From Desmonostoc muscorum LEGE 12446 (GTDB lineage: Bacteria; Cyanobacteriota; Cyanobacteriia; Cyanobacteriales; Nostocaceae), in the NCBI RefSeq assembly GCF_015207005.2, contig NZ_JADEXS020000001.1, forward strand, positions 4,464,001 through 4,528,000: DNA of 64,000 nt, in the 5' to 3' direction. The notes below the pieces were generated by a model, which worked only from the letters and a program-made list of their open reading frames with translations, was not told where the DNA came from and ran no database searches. The translations under genes were made by a program, and so were the position numbers. Of the stretch, positions 1 to 64,000 are shown one piece after another. The number at the start of each line of letters is the position of its first letter. The stretch's first letter is position 1.

Positions 1-2
1 AT

Positions 3-134
3 TCAGAATTCAGCAATCTTTTAGTGGGGGATTCAGACCCACCACTAACTGTAGACCACCAAATTGAAAATTACGCGCGAGTGTTCCACCGTTTATTCAT
101 CCACCAGTCACACAGAATTAATTCTGAATTCTGA
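3..134 (+). CDS. possible C-terminal end of a gene entering from the left edge
   Basis: An open frame enters from the left edge and ends at the TGA at 132-134. Its middle part (DSDPPLTVDHQIENYARVF and following) has the composition of a real protein tail, but I recognise no family. The first few and last few codons fall in the gaattc-rich dispersed repeat seen elsewhere in the window. A chance open frame through repeat DNA is therefore possible. Confidence 0.3.
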   Translation, partial: SEFSNLLVGDSDPPLTVDHQIENYARVFHRLFIHQSHRINSEF

Positions 135-191
135 CTCCTGACTCCTGAATTCTTTCTTGTTAAAAATATCTTCACGTTTGAGATTACAAGT

Positions 192-860
192 GTGAAAGCT
201 GTCCGTTACAGTCCCAATTCTCAGAGACCCCAACTGGCACGCGGTATTAGGCGTTTAGAACGGGATGTATTACGCATGGGAGCTTTGGTGGAACAATCAT
301 TTCGCCTCAGCCACCAAGCGTTATTTGCTCGTAACCTAGCAGCAGCTGAGGAACTTCCCCGATTAGATAAAAAAATCGATCGCTTTTATAGACAAATAGA
401 GTCAGACTGTACAGCGATTATGACGCTGCAATCCCCTACACCACAAGATTTGCGTTGCTTGAGTGCTTTTATGCAGCTAGTGCGGGATTTAGAGCGCATT
501 GGTGATTATGCTGAGGATTTAGCTGAGATTGCGATTAAAATCTTTCCTTATGCGCCTCACACGTCTCTACCAGATATTGAAGTCATGTCCCGTCACGCCC
601 AGGCAATGTTAGCAACTAGCTTAGTGGCTTTGGCAGATTTTGATGAAGCAGGTGGGCGGGGTTTAAAGCACTTAGATGACACTGTAGACGATGCCTATGA
701 TCGCGTTTATCAGGCTTTAGCTCAACAACGCGATGTACCAGGCGTCGTTGAGCCAATTGTACTGTTGGCACTGGCGATTCGTTGTCTTGAACGCATGGCA
801 GATCATGCCACTAATATCGGTCAAAGGGTAGCATATATCGTCACTGGTCAACGCTCGTAA
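192..860 (+). CDS. phoU: PhoU-type phosphate signalling regulator
   Basis: This 222-aa protein is the usual PhoU length. It has the family's two tandem three-helix units, each with a metal-binding E-R-x-x-D type helix: ERIGDY at residues 101-106 and ERMADH at 200-205. PhoU proteins act in the cytoplasm, where they link the PstSCAB phosphate transporter to the PhoR/SphS sensor kinase and restrain phosphate uptake when phosphate is plentiful. The start is GTG at 192; no ATG lies near the conserved N-terminus (the first methionine is residue 30). No pst or sensor gene is visible, but the window begins just upstream, so a neighbouring two-component pair cannot be excluded. Family assignment is firm; the regulatory role is inferred. 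Confidence 0.9.
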   Translation: MKAVRYSPNSQRPQLARGIRRLERDVLRMGALVEQSFRLSHQALFARNLAAAEELPRLDKKIDRFYRQIESDCTAIMTLQSPTPQDLRCLSAFMQLVRDLERIGDYAEDLAEIAIKIFPYAPHTSLPDIEVMSRHAQAMLATSLVALADFDEAGGRGLKHLDDTVDDAYDRVYQALAQQRDVPGVVEPIVLLALAIRCLERMADHATNIGQRVAYIVTGQRS

Positions 861-1054
861 ACTACCCCAACCCATACACGAACGCAGGGTGGTTTCATAC
901 AAGCAGAGAAAAATTAAAACTGGGTTTCAAAGCCTCTCCCCCACCGGGATTGCTGTGCCCCTACGAAAGACCTGGTTTTTGAATCATCCATATTTGGTAT
1001 TTTGTGTCAAAGAAGAGGAAAAGGGGCAGGGGACTCTTAGCAGGGGGGAAACCC

Positions 1055-1162
1055 CATAAATAAATTTAGGGGCTTGAAACAAGGACGCATCATTTCTCGT
1101 GCTATGCATCTCGAAATAAATATTTTTGCTTTTGTGCATAAATAAATTTAGGGGCTTGAAAC
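1055..1162. repeat. 26-bp direct repeat pair
   Basis: Two identical 26-bp copies, at 1055-1080 and 1137-1162, share the core taggggcttgaaac. They start 82 bp apart. The spacer is unrelated AT-rich DNA. Two copies are too few to call a CRISPR array. Confidence 0.7.
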
Positions 1163-1318
1163 CCTTTTTGCAGAGGAATTTCAGTATCTTTCTCCCCTGC
1201 CCCCTGCCCCCTGCTCCCCTGCTTCTTCGGTCAATGCGTAAGTCCTATTATTATTTAGGGTGATGCGGGGACGCAAAGAGATTTTAATGATAAGTGATTA
1301 GCCGGACATGATATCACG

Positions 1319-1351
1319 GTATGAGTTAGGGATTTAAACCCTAACTCATAC
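1319..1351. terminator. perfect 13-bp hairpin
   Basis: The arms gtatgagttaggg and ccctaactcatac are exactly complementary around the 7-nt loop atttaaa. No T-run follows, so it is not a classical intrinsic terminator. It could be a small palindromic repeat or an RNA structure upstream of the Crp/Fnr gene. Part of one arm recurs at about 1380 (ggtatgagtttta). Confidence 0.5.
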
Positions 1352-1652
1352 GAAGTACTGTTCCAAAGATTTTTATCAATGGTATGAGTTTTATAAAAAA
1401 CCAAAAAATTAAGTTAACTAAACATTTTACAAAAAGCTTACCTTTTCTTAAACTTGCACAATTATAAGTAAGGGGTAAACAGCTAAAAAATTTCCTTTTA
1501 TGTCACTAATATATGGCTCGAACCAAAAGCTATTCTGATGACAAGGTTTTGATTTAGCTGCTAGTTAGTGAAATCTCAGCATAGAGAATTATTTAATAGA
1601 GAAAATATTAGATTTTTTTAATAATTTAAGCAGCAATATTCCCTCATAGTCT

Positions 1653-2264
1653 GTGTGCCTACGGTTCATGATGTATTCCACAATTCCCACTCCAAACTCT
1701 TCTCGGCTGTCAAACAATTCTGCTGTAGAAGGACAGGCATCACAATACTTATTTACCCGTCGGGAAGTAATTCCGCTTCGGAATGATGTGCTTTGGCGCA
1801 TTGAACATGGCGCAGTTCGTACCCTAACGTGGGGCGAAGACGGAACATTCATCACTCTTGGTTATTGGGGACTAGGAGATCTCATTGGCTATCCTTTATC
1901 TAGAATTAGACCATATCAAATCGAATGTCTCACAGCTGTAGAAGTCAGCATTGTGCCTGCTCACTTGTGGCATCAAGATGTTGATGCTTTATTGTCTCAC
2001 ATTCAACAAACTGAAGATTTACTGAGCATAGTCCATCGTAAACCAATTTCCTTACGTTTATGGCAATTTTTGCTGTGGTTAAGCGAAAAATTTGGACGTG
2101 ATATAGATAAAGGCAAGCTGATCGATCTGAATATTACCCATCAGGATATTGCAGAAGTCTTAAACACTACGCGAGTTACAGTTACACGACTTCTACAGCA
2201 GTTTGAGGAAGAAGAAGCGATTTTACGTCACAAGCGCCGCATCATTTTGCGGTTACTAAAATAA
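1653..2264 (+). CDS. Crp/Fnr-family transcriptional regulator
   Basis: The protein has an N-terminal cyclic-nucleotide-binding-like beta roll (about residues 30-120), a long dimerisation helix and a C-terminal winged helix-turn-helix. The HTH includes NITHQDIAEVLNTTRVTVTR, the classic Crp/Fnr recognition segment (roughly residues 156-180). No cysteine cluster typical of FNR iron-sulfur sensors is present, and the residues that grip cAMP in true CRP are not obvious, so the signal is unknown. The start may be GTG 1653 or, more likely, ATG 1668 or 1671. It lies upstream of and codirectional with the porin gene, which it might regulate, but no symmetrical operator was identified between them. Confidence 0.85.
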   Translation: MCLRFMMYSTIPTPNSSRLSNNSAVEGQASQYLFTRREVIPLRNDVLWRIEHGAVRTLTWGEDGTFITLGYWGLGDLIGYPLSRIRPYQIECLTAVEVSIVPAHLWHQDVDALLSHIQQTEDLLSIVHRKPISLRLWQFLLWLSEKFGRDIDKGKLIDLNITHQDIAEVLNTTRVTVTRLLQQFEEEEAILRHKRRIILRLLK

Positions 2265-2412
2265 ATTAATTAGCAATTTTAATTGAGCAGTATATTAATT
2301 TGCTTGTATTAATCACAGGAGATAAGGTATAATCGGTGCTGTGATTATGTGTGAAATAACCCAAAAGTAAAGTGTTTTAAGCACTTTACCATCCTTGGAT
2401 TAGTAGGTGTGA

Positions 2413-4071
2413 GTGAAAGATAAGAACATGACAAAACAATTCTGGAATTTGATTAAGGTTAGTCCCGTTGTTCTAGCTGCTACATTTGTGACTGCGAACA
2501 GCGCCTTTGCTGGTGAAGTTAACGAGCAAATAACAAATGTTGCCCAGTTATCTCAAGCTCAAGAGTCTAACAACATCGATCAAGTAACATCTGTTTCTCA
2601 GTTTTCCGATGTTCAGCCGACAGATTGGGCATTCCAAGCTTTACAATCCTTGGTTGAGCGCTACGGCTGTATTGCAGGTTACCCCAACAGTACTTATCGC
2701 GGTAACCGTGCTTTAACCCGTTATGAATTTGCCGCAGGCTTGAATGCTTGTTTAGACCGAGTTAACGAACTGATTGCTACAGCTACAGCTGATTTGGTAA
2801 ACAAACAAGACTTGGCTACCCTACAACGTTTACAAGAAGAATTTTCTGCTGAACTAGCAACCCTGCGCGGTCGTGTGGATGGCTTAGAAGCCCGCACTGC
2901 TGAATTAGAAGCTAATCAATTCTCCACTACTACGAAGTTGGTTGGGGAAGCAATCTTTAATGTGACTCAGGCTTTTGGTGAGAAAGTAGTTGATGGAGCT
3001 TTAGACACCGATTCTGCCGATAACGCTGACCTTGAAAGCAACACCACTTTCGCTAACCGGGTTCGTTTGAACTTGTACAGCAGTTTCACTGGTACAGACC
3101 AATTGCAAATCCGGTTGGCTGCTGGCAATATCGTCAATAATAGCGACCAAACTGGTACTAACATGACCCGTTTGGGCTTTGAACAAGATACCGGCAATAG
3201 TGTTGACATCGATAAAGTTAACTACGCTTTCAACTTTGGTGATGCAATACGCGTAAAAGTTGATGCTACCGGCGCTGAATTGTACGAAAACGTCAATAAC
3301 TTCAACCCTGACTTTGCTAGTTCTGGTAAAGGTGCTATTTCTCGGTACGGACGTTTCAGCCCCATCTATCGCCAAGGTTCTGGTGGCGCTGGTTTGACTG
3401 TTACCTTGAATCCCAAAGGCCCCATCAGCTTGAGTGCTGCATACTTAGCTCCGAATGCTGAAGATCCTACCGCTAGTAACGGGCTGTTCAATGGTGATAG
3501 TACTCTCTTCGGTCAATTGAGTTTTCAACCAAATCCAGCGATTGGTGTTGGTCTGACCTACGCTCGCAGTTATGTTACTGGAGGCGATAATATATTTGGT
3601 GCCACCGGCAGTTTATTAGCCAATGATGCATTTGATGGCGCTCGCACTGAATCCAACCATTATGGCGTACAAGTTACATTTAAACCCAGTTCTAGGTTTA
3701 CCATTGGCGGTTGGGCTGGCTTCAGCGACGTAGAAGCTAGAACTGCTGGTGCTGCCGTGGCTGCTGGTAACAGTACAGATGTATTTTACTGGGCTGCCAG
3801 TTTAGCTCTCAAAGACTTTGGCACAGAAGGCAGCACATTGGGCTTTATCTTTGGTCAATCACCCAGAGTAACTGACAGTAATGTTGCTGATGGTGTTGGT
3901 GGAACTGTTGAAGATCTTGATACCGCATATCATGCAGAAGCGCTTTATCGGTTCCAGGTCAGCGATAACATTGCTATTACCCCTGGCTTGTTAGTGATCT
4001 TCAATCCGGATCACAACAATAACAATGACACCATTTATGTAGGTACTTTGCGTACTACTTTCTCCTTCTAA
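2413..4071 (+). CDS. SLH-domain OprB-type outer-membrane porin
   Basis: This is a cyanobacterial porin. It has a signal peptide ending near AFA-GE (residue 33), an SLH domain at about residues 63-118 (FSDVQPTDWAFQALQSLVER and the TRYEFAAGLNACLDR motif), a short coiled coil (about 125-168) and an OprB beta-barrel to the C-terminus, which ends in the aromatic TTFSF. In this family the SLH domain binds peptidoglycan or its attached polymers and anchors the outer membrane, while the barrel passes small solutes or inorganic ions. Related proteins are often called iron-uptake porins; the substrate here is not shown by the sequence. GTG 2413 gives 552 aa; ATG 2428 gives a cleaner signal peptide start and is preferred by me. 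Confidence 0.92.
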   Translation: MKDKNMTKQFWNLIKVSPVVLAATFVTANSAFAGEVNEQITNVAQLSQAQESNNIDQVTSVSQFSDVQPTDWAFQALQSLVERYGCIAGYPNSTYRGNRALTRYEFAAGLNACLDRVNELIATATADLVNKQDLATLQRLQEEFSAELATLRGRVDGLEARTAELEANQFSTTTKLVGEAIFNVTQAFGEKVVDGALDTDSADNADLESNTTFANRVRLNLYSSFTGTDQLQIRLAAGNIVNNSDQTGTNMTRLGFEQDTGNSVDIDKVNYAFNFGDAIRVKVDATGAELYENVNNFNPDFASSGKGAISRYGRFSPIYRQGSGGAGLTVTLNPKGPISLSAAYLAPNAEDPTASNGLFNGDSTLFGQLSFQPNPAIGVGLTYARSYVTGGDNIFGATGSLLANDAFDGARTESNHYGVQVTFKPSSRFTIGGWAGFSDVEARTAGAAVAAGNSTDVFYWAASLALKDFGTEGSTLGFIFGQSPRVTDSNVADGVGGTVEDLDTAYHAEALYRFQVSDNIAITPGLLVIFNPDHNNNNDTIYVGTLRTTFSF

Positions 4072-4091
4072 AATCTCAGAATTAGATAAAT

Positions 4092-4120
4092 AAAACCCCG
4101 CCTCAAGGTGGGGTTTTGTT
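4092..4120 (+). terminator. intrinsic terminator of the porin gene
   Basis: The arm aaaacccc (4092-4099) pairs with ggggtttt (4110-4117), with an inner CCT/AGG pairing. A T-rich tail follows. It starts about 20 bp after the porin stop codon. Confidence 0.9.
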
Positions 4121-4139
4121 TTGTTGGGGAAAAAATTGG

Positions 4140-4400
4140 CTATGTAGGATTATGATCTGGCTGATTGGATAGATCCTTTGGGCGGCGATCGCTACTCCAA
4201 GCCCACCACACACAACCACAGTTACAAGAATAGAACTCTTGCCATTTACGACGACGGTCTTCTGTAAGCACGGGCGATCGCCGATTTAACCAAACTTTTT
4301 CAGCTTCAAGGCTACTTGAGGAGCAACTAGGACAGCAAAATTTGTAGGCATGTATTGCCTTATTTGTCCATTCAGGTGCGAGGGGAGCAAAAGCGTCCAT
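4140..4400 (-). CDS. small conserved zinc-ribbon-like protein
   Basis: An 86-aa protein is read from ATG 4400. The longer frame to 4436 adds residues from repeat-like DNA and is not preferred. Two cysteine groups, CCPSC near residue 22 and CNCGC near residue 61, suggest a single zinc-ribbon fold. Between them lies a basic stretch (LTEDRRRKWQEFYSC). The gene is convergent with the porin gene and shares the terminator region. I know proteins of this look as conserved unknowns of cyanobacteria; no function is assigned. Confidence 0.6.
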   Translation of the reverse strand: MDAFAPLAPEWTNKAIHAYKFCCPSCSSSSLEAEKVWLNRRSPVLTEDRRRKWQEFYSCNCGCVWWAWSSDRRPKDLSNQPDHNPT

Positions 4401-4818
4401 GATTAGGACAGGGAGTAGGGAATAGGGAGGAGCCACTGCGGTCTTGGGGTTTCCCCAAGTGGAGCAAGTGGCGTTGGGGAGTAGTGTAGTTCAATCTGAA
4501 AAACACTGTAAAATGAGTGAATCAATATTCTTAAGAGTTTGTCTATCCTATTGATATGTCTGAATCTATAGAAGCTTTCAACAATAGAACACTTATTTTT
4601 TAAGAGTATTAACGAGACATTACAAATCAAAGACTAACACAAAAAGTTTATCTTTTTCATATCTTCCACCAGTTTTCAGGGCAGGCTCGACGCCCACCCC
4701 ACAAATCTAGATAATTTTTGTGGTATGGGTATCTCGCCCGTCCTACTATTCTCAATTCTGAGAAATTCAATATTTTAGGAACTAGTCAGTATGCACATTA
4801 TGGCTAATAATTAAAATT
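4401..4818. other. 418-bp gene-free stretch
   Basis: No supported gene. At 4678-4742 lies a dispersed inverted-repeat unit (gggcaggctcgacgcccacc ... ggtatctcgcccg), related to the piece at 10512-10536 before tkt. The AT-rich remainder would hold the promoter of the DUF3318 gene. Confidence 0.5.
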
Positions 4819-5421
4819 ATGGAGCCAAATGTTGAAATTCGCCGTTTATTAGATGTGATGCCTGCTTCTGGTCGGATGACGACAAAAATTGTTAGCAAGC
4901 CGGAGCAAGCAAAAGTAATTGACGCCTCCTTTCCTGAACCCTGGAATCAGGCGCGACCAATATACATTAATTTCGATTTGTGGCGTCGCCTGACAAAGCC
5001 ACAACGAGACTTGGTGCTGTTGCAGGTGGTTAGCTGGTTGACAGGAGTGAGGTGGTTTAAACCCGACATTTATCAAGGTGTAGTGCTGGTGGGGTTGTTG
5101 GGTGGATTATTGGAAGCAGCGCAATCGGATGTGGTGGGTGTAGCCGTAGCTGGGGGATTAAGTGCGATCGCCTTTGTTCGCATCTGGCGGACTAATAAAT
5201 CTCAAGAGTCAGAGTTAAACGCTGATGCAGCAGCAATTCGGGTAGCACAACGGCGCGGTTATTCAGAAGTTGAAGCAGCAGGACACCTATTATCTGCTAT
5301 TGAAGCGGTAGCCAAAATTGAAGGGCGTTCCAGTTTAAATTTTACCGAATTGATTCGTTGCCAAAACTTAAGAGCGATCGCTGGTTTGTCACCAGTGAGT
5401 ATGCCAGAAAATTATCAGTAG
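4819..5421 (+). CDS. DUF3318-family membrane protein
   Basis: A 200-aa protein with the architecture of the cyanobacterial DUF3318 family. It has an N-terminal soluble part with a motif around YINFDLWRRLTKPQRDLVLL (residues 49-68), two closely spaced hydrophobic segments (about 88-105 and 109-124), and a C-terminal helical region starting at NADAAAIRVAQRRGYSEVEA. The LTKPQRDLVLLQVVSW segment resembles the lead-in of M48-type peptidases, but no HExxH motif is present, so a protease role is not supported. It is flanked by long AT-rich spacers and appears monocistronic. Function unknown. Confidence 0.75.
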   Translation: MEPNVEIRRLLDVMPASGRMTTKIVSKPEQAKVIDASFPEPWNQARPIYINFDLWRRLTKPQRDLVLLQVVSWLTGVRWFKPDIYQGVVLVGLLGGLLEAAQSDVVGVAVAGGLSAIAFVRIWRTNKSQESELNADAAAIRVAQRRGYSEVEAAGHLLSAIEAVAKIEGRSSLNFTELIRCQNLRAIAGLSPVSMPENYQ

Positions 5422-5727
5422 AAATGAGTCATAATTCAGGAGTTGGGAGGCAGAAAGTAAAATCTGCTCAGTTAAATCATTTCATTGATTGAAATTTTAC
5501 GTTTTATTATGTCTACCTACTTAAAAATTAGAAATTTAGAAGACCATACCCATAATAAATGGATAGAGTTTTAATAAGCAATAATTTTGAGATTTTTTGG
5601 CCCATAAACCAATATTTCAGACGCTCACGGACACGGCAAATAGCTACTATATCAATCATTCCGACTTCAATTGATGCTGAATCCTGACTCCTGACTTCTT
5701 CTTTATAAATTTAATTTTGCGTTAACA
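5422..5727. other. 306-bp gene-free AT-rich stretch
   Basis: I see no gene here. The segment tgctgaatcctgactcctgactt (about 5672-5697, overlapping ctgactcctgac) belongs to the dispersed gaattc/actcctgac repeat also present at 130-150 and 8015-8050. Confidence 0.5.
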
Positions 5728-7278
5728 ATGTTAAACAAAAAAATCATCAAGTATGCTTCAAGATTACCTTTTCATTCTCCTTGGTTTATTATAATTATTT
5801 TCTCTATTCTTGGTTTAATAGGTATTCTTAACCATTCGATGTGGCGAGATGAACTAAATCCCTGGCTTATTGTCAGAGACAGTGAATCTTTTGGGGATTT
5901 AATTGCAAATATTCGTTATGAAGGTCATCCTGTTCTATGGTATTTTTTCCTGGCAATTCTGAGGAAAATAGTTGACAATCCTATTATTATGCAAATTTTT
6001 CATTGGGCAATTACTGTTGTCTCAGTTAGTCTTTTTTGCCTATATAGCCCTTTTAAATATCAACAAAAGTTTCTATTTTGCTTTGGTTACTTTATTTTTT
6101 ACGAATATCTTTTAATTTCTCGAAACTATGCCTTTAGTGTGTTGTTTGTTTTTGCATTCTGCACAATTTTCTCATCCAGAAAAATAACTTATGCTTATTT
6201 GGCAATTTTATTGGGCTTACTAGCAAATAGTAGTGCTTATGGTTTATTGGTATCATTTTCTTTATCATTGACTTTGCTAGCTGAATTTTGTTTTGATAGT
6301 GAACATCGCAAACAGTATTTTAATCAAAGTCAAAAATATGATTTATTTTTAAGTACTCTAATTATCATATTCTCTTTTATTCTATCCATTTATATTATTA
6401 CTCCTCCAACAGATAGTTATCTTTATGGTGGGTTAAATAATGGCTGGGTAATGCAATTAGATTTCCGGCATTTCTTGAGAAGCATGGGTAGAATATTTGG
6501 TAGTTATTTATTAATTATTCCTCAACATAAAAAATGGCTAGATTTAATTATTTGTGCAATAATTACTTTATTTATTGCAATTTTAACTTTGATTAAATTA
6601 TCTAAAAAGCCAGTTGCTTTATTTTTATACATTATCGGAAATTGCATAATATTTGCCTTTACATACTTGAGATTTACAGGTATGCCTCGACATTTTGGAC
6701 ATTTCTATCTAATTCTGATAGCGGCTTTATGGCTGGGAAGTTATTATCAAGATTCTCTAGTTTTATTCAATAAGTTTTCCCTTCGTCCAAATTCAATTAC
6801 ATTTGTTCAAAAATGGCATCATCTGGCTTTGATGTTAATTCTTTATGTCCAGTTTCTGGGCGGTATTTATAGTTTTTCCAGAGATTTAGTTCTACCATTT
6901 TCTGCCAGTCGTGAAACGGCTCAATATATTCAAAAAGCTGGGTTAGATAATGAGTTTATTGTTGCCAGTAGAGATGCGAATATGGCTCCTTTATCGGGTT
7001 ATCTCAATCGAAAGTTTTACTATCCTGAGCTTCAAAAAATGGGAAGCTTCACCCTATTTAACAAAGGTCGTCAAGATGTTGAACAAGTTCAGATATTAAG
7101 CCAAATTAATTCTCTATTGAAAAATCAAGATGAGGAAAAGAAAATTTTGCTGATTTTAAATCAAAAACTTAATGTCAACCGCAACGATTTGAAGATTGTT
7201 CCGATTAAAGATTTTCAGAGAAACTGGGTGGATAGTGAACGATATTATCTTTATTGGGTAGGTGGTACTAATTCGTAA
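5728..7278 (+). CDS. GT-C-type polytopic membrane glycosyltransferase-like protein
   Basis: A 516-aa protein with about ten hydrophobic segments. After the first membrane helix comes MWRDELNPWL (WRDE at residues 39-42), then GHPVLWY (66-72). An acidic pair in the first extracytoplasmic loop followed by a G-H-P-x-L/x-Y segment is the hallmark of the GT-C fold (PMT/ArnT/GT39-like), where the acidic residue serves in catalysis with a polyprenyl-phosphate sugar donor. The last 100 residues are soluble. Substrate and acceptor cannot be told. The gene is AT-richer than its neighbours and isolated, which hints at transfer. Its last codons (AAT TCG TAA) are part of the 7-bp tandem repeat that follows, so the natural C-terminus may have been altered by repeat growth. 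Confidence 0.7.
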   Translation: MLNKKIIKYASRLPFHSPWFIIIIFSILGLIGILNHSMWRDELNPWLIVRDSESFGDLIANIRYEGHPVLWYFFLAILRKIVDNPIIMQIFHWAITVVSVSLFCLYSPFKYQQKFLFCFGYFIFYEYLLISRNYAFSVLFVFAFCTIFSSRKITYAYLAILLGLLANSSAYGLLVSFSLSLTLLAEFCFDSEHRKQYFNQSQKYDLFLSTLIIIFSFILSIYIITPPTDSYLYGGLNNGWVMQLDFRHFLRSMGRIFGSYLLIIPQHKKWLDLIICAIITLFIAILTLIKLSKKPVALFLYIIGNCIIFAFTYLRFTGMPRHFGHFYLILIAALWLGSYYQDSLVLFNKFSLRPNSITFVQKWHHLALMLILYVQFLGGIYSFSRDLVLPFSASRETAQYIQKAGLDNEFIVASRDANMAPLSGYLNRKFYYPELQKMGSFTLFNKGRQDVEQVQILSQINSLLKNQDEEKKILLILNQKLNVNRNDLKIVPIKDFQRNWVDSERYYLYWVGGTNS

Positions 7279-7297
7279 TTCGTAATTCGTAATTCGT
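7270..7297. repeat. 7-bp tandem repeat, unit aattcgt
   Basis: Four perfect copies of aattcgt plus a partial unit. The stop codon of the preceding gene (7276-7278) lies inside the array. The same heptamer forms a longer array at 53476-53537. Heptanucleotide tandem repeats (STRRs) are known in heterocystous cyanobacteria. Confidence 0.9.
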
Positions 7298-7775
7298 AAT
7301 TAATAAAGTCTTGCTTAGTCTGGCTTTCAGGGTTTCGATCTGTTTCATTATTTTCAGTAAATGGTATGAAGTATAAAAATAATGCATTAGAAAAATTTGA
7401 AGTTATCAAGCAGATTACGCCAGTCCATAGCAGAAGATATTTCATTAAAGCTACAACAAGGAACTAATCCTGCTCCCTTAGGCGTTTTAAAGCACTGTTC
7501 TGTTTTGGAAACTAAAGGCTTGATTGTCCTACAAGGAGAATGTGCCACTAAAACACCCAAAAATCAAGCTTTTACATCGTTAGACTAGCTTGCGACTATC
7601 GATAACTAGCTGTGATGGGTGAGGCTACTTTACACTGGAATAGGAGAATGTGTCGTTAATTAACTTAGATGTCACAGACTCAGGAGTTTATTCATACCTT
7701 ACCGATGTTGGTTATGAACTACTTACCTCGTGTGGTAAAACTTAATTTAAATTTTGTCAGTTACTAACGGAGTTG
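7298..7775. other. gene-poor stretch with only very short open frames
   Basis: Short frames occur: 7397-7588 (63 codons, TTG start), one starting at ATG 7364 (33 codons), and one starting at ATG 7669 (32 codons). None has a convincing ribosome site or a family I recognise. The stretch otherwise looks like decayed sequence. Confidence 0.4.
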
Positions 7776-7781
7776 ATGAGA

Positions 7782-7970
7782 ATGAACTTTATTGTTTTTG
7801 TCTTAGTAGTGGTTTATGTAGGCGGCGTTTGGAAGTTTTGGAATGGGTTTGGACGGACTAATTTTAATCCAACTTTGACCAATCGCATTGGTTTATCTTT
7901 GCTATGGCCAGCTTTGTTTATTACTAACCAATCCTATCGTCGAAACTTTAGAAAGGCATTAAAGGGCTAG
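7782..7970 (+). CDS. small single-pass membrane protein, conserved unknown
   Basis: About 62 aa from ATG 7782, which has GGAG nine bases upstream; ATG 7776 and TTG 7773 are in frame but sit too close to it. Residues 1-18 form one hydrophobic helix (NFIVFVLVVVYVGGVW), and a second, weaker hydrophobic stretch (SLLWPALFI) follows. The C-terminus is basic (YRRNFRKALKG). The layout fits a short inner-membrane or thylakoid protein. I recognise no family and assign no function. A strong bidirectional hairpin separates it from the convergent gene downstream. Confidence 0.6.
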   Translation: MNFIVFVLVVVYVGGVWKFWNGFGRTNFNPTLTNRIGLSLLWPALFITNQSYRRNFRKALKG

Positions 7971-8123
7971 ATTTTACTATTAAGTTATTTGAACTTGATA
8001 GTGATATACAGCAGAATTCAGAATTCAGGAGTCAGAATTCAGAATTAGAATAGTTGCTCTACCTAGCTTTAAGACCTAGATAGTGAACTTTACTAACTTT
8101 AAATCTGCTGTAAATGCAAGCCG

Positions 8124-8158
8124 CCAACCCCCCTTTCCTAGTAGGAAAGGGGGGTTGG
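8124..8158. terminator. bidirectional 17-bp hairpin between convergent genes
   Basis: Arms at 8124-8140 (ccaaccccccTTTCCTA) and 8142-8158 are exact complements around a single base. No long T-run follows on either side. Placed between the stop codons of two convergent genes, it probably terminates both transcripts. Similar C-run/G-run palindromes occur at 32768-32852. Confidence 0.75.
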
Positions 8159-8210
8159 ATCTACTTATCCTAAAAGGAGAGAAATTAGGGAAGGAATAAG
8201 TTCCTAAGGT

Positions 8211-8609
8211 TTATTTGCCATTGGTGAGAAGATGGATTGCTCCACCTACGGCTGCGCCATCAATAGCATTGCCAAGGGTATCTTTGCGATCGCCAGTAAT
8301 TACACCAGTCAATGCGCTAGCGCCTGCACCGACACCGATATCTTGACCAGCGTTGCGGTGACGGCGATCGCCTCTGAGTCCATTTGCACCGTTCACGGCT
8401 GCACCAGTGGCACCACCTTTAACAGCATTACCTAAGAAACTACCATTTCCCCTAATAGCCCCGGTTACCACATTGGTAGCAGCCCCAATACCGATATCGC
8501 GTAGTACTTGATCGTCAGCAGCAGCCGGTTTAGCGGGTACTAGAGTAACACCAGCTAAGCTTGCAGCCATGAGGCTGGGTAAAAGTGTGCGTTTTAGGAT
8601 TGTATTCAT
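8211..8609 (-). CDS. exported glycine-zipper-like protein
   Basis: A 132-aa protein with a clear signal peptide (MNTILKRTLLPSLMAASLAG..., cleavage near AKPAAA at 27-31). The mature part is two Gly/Ala-rich repeats, DIGIGAATNVVTGAI (about 38-52) and DIGVGAGASALTGVI (about 90-104), each followed by a G-N-A-(V/I)-(K/D)-G segment. Such patterns are typical of glycine-zipper helices that pack in or against membranes. Localisation is probably periplasm or outer membrane. The first ATG has GAAGGTAAC just upstream as a plausible ribosome site. Function unknown. Confidence 0.75.
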   Translation of the reverse strand: MNTILKRTLLPSLMAASLAGVTLVPAKPAAADDQVLRDIGIGAATNVVTGAIRGNGSFLGNAVKGGATGAAVNGANGLRGDRRHRNAGQDIGVGAGASALTGVITGDRKDTLGNAIDGAAVGGAIHLLTNGK

Positions 8610-8918
8610 TATGTTACCTTCTCAAAACATCAAACAATTGAATAAAGTTCAAAGTTACTGGGGTCAGACAAAATCTGATTTTTTCGTTTGGACAACAGCA
8701 ACTATTTATTGTTTGAGAACACATACATCATGACATTTACAAAGTCATAATTACTTCTACTCAAAGCATGAAGTTATATTCAGTCTAGAGAAGGCCTTGG
8801 CTATTTATTCGGTCATTCTGGCGACTACACATTGACAAAATAAATTAAATATAGAGTACGGTTTTCCGGACATGAAAGTTTGATTTGTCATGCTAAACCA
8901 CGTAGTGTTTACCGTATC
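8610..8918. other. gene-free stretch, promoter of the exported gly-zipper gene
   Basis: No supported CDS. It lies between the divergent end of the exported protein gene and the IS630 copy. I could not define promoter elements reliably. Confidence 0.4.
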
Positions 8919-8992
8919 TATAGGAATCATATTTGATTTCTGAAAAAGTGTACGAGATAATACGGAGAGAGATATCTGTCTAAGAGCGAACA

Positions 8993-9511
8993 ATGATAGA
9001 GCAGCATCTACAACCTGCGATACCTTCGGTGAGCTTCGCTAACGCAGAACTACAAGAATTTATAGATAATCGCCCGGATGCCCGTGAGGTGAGAAAAGCT
9101 TTGGCAGTGAAACTGGTTTATCAAGGCTACAAGTATGAGGAAATTCAAACAATTTTAGATGTCTCTGTTGGTTCAATAACAAGCTGGAAGCAAGCTTATA
9201 AGGAATATGGAATTTGCGGATTGCGCTTAAATTATAAAGGCAGAAAGAGTTACCTGAGCGATGAACAGCAACAAGAAGTATTAAGTTGGTTGCAAACTAA
9301 GGAGATTTGGGAGCTTGGTGAACTGGAATACAAATTGGCTTTTGAATATGATGTCATCTACGAATCGAAACGGAGTTATTATGATTTATTTGACGCGGCG
9401 GGAATTAGTTGGAAAAAAACTACTGGCTTAAACCCAAAGGCGGACATTGAGGCTGTAGCTGCAAAAAAAAACAGATTGAAAAATTGTTGGACAGCAATAG
9501 AGAGGAGATAG
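8993..9511 (+). CDS. IS630-type transposase, N-terminal frame (orfA)
   Basis: The 172-aa frame carries the DNA-binding half of an IS630-type transposase: a helix-turn-helix around GYKYEEIQTILDVSVGSITS (residues 44-63), then a second winged-helix region with LSDEQQQEVLSWLQ. It lacks the catalytic core. The frame runs through a nine-A tract (9463-9471) and then overlaps the next frame, which lies in the -1 register. In this IS group the active enzyme is made by programmed -1 slippage on such a tract, joining AVAAKK to KQIEKLLDSNREE. The in-frame product alone probably acts as a DNA-binding regulator. Confidence 0.9.
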   Translation: MIEQHLQPAIPSVSFANAELQEFIDNRPDAREVRKALAVKLVYQGYKYEEIQTILDVSVGSITSWKQAYKEYGICGLRLNYKGRKSYLSDEQQQEVLSWLQTKEIWELGELEYKLAFEYDVIYESKRSYYDLFDAAGISWKKTTGLNPKADIEAVAAKKNRLKNCWTAIERR

Positions 9512-10071
9512 AAGAAGGAAGACTGAGAGTATTACTAATAGATGAGTGCCATCTGTTATGGGGAGACGTAACTGGTTATGTCTGGGGAAAAACTGACCAA
9601 GAAATAGCAATTGGCATCGTTAACGAACGAGAGAAGCAGACATACTACGGGGCGGTTGATTATCTCGATGGTAAGTTGCTTCTTAAAGCTTACAATGCTG
9701 GCAATTCAGACAATACAATTGATTATTTACGTTATTTATTAGACCAGTCTCCCAACCAACGATTACTGCTTTTTTGGGATGGTGCTTCTTACCATCGTTC
9801 ACATCTGGTTCAAAACTTTTTAGGAGAGATAAACCAAGGTTTGTCTCCAGACCAGTGGAAAATTCATTGCGTTCGCTTCGCTCCTAATTGCCCATCACAA
9901 AATCCAATTGAGGATATTTGGTTACAAGCTAAAACCTGGGTGCGGCGTTTCTGTGCTTTGATTCCTTCGTTCTCTCATCTCAAATGGATGTTTGAGTGGT
10001 TTCTCCGACACACTAACTTTGATTTTGACACTTTACAGATGTACGGAGCTTTTTCAGAAATCAAATACTAG
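9484..10071 (+). CDS. IS630-type transposase, catalytic DDE frame (orfB)
   Basis: This frame carries the DDE catalytic domain: the first Asp in LLIDECH, the second in LLFWDGASYH, and the acidic third position in NPIEDIW. All three are intact. The frame is open upstream at least to the A-tract at 9463, in the -1 register relative to orfA, so it is best read as the C-terminal half of a frameshift fusion rather than as a free protein started at TTG 9484. The stop codon lies inside the right inverted repeat, five bases from the element end. Confidence 0.9.
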   Translation: MLDSNREEIEEGRLRVLLIDECHLLWGDVTGYVWGKTDQEIAIGIVNEREKQTYYGAVDYLDGKLLLKAYNAGNSDNTIDYLRYLLDQSPNQRLLLFWDGASYHRSHLVQNFLGEINQGLSPDQWKIHCVRFAPNCPSQNPIEDIWLQAKTWVRRFCALIPSFSHLKWMFEWFLRHTNFDFDTLQMYGAFSEIKY

Positions 10072-10112
10072 TCCTATAACAATATTTGTATCTAATAAAT
10101 AAGTCACTGGAT

Positions 10113-10406
10113 TTATTTTCGTTTTACCGCTTCATCGTACATTTTGATTTGCTCAGGTGTCAAATCATTTAACGTACCAGAAACAGCTTCTAAGACAAGA
10201 ATCTTATCAATTCTGCGTGTTAGATCTAGTTCGGTAATAGCTTTCATGTCTTCCGGTGAAAACTGTCCAAACATATTTACTAACATTTCTACCATTTCTT
10301 GTTTGTCTAATTTCAATTGATATAAATTATTATCTTGAAACAACTTTTCTACAATTGGTAATATTCGAGCGACTAAGGCATCTCTTTGGCTTGAAATTTC
10401 CTGCAT
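10113..10406 (-). CDS. small helical protein of unknown function
   Basis: A 97-aa, highly charged, all-helical protein with no signal peptide or membrane segment. GAGGAA lies a few bases before the ATG at 10406, which supports translation. Leu/Ile/Val are spaced like an amphipathic helical bundle (KQEMVEMLVNMFGQFSPEDM). It is downstream of and codirectional with tkt, 155 bp away, so cotranscription is possible. I recognise no family. Confidence 0.65.
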   Translation of the reverse strand: MQEISSQRDALVARILPIVEKLFQDNNLYQLKLDKQEMVEMLVNMFGQFSPEDMKAITELDLTRRIDKILVLEAVSGTLNDLTPEQIKMYDEAVKRK

Positions 10407-10560
10407 ATCTTCCTCACAATGATTTACTAAATTACTTCAATTATAAACAATTATCCTCAGCGAACCTCTGCGTATGCCTTGGCGCTCCTCTGCGTTTAAA
10501 AAACAAAAAAAGGCGGGCAAGATGCCCACCCCACAAAAATTTCAAAATATTCTGTTGCTA

Positions 10561-12573
10561 TTAACCCAATAATTGCTTAGCTTTGGCTAACACATTATCA
10601 ACGCTAAAACCAAACTTCTCTAGACAAACACCACCTGGCGCGGAAGCACCAAAGCGATCGATACTAACAACGTCGCCTTCAGTACCTACGTACTTGTGCC
10701 AGCCGAAACTGGAGGCAGCTTCTACAGCCAAGCGCTTGGTGACAGCTTTCGGCAATACAGACTCTTTATAAGCTGCATCCTGGGCTTCAAACAAATCCCA
10801 TGCAGGTAGCGAAACAACACGGACTTTCTTACCTTCGGCTGTGAGTTTCTCGGCTGCGGTGACGGCGAGGCTCAATTCTGAACCAGTGCCAATTAGGATC
10901 AATTCTGGTGTACCGTCGGAATCCACCACTGTGTAACCACCCTTGGTTACGCCTTCAATGGAAGTACCTGCCAAGTTGGGGACATTTTGACGGGTGAATG
11001 CCAACAAAGTTGGAGCATTTTCTTTTGCTCTTTCGATCGCCACTTTATAAGCACCAGAGGTTTCTGTTCCATCTGCGGGACGAATCACCGTCAGGTTAGG
11101 AATAGCCCGCAGGGAAGCTAAAGTTTCAATGGGTTGGTGGGTTGGGCCATCTTCACCTTGTCCAATGGAGTCGTGAGTCATCACCCAAATCACCCCAGCT
11201 TGAGAGAGGGCGGATAAGCGGATGGCAGCACGCATGTAGTCTGTGAAGATCAAGAAGGTAGCACCGTAGGGAATTAATCCCGAACCGTGCAACGCAATAC
11301 CATTACAGATGGCACCCATAGCGTGTTCCCGGACACCAAAGTGGATGTTGGGGTTTTCGTATTGCCCTTTCTGGAAGTCGCCTTTGCCCTTGATTTCAGT
11401 CAGGTTGGAGTGGGTCAAGTCAGCAGAACCACCGATTAACTCAGGTAAAACTGCTGCTAGTTTGTTGAGGCAGGTTTCCGAGTGTTTGCGGGTTGGTAGT
11501 CCTTTGTCTTCAGGAGTGTAGGTGGGTAGTACTTTATCCCAACCATCAGCCAGTTTGCTGCTGACGTAGCGTTCAAATTCGGCTGCTTCTTGGGCATACT
11601 TAGCTTTGTAGTCAGCAAATACTTTGTTCCACTCAGCTTCATAGCCTGCGCCGCGTTCAACAGCTTTACGTGCATGATTGAGGGCGTCTTGGGGAACTAC
11701 AAAAGGCTCGTATTCCCAACCCAAATTTTTACGTGTCAATGCTATTTCGTCTCCACCCAAAGCAGCACCGTGAACACCAGCGGTGTTTGCTTTGTTGGGG
11801 GAACCGTAACCGATGGTGGTTGTTACCTTAATAAAAGAAGGCTTATCGGTGACAGCTTTGGCTGCTTCAATGGCATCAGCGATCGCTTCGAGGTCAGTGT
11901 TACCTTCTTGAACGTGTTGGACATGCCAACCGTAAGCTTCAAAGCGCTTAGAAACATCTTCGGTGAATGCCACATCTGTGGAACCGTCGATGGAGATGTG
12001 GTTGTCGTCGTACAGAGCGATGAGTTTGCCTAATCCCAAGTGTCCTGCGAAAGAACAAGCTTCACCAGAAATGCCTTCCATGTTGCAACCGTCACCCAAA
12101 ATTACGTAGGTGTAATGGTCAACAATCTTAGCATCGGCTTTATTGTATTTTGCGGCGAGGTGTGCTTCGGCGATCGCCAAACCGACTCCATTGGCAATTC
12201 CTTGACCTAGTGGCCCAGTGGTGACTTCCACACCTGCGGTCATGAAGTTTTCTGGGTGTCCAGGGGTTTTGGATTCCCACTGACGAAATTGCTTGATATC
12301 TTCAATTGTGACGCTATCGTAGCCTGCCAGGTAAAGTAGGGCATACTGCAACATCGAACCATGACCAGCGGACAAGACAAAGCGATCGCGGTTAAACCAT
12401 TTCGGATTTTTGGGGTTAAACCGCAAAAAGCGATCCCATAGTACAAAGGCCATGGGAGCCGCGCCCATCGGCAGCCCTGGGTGTCCCGATTTTGCTTTTT
12501 CTACGGCGTCAATAGCCAAGAAGCGGATCGAGTTAATACAAAGTTCTTCGAGGGATTGGGTTGCAACAGCCAT
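10561..12573 (-). CDS. tkt: transketolase
   Basis: At 670 aa this is a full-length transketolase. It shows the thiamine-diphosphate motif beginning [18 protein letters not shown] (about 155-172) with the DDN end near 186, the N-terminal GHPGLPMG and [13 protein letters not shown] segments that line the active site, the pyrimidine-binding domain with [15 protein letters not shown], and a C-terminal domain ending in LAKAKQLLG. The enzyme moves two-carbon units between ketose and aldose phosphates in the Calvin-Benson cycle and the oxidative pentose phosphate pathway, in the cytosol. It is essential for CO2 fixation in cyanobacteria. HIP1 octamers occur within the gene. Confidence 0.97.
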
Positions 12574-12969
12574 AATATGATTGTTTTTAACGACGGGTTA
12601 GCACTCTTTGAGCTTCTCACTCTTTCTGGGGTTATTTTTCACAGTTAACAGTTAACACTTTCATTTATTGGGTTTGGGTTGCCCGCATCAGTTTGGTAAC
12701 CGATCGTTGATAACTGAACAGTGATTAAAATTTCCCACAGTATCCTCATCATCCCATTCCCGATTGTCGATGGACAAGCGGGATCTCCGGAGTTTCTAGT
12801 GATAAATCAAGCTGATAATCGGGTCATGCTGAACGCTTGGCTGATATCAGAATGATATCTATGGTACTTTTGGGCATTGGGCATGGGGCATTGGGCATTG
12901 GGCATTGGTTATTCTTTCTCCCCCTGCCTCCCCTGCTCCCCCTGCTCCCCCTGCTCCCCATTCCTGACT
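12574..12969. other. 396-bp gene-free stretch with a G-rich minisatellite
   Basis: The tkt upstream region. At about 12873-12907 there is a tandem G-rich repeat (units like gggcattggg), followed by C-rich tracts at 12920-12960 (cccctgctcc repeats). No gene is supported. Confidence 0.6.
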
Positions 12970-14220
12970 TTACAGGTATTTCTTAAAGGCTAGTGTGACA
13001 TTATGACCGCCAAACCCGAAAGAATTGGATAGTGCCACTTCAACTTTTTGAGCGCGGCTAGAGTTTGGCACGTAATCTAAGTCACATTCTGGATCGGGAT
13101 TTTCGAGGTTGATTGTCGGGGGAATTTGGTCATTAGCGATCGCCAGTACTGTCGCTACTGCTTCAATACCTCCAGAACCGCCCAATAGATGGCCTGTCAT
13201 AGATTTGGTGGAGCTGATTGCCACTTTATAGGCATGTTCTCCCAGAGCTTTTTTGATGGCTGAAGTTTCAGTGGAATCATTAGCTGGGGTGCTGGTGCCG
13301 TGGGCATTGATGTAGCTGATTTGTTCGGCAGTTAGTCCTGCGTCCTTGATCGCCAGTTCTATGGCTCTAGCTGCGCCGAGTCCACCAGGTACGGGGGAGG
13401 TGATGTGGTAAGCGTCACAGGTCATACCATAGCCGATCATTTCGGCATAAATGTGAGCGCCGCGACTAATGGCGTGTTGCAGTTCTTCTAGAATTAAAAT
13501 TCCTGCACCTTCGCCCAAAACAAATCCATCGCGATCGCTATCAAAGGGACGGCAAGCATGAGCTGGGTCGTCATTGCGGAAAGAAAGCGCCTTACAAGCA
13601 GCAAATCCAGCCACCGACAATGGTGTGACAGCTGCCTCCGTGCCGCCGCAAATCATTGCTTGGGCATATCCCCCTTGAATTAAGCGAAAAGCGTCTCCAA
13701 TGGCGTTGGAGCCAGCCGCGCAGGCTGTGACAACGCAGGAATTTGGCCCTTTAGCACCAGTGTGAATTGCTGTTAGTCCTGCTGCCATATTGGCAATCAT
13801 CATCGGTATCATGAATGGACTACAGCGATCAGGTCCGCGGTTGAGGTAGATAGTTTGCTGATCTTCTAATACTTTGATGCCACCAATGCCAGAACCGATC
13901 ATGACACCCACCTGTTCGGCGTTTAAGTCATTGATAACTAACTGCGCGTCAGATATAGCTTGTTTTGCTCCTGCAACCCCAAATTGGGCAAATCGATCCA
14001 TGCGCTTGGCGTCTTTGCGCTCCAAATAATCATGTGGATCGAAGTTTTTCACTTCACCAGCTATGCGGCAATCATGGCGAGACGCATCAAAAAATGTGAT
14101 GTAGTCAATGCCATTGCGTCCACTCAATAATCCTTCCCAATATTCTGTTGCTGTGTTACCAATAGGTGTAATCGCGCCAACACCAGTTACAACAACGCGT
14201 TTACGTGTAAAATCTGTCAT
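12970..14220 (-). CDS. fabF: beta-ketoacyl-ACP synthase II
   Basis: At 416 aa this is a standard KAS II. The catalytic triad is in place: Cys167 in VVTACAAGSN, His307 in NAHGTSTPANDSTE and His344 in TGHLLGGSGG, with Lys339 in SSTKSMTGH. It condenses malonyl-ACP with acyl-ACP during fatty-acid elongation and tunes chain length with temperature in many bacteria. It follows acpP on the same strand after 122 bp, the common acpP-fabF order, and tkt lies next downstream. Confidence 0.97.
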   Translation of the reverse strand: MTDFTRKRVVVTGVGAITPIGNTATEYWEGLLSGRNGIDYITFFDASRHDCRIAGEVKNFDPHDYLERKDAKRMDRFAQFGVAGAKQAISDAQLVINDLNAEQVGVMIGSGIGGIKVLEDQQTIYLNRGPDRCSPFMIPMMIANMAAGLTAIHTGAKGPNSCVVTACAAGSNAIGDAFRLIQGGYAQAMICGGTEAAVTPLSVAGFAACKALSFRNDDPAHACRPFDSDRDGFVLGEGAGILILEELQHAISRGAHIYAEMIGYGMTCDAYHITSPVPGGLGAARAIELAIKDAGLTAEQISYINAHGTSTPANDSTETSAIKKALGEHAYKVAISSTKSMTGHLLGGSGGIEAVATVLAIANDQIPPTINLENPDPECDLDYVPNSSRAQKVEVALSNSFGFGGHNVTLAFKKYL

Positions 14221-14342
14221 GATTCAGTTAAAGGTGGCGAAAAAGCAGCAGGCAAAAAATTCGAGATTAGCAACTAGGTACTGGTGACTAGGTGCGGGAG
14301 AAAAATCTTCCCAATCCCCAATCCCCAATCCCCAACTCCCAA

Positions 14343-14597
14343 TTAAGCTGATGTAGCAACTTTGTTGCTAATGTAATTTACAGCGTCTTGAACCGTTAAA
14401 ATTCCTTCGGCAGCTTCGTCGGGAATTTCGATATCAAATTCTTCTTCCAAAGCCATTACTAATTCAACGGTATCTAAGGAATCAGCGCCTAAATCTTCCA
14501 TAAATGTGGATTCTGGTTTGATTGTCTCAGGTTTTTCAACGCTAAGTTGTTCGGCAACGATTTTTTTAACTTTGTCAAAAAGTTCTGTTTGGCTCAT
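14343..14597 (-). CDS. acpP: acyl carrier protein
   Basis: This small acidic four-helix protein of 84 aa has the 4'-phosphopantetheine attachment site at Ser40 in [11 protein letters not shown]. It carries growing acyl chains for fatty-acid synthesis and is the partner of FabF encoded directly downstream. The ATG at 14597 is preceded by the ribosome site GAGGAC. The upstream 270 bp is shared with a divergent gene and should contain promoters for both. Confidence 0.97.
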
Positions 14598-14868
14598 AGA
14601 TATAAAGTCCTCAACTAATTGCTAGGATCTGCTCATTATAGGAGACATTTTTTTGAGCATATACATCTTATCGTCAAGCGCGATCCCCCGTACACTGCCA
14701 ACGGTTTTTCTGTTAGAAAACTCCTGTGGTTGTTCAAAAGAATCGCTCAGTTTTCTTTGGACAGTTGAGCAGTAGGGCGTGGTACGCCATTCTCGACACC
14801 GTATAAATGCTTCTGTTTTCCGATTGATTTTTGTCTAGAGCGATCGCTCTAACCCAAACTATAGTTAT

Positions 14869-15774
14869 ATGCTATCTCAGACACTAAAATACGCTTACTT
14901 TCCTGGCTGTGTTGCCCAAGGTGCATGTCGGGAACTTTACCAGTCAACTCAAGCCCTCACTCAAGCACTCGGTATTCAACTGGTTGAACTGAAAAAAGCT
15001 GCTTGCTGTGGTTCGGGAACCTTTAAAGAAGATTCCCAACTACTGGAAGATACAGTCAATGCCAGAAATATTGCCCTAGCAGAAGAATTAAATTTGCCGT
15101 TGCTTACCCATTGCAGCACTTGTCAAGGTGTTATCGGTCACGTCAACGAACACCTGAAGGAATGCCAAACTACTAATCCTGCTTACATTGAACAAGTCAA
15201 TGACTTGCTGCATAAAGAAGGCTGTTCACCTTATCGCGGTAGTACTGACGTTAAACATCTCCTCTACGCCTTGGTAACAGATTACGGTTTAGAGGAAATT
15301 ACTAAACGTGTGACTCGGAAATTAACTGGATTAAAATGCGCGGCTTTTTATGGCTGTTATCTCCTCCGCGCTCAAAAGTCCATGCCCTATGACGACCCTT
15401 TCAACCCAGAAGCAATGGAAAATGTTTTTCGGGCGGTGGGTGCAACACCAATTTATTACCGGGGCCGGACACAATGTTGTGGTTGGCCGCTTTCTAGTTA
15501 TGCCACTACCCAATCTTTTAAGATGGCGGGGATGCATATTCAGGACGCCTTGGCATCTGGTGCTGACTGTATAGTTACACCTTGTCCTCTGTGCCACTTA
15601 AATTTAGATTCACGGCAGCCAGAGGTCGAAAAGGTGATTGAACAAAGGCTAGGTTTACCAGTTTTACATTTACCCCAGTTGATTGCTTTGGCTGTTGGAG
15701 TGAGTCCAAAAGAACTGGGTTTAGAACGTCACATTGTTTCTACAAAGCCAGTGTTAGAGAAATTAGGCTTTTAG
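14869..15774 (+). CDS. HdrB-like CCG-domain iron-sulfur protein
   Basis: Two CCG modules define this 301-aa protein: Cys14, CCG at 46-48 and CSTC at 82-85; then Cys163, CCG at 203-205 and CPLC at 239-242. In this family the two cysteine-rich modules bind non-cubane or [4Fe-4S] clusters at thiol/disulfide or quinone redox sites. Family names are CoB-CoM heterodisulfide reductase subunit B and the SdhE/SdhC-like membrane-anchor subunit of unusual succinate dehydrogenases. Cyanobacteria make no CoB or CoM, so a role with a succinate dehydrogenase or another respiratory/thylakoid redox complex is more likely; this is inference. No transmembrane helix is present. Confidence 0.85.
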   Translation: MLSQTLKYAYFPGCVAQGACRELYQSTQALTQALGIQLVELKKAACCGSGTFKEDSQLLEDTVNARNIALAEELNLPLLTHCSTCQGVIGHVNEHLKECQTTNPAYIEQVNDLLHKEGCSPYRGSTDVKHLLYALVTDYGLEEITKRVTRKLTGLKCAAFYGCYLLRAQKSMPYDDPFNPEAMENVFRAVGATPIYYRGRTQCCGWPLSSYATTQSFKMAGMHIQDALASGADCIVTPCPLCHLNLDSRQPEVEKVIEQRLGLPVLHLPQLIALAVGVSPKELGLERHIVSTKPVLEKLGF

Positions 15775-15807
15775 CTGAGATTTTGAAAGTTTCGAGCTTT
15801 ACAGCAT

Positions 15808-15886
15808 TTTTCATCTATTTGAACCACAATCCTCTGTAGGGGCGCACAGCTGTGCTACCCTACAACGTGGTCTATTTACCTGAAAA
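15808..15886. repeat. 79-bp dispersed palindromic element
   Basis: The outer ends (ttttcatctatttgaacca and ggtctatttacctgaaaa) are imperfect inverted repeats. The centre is a second palindrome of the gtaggg-cacagctgtg-ccctac type. A very similar 79-bp copy is at 23521-23599; related copies lie at 19897-19945, 43427-43524, 44631-44703, 45598-45674 and 45961-48280 (split by an IS). Confidence 0.85.
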
Positions 15887-15891
15887 TTCCT

Positions 15892-16018
15892 GTAAGCTTC
15901 AAGTTTCGAGCTTCAGGTTTCGAGCTTTAAGCTTCAACGTTCGAGCTTTGAGGTTCAACTTTCTAGCTTTGAGGTTCAACTTTCAAGTTCTGAGGCTCAA
16001 CTTTCGAGTTCAGAACTT
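15892..16018. repeat. degenerate 21-bp tandem array
   Basis: About six degenerate units with a period near 21 bp, with recurring pieces gaggttcaactttc and gagcttt. No coding frame clearly uses it. Two other 21-bp arrays of different sequence occur at 23687-23850 and 45758-45960. Confidence 0.8.
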
Positions 16019-16108
16019 ATACTAATTTAATATGAAGCTGCATAGAATAAAGCTTCCAGGATAAAGTTGTAAGAAGAGACAAAAATTATCTGCTCAAATT
16101 TCCACTCC

Positions 16109-18184
16109 CTACTCCCCACTGCCTTTTTTTTGTCTTCTCCCAGACTTGGGACGAGTAGTTTTTACTGCTGCTGACTTGTTTTGCAAATTTGCAATTTCTC
16201 TTTGGGCGTCTTGATAGCTATCTTTTTCGCCTTGCTGTTGGAATAGTTTTCCAGCTTTTTTGAAATCTGCGATCGCTCCTTGTTTATTTTTCTGTTTGGC
16301 GCGAATTACCCCCCGATTATAATAGGCTAAGGCATTCTTAGCATCAATGGCGATCGCTTGTGAATAATCCTGATTTGCAGCTTTCTTATTTCCCAATTCG
16401 AGATAGGCGTTACCACGGTTATTGTAAGCTGCGGTATCATTAGGATCTAGTTTTAGTGCTTCAGTATAATCTTCAATAGCGCCTTTATAATCTCCGAAAG
16501 AAAATCGATGAATACCTCTGTGGATGTAAGCAACAATAAATTTTGGATCGAGTTGTAAAATTTTGTTGTAATCTTCAGTAGCTTCTATTTTGTTTCCTAA
16601 ATCGCTGTAAATATCACCACGACTCAGATAAGCTTCTATATATTTAGGATTGATGTTAATTGCATCTGAATAATCTTTCAGGGCTGCATATTTTTGCTTA
16701 TTAATAACTTGAGTTAAACCCCTTTGATAATAGGCTTTGGCATCACTGGGATTAATCTTAATTATTGTATCAAAATCTTGGATTGCTGCTTGTCTGAGTC
16801 TGAGGCGACGGCGGAGAATACCTCGTTGTAAGTAGGCTTCGGTATATTGAGGTTTGATGGCGATCGCTTTGGTAAAATCTCCAAGTGCCCCTTTATGATC
16901 TTTCAGTTGAACACGGGCTAATCCCCTGCCATAATAAGCGTATGCATCCTGAGAATTTAACTTAATCGTTTCGGTATAGTCGGCGATCGCTTCTTTATAC
17001 TTGCCTAATTCATACAAAGCAAATCCTCGGTCATAATAGGCATTAGCATCTTGAGGATTGAGCAAAATTGCTTGACTAGAGTCTGCTTGTGCTTGCTCAT
17101 AGTCTCCTAATCGATAATAAGCATCGCCTCGCTTATTATAAGCCAAAGCATTTTGCGGTTCTAATTCAATCAGCTGATTAAAATCTGTAACTGCTCCTTC
17201 ATAGTTTCCTGCATCATATTTATTGACTCCCTCTTGATATAATTTTTGTTGAGGATTACTTTCAAATTTTGGTAACTGGAAAAACCACGCCACAACACCA
17301 AGTGTGACACAACCAGCTATCCCCGTCATCACTAGGAATAATTTTTTTTGATACTGGTTTTGCTGTTCATGTTCAATACTTGTTAATTTTTTCAAATCGT
17401 CTAAAACTTCAGTTGCATACTGATAGCGTCTTCGATAGTCAACGCGCACCATTTTATTAATAATTTTTGCTAATTTAGTGTTAATCTTTAAATTTTTATT
17501 TTGCCAAATAATTTCACCTGTTAGCCGATTTTTCTGAGTCCGCAGATTAGATATTTCGTTTTTTGGTAAACCAAGAAGTGCGGCGATGGCAACTAAACCT
17601 AAAGCATAGATATCACTGTTATATTTCAGGGTGCCGTTAATCTGTTCTACGGGCATATATTCAATATTTTCAACGGTAGTATTGATGGCTTCATTGACAG
17701 TGCTAAAGTCAACTAAAACAAACTTTTGATCTGATTCTCGGCGAATAATATTTGCTGGTTTAATATTTCGATGAATCACACCATCACTATGTATAAATAC
17801 CAAAATTTCTAATATTTCTGATAAAAGACTAATTACTTGGTCTTCCCTCAGAGGTTGTCCTGGTAAAATTTCATCAGTTAAAGGTAACCCAGGAATAAAT
17901 TCTTCGATAATATAAAATTCTTCATTTTCTTCAAAACAATCAATCAGCTTTTGGATTTGGTCGTGTTCCTGGGCTAGCTTTTGTAAAGTTGCTGCCTTGG
18001 TGGTAAACAAGCTGTATAAAATTCTTAAAATTTGAGTATTGCTATTAGGATAATGTAACTGCTTAACTATAAATTTGCTGTCAGGAAGATTAGCATCTTC
18101 TACTAGATAGGTTTTCGCCTTTTCCCCATCTTTCAGAACTTTTAGTATTTGGTAGCGTCTGTTGCCAAAATGACTGCTCATCAA
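16109..18184 (-). CDS. TPR protein with a degenerate Ser/Thr kinase domain (probable pseudokinase)
   Basis: The 691-aa protein has an N-terminal protein-kinase fold (about 10-270), one transmembrane helix (about 282-303, LFLVMTGIAGCVTLGVVAWF) and about nine to ten TPR units up to residue 660, then a basic tail. The kinase region is degenerate at key positions: the nucleotide loop reads VLKDGEKAKTYLV without the G-x-G-x-x-G pattern, the catalytic loop is HRN (138-140) instead of HRD, and DFG is replaced by DFS (159-161). The lysine in FIVKQL (Lys41) and the IKPAN segment remain. Loss of the catalytic Asp suggests a pseudokinase that binds nucleotide or partners rather than a working kinase. 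TPRs would scaffold protein contacts, probably outside the cytoplasm if the membrane topology holds. Confidence 0.88.
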   Translation of the reverse strand: MMSSHFGNRRYQILKVLKDGEKAKTYLVEDANLPDSKFIVKQLHYPNSNTQILRILYSLFTTKAATLQKLAQEHDQIQKLIDCFEENEEFYIIEEFIPGLPLTDEILPGQPLREDQVISLLSEILEILVFIHSDGVIHRNIKPANIIRRESDQKFVLVDFSTVNEAINTTVENIEYMPVEQINGTLKYNSDIYALGLVAIAALLGLPKNEISNLRTQKNRLTGEIIWQNKNLKINTKLAKIINKMVRVDYRRRYQYATEVLDDLKKLTSIEHEQQNQYQKKLFLVMTGIAGCVTLGVVAWFFQLPKFESNPQQKLYQEGVNKYDAGNYEGAVTDFNQLIELEPQNALAYNKRGDAYYRLGDYEQAQADSSQAILLNPQDANAYYDRGFALYELGKYKEAIADYTETIKLNSQDAYAYYGRGLARVQLKDHKGALGDFTKAIAIKPQYTEAYLQRGILRRRLRLRQAAIQDFDTIIKINPSDAKAYYQRGLTQVINKQKYAALKDYSDAININPKYIEAYLSRGDIYSDLGNKIEATEDYNKILQLDPKFIVAYIHRGIHRFSFGDYKGAIEDYTEALKLDPNDTAAYNNRGNAYLELGNKKAANQDYSQAIAIDAKNALAYYNRGVIRAKQKNKQGAIADFKKAGKLFQQQGEKDSYQDAQREIANLQNKSAAVKTTRPKSGRRQKKGSGE

Positions 18185-18863
18185 TACAAATATAATCTTA
18201 TATTTAATTATTTGATTAAGGAAATCGGCGCAATTAAAGCTAACTGGCGGGGGCTGTCATCTCTGACAAAATTCTGATGGTCGTAAACCTCTCTACGAGA
18301 CGCCCAAGGCACACAATAGACTTTACGCTTTGTCATTTTTCATCGTTCATTGGTAAGGGTTTTGAGCCTGTTGACGTTTCGTAATATAATTTTGTTTATT
18401 CCCAGCCACTAGTTACACAGTCAGTGTTCTTACTGGTTATTTTAAAATCAAAAAATTTTTTCAAAGGAAAATTTTAATGGCGAAATGGCATGTAAAATTC
18501 TGTATATTGCGCTAATAATCCATATTGCTAATTTTCTTTTTCTACATCATAAAAAATTTGAAGATAATTTACTGTTGTATATCACCAGATTTTAGTAACA
18601 TTTTTACATTAAACTCAACCATGAACAATAAGCAAATATATAAAGAGGTTACTTTAATGGTTATTTTTCAGCATTCACACTAATGACATCCGATCTCCAA
18701 ATGGGGTAATAAGTAGGTCGGCATAGATTATCGTTGAGTTCAGGCAAAAGCTAGGAAGCAGGAGGGAAGAGGGTTTTAGTTTAGTTCATTTTTCTTTACT
18801 TAGTTTGATTGTGGCAACTTAGCTTAAATAGCGAATTGAAATATCATAACTCCATCTAAAAGA
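18185..18863. other. 679-bp gene-free AT-rich stretch
   Basis: I found no convincing gene, RNA or repeat array. The stretch is AT-rich with a short cctctctacgagacgccc fragment (about 18280-18305) of the palindromic repeat type. Confidence 0.5.
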
Positions 18864-19742
18864 TTGAAAATCAACAGATTTGGTCAAAATAAAGATCGGG
18901 TAGCTACTGTAAAGCGTCAATTGCTTGAGGCGGTGAGTCATCGTGACATAGCTGCTGTTAGTAACCTGATTGTACACTGGCAAAAAGTTTTGGGAGCTGA
19001 AAAGTTAACTAACTTGATTGCTAACGAGGTAATGCTAGAATGCGACTCTGACAGCCACCGTTGGTTTTGTCGAATTTTTTTTGGGCAAGGGCAATATGAA
19101 CAGATGCAGGAAAAAGCCCAAAGTAACGTTTTTCAAATCCTTTTAAGAGAAGGTTTAGAACCGGGCAAAGACTTTAGCTTTGGGTGTGATGGCAGACTTA
19201 TTATAGGCGATCGCGCCAAGCAAATTTTACTGTGCCAAGTACCACAGGAACGTCAGGCTTTATTTGAAGCACGGTTAGAACCCTTGTTAGTCGAAGATCG
19301 AGTTATTGCTATTGAACAGCAGTTGGGGCGTGCATTTTTTAGCAATTTGACTGAAATTGCCATCCAACAGATGCAAGTATTCAGTAATTCTCAAGCAGCA
19401 GCTTATCTGGGAGTGCTAGTGGCGGGGTTAGTGTCGCGTTATCCTCAACTTCAGGATGCGGACTTTCCCACACGATTTATTGTCAGTATTCTCCAAGGAT
19501 TACCTGAAGAAAGAGCAATGTTAATCCTCAACGATCCAGAGGAAAATCCTCAGTTTGATGAACTGATCATTTTTCAAGATTTATTAGCAGCAATGGGAGA
19601 TACAGAATATCATCAAATTACTGACGAAGACGGTGGTATCAGCCTTGAACAACTCAAAAAGCTTGATTTAGTTTGGCGTGGCGATCGCGAAATTTCGGAA
19701 ATAATAGCCATGATAGAAAAATGTCATCCCAAAAATAAATAG
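18864..19742 (+). CDS. unknown soluble cyanobacterial protein
   Basis: A 292-aa soluble, mostly helical protein with no signal peptide or membrane segment. Visible segments include VSHRDIAAVSNLIVHWQKVL at the N-terminus, a charged middle, and an acidic C-terminal part (LKKLDLVWRGDREISEII). I recognise no domain. The TTG start at 18864 is weak because no ribosome site is evident; the true start could lie slightly up- or downstream. HIP1 octamers inside the gene fit native DNA. Confidence 0.6.
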   Translation: MKINRFGQNKDRVATVKRQLLEAVSHRDIAAVSNLIVHWQKVLGAEKLTNLIANEVMLECDSDSHRWFCRIFFGQGQYEQMQEKAQSNVFQILLREGLEPGKDFSFGCDGRLIIGDRAKQILLCQVPQERQALFEARLEPLLVEDRVIAIEQQLGRAFFSNLTEIAIQQMQVFSNSQAAAYLGVLVAGLVSRYPQLQDADFPTRFIVSILQGLPEERAMLILNDPEENPQFDELIIFQDLLAAMGDTEYHQITDEDGGISLEQLKKLDLVWRGDREISEIIAMIEKCHPKNK

Positions 19743-19981
19743 GCGTTGTAAAAAAAGCGGAATGATTTAGCAACTAACTCAAGAACAGCTTGCCAATTCA
19801 TCCCACTGTTGTGCAATGCCAATAGTATTAGAGGTTGTTTGAAAAGTAGTGAGTGAGGTATCCAAAACGTTAGATGCCTTCTATCTTTATCTTTCGTAAG
19901 GGCACAGCATTGCTGTGCCCTTACAGTATGGTCTATTTACTTCCCAATTTTGGATTCTGAATTTTGAAGACTTGGGATTGA
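19743..19981. other. intergenic region with a palindromic repeat copy
   Basis: The central palindrome gtaagggcacagcattgctg... lies at about 19897-19925, followed by the tggtctatttac arm. It can fold into a long hairpin between two convergent genes and may end both transcripts. Confidence 0.6.
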
Positions 19982-21829
19982 TTACGCCGGGACAACAAAT
20001 TTCTCACTACCAGCCAGATCAAAGGCTTTGTGAATAGCTTGTAAAGCTTTAACACCTTGGTCTTGTGCCACAACACAGCTAATTTTGATTTCTGAAGTGG
20101 CAATCATTTGAATATTGATTTGTTGTTGGGCTAACGCTTCAAACATTTTAGCGGCAACGCCTGGTTGTCCAACCATACCTGTACCGACAATACTCACTTT
20201 AGCGATCGCACTATCTAAAACAACTTCACCCCATCCTAATTCTGCTGCTACTTGGGTGAGCAGTTCTTTTGCATTTTCCCCATCTATCTGGGACACTGTA
20301 AAGGCAATATCCCGTCGGGGAACACCATCAATTACCCGACAGCGCTGAGATTGAATAATCATATCAACGCTGACGTTGTGTTGCGCTAATAATCCAAACA
20401 ACTTTGCTGCCATCCCTGGACGGTCTGGTAATTGGCGAATAGCAAGACGTGCTTGGTTTAAGTCCAGGGCGACGCCGCGAACGGGAGGAAAACTGGGCAG
20501 AGGGGCAGAGGGGTAAAGGGGCAGAGGGGATGAACTCTCCTCTGCTCCCCTGCTCCCTTGCTCCCCTGCTTCGATTTCAAAGGCGCTACGAAGTGCAGTA
20601 ACGGCGCGATCGCATTCGGCGGCATCGACTACACAACTTACTTTGACTTCGCTGGTGGAAATCATTTGAATATTCACGTTAGCTTCGGCTAAGGTGGCGA
20701 ACATCTTGGCAGCTACACCGGGACGCCCAATCATACCTGCGCCTGCAATGCTGACTTTGGCAATGTTACGTTCTACCATTACCTCAGCTTCCTCAGATTT
20801 GGGGTTGGATGCATTCCTGAGGGCTGGGGCGATCGCTGCTGCTACTGCTTCGGCTCGTTTTAAAATCGGTGTGGTCACGGTAAAGGCAATGTCATTACTA
20901 TTACCTTCGTGAATTGACTGAATAATCAAATCTACATCTACTTTTTGGCGGGAAATTTCGCCAAATAACCTTGCTGCTACGCCTGGTTTATCGGGTACGC
21001 GCAACAAAGCGACCTTTGCTTGGTTGGTGTCAAATTCTACATGATCTACTGGACGGGCAATTTCTAGATTGATGAGCGATCGCCCTTGGGGTTTAGCTGA
21101 TGTCACCCAAGTACCTGGGTCATCTGTCCAGCTAGATCTGACTACAAGGGGAACACCGTAGTTACGAGCAATTTCCACAGCTCGCGGATGCAACACTTTT
21201 GCCCCCAAGCTAGCTAGTTCTAGCATTTCATTGCAGCTGATGGCATCCATCAACTGAGCTTCGGGAACTAAGCGGGGGTCTGTAGTTAAAATCCCTGGAA
21301 CATCTGTATAAATTTCACAGAAATTGGCTCCTAATGCTGCTGCCAGTGCCACTGCCGAAGTGTCAGAACCACCACGCCCCAAAGTTGTAATTTCTAATTC
21401 TTCGGCGCTGGATATGCCTTGAAAACCTGCTACTACAACTACTTTCCCTGCTTTCACTTGGCGAGTTAGGCGAGTAGTTTCGATATGCAAAATCCGAGCG
21501 CGGCTGTGTTCGGCTTCGGTAACAATTCCTACCTGAGCGCCAGTCATAGAAATTGCTGGTTGTCCAAGTTCCTGCAACGCCATACTGAGTAAGGCAATGG
21601 TGACTTGTTCGCCAGTGGAAAGCAGCATATCCATTTCCCGGCGGCTAGGATTTGGCGAAATCTCATTAGCTAGTTTGACGAGTCCATCGGTAGTTTTGCC
21701 CATTGCCGAAACCACTACAACCACTGAGTTTCCAGCTTTTACAGTTTTGCAGACGCGCACTGAAACAGCTTGAATGCGTTCGACTGAACCGACAGATGTA
21801 CCACCGTATTTTTGAACTATGAGCGCCAT
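19982..21829 (-). CDS. lysC: aspartate kinase with four ACT domains
   Basis: The amino-acid kinase domain (about 1-250) begins with KYGGTSVGS (Lys6 to Ser14), and two ACT pairs follow (about 265-415 and 455-610). Aspartate kinase phosphorylates aspartate as the first step to lysine, threonine and methionine; ACT domains bind lysine or threonine for feedback inhibition. The doubled ACT tail is typical of cyanobacterial enzymes. Odd feature: between the two ACT pairs sits a low-complexity piece (about residues 418-448, with [16 protein letters not shown]). It is encoded by a purine/pyrimidine tract (20487-20575) of the same kind as intergenic repeats, an in-frame expansion in a linker. Confidence 0.95.
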
Positions 21830-21939
21830 AACTTTTAGTCAATCAATTGTGTCTGTTTTGCTCAATGCCCCCGCCGGGTTAGGAAGCGTTGAAGGTATTA
21901 ATAGATATTTAGTTTACAAGTATTTAGAGCAGAAGTTGA

Positions 21940-22518
21940 TTATTCAAAAACGACATCTTCGTAAAGTGCTGCCATTGTTTCCTGAAAATCCACGCTGTTG
22001 AGTCGAAATGATTTATCTTCTGCTGTGTAGGATTGCAAAACCCACAGTCCCTCATCGTTGCGGCGAAAACACTCGACTCGCTGACGTTTTGTATTAATTA
22101 AAACATACTCTTGCAGACTTTCGAGTGTTTGATAATCAGCGAACTTGTCTCCCCGGTCAAAGGCTTCGGTAGAATTAGATAAAACTTCGATAATTAAACA
22201 AGGAAATCTTTTATAAGCTGGTGTTTCTTGGTCTCGTCCATCGCAAGTAACCATGACATCAGGATAATAAAAGCGATTCAGAGATTCAATTCGGGCTTTC
22301 ATGTCGGCGATGTAAACACGACAACCAGAACCGCGTACATGATTACGGAGGAGAGATGCAAGGTTAAGAGCAATGGTAACATGTGGGTCAAGCGCCCCAG
22401 CCATTGCATAGATGTAGCCGTCGATGTATTCATGTTTGACAGGGTTTTGTTCCTCTAGTTGGAGGTACTCTTCAGGGGTAAGGTAGTTTTGTTGGGGGGA
22501 GGCTATCATATTTGACAC
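21940..22518 (-). CDS. Uma2-family (DUF820) putative endonuclease
   Basis: At 192 aa this matches the Uma2/DUF820 family, very abundant in cyanobacteria, which has a PD-(D/E)XK nuclease-like fold. Recognisable parts are LTPEEYLQLEEQNPVKHEYIDG near the N-terminus (broken here: the first motif is YLTPEEYLQLEE, the second KHEYIDGYI), the acidic pair in YYPDVMVTCDG, and IIEVLSNSTEAFDRGDK. Family members are suspected to act on mobile or foreign DNA, but their biology is unsettled. ATG 22518 or 22509 may be the start. It stands divergent from an AbrB-type antitoxin gene. Confidence 0.85.
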   Translation of the reverse strand: MSNMIASPQQNYLTPEEYLQLEEQNPVKHEYIDGYIYAMAGALDPHVTIALNLASLLRNHVRGSGCRVYIADMKARIESLNRFYYPDVMVTCDGRDQETPAYKRFPCLIIEVLSNSTEAFDRGDKFADYQTLESLQEYVLINTKRQRVECFRRNDEGLWVLQSYTAEDKSFRLNSVDFQETMAALYEDVVFE

Positions 22519-22596
22519 TTCAAGGTTTGAGCAATATTTATTGATGGCAAGTATACTTTATAATCAAGTAAGGAACTTATGTAAGGAACGTGGATA

Positions 22597-22836
22597 ATGG
22601 CTAGTGCGACCATCACCACCAAAGGACAAGTAACTATTCCTAAAGAAATTAGGGATTATCTTAACCTTGATACAGGTAGTAAGGTTGATTTTGTCATTGA
22701 TGAAAATGGAACAGTCAAACTAATTCCCCTGAATGTCCCTATCCAAAGTTTATCGGGAATTTTACACCGTCCGGGGATGAAAAGCGCAACTTTAGAAGAA
22801 ATGGAAGCGGCAATTCAAGAAGGCTCAAGTGATTAG
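22597..22836 (+). CDS. AbrB/MazE-type antitoxin, toxin partner missing
   Basis: A 79-aa protein with an N-terminal swapped-hairpin AbrB domain (TITTKGQVTIPKEIRDYLN at 5-23, then GSKVDFVIDENGTVKLIPL) and a C-terminal acidic tail (EEMEAAIQEG) that normally wraps the toxin. Such antitoxins usually overlap a VapC-type PIN toxin gene. Here a GTG at 22829 in the overlapping frame opens VISI, the way PIN toxins often begin, but this frame stops after 12 codons and no PIN domain follows. The toxin gene therefore seems deleted, leaving a solo antitoxin that could still autoregulate. Confidence 0.85.
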   Translation: MASATITTKGQVTIPKEIRDYLNLDTGSKVDFVIDENGTVKLIPLNVPIQSLSGILHRPGMKSATLEEMEAAIQEGSSD

Positions 22837-22852
22837 TATAAATGGAATGATT

Positions 22853-22924
22853 TCATACTTCTCTTAATAAATAAAAGCCATTTGCTTCTAAATATTTAAT
22901 TAACTCTTTTCGTTTGACTGACAC
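22853..22924 (-). pseudogene. hicA: truncated hicA toxin remnant (23 codons)
   Basis: Read from GTG 22924 right after the HicB gene, the frame gives SVKRKELIKYLEANGFYLLR and then stops. This matches the N-terminus of the HicA mRNA interferase (double-stranded-RNA-binding-like fold), whose next segment should be the catalytic G-x-H-x-x-(Y/F) region. That histidine segment and everything after it are gone. The break point abuts the lost toxin start of the opposite AbrB-type module, so one deletion may explain both. Confidence 0.75.
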
Positions 22925-22926
22925 AC

Positions 22927-23145
22927 TCAAACCTCTATAGGAATTTGTTCTAGCAAAGAACCACCTGTGGGAATTTCCTTATTTTGTTGACGATAGGCAA
23001 GAATCATTTCTTTGGTTGCGTCTTGTAACATAGCCCTGCATTCTTCTATTGTTTCTCCCTCAGTGATAACTTCTTGCCATTCAATGAGTTGTCCCATATA
23101 TCCGCTATCAGTTTTTGTATATCTTGCAGTGTATGTAATTAACAT
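22927..23145 (-). CDS. hicB: HicB-family antitoxin, partner HicA broken
   Basis: From the ATG at 23145 the protein is 72 aa: an RNase-H-like HicB fold with YTARYTKTDSGYMGQLIEWQ, the E-G-E-T-I-E-E-C helix and a C-terminal strand. A longer frame to 23223 exists but its first 26 residues come from repeat-like DNA. HicB normally binds and silences HicA and represses the operon. Here the antitoxin comes first and a two-base gap separates it from the truncated hicA, so it is an orphan antitoxin. Confidence 0.8.
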   Translation of the reverse strand: MLITYTARYTKTDSGYMGQLIEWQEVITEGETIEECRAMLQDATKEMILAYRQQNKEIPTGGSLLEQIPIEV

Positions 23146-23219
23146 TTCCGTGATTGCGAAGATAATTATATAATTTATCGTAGCTAATTTTATGCTGGGC
23201 GTAGGCGAGCTTTTCGTAG

Positions 23220-23441
23220 ACATCGCTCTCTATCATTCACAACGACATAAGAGCGATCGCCCAGGCAATTTATGACAAGTTAGAAGATGGTACATTTACA
23301 GGTAGAATTCCTGTTTGCAAAGGAGTGATAGCTTTTGCATCGACTTTGCGCGGGTGTGAAGATGAATTACGCTCAACCCTGGAAGACTGGATTTTACTTG
23401 GGTTAAAGCTGGGACAAGCTCTAGCAGTAATTGAGCATTGA
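23220..23441 (+). pseudogene. headless HicB-type antitoxin fragment
   Basis: The frame is open from just after a TAG at 23217-23219 to TGA 23439-23441 and encodes AQAIYDKLEDGTFTGRIPVC, then GVIAFASTLRGCEDELRSTL and EDWILLGLKLG. This is the HicB-like layout (strand, G-R-I-P, then the E-x-x-L-R-x-x-L-E-x-W helix). No ATG, GTG or TTG occurs before the conserved part, and the upstream border is a repeat fragment (gcgtaggcgagcttttcgt). The N-terminus has evidently been replaced by repeat DNA. Confidence 0.65.
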
Positions 23442-23520
23442 CCTGAACAGCCTTTAAGATTTACCGAGAAGCGTAGGCGTAGCCCGCCGCAGGCATCGCT
23501 GTTGATCTAGTTAACAGCAG

Positions 23521-23599
23521 TTTTCATGTATTTGAACCACATCTGTCGTAGGGGCACAGCATTGCTGTGCCCCTACCGCGTGGTCTATTTACCTGAAAA
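23521..23599. repeat. 79-bp dispersed palindromic element
   Basis: Same size and layout as 15808-15886: outer inverted arms ttttcatgtatttgaacca and ggtctatttacctgaaaa, with the inner palindrome gtaggggcacagcattgctg. Confidence 0.85.
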
Positions 23600-23686
23600 T
23601 AGCTGTCATGAAATTTAGGTGAGCGATCGCTTTTACAATACCATCATTCCACCTCAGAACAAGGAACTACTAGCTCGGAACTAAAA

Positions 23687-23850
23687 CGTTCTCGTTTGAA
23701 ACAGGAACATTCTCGTTTGAAACAAGAACATTCTCACTTGGAACAGGAACGTTCTCGTTTGGAACAGGAACATTCTCACTTGGAACAGGAACGTTCTCAT
23801 TCAGAACATGAAAAGCCGAGTTCGGAACACGAAAGGCCGAGTTTAAGCGA
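23687..23850. repeat. 21-bp tandem array (about six clear units)
   Basis: Units of 21 bp built on cgttctcgtttg + gaacaggaa alternate with cattctcacttg variants, degrading toward 23850. Because 21 is divisible by three, each strand shows a seven-residue repeat (for example SRLEQEH on the plus strand, NENVPVP on the minus strand). No start, ribosome site or domain supports a gene. Confidence 0.85.
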
Positions 23851-23895
23851 TCGCACTTTTCAGTTTGATCGCGGTACGCTTTGCACAAAACTAGC

Positions 23896-26067
23896 TTATT
23901 CTGGATTTTGGGAAAGGCGATCGCGAATATATGCTAAATCTTCACGACAAGTAACAGTACGGAGATGATTAACTCCTAGACATCGCTCATAAATATCCAA
24001 AGCTTGCTTTAACAGGTCTTCAGCTTTGCTGTATTTGCCTTGGGAGTTATAAAATGCCGCCAGATTGTTAAGAATGAGTGCAACATTAGGATGTTCCTCA
24101 CCCAGTCGGCATCGCTGTATTTCTAAAGCTTGTTTATACCAGGATTCGGCTTCGCTGTATTTATTCTGGGATTCGTAGAGTCCGGCCAAGTTATTGATGG
24201 TAGTAGCAACAGTATGATGTTCATCACCCAGCAGGCATTGTTGTAGTGCCAAAGCTTTCTCATACAGAGGTTCAGCGTCACTGTATTTTTTTTGGGATTT
24301 GTAGCATAACGCCAAGTTATTGAGACTTTGAGCAACATCAAGATTTTCTTCTCCCAGCAGACGTCGCCTTATTGCTAAAGCTTGCTGGTATAAAGGTTCG
24401 GCTTTGTTATGTCGATCTTTAAAAGAGTAAAATAATGCTAGGTTGTTAAGAGTTTGAGCAACATCAAGATTTTCTTCTCCCAGCAGACGTCGCCTTATTG
24501 CTAAAGCTTGGAGATATAAAGATTCCACTTCATTGGATCGACCTTGAAAAGAGTAAAATAATGCTAGGTTGTTAAGACTTTGGGCAACATCAAGATTTTC
24601 TTCTCCCAGCAGACGTCGCCTTATTGCTAAAGCTTGGAGATATAAAGATTCCACTTCATTGCATCGACCTTGAGAAAAGTAGAGTCCCCCCAAGTTGTGG
24701 AGGCTGGTGGCAACATGAAGATGCTCTTCGCCCAGGCGCTTTTTAGTAACTTCTAGACACTGCTCACACCAAGGAACAGCCTGTCCATATAATCCTTGAC
24801 CACTATAAAACCAAGCGTTACCGATGAAAGGCAGAGTTAAATCATCATCGCTGAGGTATTGAATGAGATTGTTCGCTACTTCAGCTATATGAGGTATAGC
24901 GGGGGTGGCATCGGTAATTTGCTTAAGCGTAGGGGTGTAAGGGATCTCTTTTGCAACTGCTACCATTACCCGACAAAGCGATCGCTTAAATTCTTCTACC
25001 TGTTCTAAACCTGTACACTGATATTGGAAAAATTCCCGCAACAGTGGATGCAGTTGATAAACTCCCTCACCTTTGCGCTGGAGTAAATGCAAATTCAGCA
25101 AGCTATCGTCTCTAATGTCTTCTAAATCTTGGGCATCTTCATCTGGTAAACATTGTTCCACCAACTTCCAAGGTATAGGTGCGGCTGCAAATAAACTCAA
25201 TAAACAACCCAATTGTTTATCGTCGTCTTCTAATTCTTGCCAACTCAACTCAAAGGCGGCTAACACACCTCGTTGTGCTGTCATGTCGGCTTCCGACTTA
25301 GATTTAGAAAGAGAACGCTCATCTAATCGCTTGTTCTCCAACCGCCGCAACATCTCAGCTACAGATAAATCCTGTTTCCGTGCCAGATAGCGCCCCACTA
25401 ATTCCACACCCAAAGGTAAATATCCTAGCCACTCACACAAATGATTTGCTACAGCTAATTCTTTTTCAATTCGCCCTGGTGTTTCTTTGAGTAAAGACTT
25501 GAATAACTCCAGCGCCTCCTCTGGTTGCAGCACATCCAAAGATAACTGTGCGATGCGTCCCAACTTCTGGCGCGTAGTCATCAGCACTTTAAACCGAGAA
25601 GGTAGGGACTGTAAGTAAGGCTTAACTTCCTCGTAGTCGCTGACATCATCCAACACTAGCAACACATCACCACCACGCCAACGCCGCCAGCAATATTGCA
25701 CTTGGGCGAGTAATTTTTGGTTAAAATCTTCTGTTAAATCCTCTGGCGGGTTTAAGTCAAGCTGCGTTCTGGCAAACTGCACAACTTGAATGCCTATATC
25801 CCCAGTTTTTGGTAGCAACCAGCAAAGCCCACCGTTGTATGTTTCGCGGCGTTGGATGGCATATTGCAAAGCGAGTTCTGTTTTACCTACTCCACCCATG
25901 CCGGCGATCGCAGCAATGGCTACTTGTTTATAATCCTGCAAAAGTTGGTGGAGATTTTGCAATTCTTCTTCACGCCCGACAAATTCCACCACCCCACTCA
26001 GGGGCAAATTTTGCGGTATTTCAGTAAAAGGATTTGACTTTACCCGTTCCCCTTCAGGCGGCTGTAG
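23896..26067 (-). CDS. NB-ARC/TPR STAND ATPase (NLR-like), lacking its own start
   Basis: The frame has a P-loop GMGGVGKT (Walker A, residues 36-43 if numbered from the TTG at 26007), a Walker B LLVLDDV (116-122), an NB-ARC body with MTTRQKL and LGYLPLGVELVG, and then about seven TPRs of the 42-residue kinesin-light-chain type. STAND proteins of this layout act as signal-sensing switches; bacterial relatives include phage-defence sensors. TPR units 2-4 are nearly identical in DNA with a 126-bp period (24341, 24467, 24593), a sign of recent expansion or gene conversion. The frame is open back to a TGA (26068-26070) in the same register, with no good start codon between; the N-terminal effector part lies beyond it. 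Confidence 0.85.
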   Translation of the reverse strand, partial: LQPPEGERVKSNPFTEIPQNLPLSGVVEFVGREEELQNLHQLLQDYKQVAIAAIAGMGGVGKTELALQYAIQRRETYNGGLCWLLPKTGDIGIQVVQFARTQLDLNPPEDLTEDFNQKLLAQVQYCWRRWRGGDVLLVLDDVSDYEEVKPYLQSLPSRFKVLMTTRQKLGRIAQLSLDVLQPEEALELFKSLLKETPGRIEKELAVANHLCEWLGYLPLGVELVGRYLARKQDLSVAEMLRRLENKRLDERSLSKSKSEADMTAQRGVLAAFELSWQELEDDDKQLGCLLSLFAAAPIPWKLVEQCLPDEDAQDLEDIRDDSLLNLHLLQRKGEGVYQLHPLLREFFQYQCTGLEQVEEFKRSLCRVMVAVAKEIPYTPTLKQITDATPAIPHIAEVANNLIQYLSDDDLTLPFIGNAWFYSGQGLYGQAVPWCEQCLEVTKKRLGEEHLHVATSLHNLGGLYFSQGRCNEVESLYLQALAIRRRLLGEENLDVAQSLNNLALFYSFQGRSNEVESLYLQALAIRRRLLGEENLDVAQTLNNLALFYSFKDRHNKAEPLYQQALAIRRRLLGEENLDVAQSLNNLALCYKSQKKYSDAEPLYEKALALQQCLLGDEHHTVATTINNLAGLYESQNKYSEAESWYKQALEIQRCRLGEEHPNVALILNNLAAFYNSQGKYSKAEDLLKQALDIYERCLGVNHLRTVTCREDLAYIRDRLSQNPE

Positions 26068-26349
26068 TCAAAAGTTAAAATTTTGGGTTCGGTTGTCATT
26101 AGAAACATTCCCGACATTCCCGCCATAATTTTTATCAACTGTGTTCGTAAAATTCTGGATAATAGCGGGTTGAGATTTCACAGCATCCGCCACCGTCTCG
26201 ACAGCTTGAGCAATTTCCAGGTCTTTGTTTGCCGCTTCCTCTACTTGTTCGATTAGATGCGCTTGACCATAATCTAGAGGTTGTGTTTGAGCTAGTTCAA
26301 TGGCACTTGCTGTATTGGGTTGTTTGCGCTTCAGGAGTAAGAATAACTT
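26068..26349 (-). pseudogene. N-terminal region of the NB-ARC gene, exon 2 side of the group II intron
   Basis: The frame KLFLLLKRKQPNTASAIELA continues through helical, acidic sequence (QVEEAANKDLEIAQAVETVA) to a Asn-rich linker ending NDNRTQNFNF and a TGA. That TGA is in the same register as the NB-ARC frame, which continues at once with LQPPEGERVKSNPF. Cyanobacterial NB-ARC proteins often carry such a short helical effector-associated region and an Asn-rich linker before the NTPase, so I read this as one former gene cut by a nonsense codon. Two separate genes remain possible. Confidence 0.7.
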
Positions 26350-28543
26350 GGTTGAGTCGATGGGGGATATTATTCCCCGCACCTCTCAGTTAGATCCGTG
26401 CGTACCCGTTTCCGTGTACACGGCTCCCGATGTTCTCAGCTTCTCAGCTTTCGCTTTTGCTCATGTGCTTGTAATCGTGGCAACTCTCGTGAATTGCTTC
26501 CAGATTATTTTTCTTCCAGTTGGCGTGATTTTCGTCGATGTGATGCAGATGAATCCGTTCCTCATCGATGAACTTTAAGCCGCAAGAGGCACATCTATGG
26601 TTTTGCTTCTTAAGAGCAAAAGAAGTTTCGCCGTCATAGAGCTTACTTTTGCGTTCGCTCCAGTAGGCTGTATCTCCGTCATAGGGGGATTTTGTTCCTT
26701 TAACCATGACGTGGCTACTTTCGGAGTAGGAAACTGCTGGGAATGCTTTGTCTAGTAATTTCTTGCTAGCGTAGCGATTTTTCTTGGCTTCCTTGTTGAA
26801 TACCGTATAAGCTCTTTTTTTGATGTGGTATAACGAGTTTCTAGACCCGTCCATCTTGCAGAACTTATGGTAATTTCTCCAACCTCTTACTACCGGGGCT
26901 AATTTCTCAGCCTTTGTGGTAGCACCATAATTCGAGTTGTTGACGATGTGTTTTACTTTCTTACGGAATGCTTTGAAGTTGTCCACTGAGGGAATGCTTC
27001 TAAACTTTCCGTTTTTCTGGACTTTAAAGTGCCAGCCGAGGAAATCAAACCCATCTGTCGCGGCGGTAACTTTGGTTTTCTTTTGGCTTACATTCATTCC
27101 GCGTTTGCGGAGGAACTCGCTGATTTTCTCAAGTATCTCTATCGCATTATCTTCGGGTCGGAGTATAATAACCATGTCATCCGCGTATCGGATTGATGGC
27201 TCGTTGATTTGCCCGTTGGCTCTGTATCTGTGGATACTTTCAACCCCGTTGAGTGCGATGTTTGCTAATAGTGGGCTGACTACTCCCCCTTGAGGTGTAC
27301 CCTGTTCGGGGAATTCTGGGTTTACTCCTGCCTTGAGGCATCGGTATATTCCGAGTTTTAAGCCTTTGGGGGCGATGAGTTCGTCCATTATTGCTGAGTG
27401 GTTAATCCTATCGAAGCATTTTTCGATATCGAGTTCTATAACTCGTTTCTCTGTTCCATTGCAGGAAGAGCGTAGGTTATTGTAGATGTACCGTTGTGCA
27501 TCGTGAGCAGAGCGCCCTGTTCTGAACCCGTAGCTCCTGGCGTGGAAAGTGGCTTCGTGTGCTGGTTCTAGTGCATATTTTGCAAGGCATTGCCAAGCTC
27601 TATCCGCTATGGTTGGTATTTTAAGCATTCTGGTAGTCCCGTCCTTTTTGGGGATGGGGATTTCCCTTAGTCCTTGATGCTTCCAATTTCCACTATTCAT
27701 TTTCAGTAATTCTTCAAGGTTGAAGCGTTCCTCAAATGACAGGGATTTCTTACCATCAATACCCGCCGTTTTTTTACCAGCGTTTAGCTGAGATACAAGT
27801 CTAATTGCAAGAAATCGAGCCGAGGTGGATTTAAAAATAAGCTTTTGGAGAAACCTAGCTTTCCGTTTGTCTCCAACTTGAACCGCTTTAAATACGCGCT
27901 TTTGAAGGCGGAAAAGATTTCGGCGGAATTTCTTCCACGGTAAGGCTTTCCAAGATTCACTAGTATGTCTACTGTGTCTAATCATTTTCTCTTCTAGAGT
28001 TTGTATTTTCTGAACACCTCAGACCAATTACGGTCTGTCCTACCCGAATTGTGAGAGTTCCGCTTCTCGTCTAGCCTACTTGGGGAACGAAAGCCCCAGG
28101 ACTCACAAATCGTTTTTATTCGTTCCCTCGGAGAGATTGATTGTTCCGTTAGATGTAGCCAATTTGACCGTTGGATTCCCTAGACTCTTGCCGTTATTGG
28201 CGATATTACGGCGGGAATTGGCTCCAACGAAGTCAGGGATTTTAGTGTTGCGCCCTGCTCTACGATGGGTCACTTTTTGAGGCTCTGTTTCATCATAGGA
28301 ACTCCCTATTAGCGCCAGTGTCAACCCGCAACGGTCGTCTGATTGCGCCCTGTTCCCAGCTTCACTCTACAAGAACCGAGCTTGTTCGGTGTGGGCAGAT
28401 AAGGAGTCAATTCTGAGTCTGAATGGCAAGGCTTACACTTGCATCTGACCGAGAGTTCAGCCTTTAGTGACAGTAATCTGCTGTCGGGCTGGCTTAGTTA
28501 TGTGCGGACTGACTACCGTGATTCACTAAGCAACGAATCGCAC
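26350..28543 (-). mobile_element. group II intron with reverse transcriptase (about 2194 bp)
   Basis: On the minus strand the element starts with GTGCG (28543-28539), the consensus 5' end of group II introns. It encodes a maturase-reverse transcriptase and ends with a recognisable domain V (GAGCCGTGTACACGG / GAAA loop / CGGGTACGCACGG, about 26429-26395) and a domain VI hairpin (GGGGAATAATATCCCC) just before the 3' splice site near 26350. Splicing between 28544 and 26349 would join GAA to AAG in frame (…DEGE-KLFLLL…). The exact 3' end could be one base away, which would break the frame. Confidence 0.9.
26444..27985 (-). CDS. ltrA: group II intron reverse transcriptase/maturase with HNH nuclease
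   Basis: A 513-aa intron-encoded protein. The RT domain (about 60-320) has the palm motif YADD at 267-270 and the QGTPQGGVVSPLLANI block just before; domain X/maturase follows (FLGWHFKV ... VRGWRNYHKF), then a C-terminal HNH endonuclease with CASC (465-468), HHID near 480 and a final N-x-x-H region. It helps the RNA fold and splice and drives target-primed insertion into DNA. All catalytic motifs look intact, so the intron may be mobile and splicing-competent. It lies wholly inside the intron RNA, between domain IV borders. Confidence 0.95.
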   Translation of the reverse strand: MIRHSRHTSESWKALPWKKFRRNLFRLQKRVFKAVQVGDKRKARFLQKLIFKSTSARFLAIRLVSQLNAGKKTAGIDGKKSLSFEERFNLEELLKMNSGNWKHQGLREIPIPKKDGTTRMLKIPTIADRAWQCLAKYALEPAHEATFHARSYGFRTGRSAHDAQRYIYNNLRSSCNGTEKRVIELDIEKCFDRINHSAIMDELIAPKGLKLGIYRCLKAGVNPEFPEQGTPQGGVVSPLLANIALNGVESIHRYRANGQINEPSIRYADDMVIILRPEDNAIEILEKISEFLRKRGMNVSQKKTKVTAATDGFDFLGWHFKVQKNGKFRSIPSVDNFKAFRKKVKHIVNNSNYGATTKAEKLAPVVRGWRNYHKFCKMDGSRNSLYHIKKRAYTVFNKEAKKNRYASKKLLDKAFPAVSYSESSHVMVKGTKSPYDGDTAYWSERKSKLYDGETSFALKKQNHRCASCGLKFIDEERIHLHHIDENHANWKKNNLEAIHESCHDYKHMSKSES

Positions 28544-28651
28544 TTCGCCTTCGTCCCAAGCCTTTTCGCCGATGATTTCACCAGTTTTTTCAAAAGCCTT
28601 GGTGATGACTAAGGTTGCGATCGCAGCTGCTGTCAGTGATACTGGCTCCAT
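28544..28651 (-). pseudogene. first exon of the split NB-ARC gene
   Basis: From ATG 28651 the frame gives MEPVSLTAAAIATLVITKAF and then EKTGEIIGEKAWDEGE, where the group II intron begins. The hydrophobic start followed by A-F-E-K-x-G-E is typical of the N-terminus of cyanobacterial NB-ARC and related STAND proteins. 36 codons end exactly on a codon boundary, so exact splicing restores a 129-aa first section before the internal TGA. Confidence 0.75.
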
Positions 28652-28810
28652 AAATTCGCCAAAACATACGAAATTTTACTTATGGTTCTCAGTCTAACAG
28701 TCTCTAAACAGATAATAAAGAACAAATAACAGAAGAAATTATAAACAATTTAAGGGACGACTTCCACAGGTGAAATCGTCCCTCCCAACTTAATAAAAGT
28801 AAAATATTTC

Positions 28811-29200
28811 CTATCTACTTACCCTGGAAGGTTCAACCCACTCATCCCAAGAGCTATCATAACCATCGTAAGTAATTTTATAAAGATTCTCACTAACATC
28901 TAAAATTCGCCCTTGATACCATTTCCCTTTCCAGAGAATTCTCACTGCATCACCAACTTCAAACGATGCCCGAAAACGTGAAGTTCCAACCCACTCATCC
29001 CAAGAACTATCATAACCTTCGTAGGTAATATAACACTTGCTATCATCAACATCTAATACTGTTGCTGGATACCATGTACCTTTCCAAAGAACCTCTGCTT
29101 TTTGTCCCACAGAACAGGGTGAAGCAGCAAAAGCACTGGGGATTAATGCTCCTACCCAAGTAGCCATAAAGATGGCACCAAACAATAGTTTGTTTTTCAT
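28811..29200 (-). CDS. exported protein with two Tudor-knot/Agenet-like domains
   Basis: A signal peptide (residues 1-25, cut after SAFA) is followed by two copies of a 50-residue SH3-like barrel. Each has the pattern G-(D/Q)-(A/K)...(V/I)LWKG(T/K)WY and ends with ITY(E/D)GYDSSWDEWV (about 29-78 and 80-129). This Tudor-knot/Agenet/chromo-barrel pattern is best known from eukaryotic chromatin readers, yet here it is exported. The aromatic cage residues (two Trp, two Tyr per copy) are kept. The ligand is unknown; a periplasmic peptide or glycan binder is a guess. GAGGAG stands before the ATG. Confidence 0.8.
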   Translation of the reverse strand: MKNKLLFGAIFMATWVGALIPSAFAASPCSVGQKAEVLWKGTWYPATVLDVDDSKCYITYEGYDSSWDEWVGTSRFRASFEVGDAVRILWKGKWYQGRILDVSENLYKITYDGYDSSWDEWVEPSRVSR

Positions 29201-29605
29201 TTTTATCTCCTCAATCAGTAAAATTTAATTTTGATGATGATTTATATAAATCTCAATCAAAATTTGTAACTAACTGCCACTATTTTGATGAAATTAAATT
29301 GGCGATCGCCTCAGCAAAACTTATGATTTTACACCGCAGTTTGTGAAGATATTGCTGAACGATACCGTATATTAAATTAACAACAGTTCTCGATTTTACT
29401 TAATTGACATACAGCAAATTACAACTTCTCTACGAGAGGCTATGCCAAAGTGAGGTACAGATAATTGTAGGGGCACAACAATCTATACTCAGATAGGACT
29501 TACGCAAAAACTCTCTGAAACTCTTATTTCTTTGTGTCCTTTGCGTCCTTTGCGGTTCGTTTTTTCATGATTTTGCGTAAGTCCTGTCAGAAATCTTATC
29601 TCACA
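29201..29605. other. 405-bp gene-free stretch with a small MITE
   Basis: Contains a palindromic fragment near 29463 (attgtaggggcacaaca) and a 91-bp inverted-repeat element at 29495-29585. No coding frame is supported. Confidence 0.6.
29495..29585. repeat. 91-bp MITE-like element with 15-bp inverted ends
   Basis: The ends aggacttacgcaaaa (29495-29509) and ttttgcgtaagtcct (29571-29585) are exact inverted repeats. The inside is a ttgcgtcctttgcg-type tract like those near 10470, 35935 and 48660. It encodes nothing, and no target duplication could be fixed by eye. Confidence 0.75.
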
Positions 29606-30556
29606 TTAATTTTTAGAGTTTTTCAGATTCCCGGCTCTAAATTTAATTTCATAAATTCCCAGCAAAGCTGCTGCAATCAACAAAGGTAAAAAGTAGTATA
29701 TCCCGCGATAAGCTAACAGTGAACCCAAAACTGCCGCCGCCGAAATTTTTGATGAGAGAAACAGCAACACCACAGTTTCAAAGACACCCAAACCGCCAGG
29801 AACATTACTAACTACACCTGCAAACATCGCTAGTAAATAAATTCCTAAAAAGTCGAGATAAGACAAAGGTGTATTATTAGGAAGTATCGCAAAAAGAACC
29901 GCAGCAGCCAGAATCCAATCAAGGCTAGAAATGGTAATTTGAGCTAAGGATATTGGTAAGGAAGGAAAGCGAAATTCTTGCTGACGAATAATTAATGGCT
30001 GTTTAATTAAAATACTTCCCAACACATATATAGCAATCAACAACAGAAAAATTACACCGATGGGACGTACTGTTGTAAAAGGCAAATGTAATTGTGGGGG
30101 AATTGTCAAAGGGTTGGTAATAAATATTAATCCAGCAGTGGCGAACATTCCTAGCCAAAAGGTGAAATTAGCAAAAGCAATAACTTGAGCGATCGCCACT
30201 GCTGACACTCCCCAATTAGCATAAAATCGATAACGGATAGCACTCCCAGTCAGCAAGGCAAAACCTATCGTATTGCTAAATGTAGAGCTAATAAAGTTAG
30301 TGAAAGCTATCTTGTTCCAGCTTAGGGAACGATTAATGTAGTTAAAACCCAAAATATCATAGCCAATCATCACTAAATATCCCAAAGCTGTCAGCCAAAT
30401 TGCCCAGCTTAAGCGACTTTTGGGAATTGCTGCTAGAGAGTTGAGGATATCACGATAATTATACTCATGCAATTCGTGAGCGATCGCCCACAAAGAAAGC
30501 GCCAGCAGCAACAAGCCAAAAAAAGAACTGAAATTAAGTCGCAGCTTTTTAAGCAT
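29606..30556 (-). CDS. lysylphosphatidylglycerol synthase TM-domain (UPF0104) protein, flippase-like
   Basis: A 316-aa polytopic protein with about eight membrane helices and the family signature VVSNVPGGLGVFE near residue 250. It corresponds to the N-terminal membrane half of MprF, which moves aminoacylated phosphatidylglycerol across the membrane. The synthase half (DUF2156) is encoded separately at 32950-35778, and two esterase genes lie between. The promoter region toward those genes is divergent and contains a MITE. In other bacteria UPF0104 proteins also serve unrelated lipid or glycan pathways, so the substrate is inferred from context only. Confidence 0.85.
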   Translation of the reverse strand: MLKKLRLNFSSFFGLLLLALSLWAIAHELHEYNYRDILNSLAAIPKSRLSWAIWLTALGYLVMIGYDILGFNYINRSLSWNKIAFTNFISSTFSNTIGFALLTGSAIRYRFYANWGVSAVAIAQVIAFANFTFWLGMFATAGLIFITNPLTIPPQLHLPFTTVRPIGVIFLLLIAIYVLGSILIKQPLIIRQQEFRFPSLPISLAQITISSLDWILAAAVLFAILPNNTPLSYLDFLGIYLLAMFAGVVSNVPGGLGVFETVVLLFLSSKISAAAVLGSLLAYRGIYYFLPLLIAAALLGIYEIKFRAGNLKNSKN

Positions 30557-30593
30557 CCTAAAGAAACTTATCCTAACTCTCGATTTTTAACTC

Positions 30594-30711
30594 AATACGG
30601 TTCGGTTAAGGGTTATTTGTGTAGATAATTGGTCTAGAGAAGACGCGATAAATCAGACGCGATTTATCGCGTCTCTACATGAGGGTTTTGGGTTTATCTG
30701 AACTGTATTAA
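30594..30711. repeat. 118-bp MITE-like element
   Basis: The left end aatacggttcggttaaggg and the complement of the right end (aatacagttcagataaaccc) are imperfect inverted repeats. The interior carries the gacgcgatttatcgcgtc palindrome. A related 132-bp copy is at 37455-37586. It sits between the divergent flippase and esterase genes, so it may influence their promoters. Confidence 0.75.
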
Positions 30712-30820
30712 TTTTTAATTTACAACCAGTCGTAAAGTTTCCATCGTCTTGACACAGCATTGACAAATTACTTGCGTAAACTTTTGGTTGCTAGCATCAA
30801 CTGACCAATGCCCTTTAAAG

Positions 30821-31798
30821 ATGAACTACAAAAAATCGAAAATTTTCTTGCTAATTTCAGTATTCACCCTAGTTGGCTGTCATTTCTCCCAAAGTGTCGT
30901 CGCAAAACCACCGCAACAGCAGGACTTACAAACAACACCTTCCCCTCTTCCATCCCAGCTTAATGCTAGCGACTTAGCTACTACCCTCAGCTATAAGATT
31001 GAAACTTACAATAGTCAAGTTATGGGTGCAAGTCGTACCTACGGCGTTTCTTTACCCCCCGGTTATGAGCAAAACCCAAAAGGAAGCTATCCTGTAATCT
31101 TTCTTCTTCACGGTGGCTATGGCGATCCCACTGCTTGGTTTAGTCAAGATAAGGGACAAGCTCTCAAAACTCTCAAACAACTTTATATTACAGGTAAGTT
31201 GCCGCCCAGCATCATTATTACACCAGATGGGAATGATAAACGCGGCTCTAGTCCTTACCGCGACCCTGAATATATCGATGGTCCTAACGGTAATGTCTCC
31301 ACAGCCGTGGGGGATGAATTAGTAAAAGTTGTACAAAGCCGTTATCGTACACTAAAAAATCCAGATTTTTGGGCAATAGGTGGTTTATCTTCTGGCGGCT
31401 GGGGTGCAGTTAATGTGGGATTACACAATTTGGATCGTTTTTCAATTTTATTTAGTCATAGTGGTTATTTTCAAGATAAAAGCGGGCCAACAAATAGCCC
31501 AATAATTTATATTAAAACTATTCCCCTACAAGCCCAAAAACGGTTGAGAATCTACCTCGATTCTGGTAGATCAGATATTGAAGGAATCGAGGAAGCCGAA
31601 AAATTTACTAAAGTACTCAACAAACTAAAAATTTATTATATATTTCGTCAGTTTATCGGCAGTCATACTTGGCAATATTGGCGGGAACATTTAGCCGATT
31701 CTTTGACATTTGTCGGAGAACAATTCAAATTAGCAGAGATAGCACATAAAGCCGATAATCAAAGCTTAAATATGATGACAAATCATCATATTTATTAA
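30821..31798 (+). CDS. esterase-D-type alpha/beta hydrolase, predicted lipoprotein
   Basis: From ATG 30821 the protein is 325 aa with a lipoprotein signal (lipobox LVGC, Cys20). The alpha/beta-hydrolase core shows the oxyanion segment FLLHGGYGD, the nucleophile elbow GLSSG with Ser190, an acidic residue in YLDSGRSD (Asp247/Asp252) and His282 in GSHTWQYW, so a complete catalytic triad is plausible. Esterase-D relatives cut esters such as acyl-sugars or siderophores. Its position between a flippase-like and an aminoacyl-lipid synthase gene suggests an extracytoplasmic aminoacyl-phosphatidylglycerol hydrolase (compare AcvB/VirJ and actinobacterial AlaPG esterases), an inference. The TTG at 30788 is a weaker start. 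Confidence 0.85.
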   Translation: MNYKKSKIFLLISVFTLVGCHFSQSVVAKPPQQQDLQTTPSPLPSQLNASDLATTLSYKIETYNSQVMGASRTYGVSLPPGYEQNPKGSYPVIFLLHGGYGDPTAWFSQDKGQALKTLKQLYITGKLPPSIIITPDGNDKRGSSPYRDPEYIDGPNGNVSTAVGDELVKVVQSRYRTLKNPDFWAIGGLSSGGWGAVNVGLHNLDRFSILFSHSGYFQDKSGPTNSPIIYIKTIPLQAQKRLRIYLDSGRSDIEGIEEAEKFTKVLNKLKIYYIFRQFIGSHTWQYWREHLADSLTFVGEQFKLAEIAHKADNQSLNMMTNHHIY

Positions 31799-31806
31799 AA
31801 GACTAT

Positions 31807-32715
31807 ATGAAGATTTATAAATTTTTAATGAGTTTAGTAGGAGCGATCGCACTCCTCACCACCGCTGGTTATTATTATGTATTTATCTTAGGTGCGCCAC
31901 AACTAGACCCACCCCAAAAACAAGTAAATACTGGGCTAAAGTTTCAATTAGCAAGCTTCAACTCCCAAGCGATGGGTGCAATCCGCAACTATGGCGTGAT
32001 TTTACCTCCTGACTATAACAAAAACCAGCAAAAGCGCTACCCCGTAATATTCTTATTACATGGAGGACATGATAATGCTCGCGCTTTTGCTGATAAATAT
32101 GCAGTTTTAGATGTGTTGCATGAACTTTATCAAAATAAAAAATTACCGCCATCCATTGTAATTACACCTGATGGTAATGATAATCGCGGTTCTAGTCCTT
32201 TGTACGATCCTGATTATTTTGATGGGCCGAATGGCAAAGTCGGGACTTTAATTGGTTCGGAATTAGTGCAGGTTGTCAAGTCACGCTACCGCACTTTACA
32301 ACAACCAGAATTTTGGGCGCTGGGAGGTCTATCTTCTGGGGGATGGGGAGCTTTTAATATCGGGTTACGCTATCTCAACAACTTCCATATTCTGTTTAGC
32401 CATAGCGGTTACTTTACTGATAGCAGCGGTTCACAAAATAGTCCTCAACAAATTGTGCAACAGCTATCACCTGAAGATAGAAAGCAATTGCGTGTTTACC
32501 TAGATGCAGGTCTGAACGATATTAATTTACTAGCTTCCACCAAAGCCTTCAACGAAACCTTAAATAAGTTAGGCATTGTTCATGTATTTTATGCTTTTCC
32601 TGGCGGTCATGGTTTATCTGGTGCCAATATCGGCTGGAACTACTTCCACAAACATCTCAAAGATTCCCTCTCCTATGTAGGAGAACAGTTTCAAAAGTTA
32701 GGAGTTAAGAGTTAG
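31807..32715 (+). CDS. esterase-D-type alpha/beta hydrolase, paralogue of the preceding gene
   Basis: A 302-aa paralogue beginning eight bases after the previous stop, so surely cotranscribed. It has an N-terminal membrane anchor or uncleaved signal (residues 5-28) without a lipobox. The elbow GLSSG has Ser176; Asp233 lies in YLDAGLND and His268 in FPGGHGLSG. Shared blocks such as TPDGNDNRGSSP and the GGLSSGGWGAFN elbow show the two arose by tandem duplication, with divergence mostly in the first 50 residues and near the active His. Likely extracytoplasmic. Substrate unknown. Confidence 0.85.
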   Translation: MKIYKFLMSLVGAIALLTTAGYYYVFILGAPQLDPPQKQVNTGLKFQLASFNSQAMGAIRNYGVILPPDYNKNQQKRYPVIFLLHGGHDNARAFADKYAVLDVLHELYQNKKLPPSIVITPDGNDNRGSSPLYDPDYFDGPNGKVGTLIGSELVQVVKSRYRTLQQPEFWALGGLSSGGWGAFNIGLRYLNNFHILFSHSGYFTDSSGSQNSPQQIVQQLSPEDRKQLRVYLDAGLNDINLLASTKAFNETLNKLGIVHVFYAFPGGHGLSGANIGWNYFHKHLKDSLSYVGEQFQKLGVKS

Positions 32716-32767
32716 GAGTTTTAAGAGGTTCTTTGAAAAGAGATTGGCTGTGATTTTAATTGCGTTG

Positions 32768-32852
32768 TTACCCCCCTTAATCCCCCCTTGTAAAGGGGGG
32801 AAACAAGAAAAATCCGGTTCCCTCCCCTTTACAAGGGGAGGGTTAGGGAGGG
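32768..32852. terminator. paired C-run/G-run hairpins after the esterase operon
   Basis: The segment ccccccttgtaaaggggg (about 32780-32800) folds on itself, and cccctttacaaggggagggttagg (about 32822-32846) forms a second hairpin. They stand between the second esterase and the synthase gene, so the synthase may have its own promoter. The same unit could be a dispersed repeat. Confidence 0.55.
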
Positions 32853-32949
32853 GTAAAAAATATTTGATACATCCATCATGACTTTTCAAACACCCCATAA
32901 CACCAAAATTAATGACCAATAACCAATGACCAATCACAAATGATAAAAA

Positions 32950-34235
32950 ATGACAAATAATTTAAAAACTCAAATTGGACTTTGGAGTGCAGCGTTCCTT
33001 ACAGGTTTAGTCGGGGTAGTAAATTTATTATCAGCGGTGACACCTAACTTATACGGGCGAAATCAATGGTTAAAGGAATTTTTACCATTTGAAATTCGTG
33101 CTAGCGGTCATGTTTTTGCAGCGCTAACTGGGTTTGTTTTACTCACGCTTGCTACTAATTTCTTACGCCGAAAAAAAATAGCTTGGTTACTTACTATTGG
33201 TTTATTAGTAATTTCCATTTTTAGCCACTTGCTGAAGGGATTCGACTATGAAGAAAGTCTATTATCTGGAGTTTTGCTAATGCAATTAATTCTGATGCGC
33301 CATATTTTTACAGCGCAATCAGACCGTCCTTCCATTGCACAAGGAGTGCGAGTACTTATCGGAGCTTTATTATTTACCCTGGCATACGGAACTATTGGAT
33401 TTTACTTGTTAGACGGTAAATTTTCTGAAAACTTTAATTGGCGTGAAGCCGTACTTCAGACTTTAGCAATGTTTTTCACCGAGGATAATTGGGGACTGCA
33501 ACCAAAGAGTCGATTTGGAGATTTTTTTGCTAATTCTATCTATATTATTGCAGCAGTTACTATTACATATGCGGTGTTCATGCTGTTGCAACCTGTATTT
33601 TGGCGTAATTTAGTAACTCAAAATGAGCGACAAAAAGCTAAAGAAATTGTCGAGCAATATGGATGTTCTTCTTTAGCAGCTTTGACACTTTTAAATGATA
33701 AAAGTTATTATTTCAGTCCCGCTGGTAAGAGTGTAATTGCTTATGTTCCCAAAGGACGAGGTGCGATCGCCTTAGGAGATCCCATAGGGCCGATTGAAGA
33801 CCGCAAGGAGACAATTGTTGCTTTCTGGCAGTTTTGTCAACGCAATGATTGGTATCCTGCCTTTTACCAAACTTTACCCGATGATGTTGAACTTTACAAA
33901 TCGTTAGGATTTCAGGTACTCAAGATTGGAGAAGAAGCGATCGTTGATTTAAAAAATTTTACATTACAAGGTAAAGCTGGTAAAAACTTTAGACCATCAA
34001 TCAATCGTTTAACAAAATTAGGGTACCGAATTAACTTTTATCAACCACCAATTGACAATGATTTATTGCACTTACTCAAACCTGTGAGTGATGAATGGCT
34101 AAAGATGGTAGAAGGTTCAGAAAAACACTTTTCTTTAGGTTGGTATGATGAAGCATATCTGCGAGAGTGCGGGCTTGTTGTGGTGCATAGTCCCGAAGGT
34201 CAGATCAGTGCTTTTGCTAATATTATCCCAGAGTA
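32950..34235 (+). pseudogene. DUF2156/MprF-type phosphatidylglycerol aminoacyl-transferase, 5' part, cut by IS630
   Basis: The N-terminal part (about 1-220) has several membrane helices, starting IGLWSAAFLTGLVGVVNLLS. The DUF2156 acyltransferase-like domain follows (from about 230), with YFSPAGKSVIAYVPKGRGAI and ALGDPIGP. The gene should join lysine or alanine from tRNA to phosphatidylglycerol, making the inner membrane more positive. Codon 429 is split by the IS at TA 34234-34235; the frame reads into the IS and stops at 34251. Removing the IS and one TA joins GAGTA to TCAACTC and yields a continuous frame of about 556 aa, so the insertion is exact and recent. Confidence 0.9.
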
Positions 34236-34307
34236 TAGGAATCATATTTGATTTCTGAAAAAGTGTACGAGATAATACGGAGAGAGATATCTGTCTAAGA
34301 GCGAACA

Positions 34308-34826
34308 ATGATAGAGCAGCATCTACAACCTGCGATACCTTCGGTGAGCTTCGCTAACGCAGAACTACAAGAATTTATAGATAATCGCCCGGATGCCCGT
34401 GAGGTGAGAAAAGCTTTGGCAGTGAAACTGGTTTATCAAGGCTACAAGTATGAGGAAATTCAAACAATTTTAGATGTCTCTGTTGGTTCAATAACAAGCT
34501 GGAAGCAAGCTTATAAGGAATATGGAATTTGCGGATTGCGCTTAAATTATAAAGGCAGAAAGAGTTACCTGAGCGATGAACAGCAACAAGAAGTATTAAG
34601 TTGGTTGCAAACTAAGGAGATTTGGGAGCTTGGTGAACTGGAATACAAATTGGCTTTTGAATATGATGTCATCTACGAATCGAAACGGAGTTATTATGAT
34701 TTATTTGACGCGGCGGGAATTAGTTGGAAAAAAACTACTGGCTTAAACCCAAAGGCGGACATTGAGGCTGTAGCTGCAAAAAAAAACAGATTGAAAAATT
34801 GTTGGACAGCAATAGAGAGGAGATAG
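34308..34826 (+). CDS. IS630-type transposase, N-terminal frame (orfA), copy 2
   Basis: Protein identical to that of 8993-9511: helix-turn-helix DNA-binding half, followed by the nine-A slippage tract (34778-34786). See copy 1 for motifs. Confidence 0.9.
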   Translation: MIEQHLQPAIPSVSFANAELQEFIDNRPDAREVRKALAVKLVYQGYKYEEIQTILDVSVGSITSWKQAYKEYGICGLRLNYKGRKSYLSDEQQQEVLSWLQTKEIWELGELEYKLAFEYDVIYESKRSYYDLFDAAGISWKKTTGLNPKADIEAVAAKKNRLKNCWTAIERR

Positions 34827-35386
34827 AAGAAGGAAGACTGAGAGTATTACTAATAGATGAGTGCCATCTGTTATGGGGAGACGTAACTGGTTATGTCTGG
34901 GGAAAAACTGACCAAGAAATAGCAATTGGCATCGTTAACGAACGAGAGAAGCAGACATACTACGGGGCGGTTGATTATCTCGATGGTAAGTTGCTTCTTA
35001 AAGCTTACAATGCTGGCAATTCAGACAATACAATTGATTATTTACGTTATTTATTAGACCAGTCTCCCAACCAACGATTACTGCTTTTTTGGGATGGTGC
35101 TTCTTACCATCGTTCACATCTGGTTCAAAACTTTTTAGGAGAGATAAACCAAGGTTTGTCTCCAGACCAGTGGAAAATTCATTGCGTTCGCTTCGCTCCT
35201 AATTGCCCATCACAAAATCCAATTGAGGATATTTGGTTACAAGCTAAAACCTGGGTGCGGCGTTTCTGTGCTTTGATTCCTTCGTTCTCTCATCTCAAAT
35301 GGATGTTTGAGTGGTTTCTCCGACACACTAACTTTGATTTTGACACTTTACAGATGTACGGAGCTTTTTCAGAAATCAAATACTAG
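34799..35386 (+). CDS. IS630-type transposase, catalytic DDE frame (orfB), copy 2
   Basis: Protein identical to that of 9484-10071, with the three acidic residues in LLIDECH, FWDGASYH and NPIEDIW intact. Probably expressed by -1 frameshifting from orfA, so this copy is potentially active. Confidence 0.9.
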   Translation: MLDSNREEIEEGRLRVLLIDECHLLWGDVTGYVWGKTDQEIAIGIVNEREKQTYYGAVDYLDGKLLLKAYNAGNSDNTIDYLRYLLDQSPNQRLLLFWDGASYHRSHLVQNFLGEINQGLSPDQWKIHCVRFAPNCPSQNPIEDIWLQAKTWVRRFCALIPSFSHLKWMFEWFLRHTNFDFDTLQMYGAFSEIKY

Positions 35387-35393
35387 TCCTATA

Positions 35394-35778
35394 TCAACTC
35401 AACGAAGCAACTATTGATATGATGCGGCACCGAGCATCTATTGAAAATGGCATAATGGACTTTTTATTTATTTCCATGCTCCAGCATTTTAAAGAATATG
35501 GTTACGATAGCTTTAATTTCGGTCTTTCTGCTTTGGCTGGAGTTGGAGATAATCCAGAATCACGGCGTTTAGAAAAAGTATTGCACTATCTTTACGAGCA
35601 TTTAAATCGCTTCTACAACTTCCAGGGATTACACGCCTACAAAGAGAAGTTCCACCCCCGTTGGGAAGCGCGCTACTTAGTTTACCCCAGTTTAGCAGCC
35701 TTACCCGATGTAGTTGTAGCATTGATTCGCGCTGATTCCGGCGATCGCCTCTTCGATTATTTTAAACCCGGAGCCTAA
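35394..35778 (+). pseudogene. DUF2156/MprF-type aminoacyl-transferase, 3' part after the IS
   Basis: The continuation reads QLNEATIDMMRHRASIENGI and contains the conserved end of the DUF2156 domain: FGLSALAGVGD, LYEHLNRFYNFQGLHAYKEK and FHPRWEARYLVYP. A free start at ATG 35419 would give only 119 aa without the tRNA- and lipid-binding parts, so no activity is expected. Together with 32950-34235 it makes the full protein when the IS is removed. Confidence 0.9.
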
Positions 35779-36020
35779 GCAGGGCAATGTCTACGATGGT
35801 CTAGACCTACCCAACTTGACATTTATATAATACAAGTGTACTATATAAATATGGATACCCGCCATTGCTAAATTCCACCATAAATATTTCCAAACTCTTT
35901 TACAAAAGAGTGAAAACTCAATCTTTCTCTCTGCGGCTCTGCGTCTCTGCGTGAAATTTTCATACTTTTCAATTTTCCACGGTTCAGCAGCTTCTTGACC
36001 TTTATATAGAAGGTGGAAAT

Positions 36021-37412
36021 ATGACAACTAATAAAACAACTATTGTAGAACTAATCGAAATTTTTGCACAATATTGCAATCATATCATCGTCAACATCAA
36101 GCACCTGCAAGAACATTATCAAAGAACAAGTATCAAGCGTGTAAAAGGTGTGAGAGATGAAAACGGAGAACTGCTCCAGCCTTGGTTGCAAACAGAAAAT
36201 ATAGACAATGCTGAGTATGTTAGTATGGGCGAATTTCACTTTAATCGCAATACCGCTACCATCAACATGCTGATTAAACGCAAAGTCAAACTTGCCAAAT
36301 TAGCAGACCAAACCCCCACTCTTGAAGTAGCAGGTTTGCTAGTCAATGACCTCAATAGCTTTAACAATTACACCATTGTTAGTGACGGCAAAATCAACGT
36401 CAAATCCTTACAAGTCAAAATTAGTAGTAAAAAAGCTTTTGACTTGCTTAAAGAAAAAGGTGTGTTGGATGCCAAAGATTTTGACTTTCGTGCTGAATAT
36501 ACCATCCAGCTAGATAACTTGCCGCTTGTAGCTGCTGATAGTCATTACAGCAGCATTGATGGACTATTCAATCAACTCGCAGAAATTAAAGTACTTATTA
36601 GTATTATTTCTGCTCATTTGAAAAAGGAGTCAGATGTATTTGTACCAGAACAAGTAGATGAATTTAAAAAGCACTATTTATCCAAGAATATTTACATCAA
36701 CTTCCCAACAACTAATGAATACGCAGATATCCATGAAGCTCTAGTTAATGGAACTCTGGAATCAAGATTGAGCTATAAAATTGATATTGGCAGTCAAGAT
36801 ATTCTCAACTTTAGCAAGTTACCTTCTGCTAACAAATTTCTCAACAGAATGTATCGTCTTTATGATAAAGATACTGGAGAAATTATCACCAAGGCGAGTT
36901 TTGAGATGGCGTTTAATGAGAATCTTGCTGTTAGGGAGAAGCTACTGTCATCACGCACCAAAATTACAAAAGTTGACGAGTTAATGAAACCAATTTTTGA
37001 TGATTTTCTTGGGCTTGAGCAAAATGGCGTAGTTGTAGATATTCTCACGAAAGTTGATGCTGATAGTTTGGCACAGTTATTGCAGGATAAACAAGCTGGT
37101 AAGCAAATCAATAAAGAAGAAATGGTTACTGCATTAACCCTTGCAAATGCCAAGTTAGAGCAATATGCAGAAAAAATTTACCAAGACAAGATTTCTCCCT
37201 TGGTATTTTATATTGGTTGTACCGGAGTATTGCCAGAAGAAATGCAAGCAAAAGCCATGACTGCCCAAGAAGCTGCTACCAAATATCCAAATTTGCAATT
37301 TTCTAAAAATGAGCAGCAAGGTACTTTTTTTGCAGTTGGTGATAGTATTATCAGCATCTATGCAAAAACTGAATATTACAGCAAAAACTTGGCTATCCTA
37401 AATCATTCGTAA
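36021..37412 (+). CDS. unknown 463-aa soluble protein
   Basis: No family is recognised. The protein is soluble, has no signal peptide and is mixed alpha/beta: an N-terminal helical part (IVELIEIFAQYCNHIIVNIK), a central region with paired strands, and a helical C-terminal half (KVDADSLAQLLQDKQAGKQI) ending in a strand-rich piece. GGTGGAAAT stands just before the ATG as a weak ribosome site. The 242-bp upstream region is AT-rich and the gene has its own terminator, so it is monocistronic. It stands downstream of the interrupted synthase but need not be related to it. HIP1 sites are absent from the coding region, which may hint at foreign origin. Confidence 0.65.
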   Translation: MTTNKTTIVELIEIFAQYCNHIIVNIKHLQEHYQRTSIKRVKGVRDENGELLQPWLQTENIDNAEYVSMGEFHFNRNTATINMLIKRKVKLAKLADQTPTLEVAGLLVNDLNSFNNYTIVSDGKINVKSLQVKISSKKAFDLLKEKGVLDAKDFDFRAEYTIQLDNLPLVAADSHYSSIDGLFNQLAEIKVLISIISAHLKKESDVFVPEQVDEFKKHYLSKNIYINFPTTNEYADIHEALVNGTLESRLSYKIDIGSQDILNFSKLPSANKFLNRMYRLYDKDTGEIITKASFEMAFNENLAVREKLLSSRTKITKVDELMKPIFDDFLGLEQNGVVVDILTKVDADSLAQLLQDKQAGKQINKEEMVTALTLANAKLEQYAEKIYQDKISPLVFYIGCTGVLPEEMQAKAMTAQEAATKYPNLQFSKNEQQGTFFAVGDSIISIYAKTEYYSKNLAILNHS

Positions 37413-37418
37413 ATAACA

Positions 37419-37451
37419 AGAACCCCTACTTCTCAAAGAAATCGGGGTTCT
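37419..37451 (+). terminator. intrinsic-type hairpin after the unknown 463-aa gene
   Basis: The arms agaacccc (37419-37426) and ggggttct (37444-37451) pair, with an inner ttct/agaa stem. It lies a few bases after the stop codon at 37412. No strong T-run follows. Confidence 0.75.
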
Positions 37452-37454
37452 GTC

Positions 37455-37586
37455 AATACTGTTCGGTTAAGACAAGAGACGCGATGAATCGCCGTCTCTA
37501 CAATAATCAATCTTTTGTCTTGACGGCGATTTATCGCGTCTTTGGAATTTAGAATTTTAATCAAAAAACCTTAACCGAACCGTATT
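37455..37586. repeat. 132-bp MITE-like element
   Basis: Ends aatactgttcggttaag and its near-complement cttaaccgaaccgtatt match those of 30594-30711. Inside are two gacgcgat/atcgcgtc-type palindromes in opposite orientation. Confidence 0.8.
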
Positions 37587-37614
37587 AGGGGTTCTGTGGC
37601 TTTCAAGTATTGGG

Positions 37615-38238
37615 CTAAAAACTTAATGACTCTACCCCAAGTGCTGAGCGGATAACTAAATCAGCAATGGTACTAAGTCCCGTCCCAAATTCGGGAATTA
37701 TAAATAGAAGCATCATTGCAAAGAGTCCGAATTGGGTATTTTCTAATGCCTTTAACTTAGGGAAAATTTCACTGAAGACATGAAAGCCATCAAGTGGTGG
37801 AATTGGCAAGAGATTAAACAGAAATAAAATCAAATTGATTCGAGCCGCTAGGTAAAGAAATTCGACACTGAAGAGTCCTGGAAGGCTGAAGTTAGCAATA
37901 AGTTTAAGCACTGCAATAAATAGAATGCCTAAAGTCAGATTTGATAATGGCCCAGCTGCGGATACCAAAATATTGCCTAGCTTGGGAGAGCGGAATTTAG
38001 AAGGGTTGACGGGCATTTGTCCCCAGGCTATACCCATGAGACAGAGAAAGATGATTGATTCTTTGCCCATGTGAACTACAGGATTAAGGGTGAGATGACC
38101 AGTTTTTTGTGGAGTGTTATCTCCCTGACTCATAGCAGCCCAGCCGTGAGCAAGTTCATGCAAAGTGATGGAAAATATGACAATTATAATGATTCTGAAA
38201 AAATAAATCGGCTCTGTGAATAGTGTTTCAATAAACAT
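37615..38238 (-). CDS. site-2-protease-like M50 membrane metalloprotease
   Basis: The 207-aa protein has about five membrane helices. The zinc motif HELAH (residues 27-31) lies in the first helix, and the third ligand region NLLPIPPLDG (142-151, Asp150) in a later helix. The N-P-V-V-H-M segment after TLNP is also typical of this subgroup. Site-2 proteases cut transmembrane segments, often releasing regulators such as anti-sigma factors. This is the small type with no PDZ domain. The substrate is unknown. Confidence 0.9.
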   Translation of the reverse strand: MFIETLFTEPIYFFRIIIIVIFSITLHELAHGWAAMSQGDNTPQKTGHLTLNPVVHMGKESIIFLCLMGIAWGQMPVNPSKFRSPKLGNILVSAAGPLSNLTLGILFIAVLKLIANFSLPGLFSVEFLYLAARINLILFLFNLLPIPPLDGFHVFSEIFPKLKALENTQFGLFAMMLLFIIPEFGTGLSTIADLVIRSALGVESLSF

Positions 38239-39061
38239 ATATTCTGTTTAGTGGTACGGTAGAAGCTGAAATTCGGGCTTTTTGAGGGCTAAGTTAAAGG
38301 GTGCATCTCACTTTTGTAGATATAAACTGATCTACAAGCTGAGATTGATGCTTTTCGCATTTTTTACCAAATATTTTTGCGAAACTAAAATGCTGTCGAT
38401 TAGTTGATATGAGCGATCGCCAACCCAAACGCGATGTTATAGCAAGGGACTGGGGACTGGGTACTGGGGACTGGGTGAAAAGTCTTTTTATGTCTAGGTT
38501 TTATCATCTGTTAATGTCCTAACCATCTTGGCTGTTGCTATAAAATCAACTTCTGTTGCCTTAACGATCAAAATTTTCATTTATCTTAAACGCGCAACTT
38601 TTGTATCATGATTTACTAATATTTGGTAATATTTACTTGTACGATCATAAGCTGTTGATAATTAATGTTATTAAATTAACTACGTAATAAGCCCCAGTAA
38701 GTTTTGGTATATTTTTAATTTAAAAATAACTTAGTTGTATTGTGACCAATAGCTGGCATAATCTAGAAAAACTATTTTCTAGCATTTATTTGTGTTTGTA
38801 TCCTGGTAATTAGTACGTAAATAATTTTAAATATTTTGTGTAGAAGTCATAATTCAGACTCATGGCGTTAACTCCTGAACTCTTTGTTGATCGGATGTTA
38901 CAGGTGAGAGAAGATTTCATTTATCAATTTACTTAGTTATTTCTATACGTAAAGTTAAATATTATTTACTAAATAATTTAAAAATTAATACAGTATTATA
39001 CAGCATAATAACGGCTTCTTGGTATTATTTTGATGCACTAACGCAGTGACGATAAACAACA
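38239..39061. other. 823-bp gene-free stretch before the symporter genes
   Basis: Holds a small G-rich repeat (ggggactgggtactggggac, about 38452-38473) and one HIP1 octamer; the rest is AT-rich. A short frame from ATG 38861 (24 codons) is unsupported. It must contain the symporter promoter; no element was resolved. Confidence 0.5.
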
Positions 39062-39343
39062 ATGGATGAAGATCAACGCCGTTCTTATTGGCGTGCTAAT
39101 ACTGCTTTAATTCGTAATCTTTTAATTGTCTGGGCATTGGTTTCCCTCGTTTTCAGTATTTTGTTGGTTCAACCTTTGAATGCGATACGGTTTTTTGGCG
39201 TACCCTTTGGGTTTTGGATGGCGCAGCAAGGATCAATCCTGACATTTGTGGCATTGATTTTCATTTATGCGTTCCAAATGGACAAGCTAGACCGCAAATA
39301 TAATCCCAGCAAGCAAAACGACGAATACAATCTCAGGAAGTGA
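39062..39343 (+). CDS. DUF4212 small subunit of a sodium/solute symporter
   Basis: A 93-aa protein with two membrane helices (about 21-43 and 58-80) and charged ends, starting MDEDQRRSYWRANTALIRNL. DUF4212 proteins are the small partner encoded before a large SSS-family symporter, and that gene follows nine bases later. The role of the small subunit is thought to be assembly or control of the transporter. Confidence 0.88.
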   Translation: MDEDQRRSYWRANTALIRNLLIVWALVSLVFSILLVQPLNAIRFFGVPFGFWMAQQGSILTFVALIFIYAFQMDKLDRKYNPSKQNDEYNLRK

Positions 39344-39352
39344 GGAAAAACT

Positions 39353-41008
39353 GTGTCAGTTGAAATTTGGACTATTGTTATAGTTGGACTTTCGTTTGTC
39401 GCCTACGTTTATATTGGTTGGCAATCACGAGTCGAAAATACTAAAGATTTCTTCATAGCAGGTCAGGGGATACCCTCAATTGCTAATGGTGCGGCCACCG
39501 CCGCTGATTGGATGTCCGCAGCTTCGTTTATTTCAATGGCGGGGCTGATTTCTTTTTTGGGCTACGACGGTTCTATTTTTTTAATGGGGTGGACTGGTGG
39601 CTATGTATTGCTGGCATTATTGCTGGCTCCCTACCTGCGGAAATTTGGTAAGTATACAGTGCCAGATTTCGTAGGCGATCGCTACTACTCTAATATCGCT
39701 CGTTTGGTGGCTGTAGTTGCAGCTATTTTCATTTCTCTCACCTACGTTGCTGGACAAATGCGGGGCGTAGGCATTGTTTTTAGCCGCTTCCTCCAAGTAG
39801 ATATTAATACAGGCGTAATCATCGGTATGGTGATTGTCGGCTTTTTCTCAGTGTTGGGCGGCATGAAAGGCATCACCTGGACACAAGTAGCACAGTACGG
39901 TGTATTGATTGTCGCTTACTTAATTCCAGCGATCGCCATTGCTTGGTTTCTCACAGGTAATCCCATTCCCCAACTAGCATTTACTTTCAGTAATGTTGCT
40001 GACAAACTCAATCAAATCCAGCTTGACCTGGGATTTAAGCAGTATACTGAGCCATTTGTCAACAAGTCCATGATAGATGTGCTGTTTACCACTATCGCCT
40101 TGATGGTAGGTACAGCTGGTTTGCCTCATATTATAGTGCGGTTCTATACAGTACCGAGTGTACGTGCAGCCCGTTTTTCCGCTGGTTGGGCACTGTTATT
40201 TATTGCCATTCTTTATACAACCGCTCCCGCCCTCTCCATGTTTGCCCGCTATAACCTGATTGATTCCCTGCACAATAAAACCGTTACAGAAGTGCAGCAG
40301 CTAGACTGGGCGACGAAGTGGGAAAAAACGAAATTGCTAAGCTTTGAAGACAAAAATAAAGATGGGCGTTTCCAGTTGACTCCCAAGAAAGACACCAATG
40401 AAATTAACATTGACCGAGACATCATTGTGCTTTCCACCCCAGAAGTCGCTAACCTTCCTCCTTGGGTAATTGGTTTAGTCGCAGCTGGTGGGTTGGCTGC
40501 TGCGTTGTCCACAGCATCGGGTTTATTACTGGTAATTTCCAGTTCCATCGCCCATGATATCTACTACCGCATAGTAGATTCCACAGCCTCAGAACAAAAA
40601 CGGGTGTTTGTTGGACGCATCATGGTGGGTTTTTCCCTGGTTCTCGCCGGATATTTTGGGGTGAATCCGCCGGGATTTGTGAGTGAGGTAGTAGCCTTTG
40701 CCTTTGGTTTAGCTGCTGCTAGCTTCTTTCCAGTGATATTCCTGGGGATTTTCGACAAACGCACCAATTCAGAAGGTGCGATCGCTGGGATGTTGACGGG
40801 ATTAATTTTTACCATCATTTACATTGTCGGCGTCAAATTTGGCGGCGTACAACCCTGGTTTTTTGGTGTTTCCCCAGAAGGAATCGGTACTTTGGGCATG
40901 ATTATCAACTTCATAGTTACCCTCGTGGTTTCTCGCCTAACACCACCACCGCCAGCAGAAATTCAAGCCCTAGTAGAAGATCTGCGTACACCGATTATTG
41001 AAGAATAG
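39353..41008 (+). CDS. sodium:solute symporter (SSS family, acetate/ActP-like)
   Basis: A 551-aa protein with about 13 membrane helices of the LeuT-fold SSS family. The N-terminal block DFFIAGQGIPSIANGAATAA (residues 33-52) and the sodium-site region SAASFISMAGLISFLGYDG are characteristic of the acetate/pyruvate-type VC_2705 subgroup paired with DUF4212. A cytoplasmic loop of about 80 residues (about 305-370) is charged and rich in Lys/Asp. GTG start with GAGGA upstream. It imports a small organic acid with sodium; which acid is unknown. Confidence 0.9.
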   Translation: MSVEIWTIVIVGLSFVAYVYIGWQSRVENTKDFFIAGQGIPSIANGAATAADWMSAASFISMAGLISFLGYDGSIFLMGWTGGYVLLALLLAPYLRKFGKYTVPDFVGDRYYSNIARLVAVVAAIFISLTYVAGQMRGVGIVFSRFLQVDINTGVIIGMVIVGFFSVLGGMKGITWTQVAQYGVLIVAYLIPAIAIAWFLTGNPIPQLAFTFSNVADKLNQIQLDLGFKQYTEPFVNKSMIDVLFTTIALMVGTAGLPHIIVRFYTVPSVRAARFSAGWALLFIAILYTTAPALSMFARYNLIDSLHNKTVTEVQQLDWATKWEKTKLLSFEDKNKDGRFQLTPKKDTNEINIDRDIIVLSTPEVANLPPWVIGLVAAGGLAAALSTASGLLLVISSSIAHDIYYRIVDSTASEQKRVFVGRIMVGFSLVLAGYFGVNPPGFVSEVVAFAFGLAAASFFPVIFLGIFDKRTNSEGAIAGMLTGLIFTIIYIVGVKFGGVQPWFFGVSPEGIGTLGMIINFIVTLVVSRLTPPPPAEIQALVEDLRTPIIEE

Positions 41009-41114
41009 GGCATGGGGAAGAGGCAGAGGGGCAGAGGGGCAGAGGGGAAAGAATGCAGCAACTTGTTCTCATCTCCTTCATCTTGCCCAGTCCCCAATCC
41101 CCAATCCCCAATCC

Positions 41115-41957
41115 CTACTGCCCAAGTTCTTTGATATTTTTCGTCACTTGTTGGTATAAATCATTGTTACCTTGAGTTTGAAAGATGTTTGCTGCTTGTT
41201 CCAAGTCCTTAAGTGCGCCCTCCTTGTCTCCATTTTTGGCGCGGGCATTTCCTCGATTATTGTAGGCAGGGGCAAAGTTAGGATTGAGGCGAATCGCTTC
41301 ATTGTAATCTGCGATCGCTCCCTGGGGATCTCCATTGGCAGTACGGGCATTTCCCCGGTTATTGTAGGCGATGGCATATTTGGGGTTAAGGGTGATGGCT
41401 TGGTCAAAATCATCTAGCCCCCTGTTTTGTTCTCCTAATGAGGCGCGGGCATTACCCCGGTTATTGTAAGCTTCGGCATAGTTGGGATTCAGGCGAATCG
41501 CTTCAGTGTAATCTTTAATTGCTTCTCGGTTATTTCCGAGTGAGGCGCGGGCATTTCCTCGGTTATTGTAGGCTTCGGCATTGTTAGGATTGATACGGAG
41601 CGCTTGATTATAATCTGCGATCGCTTTTTCCTTGTCTCCCAAATCAAAGTAAGCTAACCCCCGGCCGTTGTAAGCAGCGACATATTGGGAATTTTCATTA
41701 ATTGCTTTACCATAGGAAGCGATCGCCGCTTGCAAATCGCCGTTAACATGCTGATTTTTTCCCTGAACATAGAATGCCTCAGCTTTATTTCTGATAGCTG
41801 AACGACGGGTAGGGGGACTAACTCCGACTTCTGTCACCAATACATTGTCATTTCTACTGCAAGAAACAATACTAATTGCTGTCAATGTAGTAAAAATAGC
41901 TATGGTAAATACTTTATTTACCTTTGTTAGTTTTTGCCTAAATAAACGCCGTATCAT
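41115..41957 (-). CDS. TPR lipoprotein
   Basis: A 280-aa protein with a lipoprotein signal (SIVSC, Cys33) and about six consecutive TPRs (residues 55-270) of the form AYNNRGNARxxLGxxxxAIxD. Several units share near-identical stretches in DNA (for example the Arg-Gly-Asn repeats), which suggests internal duplication. It would sit in the periplasm, anchored to a membrane, as an adaptor for protein complexes. No enzyme domain. Confidence 0.85.
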   Translation of the reverse strand: MIRRLFRQKLTKVNKVFTIAIFTTLTAISIVSCSRNDNVLVTEVGVSPPTRRSAIRNKAEAFYVQGKNQHVNGDLQAAIASYGKAINENSQYVAAYNGRGLAYFDLGDKEKAIADYNQALRINPNNAEAYNNRGNARASLGNNREAIKDYTEAIRLNPNYAEAYNNRGNARASLGEQNRGLDDFDQAITLNPKYAIAYNNRGNARTANGDPQGAIADYNEAIRLNPNFAPAYNNRGNARAKNGDKEGALKDLEQAANIFQTQGNNDLYQQVTKNIKELGQ

Positions 41958-42395
41958 AAGTTAAGATAAACTGCCTTAAAGAATTCAGAATTCAGAATTC
42001 AGAAGTCAGAAGTCACAACAAAAAAATCTGGTGCCTGACGCCTTCATTCTTTCTTGAGAACATCTGAAATAAATTAGTCCCAAAATCTAGATTTTAATTC
42101 TTTAGCAGAATAATTATTCTAACTTTTGATACAGCTTTCAAAAAATTTTGTTAATTGACCGTGCCAATTTTAGATTTTACATTTTAGATTAAAAATTATT
42201 TCGCTACTCTTGCAAAGAAGCAAGCTACATGCGCCGTTTCTATTGGGCGAAACAAATCCTTTCAGCCAAAATTTAAAATCATCAAGCCCTGTGCCCTTGT
42301 CAATTTAATCACTCTGCTAACGCTGCGATCGTGCATAAAATAGCAGCAAAGGCAATGTAAACTCAAAATGGCATCAAAAATAAACTCAATTCTTA
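41958..42395. other. 438-bp gene-free stretch
   Basis: The tandem gaattcagaattcag-type repeat (41978-42015) is in the first part; the rest is AT-rich with nothing recognisable apart from the promoter region of the DUF4365 pair. Confidence 0.5.
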
Positions 42396-42893
42396 GTGGA
42401 CATCAACCAACAGAAAGAACAATTTAGCAACGCATATCTCCAAGCCATCACCAGTGTTGCAGGTTATTCTCTCTACAAGCCAGCCGTAGACGACGATAGC
42501 GTAGACTGGGGAATTGCAGCTACAGGTATTATGGGACGCATCCGTGCGCCTCGCTTGGAATTACAGCTAAAATCAACATCAAGGGATGTCCTCAACGATA
42601 ACGCTATCCGCTACCCTCTCAAATTAAAAAACTACAATGATTTACGAATGGTTGACTTTGCCGTTCCTAGAATCTTAATTGTAGTTTTACTTCCCGATAA
42701 CTTAGGCGAGTGGGTGCAACAATCAGAACAAGAACTTTGTATGAGGTATTGTAGCTATTGGTTATCGCTGCGATTCATGCCAGAAACACAAAATATATCG
42801 ACTGTAACTGTCACCATACCAAGAAATAATCAATTTACAGTCGCTTCTCTTGAGTCAATTATGCAAGGTATCGGTCAAGGAGTACAACCATGA
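42396..42893 (+). CDS. DUF4365 protein (PD-(D/E)XK nuclease-like)
   Basis: From GTG 42396 the protein is 165 aa. The DUF4365 core is visible as D37-W-G (VDWGI) and the E55-L-Q57-L-K59 strand in LELQLKSTS, a PD-(D/E)XK-like active-site layout (Asp, Glu/Gln, Lys). The C-terminal half has PRILIVVLLPD and a Trp-rich WLSLR segment, as in this family. DUF4365 proteins are often found beside defence or mobile genes, though experimental roles are few. Its stop overlaps the start of the next gene by four bases (ATGA), so the two are translated together. Confidence 0.8.
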   Translation: MDINQQKEQFSNAYLQAITSVAGYSLYKPAVDDDSVDWGIAATGIMGRIRAPRLELQLKSTSRDVLNDNAIRYPLKLKNYNDLRMVDFAVPRILIVVLLPDNLGEWVQQSEQELCMRYCSYWLSLRFMPETQNISTVTVTIPRNNQFTVASLESIMQGIGQGVQP

Positions 42894-43426
42894 AAGTTAC
42901 AGTGCAAGATGCGGAAATTATCAAAAATATAGAACCACAACAACTCAGAGAGTATTTGCAATCTCACGGTTGGCAGGAAAAACGACCATTTCTTGATAAT
43001 GCGACAATCTGGCACAAGAAAGCAGAAGAAGGAAAATTTGAAATCTTACTACCAAGCAGAAAAGATTTAGGTGATTATCTTCCGAGAATTCGTGAACTTA
43101 TTGAAACAATAGCAGACTCAGAAAATTTTTCTTACCTCGAAATATTAAGTGAATTTATTAGAAATTATCCTCATCTCAAAATTCAAGGCTTTGTCACGCA
43201 ACTTGCAACTCCTAACACAAATCAATTAAGTGGTGAAGTTACCATTGTTTGTACAGTATTTGATAAATTACGCAAAATCAAAACTAAACTTATCGGTTAT
43301 GATTATATTTTGGCAATAAAGTCTTATCAAGAACGCTTACCTGTAAGATGTACGGGTGATTTAGTTAAAAGAAATAAAATTTTTATTTTGGAAAATCCAC
43401 GAGAGTTTCAAATTGAGAATATTTGA
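42890..43426 (+). CDS. unknown protein coupled to the DUF4365 gene
   Basis: A 178-aa soluble protein, starting in the ATGA overlap with the DUF4365 gene. No family is recognised. The N-terminal part (LREYLQSHGWQE ... ATIWHK) looks like a small alpha/beta domain and is followed by FEILLPSRKDLGDYLPRIRE and a strand-rich C-terminal half. The tight coupling suggests that it works with, or neutralises, the DUF4365 protein: a possible two-gene nuclease/partner module. This is inference. Confidence 0.7.
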   Translation: MKVTVQDAEIIKNIEPQQLREYLQSHGWQEKRPFLDNATIWHKKAEEGKFEILLPSRKDLGDYLPRIRELIETIADSENFSYLEILSEFIRNYPHLKIQGFVTQLATPNTNQLSGEVTIVCTVFDKLRKIKTKLIGYDYILAIKSYQERLPVRCTGDLVKRNKIFILENPREFQIENI

Positions 43427-43524
43427 ATATAGCAGTTTGCAATTGCGTGGAGTACAGACAATTCGTAGGGGCACAACATGTTGTGCCCATACCGTGTATC
43501 TCATTTAAATGAAAATCGCTATAT
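43427..43524. repeat. dispersed palindromic element, full copy
   Basis: Outer arms atatagcagtttgc and the complement of gaaaatcgctatat are imperfectly inverted. The centre is cgtaggggcacaacatg-ttgtgcccat. Same family as 15808 and 23521. Confidence 0.75.
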
Positions 43525-43676
43525 TCTTGAAGAAGAATACAAAATTCAGAATCAATCTAGGATTCTTAAGACGTAGGTTGGTTTCGTGTTCCTCAACCTA
43601 ACCTACAAATTTTGTTGCAACTTTGTAGAGACGGCGATTTATCGCGTCTCTCTTAATCATGGATTTATCGCGTCTC

Positions 43677-44597
43677 TTAATCATTCTCCGTTTCAGTATC
43701 TTGAGTTTTAGCACTTAACCGCCAAGCGGTGCTTTTATCAATATCTACAGACAATTGTTCTAGATTTTGCCCCAAATCCTTTTGAAGTTTCTGAGTTAGT
43801 GTAATGGGAAAATCTAAATTAATACCTTGGGTTTGTGCTAAATTTGCGAGTTCTGTAAACATAGTTTTGATTGTGGTACGCTCATAACTACTCAGCTTGT
43901 AATCAGCAGTTTCAGATATATTTTGGGCTTGCATAGCTTTTTTAATCCGTTCTTGTAAATGCTCAAATTCGGAATTTAATAACTTACATTGCTGCTCAAG
44001 TTGCGAGTATCTAGCACTGAGTATTCTTAAATCTTCCGTTGTGGGGTCTGGGTTAGTTTGAGTTTGTAATTCTAACAAATTCGAGTGGATTTGAGCCAGA
44101 TAAATACAATCTAGGTAAGCATACTCTATTTGTTCTTCAGTGAGGGGACGTTTTCCCCAATCGCTTTGTTGTTCTTGTTTGTCGATATTGTTAAAACTAC
44201 AAAGTGCAGTAGCTAAAGTTTTGAGTTGATAATTTGGTAATGGCAAGAGATAATAGGGAATTTTCTTAGCAATTTCTAAAGTGCAAGTAATATTTTTGGC
44301 TTTTTTATTACCGAGAAGTTTTAGATCGTAACTGGCATTATGAAAAACTTTTTCAATAGTAGAATTTAACATGATTTCTTCAATAAATTCAGCTATAATA
44401 TCAGGCTGATCTAGGACATCTAAAAGATAAACGCGATCGCCACTCATATCATAAGGATCATCCAACACCTGAATCAGCGACAGCCTGGGATTACGGCTTT
44501 TATAGTCAGCTACTTCTGTATCTATCCACAGCGTTTTAGCATGAGTATATTCAGCGACAATGGGGCGAATTTCGCGGGCGGAAGTAAGGTAGGGCAT
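43677..44597 (-). CDS. RNase D-like DEDDy 3'-5' exonuclease
   Basis: The DEDDy exonuclease domain covers about residues 15-180: Asp26 and Glu28 in WIDTEVADY, Asp91 in HNASYDLKLL, and the Tyr159/Asp163 pair in YAYLDCIYLAQ. These are the metal-binding and catalytic residues of the RNase D family, which trims 3' ends of small structured RNAs. The C-terminal 120 residues are coiled-coil-like and lack a clear HRDC domain, unlike the E. coli enzyme. Lying in an unrelated neighbourhood, it appears to be monocistronic. Confidence 0.88.
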   Translation of the reverse strand: MPYLTSAREIRPIVAEYTHAKTLWIDTEVADYKSRNPRLSLIQVLDDPYDMSGDRVYLLDVLDQPDIIAEFIEEIMLNSTIEKVFHNASYDLKLLGNKKAKNITCTLEIAKKIPYYLLPLPNYQLKTLATALCSFNNIDKQEQQSDWGKRPLTEEQIEYAYLDCIYLAQIHSNLLELQTQTNPDPTTEDLRILSARYSQLEQQCKLLNSEFEHLQERIKKAMQAQNISETADYKLSSYERTTIKTMFTELANLAQTQGINLDFPITLTQKLQKDLGQNLEQLSVDIDKSTAWRLSAKTQDTETEND

Positions 44598-45095
44598 TGG
44601 CTAATATTTCCTGGTATTTTGGGCGTGGATTACAGACAATTCGTAGGGTAGCACTGCTATGCGCCCCTACCATGTATCTCATTCAAATCAAAATCGCCAT
44701 AGTTTTTTAAAGTAGCATTTTGTTGGTAATTTTGCTGGCAGAGAATTGCAAAAATGCTGAGATTTGGAGTTACAGAAGCAAGGTTGTTGTAAACATCGCC
44801 AAATTTGCTCAAATCTGATAACATCGAATCACCACTGTGGAGTGGCATAGTCTACCATTGAAAGAGCTAATCAGCATCTACGTTAAATTGACAGAGAGCT
44901 ACACGCTGTATGCAAAGTTATCCTGATTAGCAGCGCCGGAAAATTGAATTGGTTTTTGTCAAAACTGGCTGCAAAATATTAAGTCATTAGTCATTTGCAA
45001 AGGAAAAATGACAGGTGACAAATTTTTAACATTTGCTCCTCATCACGACACACAGCTTAATTAATCGCTTCAAGTACTGAATTCGGAGATAAATA
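44598..45095. other. 498-bp gene-free stretch with a palindromic element
   Basis: A copy of the dispersed palindrome at about 44631-44703 (cgtagggtagcactgctatg). A 63-codon frame crosses it on the minus strand and is not convincing. The region before 45096 is the promoter of the BON lipoprotein. Confidence 0.5.
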
Positions 45096-45566
45096 ATGAA
45101 AAAACTAATTCCATTTCTAGTTAGTGGCATTCTGGTATTTGGTGCTGTTGGTTGCCAAGACGCTACTAAAACTGGTTCCGAAACTCCTAGCACTACCAAT
45201 GAAGCGTCTCAAGCACCAGCAACACCGGCTTCCGAAACAAATCCAAGTGTTGATAAAATTCTTAAAGTTCCAGCACAACCAACCATTGTTCCACCACTGA
45301 CTACAGACACTAAAGTTAAAACCGATTCCCTAAAAACCGCAGGAACAAAAGCTGAAATTGATTTAAAAACTGAAGTTAGTAAAAAGTTGAATCAAGGCTT
45401 ACCAGGGAATAAGTTACAAGTTGAAAACAAAGAGGCTGAAATTATTCTCAAAGGCACAGCGGCTTCTGTAGAAGAACTCAAAAAAGCTGAAACCTTGGCT
45501 AAGGAAGTTCAAGGTGTGAAAACGGTGAAGGTAGAAGCAAAAATTGAAGCTGTAAAAAAGCCATAG
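45096..45566 (+). CDS. BON-domain lipoprotein
   Basis: A 156-aa lipoprotein with lipobox FGAVGC (Cys20), a Thr/Pro/Ala-rich linker (about 21-75) and a BON domain (about 88-150) with the usual pattern LKTEVSKKLNQGLPGNKLQ ... LKGTAASVEELKKAETLAKE. BON domains bind phospholipids and help maintain envelopes under stress (OsmY/HbpS-like). The gene has a good ribosome site (GGAG) and ends near a copy of the dispersed palindrome (45598-45674) that may serve as terminator. Confidence 0.85.
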   Translation: MKKLIPFLVSGILVFGAVGCQDATKTGSETPSTTNEASQAPATPASETNPSVDKILKVPAQPTIVPPLTTDTKVKTDSLKTAGTKAEIDLKTEVSKKLNQGLPGNKLQVENKEAEIILKGTAASVEELKKAETLAKEVQGVKTVKVEAKIEAVKKP

Positions 45567-45983
45567 GGCATTAACCGTTAGGGTGCCGAATGTGGGCTGT
45601 AAGGGCACGGCACTGCCGTGCCCCTACACCTTGCGATATGATGTTGTACTGCATCTGAATGGGAACCGCTATAGTAAGCATTTATTAGCAATATTTTTAA
45701 GAACTTTATTTAAACTTCATGTTTTGACTAGATTTAATAAGCAAAATCTGCAATTACTTACTCAAAATGCCATTTGACTTACTCAAAATGCCATTTGACT
45801 TTCTGATTTTGGTGTTTTCCGCAAGTAAAATCAGCTTTGACTTTCTCAAACCCCAGTTTGCTTTCTGATTTTGGTGTTTTCCGCAAGTAAAATCAGCTTT
45901 GACTTTCTCAAAACAAGCTTTGACTTTCTCAAACCCCAGTTTGCTTTCTCAGATTGTAAAGGAGTGAGTACAGATCATTGTAG
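45567..45983. other. 417-bp repeat region
   Basis: Contains a palindromic element copy (45598-45674), a 21-bp array (45758-45960), and the left half of a palindromic element that was cut by the IS1634-type insertion (45961-45983). Confidence 0.7.
45758..45960. repeat. 21-bp tandem array, about nine units of several types
   Basis: Units of about 21 bp are arranged head to tail. Two near-identical ones read ttactcaaaatgccatttga; others read tttctcaaaccccagtttgc, tttctgattttggtgttttc and gcaagtaaaatcagctttga. The type order repeats partly, so it looks like a higher-order repeat. Confidence 0.85.
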
Positions 45984-48221
45984 CCCACCTTCCGCACCCT
46001 AACTGTCACACATCAACAAAAAGCTGACAGAGTAGTACATAAAAACTAAGTTGGATTCAAGATTCCAGAGATTAAATGAGAATAAATAGTATTAAGTCTC
46101 TTGATTGGCGAGAAGAGGAAATTTTGTGACGAAGAGAGAAAAAAGGAAAACCTTCATCGTGAAAAAAATTAATTGATAACAAAAAGATGAATGAGAGAAT
46201 TGCAACAGAAGTCGTGGAGAATACTGTTGTGATTTTGAATACCAAAGACATTGAAATTCAGAACATAGACCATTTAGCGATAGTAGCAGGAATCATAGAT
46301 GCGATAGGATTAGTAGAAACAATAAATGAATTAATAGGAGAGGAAAAAGGAGAAAAAGTCAGTCCTGGTCATGTAGTCAAAGCCATGATATTCAACGGCT
46401 TAGGATTTGTATCAAAGCCACTATATATGTTTCCCCAATATTTTGAAACAATAGCTTGTGAGCATTTAATAGGACCAGGAGTAAAGCCAGAGTATCTCAA
46501 TGATGATAAACTGGGGAGAGTCATGGATAAACTATTTATAAAAGGACTAGATACAACATTTTTGAAAGTTGCCTTAAATGCAGTCAGAAAATTTAAAGTA
46601 TCCCTGTTATCATCACACTTGGATTCATCATCAATGCACGTACATGGTGAATACAATACCAGCTTACCAGAAGTAATATTTGAGAATCAAAAAGTAGGAA
46701 ACAACCAAGAACTAGAAGAATTAACAGTAAAATCACCAAAAGAAATTACCATCACCTACGGTTATTCCCGTGACCACAGACCAGATTTAAAACAATTTAT
46801 CATAGAACTAATATGTTCAGGGGATGGAGACATACCAATATTTTTGAAATTAGCATCGGTAAATCAAGCAGATTCATCATGCTTTGGTCAAATAGCAGTT
46901 GAGTATCAAAAACAAATAGAAGTTAACAGTCTGATAGTTGCAGATTGCGCTTTATATACAGAATCGAATCTGAAATTGATGTCAGAATTGCGCTGGTTGT
47001 GTCGAGTACCTTTAAGTTTAAAATCAGCCCAATTATTGATATCAACATTACCAGAATCGGAATTTATTGACAGTAACTTGCCAGGATACAAATTTGCTTT
47101 AAAAACAGTCACTTATGCAGGAATAGACCAAAGATGGTTGGTAGTGCAAAGCCAAGATAGAAGGTTTGCGGATCTGCGTAAGCTCTCACAGAAAATAACT
47201 AAAGCAGAATCAAAAGCACTTCTGGAATTGAAAAAATTATCATCAGATAAATTTGCTTGTGAAGCTGATGCTATCAAAGCATTATCAAAACTATCAAAAC
47301 AATTTAAATATCACCAAATTCAGGAGAGTAAAGTTACGGAAATCATCTCTAATAAAAAAGCTAATCAAGTAGGCGCATCTTACCAAATTTCTGCCACATT
47401 ATCTAAGAATGAAGATAAAATTAATACAGAAATTCTGAGTGCAGGGCGTTTTATTATTGCCACAAATGTTTTAGAGTCAAGTGAACTTAGTGAGGATTTA
47501 ATGCTGAGTGAATATAAAGCCCAGCAGTCCTGTGAGAGGGGATTTGGTTTTCTTAAAGACCCATTATTTTTTGCCGATAGTATTTTCCTCAAAAGCCCTG
47601 AGAGAATAGAGTCGTTAGGAATGATTATGGGTTTATGTTTGCTGGTCTATACATTGGCTCAACGTCAAATCAGAGCCGCACTCAGAGAGTCTAAATTAAC
47701 TATTAAAAATCAATTGGGTAAAGCAACTGACTGCCCTACTTTGCGTTGGATATTTCAGCGTTTACAGTGTATTCATTTAGTTGAATTTCACAATGAAAAA
47801 CACGTCTCTAATTGGACTCCAGATAGGGATTTTATCTTGAATCTCTTACCAGATGATTGCCTCCGTTACTATCAATTAGTCACATAATTCTTATCTCTAT
47901 TAATTTAATATAAATCGGACAAGCAGCTAACCGCTTTGATTAATAGCTCTAATTTCCTATGCCAAAAATCTAGTTTTGTTACTTCAATTCATTATTCTAA
48001 TTTATGATTTCAGCGTTGAACGTCTTCATCTATTTATCTCATCCGAATCTATCTGCCATTAGTTCTTATTGCTCCTTATTGACAATAGATTTTGATGCCA
48101 TTTGTGGTGATTCATGGCTGCTCAAATCCCTTTTTTGTCTAAATATGTCTGTTTTTATTCTTGCTTGCCTTTTTTCTCTCAGTAATTTCCGTTTGTGACA
48201 CTTGGGGGTGCGGAAGATGGG
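45984..48221 (+). mobile_element. IS1634-family insertion sequence (about 2.24 kb)
   Basis: The terminal inverted repeats (CCCACCTTCCGCACCC at the left; CCCATCTTCCGCACCC on the complement of the right end) extend about 28 bp with few mismatches. A 6-bp target duplication TTGTAG flanks the element exactly (45978-45983 and 48222-48227). Joining the flanks restores a copy of the dispersed palindrome (…cattgtag|ggaacatggctg…), so the element jumped into a repeat. Confidence 0.9.
46187..47887 (+). CDS. IS1634-family transposase (DUF4277 N-terminus)
   Basis: A 566-aa transposase with the DUF4277 N-terminal domain (about 1-115, with HLAIVAGIIDAIGLVETINE) and a DDE core: LSSHLDSSSMHVHGEY (first Asp), GYSRDHRPDLKQ (characteristic), IVADCALYTESN (second Asp), and the acidic third position in the C-terminal helix region (ESLGMIMGLCLLVYTLAQRQ and YKAQQSCERGFGFLKDP). 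It lies within the inverted repeats of the IS. The frame is intact, so the element could still move. Confidence 0.9.
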   Translation: MNERIATEVVENTVVILNTKDIEIQNIDHLAIVAGIIDAIGLVETINELIGEEKGEKVSPGHVVKAMIFNGLGFVSKPLYMFPQYFETIACEHLIGPGVKPEYLNDDKLGRVMDKLFIKGLDTTFLKVALNAVRKFKVSLLSSHLDSSSMHVHGEYNTSLPEVIFENQKVGNNQELEELTVKSPKEITITYGYSRDHRPDLKQFIIELICSGDGDIPIFLKLASVNQADSSCFGQIAVEYQKQIEVNSLIVADCALYTESNLKLMSELRWLCRVPLSLKSAQLLISTLPESEFIDSNLPGYKFALKTVTYAGIDQRWLVVQSQDRRFADLRKLSQKITKAESKALLELKKLSSDKFACEADAIKALSKLSKQFKYHQIQESKVTEIISNKKANQVGASYQISATLSKNEDKINTEILSAGRFIIATNVLESSELSEDLMLSEYKAQQSCERGFGFLKDPLFFADSIFLKSPERIESLGMIMGLCLLVYTLAQRQIRAALRESKLTIKNQLGKATDCPTLRWIFQRLQCIHLVEFHNEKHVSNWTPDRDFILNLLPDDCLRYYQLVT

Positions 48222-48282
48222 TTGTAGGGAACATGGCTGTGCCCCTACCTGTGTACTTAATTTACCTGAAAAAGGTTGTATA

Positions 48283-48474
48283 CTAAGATAGTGGTAAATT
48301 AACAATTTGGTTTTGATATTCGCCATCAAAAGATGCTTGGGAAATTATACTTAATTGATTAATAATCTGGCCGATAGTTAAGTTATCATTCAAAATAAAA
48401 ATACCTGGTATATTACGCCCTTGGGGAATATGCTCAACTAAATGTACAGGCATAGTTCTGCGATTATTTGTTAT
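48283..48474 (-). pseudogene. C-terminal fragment of a DUF5615 (PIN-like) protein
   Basis: The minus-strand frame ITNNRRTMPVHLVEHIPQGR, then NIPGIFILNDNLTIGQIINQ, is the C-terminal half of DUF5615 proteins, a PIN-like putative toxin family. The N-terminal half with the first catalytic acidic residues is absent and is replaced directly by the DUF433 remnant upstream. Confidence 0.75.
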
Positions 48475-48587
48475 GGAGTTCGAGCGCGGTGGATGGAATC
48501 ATAAAGTATGGTTTCAATTCCTACTCTCGTACCTTTGAGTCGAATATCATCGGGACGTTGAAAATCAAAGTAATCTTCTAGTTGCAT
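48471..48587 (-). pseudogene. N-terminal fragment of a DUF433 antitoxin-like protein
   Basis: From ATG 48587 the frame gives MQLEDYFDFQRPDDIRLKGT and RVGIETILYDSIHRARTP, the first half of a DUF433 helix-turn-helix protein, and then a TAA created at the junction with the DUF5615 remnant. DUF433-DUF5615 pairs are a proposed toxin-antitoxin module. The internal part of both genes has been deleted. Confidence 0.75.
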
Positions 48588-48784
48588 AACTTACCAGATG
48601 GTTTATCTACTCCACACTAAAATCTTACCAATTTGGGATTTTAGATTTTCTTCTCCCTCCTCTGCGTTCTCTTTTGCCTCGTGTGGTTCGATAATCCTAA
48701 ATTCTCCCCTCTACCCTCTTGCGGATCTTGAATTAGTTGATACACTTGTTCTTCAATAGCCATTAGCCTAGTTAACCAGCGCCT

Positions 48785-51700
48785 ATGGTGCATATCAAGC
48801 GCGTGGAACTTACCAACTTCAAATCCTTCGGCGGTACTACCTCAGTCCCTTTGCTGCCGGGGTGTACTGTCATATCTGGGCCAAATGGTTCGGGTAAATC
48901 AAATATTCTCGATGCGCTGCTGTTTTGTTTGGGACTCGCTAGTTCTAAGGGAATGCGAGCCGATCGCTTGCCGGATTTGGTGAATAATACTCAAACGGCT
49001 AAGGGACGGGCTGCGATTGAGGCTAGTGTGACGGTGACGTTTGATTTGTCGGATGAGGTGTCACGCAGAGGCGCAGAGGCGCAGAGGGAGGAAGAGGAGG
49101 AAGCAGGGGAAGCAGGGGAAGAGGGGGAAGAAAATCTAAAATCCAAAATCCAAAATCTAAAATCGCCAGAGTGGAGTGTCACTAGGAAGTTGCGGGTGAC
49201 TCATCAGGGGAGTTATACGTCGAATTACTTTATCAATGGTGTAAGTTGTACGCTGACGGAGTTGCATGAGCAATTAAATAATCTGCGGGTTTATCCTGAA
49301 GGGTACAACGTGGTGTTGCAGGGGGATGTCACCAGTATTATTTCCATGAATGCGCGGGAGAGGCGGGAAATTATTGATGAGTTGGCTGGGGTGGCGGCGT
49401 TCGATCGCAAGATTAATCAAGCGAAGTCTACTTTGGATGAGGTGAAGGAGAAGGAAGATAGCTGTCGGATTATTGAGACGGAATTAACTGCACAACGCGA
49501 TCGCCTTTCTCAAGATCGTGCTAAGGCTGAGAAGTATCAAAAACTCCGCACGGAATTTCTCGCCAAGCAATCTTGGGAAGCTGTTTTATCATGGCGTTCC
49601 CTGCAAGCACACCAAGAAAAGTTGGTTGGTGAAATTCAAAATGGCGATCGCAATTCTACTGAACTCAATACCGAACTCACAACTTTAAATTCGGAAATCG
49701 TCCAAAAAACTGCTGAACTTGAAGAACTCAACGCCCATGTCAAGGCTTTGGGAGAAGAGGAACTTTTGGCGGTACAATCTACCCTCGCTACCCAAGAGGC
49801 GGAACGCAAACAATTATTGCGTCAACAAACAGAATTACAAACAACTTCCCAAGAAACTGCCAAGCGTCTAGCCCAAACTCAGCAAGAAATTCAACAACAC
49901 CACCATACCCTCCAACAAATTGCCGAAACCCAACTTGTAGAGACGCGATTCATCGCGTCTTCCCAACACCAAAGAAATGAAGCCCAACAAGCTTTAGAAA
50001 CCTCCCGCCAAGCCGCCGCCGAAATCGCCTCAGCTTCAGAAGCGTGGGTGCAGCAACAAACGGCGTATAACCGTCAAATTGAAACTTTGCTGCAAACTCT
50101 CGAACCCCAACGCACCGAACAAGCACAACTCAGGGAACGCAATAACCAGTTACAGCAACTCATCCAAGAACAAACTCAACTAATTGAACGCGATGAACCC
50201 GAATTAGCTGCAAAACAAGCTGAATGTAGTCGAGTTGAAACGGAATTTAATGCTTCTAGCGAACCCATCCAAAATTTAGCTCAAAATCTCTCCGCCACAG
50301 AACAAGAATTGCAAATTCAGCAAGAAACCCAAAAACGGTTACTTTTTGAACAACGAGAAAAACAACGCCAGTTAGATAAATTAGAAGCCCAGGCGCAAGC
50401 ACAACAAGAAGTCCAAGGCACCCAAGCCAGTAAGGTGATTTTACAATCAGGAATGCCCGGTGTTTGCGGCTTAGTTGTCCAATTAGGACGAGTAGAACCC
50501 CGGTATCAGCTAGCTTTGGAAATCTCCGCTGGTGGACGCTTAGGACATATTGTGGTGGAAGATGACAGCATTGCCGCAGCGGGTATTGAATTGCTCAAAC
50601 AAAAACGTGCTGGGAGGGCGACTTTTTTACCGCTAAATAAAATTTCTGCACCGAAATTTACTCAAGATGCAACCCTGCGTTTTGCTAGCGGCTTCGTAAA
50701 CTATGCTGTAAATTTAGTTGATTGCGATCGCCGTTACAAAGATGTCTTCAGCTACGTCTTCGGTAACACGGTGGTGTTTGCAACTCTGGAACAGGCGCGG
50801 AAAAATTTAGGACTCTACCGCATCGTTACCTTAGACGGGGAATTATTGGAAACCAGCGGTGCAATGACTGGTGGAAGCAACACTCAACGTTCGGCGTTGC
50901 GTTTTGGTACCGGTGAAGCAGCGGAATCTGATGAAGTTATTGGTTTAAAAAATCGTTTGGTGGACATTGAACGAGTTTTAGAGCGTTGTACAGAAGCGAT
51001 CGCCACTTTGTCAACCAAAACCAAACAATTGACGCAAGAATTAACAGAAACCCGACAGGCGCGGCGGGAACAGCAGTTGCAATTGGAACAGTTGCACAAA
51101 GATATTAAAAATTTAATAACGCAATTAGAGGGGACGCGATCGCAATTAGTCCAAAACACCGAAAAATTAGCCACAGCCCAATCTCGGTTATCAATTTTAG
51201 AGCGGGAATTACCGGGACAAGAAACTCAACTGCAACAATTGCGACATGCCTTAGCAGAATTAGAAGCCTCCCAAACTCCGAGTGAATGGCAACAAATCCA
51301 GGTAACCATTAAAATTCAAGAGCAACAATTACAACAACGCGAGACAGCCTTAAGAGAAGCCGAACAAAAATTAAAAAATTTAGAAAATCAACAACAACGC
51401 CTCCAAGAAAAAACCCAAGAAGCCGAAACCCGAATCACCGAATACGAAACCCAACAAACCTCTTGTAGAGACGCGATTCATCGCGTCTTGAGCCAAATCA
51501 CAACGTTAGACAACCAAATCACCCAAACCCGCCTCTCCTTGAATCAAATGGAGCAAAAACTGGGTGAACAAAAACAAAAACGCGACACCACAGAACAGCA
51601 AGTGCGATCGCAACTTTTGCGCCAACAACAATTAGAATGGGAAATCCAAAAACTCCAAGAAACCCAAGAAAAGCGGCGGGAAGAACTAGTTGCACTGCAA

Positions 51701-52426
51701 AGCCAGTTGCGTGATGTGGGAGCAGAATTACCGAATCCCCTGCCGGAAGTTCCAGATAAGGTAGACTTAGAAGAATTGCAGAAAGAATTGCGATCGCTCG
51801 CCAAACGCTTGCAGGCAATGGAACCTGTCAACATGCTGGCGTTGGAAGAATACGAACGCACCCAAAACCGCCTCCAAGAACTAACGCAAAAATTAGAAAC
51901 ACTAGAAGGGGAACGCACCGAATTACTTTTGCGGATTGAGAACTTTACCACATTGCGGCAACTCGCCTTTAAAGAAGCTTTCGATGCCGTCAATGAAAAC
52001 TTCCAATCAATCTTCGCCGTCCTTTCCGATGGTGACGGTTACCTACAACTGGAAAATCCCGAAGATCCATTTAGCAGCGGCCTGAATTTAGTTGCCCATC
52101 CCAAAGGTAAACCAGTACAGCGCCTAGCTTCCATGTCTGGTGGAGAAAAATCACTTACAGCCTTGAGCTTTATCTTTGCCCTGCAACGCTACCGCCCATC
52201 GCCATTTTACGCCTTTGACGAAGTAGATATGTTCTTGGATGGGGCAAACGTAGAGCGATTAGCTAGAATGATTAAACAACAGTCACAACAAGCGCAATTT
52301 ATAGTTGTTAGTTTGCGTCGTCCGATGATAGAATCAGCCGAACGCACAATTGGTGTTACTCAAGCACGAGGAGCTTACACTCAAGTTTTGGGGATTAAAT
52401 TACAATCATCCAATACATCTGCTTGA
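48785..52426 (+). CDS. smc: chromosome segregation ATPase SMC
   Basis: A 1213-aa SMC: Walker A GPNGSGKSN (32-40), long coiled coils, the hinge (about 550-670, with LQSGMPGVCGLVVQLGRVEP), the ABC signature SMSGGEKSLTALSF and Walker B FYAFDEVDMF near the C-terminus. It forms the condensin-like dimer that loops and orders the chromosome. Odd features: the head domain is split by a low-complexity insert (about residues 93-128, SRRGAEAQREEEEEAGEAGE and more) encoded by purine-rich repeat DNA (49060-49170); and the dispersed palindrome gtagagacgcgattcatcgc is found twice in the coiled-coil part, at 49937-49960 (VETRFIAS) and 51465-51488 (CRDAIHRVL), in two different frames. Confidence 0.96.
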   Translation: MVHIKRVELTNFKSFGGTTSVPLLPGCTVISGPNGSGKSNILDALLFCLGLASSKGMRADRLPDLVNNTQTAKGRAAIEASVTVTFDLSDEVSRRGAEAQREEEEEAGEAGEEGEENLKSKIQNLKSPEWSVTRKLRVTHQGSYTSNYFINGVSCTLTELHEQLNNLRVYPEGYNVVLQGDVTSIISMNARERREIIDELAGVAAFDRKINQAKSTLDEVKEKEDSCRIIETELTAQRDRLSQDRAKAEKYQKLRTEFLAKQSWEAVLSWRSLQAHQEKLVGEIQNGDRNSTELNTELTTLNSEIVQKTAELEELNAHVKALGEEELLAVQSTLATQEAERKQLLRQQTELQTTSQETAKRLAQTQQEIQQHHHTLQQIAETQLVETRFIASSQHQRNEAQQALETSRQAAAEIASASEAWVQQQTAYNRQIETLLQTLEPQRTEQAQLRERNNQLQQLIQEQTQLIERDEPELAAKQAECSRVETEFNASSEPIQNLAQNLSATEQELQIQQETQKRLLFEQREKQRQLDKLEAQAQAQQEVQGTQASKVILQSGMPGVCGLVVQLGRVEPRYQLALEISAGGRLGHIVVEDDSIAAAGIELLKQKRAGRATFLPLNKISAPKFTQDATLRFASGFVNYAVNLVDCDRRYKDVFSYVFGNTVVFATLEQARKNLGLYRIVTLDGELLETSGAMTGGSNTQRSALRFGTGEAAESDEVIGLKNRLVDIERVLERCTEAIATLSTKTKQLTQELTETRQARREQQLQLEQLHKDIKNLITQLEGTRSQLVQNTEKLATAQSRLSILERELPGQETQLQQLRHALAELEASQTPSEWQQIQVTIKIQEQQLQQRETALREAEQKLKNLENQQQRLQEKTQEAETRITEYETQQTSCRDAIHRVLSQITTLDNQITQTRLSLNQMEQKLGEQKQKRDTTEQQVRSQLLRQQQLEWEIQKLQETQEKRREELVALQSQLRDVGAELPNPLPEVPDKVDLEELQKELRSLAKRLQAMEPVNMLALEEYERTQNRLQELTQKLETLEGERTELLLRIENFTTLRQLAFKEAFDAVNENFQSIFAVLSDGDGYLQLENPEDPFSSGLNLVAHPKGKPVQRLASMSGGEKSLTALSFIFALQRYRPSPFYAFDEVDMFLDGANVERLARMIKQQSQQAQFIVVSLRRPMIESAERTIGVTQARGAYTQVLGIKLQSSNTSA

Positions 52427-52484
52427 GTTTTTGTTAATAATAGTGTATATACAAACCGGATTCGAGATCAGGACTCGGTATAGA

Positions 52485-53474
52485 ATGACCTCTGAACAAA
52501 TAATTAGGCGTTCCGACATATTAAATACCCAGGTAATTACCCGCGACAACGGCAAACGGCTAGGCATTGTCAGTCAAGTTTGGGTAGATATCGATCAGCG
52601 AGAGGTTGTGGCTCTTGGTTTGCGAGACAGCCTGATCTCTATTTCGGGCATACCGCGCTATATGTACCTCAACACCATCAACCAAATTGGTGATGTCATC
52701 TTAGTTGATAACGAAGATGTAATTGAAGATATCGAAGTTGAATCTCTCAGCAACCTAATCAACTGGGAAGTAATCACAGAAACAGGCGAAGTATTAGGCA
52801 AAGTTCGGGGCTTCAAATTCAACGGCGAAACAGGTAAACTTGATTCTATAGTTATTGCCTCATTAGGATTGCCCCAAATTCCCGACCAATTTTTGAGTAC
52901 TTACGAGTTCTCAGTGGATGAAATTGTCAGCACAGGCCCAAATCGGTTGATTGTGTTTGAGGGAGCCGAAGAACGGGTGAACCAGTTGACAGTCGGTTTA
53001 CTAGAGCGTTTGGGTATCGGCAAAGCACCGTGGGAGCGAGATGAAGAAGCAGAATACGGCTATACTCCACCACGCCAAGTTGCACCAAGCAATCAACTGC
53101 CAAGTGGAGTACCATTACAGCCACCCAAGGCTAGAGTCCGCGCCCCCGAACCTGTAGCCAGGGAAGAAGAATGGACAGAAGACTATGTGGAAGAAGTCAG
53201 GCCACAACGTCAAGTGATGAAGGCGCGGCAGTATGAGTCTATTCAATATGAAGAAGACGATGAAGAAGATAACTGGAGTGAAGCAACAGGTAGCGACAGA
53301 TATAAACAACCGCTAAAGCCTGAACCCCAGCCTTATACTAAGCCATACGCTGAAGATTACGATGATTATGACGACTTAGAAAGCGATGCTTGGGAAGATG
53401 CGCCAAAGCCAGTGAATATCCCCAAGAAAGTCAAAGAAAGACAGCCAGAATACGAAGAAGAAGGCGGATATTAA
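52485..53474 (+). CDS. PRC-barrel domain protein
   Basis: Read from ATG 52485 (329 aa); a longer frame back to 52350 overlaps smc and is rejected. Two PRC-barrel-like units occupy about residues 12-90 (GKRLGIVSQVWVDIDQREVV) and 92-165 (ETGEVLGKVRGFKFNGETGK). The C-terminal 150 residues are disordered, rich in Glu/Asp/Pro/Arg with repeated acidic clusters (YEEDDEEDNW). PRC barrels occur in photosynthetic reaction-centre H subunits and in RimM; cyanobacterial relatives are unknown in function. It is 58 bp after smc, perhaps cotranscribed. Confidence 0.85.
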   Translation: MTSEQIIRRSDILNTQVITRDNGKRLGIVSQVWVDIDQREVVALGLRDSLISISGIPRYMYLNTINQIGDVILVDNEDVIEDIEVESLSNLINWEVITETGEVLGKVRGFKFNGETGKLDSIVIASLGLPQIPDQFLSTYEFSVDEIVSTGPNRLIVFEGAEERVNQLTVGLLERLGIGKAPWERDEEAEYGYTPPRQVAPSNQLPSGVPLQPPKARVRAPEPVAREEEWTEDYVEEVRPQRQVMKARQYESIQYEEDDEEDNWSEATGSDRYKQPLKPEPQPYTKPYAEDYDDYDDLESDAWEDAPKPVNIPKKVKERQPEYEEEGGY

Positions 53475-53475
53475 G

Positions 53476-53537
53476 TAATTCGTAATTCGTAATTCGTAAT
53501 TCGTAATTCGTAATTCGTAATTCGTAATTCGTAATTC
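53476..53537. repeat. 7-bp tandem repeat, unit taattcg (eight copies and a partial)
   Basis: Eight perfect heptamers immediately after the stop codon of the PRC-barrel gene. Same unit, in another phase, as 7270-7297. Confidence 0.95.
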
Positions 53538-53571
53538 ACGTGGAAATTACGAAATATTTTAAAATTAATCT

Positions 53572-53609
53572 AGCCCTCTCCTTGTGAAGTAAGGAGAGGG
53601 CTAATTTTT
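53572..53609 (+). terminator. intrinsic terminator of smc/PRC-barrel unit
   Basis: A perfect 12-bp stem agccctctcctt (53572-53583) with aaggagagggct (53591-53602), 7-nt loop, then a T-run (aattttt). Confidence 0.9.
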
Positions 53610-53707
53610 GAGAAAACAGTGGGGTGCGTTAGCGACCCTGTTAATCAATTCTAAATTACTTTCTGTGTGGCAAATTCATATTTTCAGTAGACAACAGCGC
53701 CTGATAT

Positions 53708-54271
53708 TTAGGGATTAATTGCAGAATTAGCCATTTTGACTAAAGAAGTGCGATCGCCAGCTTTCAATCCAACAGTATATTGCACACCCTGTTGTCGCCA
53801 AGTCAAGGTAGCATCTGAACAATTAGCACCACAACTAAAATCTACAAAATAGCCAGTGATACCCTTAGCTAAAGACACAGGTTTACCAGTCAGACGTGGT
53901 GTTTTCCTGGTTACCGCTTCAGCAGAAAGGCCACCCAAACGACAAGCAGTTCCACCACTACAGTCGGGACTAAAACCAAGTAAAATATCGTACCTTTTTT
54001 GGCTAACAGCTTCGATAATTGCGTAAATTGGGTTTTCCCCATCCGATTCAGGAATAAACTTCGGCAATAAAATCTTAATTTGAGTTTTTTGCTTTAACTT
54101 GGGCAAAATAGACTTAAAAACTGGATGCGACTGGATTCTAGTCTGTCCTTGTGCTATCAATTGAGACTGATTGTTGATAGTAGCTACCGCTGATTTGTGA
54201 AAGCTGCTAACACTGACTAATAAAAATACAGCACACACAGCACCAATTTTTCTAAAGTCTAAAATCATCAT
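53708..54271 (-). CDS. exported protein of unknown function
   Basis: From ATG 54271 (or 54268) the protein is about 187 aa with a signal peptide (ILDFRKIGAVCAVFLLVSVS, cleavage near AVA). The mature part has four Cys in two pairs: DCSGGTAC and CGANC, probably disulfide-bonded, with strand-rich sequence (YDILLGFSPDC, QYTVGLKAGDR). A longer frame to 54334 is less likely because it lacks the hydrophobic signal at its beginning. Function not known. Confidence 0.7.
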   Translation of the reverse strand: MMILDFRKIGAVCAVFLLVSVSSFHKSAVATINNQSQLIAQGQTRIQSHPVFKSILPKLKQKTQIKILLPKFIPESDGENPIYAIIEAVSQKRYDILLGFSPDCSGGTACRLGGLSAEAVTRKTPRLTGKPVSLAKGITGYFVDFSCGANCSDATLTWRQQGVQYTVGLKAGDRTSLVKMANSAINP

Positions 54272-54634
54272 GACAAACCTATTTAATCTAAAACACTTAT
54301 TTGTAATACCCATTTTCAGTATCAAATTACGCATTTTCTAGATAAAAAACTGCGAAAACTGGGAATCCTAAAATCCAAAATTAACTAGATAAACATAGCC
54401 ATTAAATGTAAAATACTAACTAATCAAATCATCAGCTTTTACCTTCCCACTTAAAAGTACTAACCGCTGAGCAAAAATACTATTCCCCACTCCCCACTCC
54501 CCACTCCCCATTAGTTGAGACTTAAAAATCTGATAAATTTTTGATTATCTAGATAAAAATAGATAAAAGGTCACTTGACCTCTAACTATTAATCGGATAG
54601 CCTTAGCGTTCAGAAACATTTTATTGGGAAACCC
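54272..54634. other. divergent promoter region of two exported-protein genes
   Basis: No coding frame. Includes a C-rich tandem (ccccactccccactccccac, about 54485-54509) and AT-rich DNA. Both flanking genes are read outward. Confidence 0.5.
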
Positions 54635-55012
54635 ATGAACAGAAAACTAATACTTAATTTGCTGTCCACTTCCACAATTTTCGCTTCGCTGATGTCCACC
54701 CTGGGAGTCTTGAATCCTGCCCATGCTAGTATTACTCAGCGATTAATGCACACACAAGACGGTCGTACCTGTATAACTAACCCACATGGTGGAAAAGATT
54801 TTGTCTGCATTCGAGATTCAGACAGAAAGCAACCGTATACCTCTCAACAACGTTCTGCAACAGTTGTCACATCAGTCTCAGATGAGAATATTGCCATGTT
54901 GAACTTTACTGAAGAGGAAAGTGATGCAGCAATTAAATTATTTGCCTGCGACTGTCCATATTGCATAAATTCCTTGCGTCAGTTGCGTGGTACTGGAAAC
55001 TTGGTGTACTAA
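54635..55012 (+). CDS. small exported protein of unknown function
   Basis: A 125-aa protein with a signal peptide (cleavage near NPAHA, residue 31). The mature part has CITNPHGGKDFVCIRD and a final CDCPYCINSLRQLRG, so up to five cysteines, perhaps disulfide- or metal-linked. It is divergent from another small exported Cys-containing protein. No family recognised. Confidence 0.65.
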   Translation: MNRKLILNLLSTSTIFASLMSTLGVLNPAHASITQRLMHTQDGRTCITNPHGGKDFVCIRDSDRKQPYTSQQRSATVVTSVSDENIAMLNFTEEESDAAIKLFACDCPYCINSLRQLRGTGNLVY

Positions 55013-55348
55013 GTTTCAAAAGCATTGATGGCGATCGCAATAACTTCTAGTAAACTGTTAAAAACATCTTGATAACTTGCACAGATGTATCAATTTGGGA
55101 TTTTAGATTTGGGATTTTGGATGAAAAGTCTTAGTTACAAAGCTCTTCGGTGGAATTCCAAACAATATTACTTATCCTAACTTGGTATAAAGTATACAAA
55201 CCAAGAAAAGCATTTTTAATTACAGCCAGAGGGAAGAAAACGCAAAGATGGGGAGACGCAAAGACGCAAAGATAGAGAGATGAGGTTTTCGGTGTTACTA
55301 TGTCTTTGCGTCTTCTTATCCTTTTATCCCCGCGTCCCCGCATCCTCT
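55013..55348. other. 336-bp gene-free stretch with an inverted repeat
   Basis: agacgcaaagac (55254-55265) and gtctttgcgtct (55302-55313) are an exact inverted pair around 36 bp. Otherwise AT-rich, with tttgggattttagatttggg-like dispersed tract (55094-55120). Confidence 0.55.
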
Positions 55349-58021
55349 TCACTCAACCACTTCATTCACAGGGAATCTATCAATCAGTTGCATTGCCCGA
55401 TAAGCATTACGTTGGAAAGAGTCTGGCAAATGGGGAACATGGGGTATCTGCGATAATAAATCCAATGTCCGCCGTAAAATTCTCACCACATCGCCTTCAT
55501 CCAAAGTGGTGTTGTTGCATAGTTCTATCCACTCCATACCTAGCGCCCATTGTTCCACTAGGGCAATTAACTCAAATTCCAACCATATAGGTAATGCTAC
55601 GTTATATCGCCGTTGTAGTTGGAACATTTGACGACGAATTCCGCGCAATTTTGCCAAGGCTTCTGCGACTTCATTACTGAGGTCAAAGTTAACCTTACTA
55701 TCTGGACGGGGAGTTTCTGTCACCAAAGCGGCAGCGGCGGCGGCTAAATGGTGCGGATCTAAGTTGTCCAATTCACCGCTAGCGAATACTAAACCCAGCC
55801 ACAATTCATTTTCACCCCGGATGGCAGCAGCCATTTGCCCTAGTTGTGTGGGCACTAAGTTATCCAATGCGCCAAAGTGTTGCAGAATTGCGATTAAATT
55901 GACAAACTCTTCCCAATGACGTTGTGACTGTTGCTCTACTGTACCTTGCAACTCTTCGAGTTCAGCTTCTAGTTCGACATAGCGGGCCCGGCGTTTGAAA
56001 ATCGTTGCCACACTGCCTGATAGATGTACGGGATGAGTTTCTACTTGCTCTTGGATGGCGGTAACACGGCTGAGTTGTTCGGCTACTTCTGGCGCCATAT
56101 ATAAAGACTCTACCGGATTGGGAATGCGAGTGGCGATCGCAAATGTTTCTTGACTACCAAGGAGTGACTGTCCCGGTTTTAAGGACATTTCTGCTGGTGG
56201 TAGCACTTCAGGTGGTACTTCAACTCGTGGCAATTCAGCATACAAATCCACGACATCCCCTGTACTTGCCACATACCAACGGTTATCGTGTCCCAAGCAT
56301 ACCAAGTAAGGATCATCACCAGAACCAGGCGTTTTTCCCACCAACACTGCGGTTATAGGTGTAGACACTGGAATATTTTTGCCTTTGAGACTCAACAGAG
56401 TTCCTGACACTGCAAAGCCCAACATCATCGCCAATTGTTCTTGTCTATCTAGCTGGGCTTGTTCTTGCAGGGTTTTTAATATTTGGCGTTCTACTTTCAA
56501 GCGTTGCCGCAATTTCTCATAAACAGCCAGTTCATTTTCATCAACGGCTGCGATTTGCTCGTGTAATTGCGCTAACTCTGCTTGCAGTTCGGCAATTTCA
56601 TCGTATTCTGGCCTTAAATGTAAGGTCGCCATGTACTGCCCAAAACTGCGTTCTATGAGTTCTCTGGCTTGCTCTAAGGTATGGGTTTGCAGCAAGTTGA
56701 GTACCATGCCGTAACTAGGCGTAAACTGGCTGACTAGAGGATCTGGCTTGGATGTGGCCAAATATGCCGCTTCTTTAGATCCTTCAAAGGGAGTTTGCAC
56801 CGTCACCACATGACCTTGTTTATCCATTCCCCGGCGGCCTGCACGTCCTGCCATTTGTAGGAATTCGGAAGCGTTCAGGAGGCGGTGTCCAGTGTCAGTA
56901 CGCTTGGAAAGAGTAGAAATTACTGTTGTCCGGGCAGGCATATTAATTCCCGCCGCCAGTGTCTCGGTGGCGAATACGACTTTAATTAGCCCTTGCTGAA
57001 ATAGTTCTTCTACCAATGCTTTCCATGCAGGTAAAATCCCGGCGTGGTGGGCAGCAATTCCCCGGTACAGGGGGGCAATTTGTCCAGAACGTCCGGCTTC
57101 CGGATTACGGTTTAAAAAATCATCAATTTGTTCCCGTAAAATTTGGGACTCTTCATTATTTACCAGCCATAAATCACCCACTTCTGCCACTGCTTTATCA
57201 CATCCCCGGCGGCTGAAGATAAAGTAAATGGCTGGTAGCATATCCCGTTGCTGTAAGTGGCTCAAGGTATAAATTAAGCCGGGAGCCTCTGGTCTACCAG
57301 CTTTCCCGCGATCGCCTTGTTTCCTTTTGCCCCGATTAGCCAGACGGGGGTTAATTTTGGTTTTGCTGTCATTCAACAGCGGAAATAATCCTTTGGGATT
57401 GCAAAAGTGAAATTCCAAAGGTACTGGGCGAAAATCGGAGTAAATCAGGTCTGTTGGTCCGTGGACACGATTTAGCCAATCGGTGAGTTGATCGCTATTG
57501 GCAACTGTTGCTGAAAGGGCTGCCAGTTGAACTTCACGGGGACAGTAGATGATTGATTCTTCCCAAACTGTACCGCGTTGGCGATCGTTCATGTAGTGGC
57601 ACTCGTCCAGCACCACTGCGTCAACGTCTACTAATGAAATGCCGACTTGCCCAATGGGTGTACCATAGAGCATATTTCGGAAAATTTCTGTGGTCATCAC
57701 CAAAATTGGTGCATCCCTGTTAATGGAAGCATCTCCAGTTAACAGTCCCACCAAATCAAACCCGAATTTTTCTCGAAAGTCACGTAATTTTTGATTCGAC
57801 AGCGCCTTCAGGGGAGTAGTGTAAAACACACGTTTCCCTCGTGACAAGGCACGATAAATGGCGTATTCCCCTACTAATGTTTTGCCCGAACCTGTAGGCG
57901 CACATACAACTACGGAACGTCCAGCGTTGAGGGATGCGATCGCATCCTTCTGGAACTGATCCAGTTCAAAGGGAAATATCGACCTCAGGTCAAGTTCAGG
58001 AGACGGCGCGGGATAATTCAC
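55349..58021 (-). CDS. Ski2/Mtr4-like DExH RNA helicase with DSHCT region
   Basis: An 890-aa helicase: Walker A APTGSGKT (41-48), motif II DECH in [17 protein letters not shown] motif [10 protein letters not shown], the C-terminal RecA domain with [13 protein letters not shown] and MAGRAGRRG, and a DSHCT-like helical end. The Ski2/Mtr4 family unwinds RNA for processing and decay. A basic low-complexity patch ([18 protein letters not shown], about 237-254) interrupts the RecA2 start and may derive from a repeat. The upstream 60-165 bp is a G-rich minisatellite. Confidence 0.92.
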
Positions 58022-58082
58022 TCAATCACATTTGCAACCAGATTGTTTACTATACTAACGAGTCTTTTGTCAACTTCGTTAG

Positions 58083-58186
58083 GAATTGGGGATTGGGGAC
58101 TGGGGATTGGGGACTGGGGATTGGGGATTGGGGACTGGGGATTGGGGATTGGGAATTGGGAATTGGGAATTAGGAATTGGGAATTG
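58083..58186. repeat. G-rich minisatellite (ggggattggggactgggg-type)
   Basis: About eleven tandem 7-8-bp units with GGGG or GGG runs lie between the helicase start and proC end. G-runs at this spacing could form quadruplexes on the plus strand. A C-rich complement-like tract follows (58205-58245). Confidence 0.85.
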
Positions 58187-58242
58187 GTTATTTTTCCCTT
58201 ATCTCCCTCAGTCCCTAGTCCCCAGTCCCCAGTCCCCAGTCC

Positions 58243-59061
58243 CTATTTTCCCAGCTCTTGCGATCGCTCTGTGGCAGCTTTTACTGCTTCAATTAAAGCT
58301 GAGCGAAATCCTGCCTTTTCTAGCTTGGCAATCCCAGCGATTGTTGTACCACCAGGACTGGTAACGCGATCTTTGAGTTCTGCTGGGTGCATTTTGGTTT
58401 CTTGCAACAGTTTCGCTGTTCCCAGTACTGTTTGCAAGGCTAGTTGATTGGCAATGACTCTGGGTAAACCTGCGGCTACTCCGCCATCAGCAAGTGCTTC
58501 TACCAACAGCGCCACGTAAGCCGGGCCGCTACCAGATAGCCCTGTAACTGCGTCCATCAGGACTTCTGAAACTTCTACGACTTCCCCCACAGCAGAAAAA
58601 ACTTGATGTGCTATTTGGTAATGCTTCTGGTTGGTGTATGCACCCAAACAAATGGCGGTAACTCCTGCTCCCACTGTTGCTGGGGTGTTGGGCATGGCTC
58701 TGATTACTGGCAATTGGATAAACGCAGCTTCCAACTGACTTAAAGATACACCCGCCAAGATTGAAATAATCAACGGTGGGTGTTCTATATTCAGAATATC
58801 AATATGTGCTAATTCTTGAGCGATAGTACTAAACACCTGCGGTTTCACTGCCAAAAACACAACTTCTTTTGCTTGGCTGAAAACTTCGCTACTGTCTATC
58901 GTTACAGCAACTTTATACTGCTGTTTTAAAAATTCCTGGCGTGAGGGTAGGGGTTCACTAACTATGACTTCTGAGGATTGATAAATTCCCCGTGCGATAA
59001 GGCGGGATAATAGCGATTCTCCCATTACCCCACCACCAATTAAGCCAAATTTAATAGTCAT
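58243..59061 (-). CDS. proC: pyrroline-5-carboxylate reductase
   Basis: The 272-aa ProC has the N-terminal NAD(P)-binding Rossmann fold [16 protein letters not shown], the IRAMPNTPA block (about 120-128) and the C-terminal dimerisation domain with [13 protein letters not shown] and [10 protein letters not shown]. It makes proline from pyrroline-5-carboxylate in the cytoplasm. In many cyanobacteria proC lies after sepF, pipY and pipX, exactly as here. Confidence 0.97.
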
Positions 59062-59173
59062 TGATCGTTAGTCGTTGGTCATTAGTCATTTGTCATTGGT
59101 CATTAGTCATTGGTCATTGTTTATTGTTAACTAACAAAGGACAAAAGACGAAGGACAAAAGACTAATTTAACT

Positions 59174-59779
59174 TTATTGTGCCATCCGATTCGGTTCGTT
59201 GCCCCAATTTTGATTTGTAGATGTAGAACCTGTGGGACGAGAAGGACGGGCTGGAGGTTGCGGTACTTCATGAAGAACCCCACCTTGGGTGCTAACTTGT
59301 ACACAGCTTGGCGTAAACAAAAAGATGCTCTCACCGATGCGCTCTTGATGTCCATCGAGGGCGTAAGTACCACCTGCGACAAAATCTACTGCTCGCTGAG
59401 CTTGATCTGGGTCCATGATTGTCAGATTTAATACCACTGACTTGCGTTCTCGCAGCGCTTGAATTGCCTGGGGCATTTCTTCAAAGGTGCGTGGTTCGAG
59501 TACTAAAACTTCCGAAATTCCGTTAATTGCTCCTGGCATACCAATCACATTCCCCATTGGCTTTGACCCTGCTGCTATCTCTTCTCCCATTGTAGGCACT
59601 GGTTCCCGCCAACGTCGATTTTGAGTTGCTGGGGTTTCTTGTGGTGCTGGCTGGGGATTTTCTTGTTGATACAGATTTTGGTAATTATTGTCTGTATCTG
59701 GTTCTTCTTCGTAATATTCGTATTCCACTTGCTCATTTAGACCTACAAAGTCCCTGAGTTTGGAAAAGATGTTGTTCAT
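59174..59779 (-). CDS. sepF: cell-division protein SepF
   Basis: From ATG 59779 (ribosome site GGAGAG just upstream) the protein is 201 aa. The N-terminal amphipathic helix [14 protein letters not shown] is a membrane anchor, followed by an acidic disordered linker, and then the SepF core from about 105 with [20 protein letters not shown] and [20 protein letters not shown]. SepF tethers FtsZ filaments to the membrane; in cyanobacteria (Cdv2) it is needed for Z-ring assembly. A longer upstream frame has no role. Confidence 0.93.
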
Positions 59780-60140
59780 TGTGTACTCTCCTGGTGCGAA
59801 TAGCCTGTATTGACTTGGCTTAGGATTAATTGAGCCATATGCGATCGCTACATGGGTGGATACTTCAGCAAATATATTGCTATTTGTAGCCTGTACTACG
59901 GGCTTTGGCGATGAACCGACACTTTTAGCAAGGTCTGTGCATCGCCTAAACATAATAATGAGTCAAGATTATATCCTAAGGTTTGTCCGAAGGAAAGTTC
60001 TTTTTACCCGAATTTTACTTGGCGATTGCTCTTGTCAATACTATATCCTTTGTTTCCAATTGCACCAGTCTGTTACAAAATTGTTGTCATCAAATCCTGA
60101 TCTCTAATTAATACTTGACCACAAGCTTGATACTAGTATG

Positions 60141-60809
60141 CTAAAGGCGATCGCCAAACAAGATGGTTCCTAATCGTACCATCGTTGCACCTGCTTGCAC
60201 TGCCAGTTCGTAGTCGCCTGACATACCCATAGATAGGTGCTGCATTTTAATGTGCGACCAGTTTTGCTCTTGGATTTCTTTTGCCAGTTCACGACATCGA
60301 TTAAACACACTCAGAATTTCCGGATCATCCAATCCTGAAGGTGGAATTGTCATCAAACCTTGAATTTGTAAAGTTTTGCATTGATTGAGGGCGGGTAAAT
60401 CAGCCAAAAGTTCTGCCACACTCCAACCCGACTTGTTAGGATCGGGCAGAATTTTCACTTGCAAACAAATCTGGGGACTCACTCCTAGCTCTTGCGCCAA
60501 TTGATCTAGGCGCACTGCCAGTTTTAAATTATCCACGGAGTGAATCCACTGGAATTGTTCAATGGCTTTTTTGGCTTTATTGCTTTGCAAATGCCCAATA
60601 AAGTGCCAAGTAATATCCGATAAGTCTTGCAACTGGGCTTGTTTAACGGCGGCTTCTTGGATACGACTCTCCCCAAAATCACGAATTCCTGCGACATAGG
60701 CAGATCGAATCGCCTCAGCAGAAACTTGTTTGCTTACGGCAATCAATCTGACTGAAGTTGGCAGTGAGGACTGAATGGTAACAATACGTTCGTAAATCGA
60801 AGTGTTCAT
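60141..60809 (-). CDS. pipY: pyridoxal-phosphate homeostasis protein
   Basis: A 222-aa YggS/PLPBP family protein, a fold-type III TIM barrel. The PLP-binding lysine is Lys27 in RLIAVSKQVS; the phosphate-binding Ser/Gly block at the C-terminus is LSMGMSGDYELAVQAGATMV and RLGTILFG. It keeps PLP and amino/keto-acid pools balanced. The gene overlaps pipX by four bases, the known cyanobacterial pipX-pipY operon, so it is the PipY partner. Confidence 0.95.
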   Translation of the reverse strand: MNTSIYERIVTIQSSLPTSVRLIAVSKQVSAEAIRSAYVAGIRDFGESRIQEAAVKQAQLQDLSDITWHFIGHLQSNKAKKAIEQFQWIHSVDNLKLAVRLDQLAQELGVSPQICLQVKILPDPNKSGWSVAELLADLPALNQCKTLQIQGLMTIPPSGLDDPEILSVFNRCRELAKEIQEQNWSHIKMQHLSMGMSGDYELAVQAGATMVRLGTILFGDRL

Positions 60810-61084
60810 TGGAAGGTGCGTTGGAAAACACTCTGAAGCTGATCGTACTCCTGAGATTGCCCACTGCGACGCAGAGTACGCAAGCGATTTTCCAACATCA
60901 TTCTAGCTTCGGTGCGTCCTATGGGCTGGAACTTAACACCTTTAATGTCATTTGCCACCAAAAAAAACAAACGCTGGGCATAAAGTGTCGTGAATAGATC
61001 CTGGTTCTCATCAACCATACAGATCTTGTAAAGTAAACCCCAAGTTGGATGATTTATGTAAGTTTCTGCGTTTTCAGGATTCAT
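60806..61084 (-). CDS. pipX: NtcA co-activator PipX
   Basis: A 92-aa protein with the PipX Tudor-like N-terminal domain (ETYINHPTWGLLYKICMVDE) and two C-terminal helices (RTEARMMLENRLRTLRRSGQ). PipX binds either PII (GlnB) or NtcA and so couples carbon/nitrogen state to transcription; the residues of the TLYAQRLFFLV strand that touch both partners are present. It is translationally coupled to pipY, with sepF and proC downstream. Confidence 0.96.
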   Translation of the reverse strand: MNPENAETYINHPTWGLLYKICMVDENQDLFTTLYAQRLFFLVANDIKGVKFQPIGRTEARMMLENRLRTLRRSGQSQEYDQLQSVFQRTFQ

Positions 61085-63244
<2,160 letters not shown>

Positions 63245-63280
63245 ACTATTTAGAAACTTTCAATTTTCAAGGGTGGCAAT

Positions 63281-64000
63281 TTAGACTTTAGTTCCTACAG
63301 CTAGCCGTATTCCCCAGAATAAGACTAAAGTTGCAATAGCAAACCAGTCAAGGGCTTTTAATCGTAAGTCGTGCCACTGCACCCGATGTTCGTTGGGACT
63401 GGTAAAACCCCTTACCATCATTGCATTCGCCATTTGTTCAGCTCTCAAGAGCAGATTGTCTAACAATCTCTCTGCCACTGTCATCCAAACCTTAAATGCT
63501 CCTTTTAATCCCAGCTTTTTCCAATTAATTGCCCTTGTCATTACAGAGCGAAATAAGTTTTGTACTTCTTCTAAAACTAAGGGAATAAAGCGCAAAGATA
63601 AAGTTAAAGTTAAAGTAATTTCTGTAACAGGCAATTTCAGACGCCGCAAGGGTTGCATTAAGCTTTCTATGCCAGATGTAATTTCTTCTGGTGCGGTTGT
63701 CAATAGATACAGGTTGGTGCTGTAAATCACAGTAAATATAATCGTACTCAGACTGATTCCCAAATCCAAGGAGCGGCGAGTTACTCTGACTAGGCCTTTC
63801 TCAAATAGCACGTAGCTGTATTTTTGGCGGACGCTTGCTTGTTGTTCAACAACATTATTCGAGTTTGCTGGCTGGGTTAATATTTGTTCGTTTGCTGGTA
63901 GGCGTGGCTGATAGTCTACACCCATTGCATCGGGACTCATGGCTGCGATCGCCAGAACAAAAAACGATAGCATTAATAGCCAACCCATTTGCTGGCGCCA
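63281..64000 (-). CDS. CbiQ/EcfT-type ABC transporter transmembrane protein, 5' end beyond the window
   Basis: The frame is open to the right edge (WRQQ before MGWLLML), so the N-terminal part is missing here. The protein has the long hydrophobic segments of EcfT/CbiQ and the signature LLRAEQMANAMMVRGF (two Ala-Arg-Gly-type coupling helices contact the ATPase). EcfT is the energy-coupling subunit of ECF transporters for vitamins or cobalt/nickel. An insert of about 40 residues (ANEQILTQPANSNNVVEQQA) lies after the first visible helix. Its position before the pabB/trpE-like gene and the pipX cluster matches other Nostocales. Confidence 0.85.
   Translation of the reverse strand, partial: WRQQMGWLLMLSFFVLAIAAMSPDAMGVDYQPRLPANEQILTQPANSNNVVEQQASVRQKYSYVLFEKGLVRVTRRSLDLGISLSTIIFTVIYSTNLYLLTTAPEEITSGIESLMQPLRRLKLPVTEITLTLTLSLRFIPLVLEEVQNLFRSVMTRAINWKKLGLKGAFKVWMTVAERLLDNLLLRAEQMANAMMVRGFTSPNEHRVQWHDLRLKALDWFAIATLVLFWGIRLAVGTKV

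Follow-up and report, generated by a model that had tools for sequence, protein, structure and literature searches.

The window, a 64,000-nucleotide stretch of the Desmonostoc muscorum LEGE 12446 genome, carries on its minus strand two coding parts that share one reading frame. The first encodes a small effector and is interrupted by a group II intron. The second encodes an NLR-type receptor, and a single UGA stands between the two. The features are as follows, in the order of reading.

28544..28651, minus strand: exon 1 of the small effector ORF, MEPVSLTAAAIATLVITKAFEKTGEIIGEKAWDEGE, 36 codons; homologues are stand-alone small proteins
26350..28543, minus strand: group II intron, 2194 nt, GTGCG...CTCAACC, recognised by Rfam RF00029, copies in the same genome and an empty site
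26444..27985, minus strand: intron-encoded reverse transcriptase/maturase, 513 aa, frame uninterrupted (Pfam RVT_1, RVT_N, GIIM)
26071..26349, minus strand: exon 2 of the small effector ORF, 93 codons; exons 1 and 2 together give 129 aa
26071..26136, minus strand: C-terminal tail of the effector, a candidate amyloid-like motif (low pLDDT; tail copies in cassette-less relatives)
26068..26070, minus strand: UGA, the proposed readthrough codon, from stop conservation across cassette loci
26060..26067, minus strand: 8-nt spacer from the UGA to the pseudoknot, beginning CUA, from junction comparison
26029..26059, minus strand: predicted H-type pseudoknot, from covariation
26059-26055 x 26046-26042, minus strand: pseudoknot stem S1
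26051-26048 x 26032-26029, minus strand: pseudoknot stem S2
26041-26033, minus strand: A-rich loop of the pseudoknot
23896..26067, minus strand: NLR part in the effector's frame, with NB-ARC at about 25971-25282 and TPRs (Pfam)

The effector frame opens with an ATG at 28651-28649, reaches the end of a complete codon at 28544 and is taken up again by exon 2 at 26349 (minus strand). In the predicted structure of the intron-less protein from the same species, tail residues 108-129 have a pLDDT below 50; no confident match to the effector fold was found. After the TGA, the frame continues in the same register as LQPPEGERVKSNPF, NB-ARC and TPRs, uninterrupted for 723 codons, to a stop at 23898-23896 (minus strand). 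Pfam recognises NB-ARC (PF00931, E=4e-17, 62.6 bits against a cut-off of 23.5) and TPR_12 (273.7 bits). Having an NB-ARC with Walker A and a TPR sensor, the NLR part is an NB-ARC/TPR STAND NTPase by its domains.

The original prediction described this locus as a gene broken three ways, by an intron, an in-frame stop and the loss of a start. The layout itself is confirmed by the sequence: the TGA at 26070-26068 is in frame, the NB-ARC/TPR part is in register, and past the TGA the earliest in-frame start codon is the TTG at 26007. Among the three supposed lesions, the intron stands and is recent; neither the stop as a lesion nor the lost start was supported.

The group II intron

Group II introns have the 5' end consensus GUGYG. 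The insert in the effector has such an end, domain V/VI and a reverse transcriptase/maturase, and Rfam Intron_gpII (RF00029) matches 26428-26351 with 50.9 bits against a gathering score of 40. HNH scores slightly below its Pfam cut-off in the intron ORF. The boundaries were set from six copies in the same genome and from G117, a genome of the same species in which the insertion site is empty. Four of the copies, the one in the window included, are identical across 2194 nt, and the other two are 8 nt shorter with 100% identity. Exact removal of the intron restores the effector frame, which bears out the earlier claim that splicing would keep it. The insertion is recent and is the only new change among the supposed lesions.

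A conserved stop codon in an open frame

The stop and the element 3' of it recur as a cassette in many cyanobacteria. The search pattern for the cassette lies entirely 3' of the stop and contains no stop codon. Within the host's family, its 130 hits were reduced to 116 distinct junctions by merging those identical over 120 nt, hits less than 90 nt from an end being skipped; the pattern was listed at 121 places, all of which were retrieved except three (G200:C91, G208:C18 and G209:C1:1412905). The small-domain junction set holds 68 of 72 loci, omitting L013 (an intron piece), L065 (an early stop), and L014 and L015, which were replaced by the longer L055 and L057.

A TGA lies immediately 5' of the pattern in 116/116 distinct junctions, and in 47/47 junctions of named cyanobacterial genomes, a set that overlaps the first. 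Since the pattern holds no stop, an in-frame TGA before every one of the 116 is beyond chance. Across 174 cassette loci the stop is TGA in 169, TAG in 5 and TAA in none. This count leaves out 5 of 63 far loci, four of them duplicates and one, L237, lacking a stop. The remaining 58 are biased because the RNA model contains the TGA; the two stop-free counts (116/116 and 47/47) are unbiased. CTA or CTG follows the stop directly in 154 of the 174 loci.

The downstream frame is conserved as well. In the 115 of 116 junctions used for frame counts, 60 codons are open in frame 0 at 113 loci and in the other two frames at 0 and 1; frame 0 is also open in 63/63 further loci. Homology to NLRs starts one codon past the stop, in frame, at 29/32 loci. 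The downstream frame is shorter than 100 codons in 5/116 loci, one of which lies at a contig end. An intron-less paralogue has the same TGA and register with nearly identical 3' sequence, as do many other cyanobacteria. At the degraded locus L080, a remnant of the element without its stop lies a few codons past a TAA. Relatives with the two parts fused, whose existence bears on the original prediction, do occur, but only two were found among 799 candidates scored; both have Trp at the stop position.

Codon choice at the junction is uneven. Ser is TCG in 82/82 cases (6% in the background of the same genes), Arg is CGG in 87/87 (16%), Gln is CAG in 63/65 (28%) and Leu is CTA in 68/94 (11%). By these counts, the junction is under synonymous constraint.

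A predicted pseudoknot downstream of the stop

Eight nucleotides 3' of the stop begins a covarying sequence, predicted to fold as an H-type pseudoknot. In the alignment, 97.8% of its cells are paired, against just 16-52% when the register is slid by 1-3 columns. The covariation score exceeds 500/500 shuffles and every slid register, and 49 cells with double changes were observed against 12.5 +- 2.8 in the shuffles. In 42 distinct further rows, stem 1 is 98.1% paired. Stem 2, whose 3' arm lies outside the search pattern, is weaker in the far loci (35-46/48 per pair). Two measures do not rise above the control: the number of pairs changed on both sides (4) was reached in 51/500 shuffles, and that of further pair types in the far set in 55/500. 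In a variant group, 8/66 of the cassette or variant loci, this pseudoknot does not form when the register is kept fixed.

Interchangeable effectors and sensors

One cassette is found joined to three unrelated kinds of effector, and its sensors vary among NB-ARC, NACHT, kinase and others. Relatives without the cassette have the receptor as a separate gene, and in 28/37 testable loci this receptor carries at its N-terminus a copy of the effector's C-terminal motif. Such a copy was found in 0/65 cassette or variant loci (Fisher p=1.3e-17, or 1.9e-16 without the variants; the loci are related, so these p-values overstate independence). At the threshold of 5/1000, 9/37 cassette-less loci lack a copy, with near misses at L308 (8/1000) and L037 (14/1000).

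For this comparison 40 loci were added and places already taken for the pattern were passed over, so the proportions of layouts are not representative and the contrast alone is valid. A locus was classed as cassette by the pattern or by model R1 at E up to 0.01, and as variant by hand; model R1 and the hand-set class include the TGA by construction. L080 was tallied as cassette-less despite its degraded element, and 5/107 loci were untestable. Within this sample, the cassette and the motif copy on the NLR are mutually exclusive.

Alternative explanations

The original prediction took the locus for a decayed gene, silenced because an intron had entered it, a nonsense mutation had arisen and its start was gone. 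There is indeed an intron, and the same-species relative does not have it; moreover, the NB-ARC part of the paralogue (L003/L011) contains an extra stop, and the NLR frame is shortened in the FACHB-973 orthologue, so individual copies do decay. As an explanation of the locus, decay is nevertheless highly improbable. The stop is common to the intron-less paralogue, the same-species orthologue and many other cyanobacterial species, as TGA and rarely TAG, and the frame after it is mostly open, in the window without interruption. No ancestral start is seen that could have been lost: among 155 cassette loci with Walker A, the first possible start after the stop falls anywhere from codon index 0 to 102. 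Selection for silencing, which had also been suggested, is not needed and fits poorly with the constraint on the junction. Another possibility is that the cassette serves as a hot spot of recombination, or is shared junction DNA spread by module swapping, with the stop as an inert hitch-hiker. One junction does link unrelated effectors and sensors, which shows that modules are swapped there or close by. Inert DNA would not be expected to exclude motif copies, or to show compensatory changes in two helices that cross, and this explanation is very improbable.

An operon of two genes is also an unlikely account, though less so. Here the NLR would be made by termination-reinitiation or from an internal TTG or GTG, and the RNA element would aid reinitiation or regulate. 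Possible starts are available, since TTG, GTG or ATG occurs upstream of Walker A in 146/155 loci. A single annotated record was examined, that of plasmid pHT582-1. There the effector is a hypothetical protein that ends with the stop, and a second gene begins 102 codons past it; annotation can hide these proteins in this way. Reinitiation, however, needs no conservation of frame, and frame 0 is kept. Many length variants of the element differ by 3 or 6 nt, and among the other lengths also found, those examined (L242, L255 and L333) still have frame 0 open. The survey of starts found no start codon of the NLR part conserved across the family: the equivalent of TTG 26007 is the commonest single position with just 31/115 loci, and is therefore not general. 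Orthologues that always have two separate genes with a conserved start, one of the findings that would have spoken against the original prediction, did not appear. An NLR started in this way would furthermore have no tail, although most cassette-less NLRs carry a copy of it. Decoding of the UGA as a dedicated amino acid, by selenocysteine insertion or a UGA suppressor tRNA, is scarcely credible. UGA does predominate, yet UAG replaces it in 5/174 loci, and no SelB match over the family cut-off was found in the host genome. Effector lengths are conserved, so termination seems to matter.

Proposed mechanism

The evidence favours the possibility that the original prediction had mentioned in passing, that the stop is read through. 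Very probably the locus is one gene with two coding parts and a programmed leaky stop, which would yield mostly free effectors together with a few fusions of effector and receptor.

Ribosomes would first make the small, all-helical effector with its C-terminal signalling tail. The majority would terminate at the UGA, so that the effector is released free. A minority, aided by the CUA context and the pseudoknot 8 nt 3', would read the UGA, probably as Trp, giving a fusion of effector, tail, NB-ARC and TPRs. When the NLR part is triggered, oligomerisation would cluster the tails of the rare fusion, and these may act as templates for the free effectors, which are abundant and have the identical tail, leading to an amplified death or membrane response. 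Readthrough would thus replace the motif duplication used by most cassette-less relatives. In the window strain, the intron must splice if the gene is to work.

More broadly, the cassette is likely to be a conserved cyanobacterial device in which pseudoknot-stimulated readthrough of UGA or UAG joins interchangeable death effectors to equally interchangeable NLR-type sensors and sets their dose, with many effectors and few seeds. Since the state of the translation machinery affects readthrough, an infection that interferes with termination could increase the amount of seed, and the leaky stop would itself be part of the alarm. Cyanobacterial immunity would then make recurrent use of readthrough, and the cell would set the stoichiometry of effector and seed genetically through the leaky stop. 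The subunit stoichiometry of NLR amyloid signalosomes is a gap named by the field, in the portion consulted of PMC7889193.

Relation to known systems

NB-ARC/NACHT STAND conflict systems of multicellular bacteria are described, in the excerpts used, as having effector-associated domains (PMC7159879, PMC8195603). Like the cassette loci, they combine modular small domains, many of them alpha-helical, with STAND NTPases; the words "readthrough" and "stop codon" have 0 occurrences in the two papers.

A closer likeness is to the two-gene amyloid signalosomes BELL/BASS of filamentous bacteria, where the tail is repeated at the N-terminus of the NLR (excerpts of PMC7889193 and PMC9815663, which make no mention of readthrough). 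In both, an NLR adjoins a small effector that ends in a short tail and, in the cassette loci, is probably helical, and most testable cassette-less relatives show the defining BELL/BASS layout. Unlike BELL/BASS, the cassette NLR has no motif copy of its own (0/65 loci share a motif between effector C-terminus and NLR N-terminus), and readthrough would supply the effector's tail. The window locus may therefore work like the two-gene type without being a member of it.

The bacterial gene prfB, for RF2, has a programmed frameshift at UGA-C (excerpts of PMC5289835). As at the cassette loci, the UGA is conserved and leaky, has C in position +4 and belongs to a cellular gene of bacteria, whereas the prfB event is an autoregulatory frameshift and that of the cassette would be in-frame readthrough joining two domains. 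The prfB frameshift site is not known to have a 3' pseudoknot.

Retroviruses are well known for reading through stop codons with the help of a 3' pseudoknot. Among the titles and opening lines of abstracts listed in an open-access library, none reported the same for cellular genes of bacteria. In murine leukaemia virus gag-pol, a stop, an 8-nt spacer and a compact H-type pseudoknot yield a minority fusion (PMC4178896, in part). That case involves a retroviral mRNA, eukaryotic ribosomes and UAG; the cassette lies in bacterial chromosomal and plasmid genes, mostly with UGA-CUA, and its sequence and proteins are unrelated. The two have in common the 8-nt spacer, two stems, a long 3' loop and one frame on both sides. 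As in the viral type, a single in-frame stop has open homologous coding sequence on either side, a pseudoknot is predicted about 8 nt past it (from covariation, the variant group deviating), and the leaky stop and its context are retained while UAA is avoided.

Anatomy of the locus

The host genome comprises 9.6 Mb, and the window covers 64 kb of it. The coordinates of the original prediction agree with a re-reading of the locus, which has the following parts.

Features of the window locus
Minus strand: first part of the effector ORF, beginning MEPVSLTAAAIATLV, 36 codons before the insert
28543-26350, minus strand: insert of 2194 nt, interrupting the effector ORF after codon 36
Minus strand: second part of the effector ORF, 93 codons, then TGA at 26070-26068
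Minus strand: NB-ARC and TPR part, 723 codons, 3' of the TGA in the same frame as the effector

The insert was predicted to be a group II intron. This is confirmed by an Rfam Intron_gpII match above cut-off (26428-26351) and by an RT/maturase coded in an uninterrupted frame. The host genome holds four identical full-length copies, including that in the window, two at 100% that are 8 nt shorter, and further, more diverged ones. The six close copies start GTGCG and end CTCAACC; their 3' flanks differ, all with A first. Comparison with a sister strain, the same-species relative FACHB-973, reveals an empty site in the orthologue (GGCGAA/AAGTT, with the slash at the junction). Because of this empty site and the identical copies in the host's own genome, the insertion is judged to be recent.

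The empty site also places the 3' end of the intron at ...CAACC (window 26350-28543), in agreement with all six copies. Group II introns usually end in AY, and the window intron departs from that. As predicted, the frame is kept, since exact excision gives back the 129-aa effector ORF; splicing itself is presumed from the sequence.

The stop codon across relatives

The in-frame stop was originally taken for a lesion. This is contradicted by the recurrence of the same TGA in related loci and in the intron-less paralogue of the host genome, which has TGA CTA at the same place. Within the family, 164 of 217 genomes carry the 129-aa domain, its open frames being mostly about 125-170 codons long among the matches listed. 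Among the first 32 related loci, the NLR homology of 29 sets in exactly one codon past the stop, with the frame unchanged. The exceptions are a fragment of the split window copy, a locus at a contig end, and one with two genes.

An unbiased search used a pattern lying wholly 3' of the stop and containing no stop codon. It matched in 79 of 208 genomes (its reversed control gave no match in the same 208), and TGA stands immediately 5' in all 116 distinct junctions examined. A similar pattern, run in its exact form on a named genome collection, gave 47 stretches overlapping with these junctions, every one with a cyanobacterial title and a TGA. Sources include Nostoc, Scytonema, Brasilonema, Fischerella, Komarekiella, Kastovskya, Aphanothece and Xenococcus PCC 7305. 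Over 174 cassette loci, 58 of them far loci from a model that includes TGA, the stop is TGA in 169, TAG in five and TAA in none. CTA or CTG follows directly in 154. UGA followed by C is described as an inefficient terminator in bacteria, and tRNA-Trp as misreading UGA in E. coli and B. subtilis (PMC5289835).

Programmed readthrough of the stop has to be weighed against other routes to the receptor. The best rival is that the NLR is made by reinitiation or from an internal start. A TTG, GTG or ATG does precede the Walker A motif in 146 of 155 loci, but the commonest start position is shared by only 31 of 115. Reinitiation would also make the reading frame irrelevant, whereas frame 0 is open over 60 codons past the stop in 113 of 115 loci (+1 in none, +2 in one), and it would leave the NLR missing the tail. 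That the UGA is read as selenocysteine is unlikely, the host genome giving no SelB match above the family cut-off. Among 5.8 billion proteins (799 candidates scored), two long ones contain the effector domain, and both have tryptophan at the stop position. One of these has no named source and was possibly translated with another code; that of Nostoc sp. CALU 1950, examined as protein sequence, is the safer case.

With the small protein alone as query, 249 relatives are found; the 120 listed are 102-163 aa long and, where named, mostly hypothetical proteins. One cassette locus sits on plasmid pHT582-1 (CP019637.1), typed as non-mobilizable, beside an annotated ParB gene. Its annotation calls the effector a hypothetical protein and ends it at the stop; the following CDS is given a start 102 codons past that point, in the same frame.

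A predicted RNA pseudoknot

The 45-nt elements align without gaps in 95 distinct rows. A pseudoknot, read off by eye, follows the stop after eight nucleotides.

Stems of the pseudoknot (alignment columns)
Stem 1: 12-16 with 25-29
Stem 2: 20-23 with 39-42, the 3' arm lying outside the search pattern

Pairing reaches 97.8% of cells; shuffling the columns gives 93.1 ± 0.3%, and sliding the register 16-52%. Double-change cells number 49 (12.5 ± 2.8 shuffled), and the covariation score is 0.310 (0.211 ± 0.007 shuffled; reached by none of 500). At four, the count of pairs with double changes is by itself not unusual, being reached by 51 of 500 shuffles.

With a covariance model of stem 1, the element turns up in an order sample (53 of 243 genomes) and in a phylum sample (34 of 386). 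Both samples take in the host's own family; three come from other orders within the class. In the far set (42 distinct rows from 43 loci, four known before), stem 1 is 98.1% paired and scores 0.479 for covariation (against 0.263 ± 0.021), in an alignment fitted to the model and so favouring structure. Further pair types there are not clearly above chance (55 of 500 shuffles), and stem 2, with the register fixed, is less well paired, at 35-46 of 48 per pair.

The synonymous sites of the element look frozen. Serine is coded by TCG in 82 of 82 cases (6% in the same genes), arginine by CGG in 87 of 87 (16%), glutamine by CAG in 63 of 65 (28%) and leucine by CTA in 68 of 94 (11%), counts in which the search pattern itself favours consensus bases. 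The protein-chosen set, with its 55 TGA loci, shows conservation in the same columns.

Seven variant cassettes (L034, L035, L038, L039, L040, L042 and L059) have TGA CTA with TCGAT at the 3' arm of stem 1. Judged by eye, these could form a bulged hairpin instead.

The readthrough signal of MLV is likewise described as an 8-nt spacer and a compact H-type pseudoknot (PMC4178896). No report of pseudoknot readthrough in bacterial cellular genes or NLRs appears among the matches listed from titles and abstract starts, which is weak evidence because only open-access works were covered.

Tail copies and a proposed second way of sharing the tail

Selection by effector homology gives 107 distinct loci (68 and 40 more, with one duplicate removed). 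The element is present in 58 and a variant in eight, all 66 with TGA, which these classes partly presuppose. The 41 without it end in TAA (30), TGA (7) or TAG (4).

Each effector's last 30 residues were aligned to the N-terminal part of the protein encoded downstream, and every alignment was set against 1000 shuffles. Where the element is missing, the downstream protein opens with a copy of the effector tail in 28 of 37 testable loci, as in L088 (tail NENWQGISIKGGINTIQYNNFNF, NLR copy NENWQGINAKGGINVIKDNTFNF). Such a copy occurs in 0 of 65 loci with element or variant (Fisher p=1.3e-17, or 1.9e-16 with variants left out; optimistic, since the loci are related). Two-gene NLR/BELL systems sharing an amyloid motif are described in filamentous bacteria (PMC7889193). 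On this distribution, readthrough would be the alternative way to place the effector tail on the receptor. We propose that it additionally brings the effector itself and a fixed ratio.

In L237 the element (1279-1314) persists without a stop, and the NLR starts at an ATG of its own and carries a separate copy of the tail. With both layouts in one locus, it is possibly a transition between them. In L080 a degraded element is retained downstream of a TAA.

For the steps after translation we infer the following. Free effector would be the bulk product and the fusion a seed; ligand would drive NLR oligomerisation, and the shared tail would do the templating, followed by effector action. In a structure model, the tail (effector residues 108-129) is poorly modelled, with pLDDT <50, and the rest forms six helices, a fold for which structure comparison found no trustworthy match.

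Effectors and sensors

Three unrelated proteins lie upstream of the cassette. Of the 174 loci, 167 have the small helical domain, six an alpha/beta hydrolase of PGAP1/DUF676 type and one a PNP_UDP_1 phosphorylase. Work on fungal NLRs also discusses PNP_UDP effector domains (PMC9815663). The 17 downstream frames scanned with Pfam include NB-ARC with TPR or APAF1_C, NACHT (in some cases with HEAT), a protein kinase and a PsbP-like protein; in some of the frames no domain is assigned with confidence.

Decay and repeats

The intron-less paralogue (L003/L011, G000:C1:7433145-7435421) has an extra stop in its NB-ARC part, absent from its FACHB-973 counterpart. In L056, the FACHB-973 orthologue, the NLR frame runs for only 412 codons. 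Single copies decay, but the family persists. A third, isolated cassette in the host genome (L236, G000:C1:7987559-7987603) has an upstream frame of only 63 codons with no recognisable effector, and is likely a relic.

Tandem repeats of 126 bp lie inside the TPR coding part (window 24080-24681), one array being 90% alike, which indicates that repeats in the sensor have expanded recently. The NLR gene is followed immediately by an array of 21-bp tandem units of AACATTCTCGTTTGGAACAGG type (window 23677-23843). Similar repeat-coded ORFs lie close to the NLR paralogues L002 (958-1230) and L003 (1054-1281).
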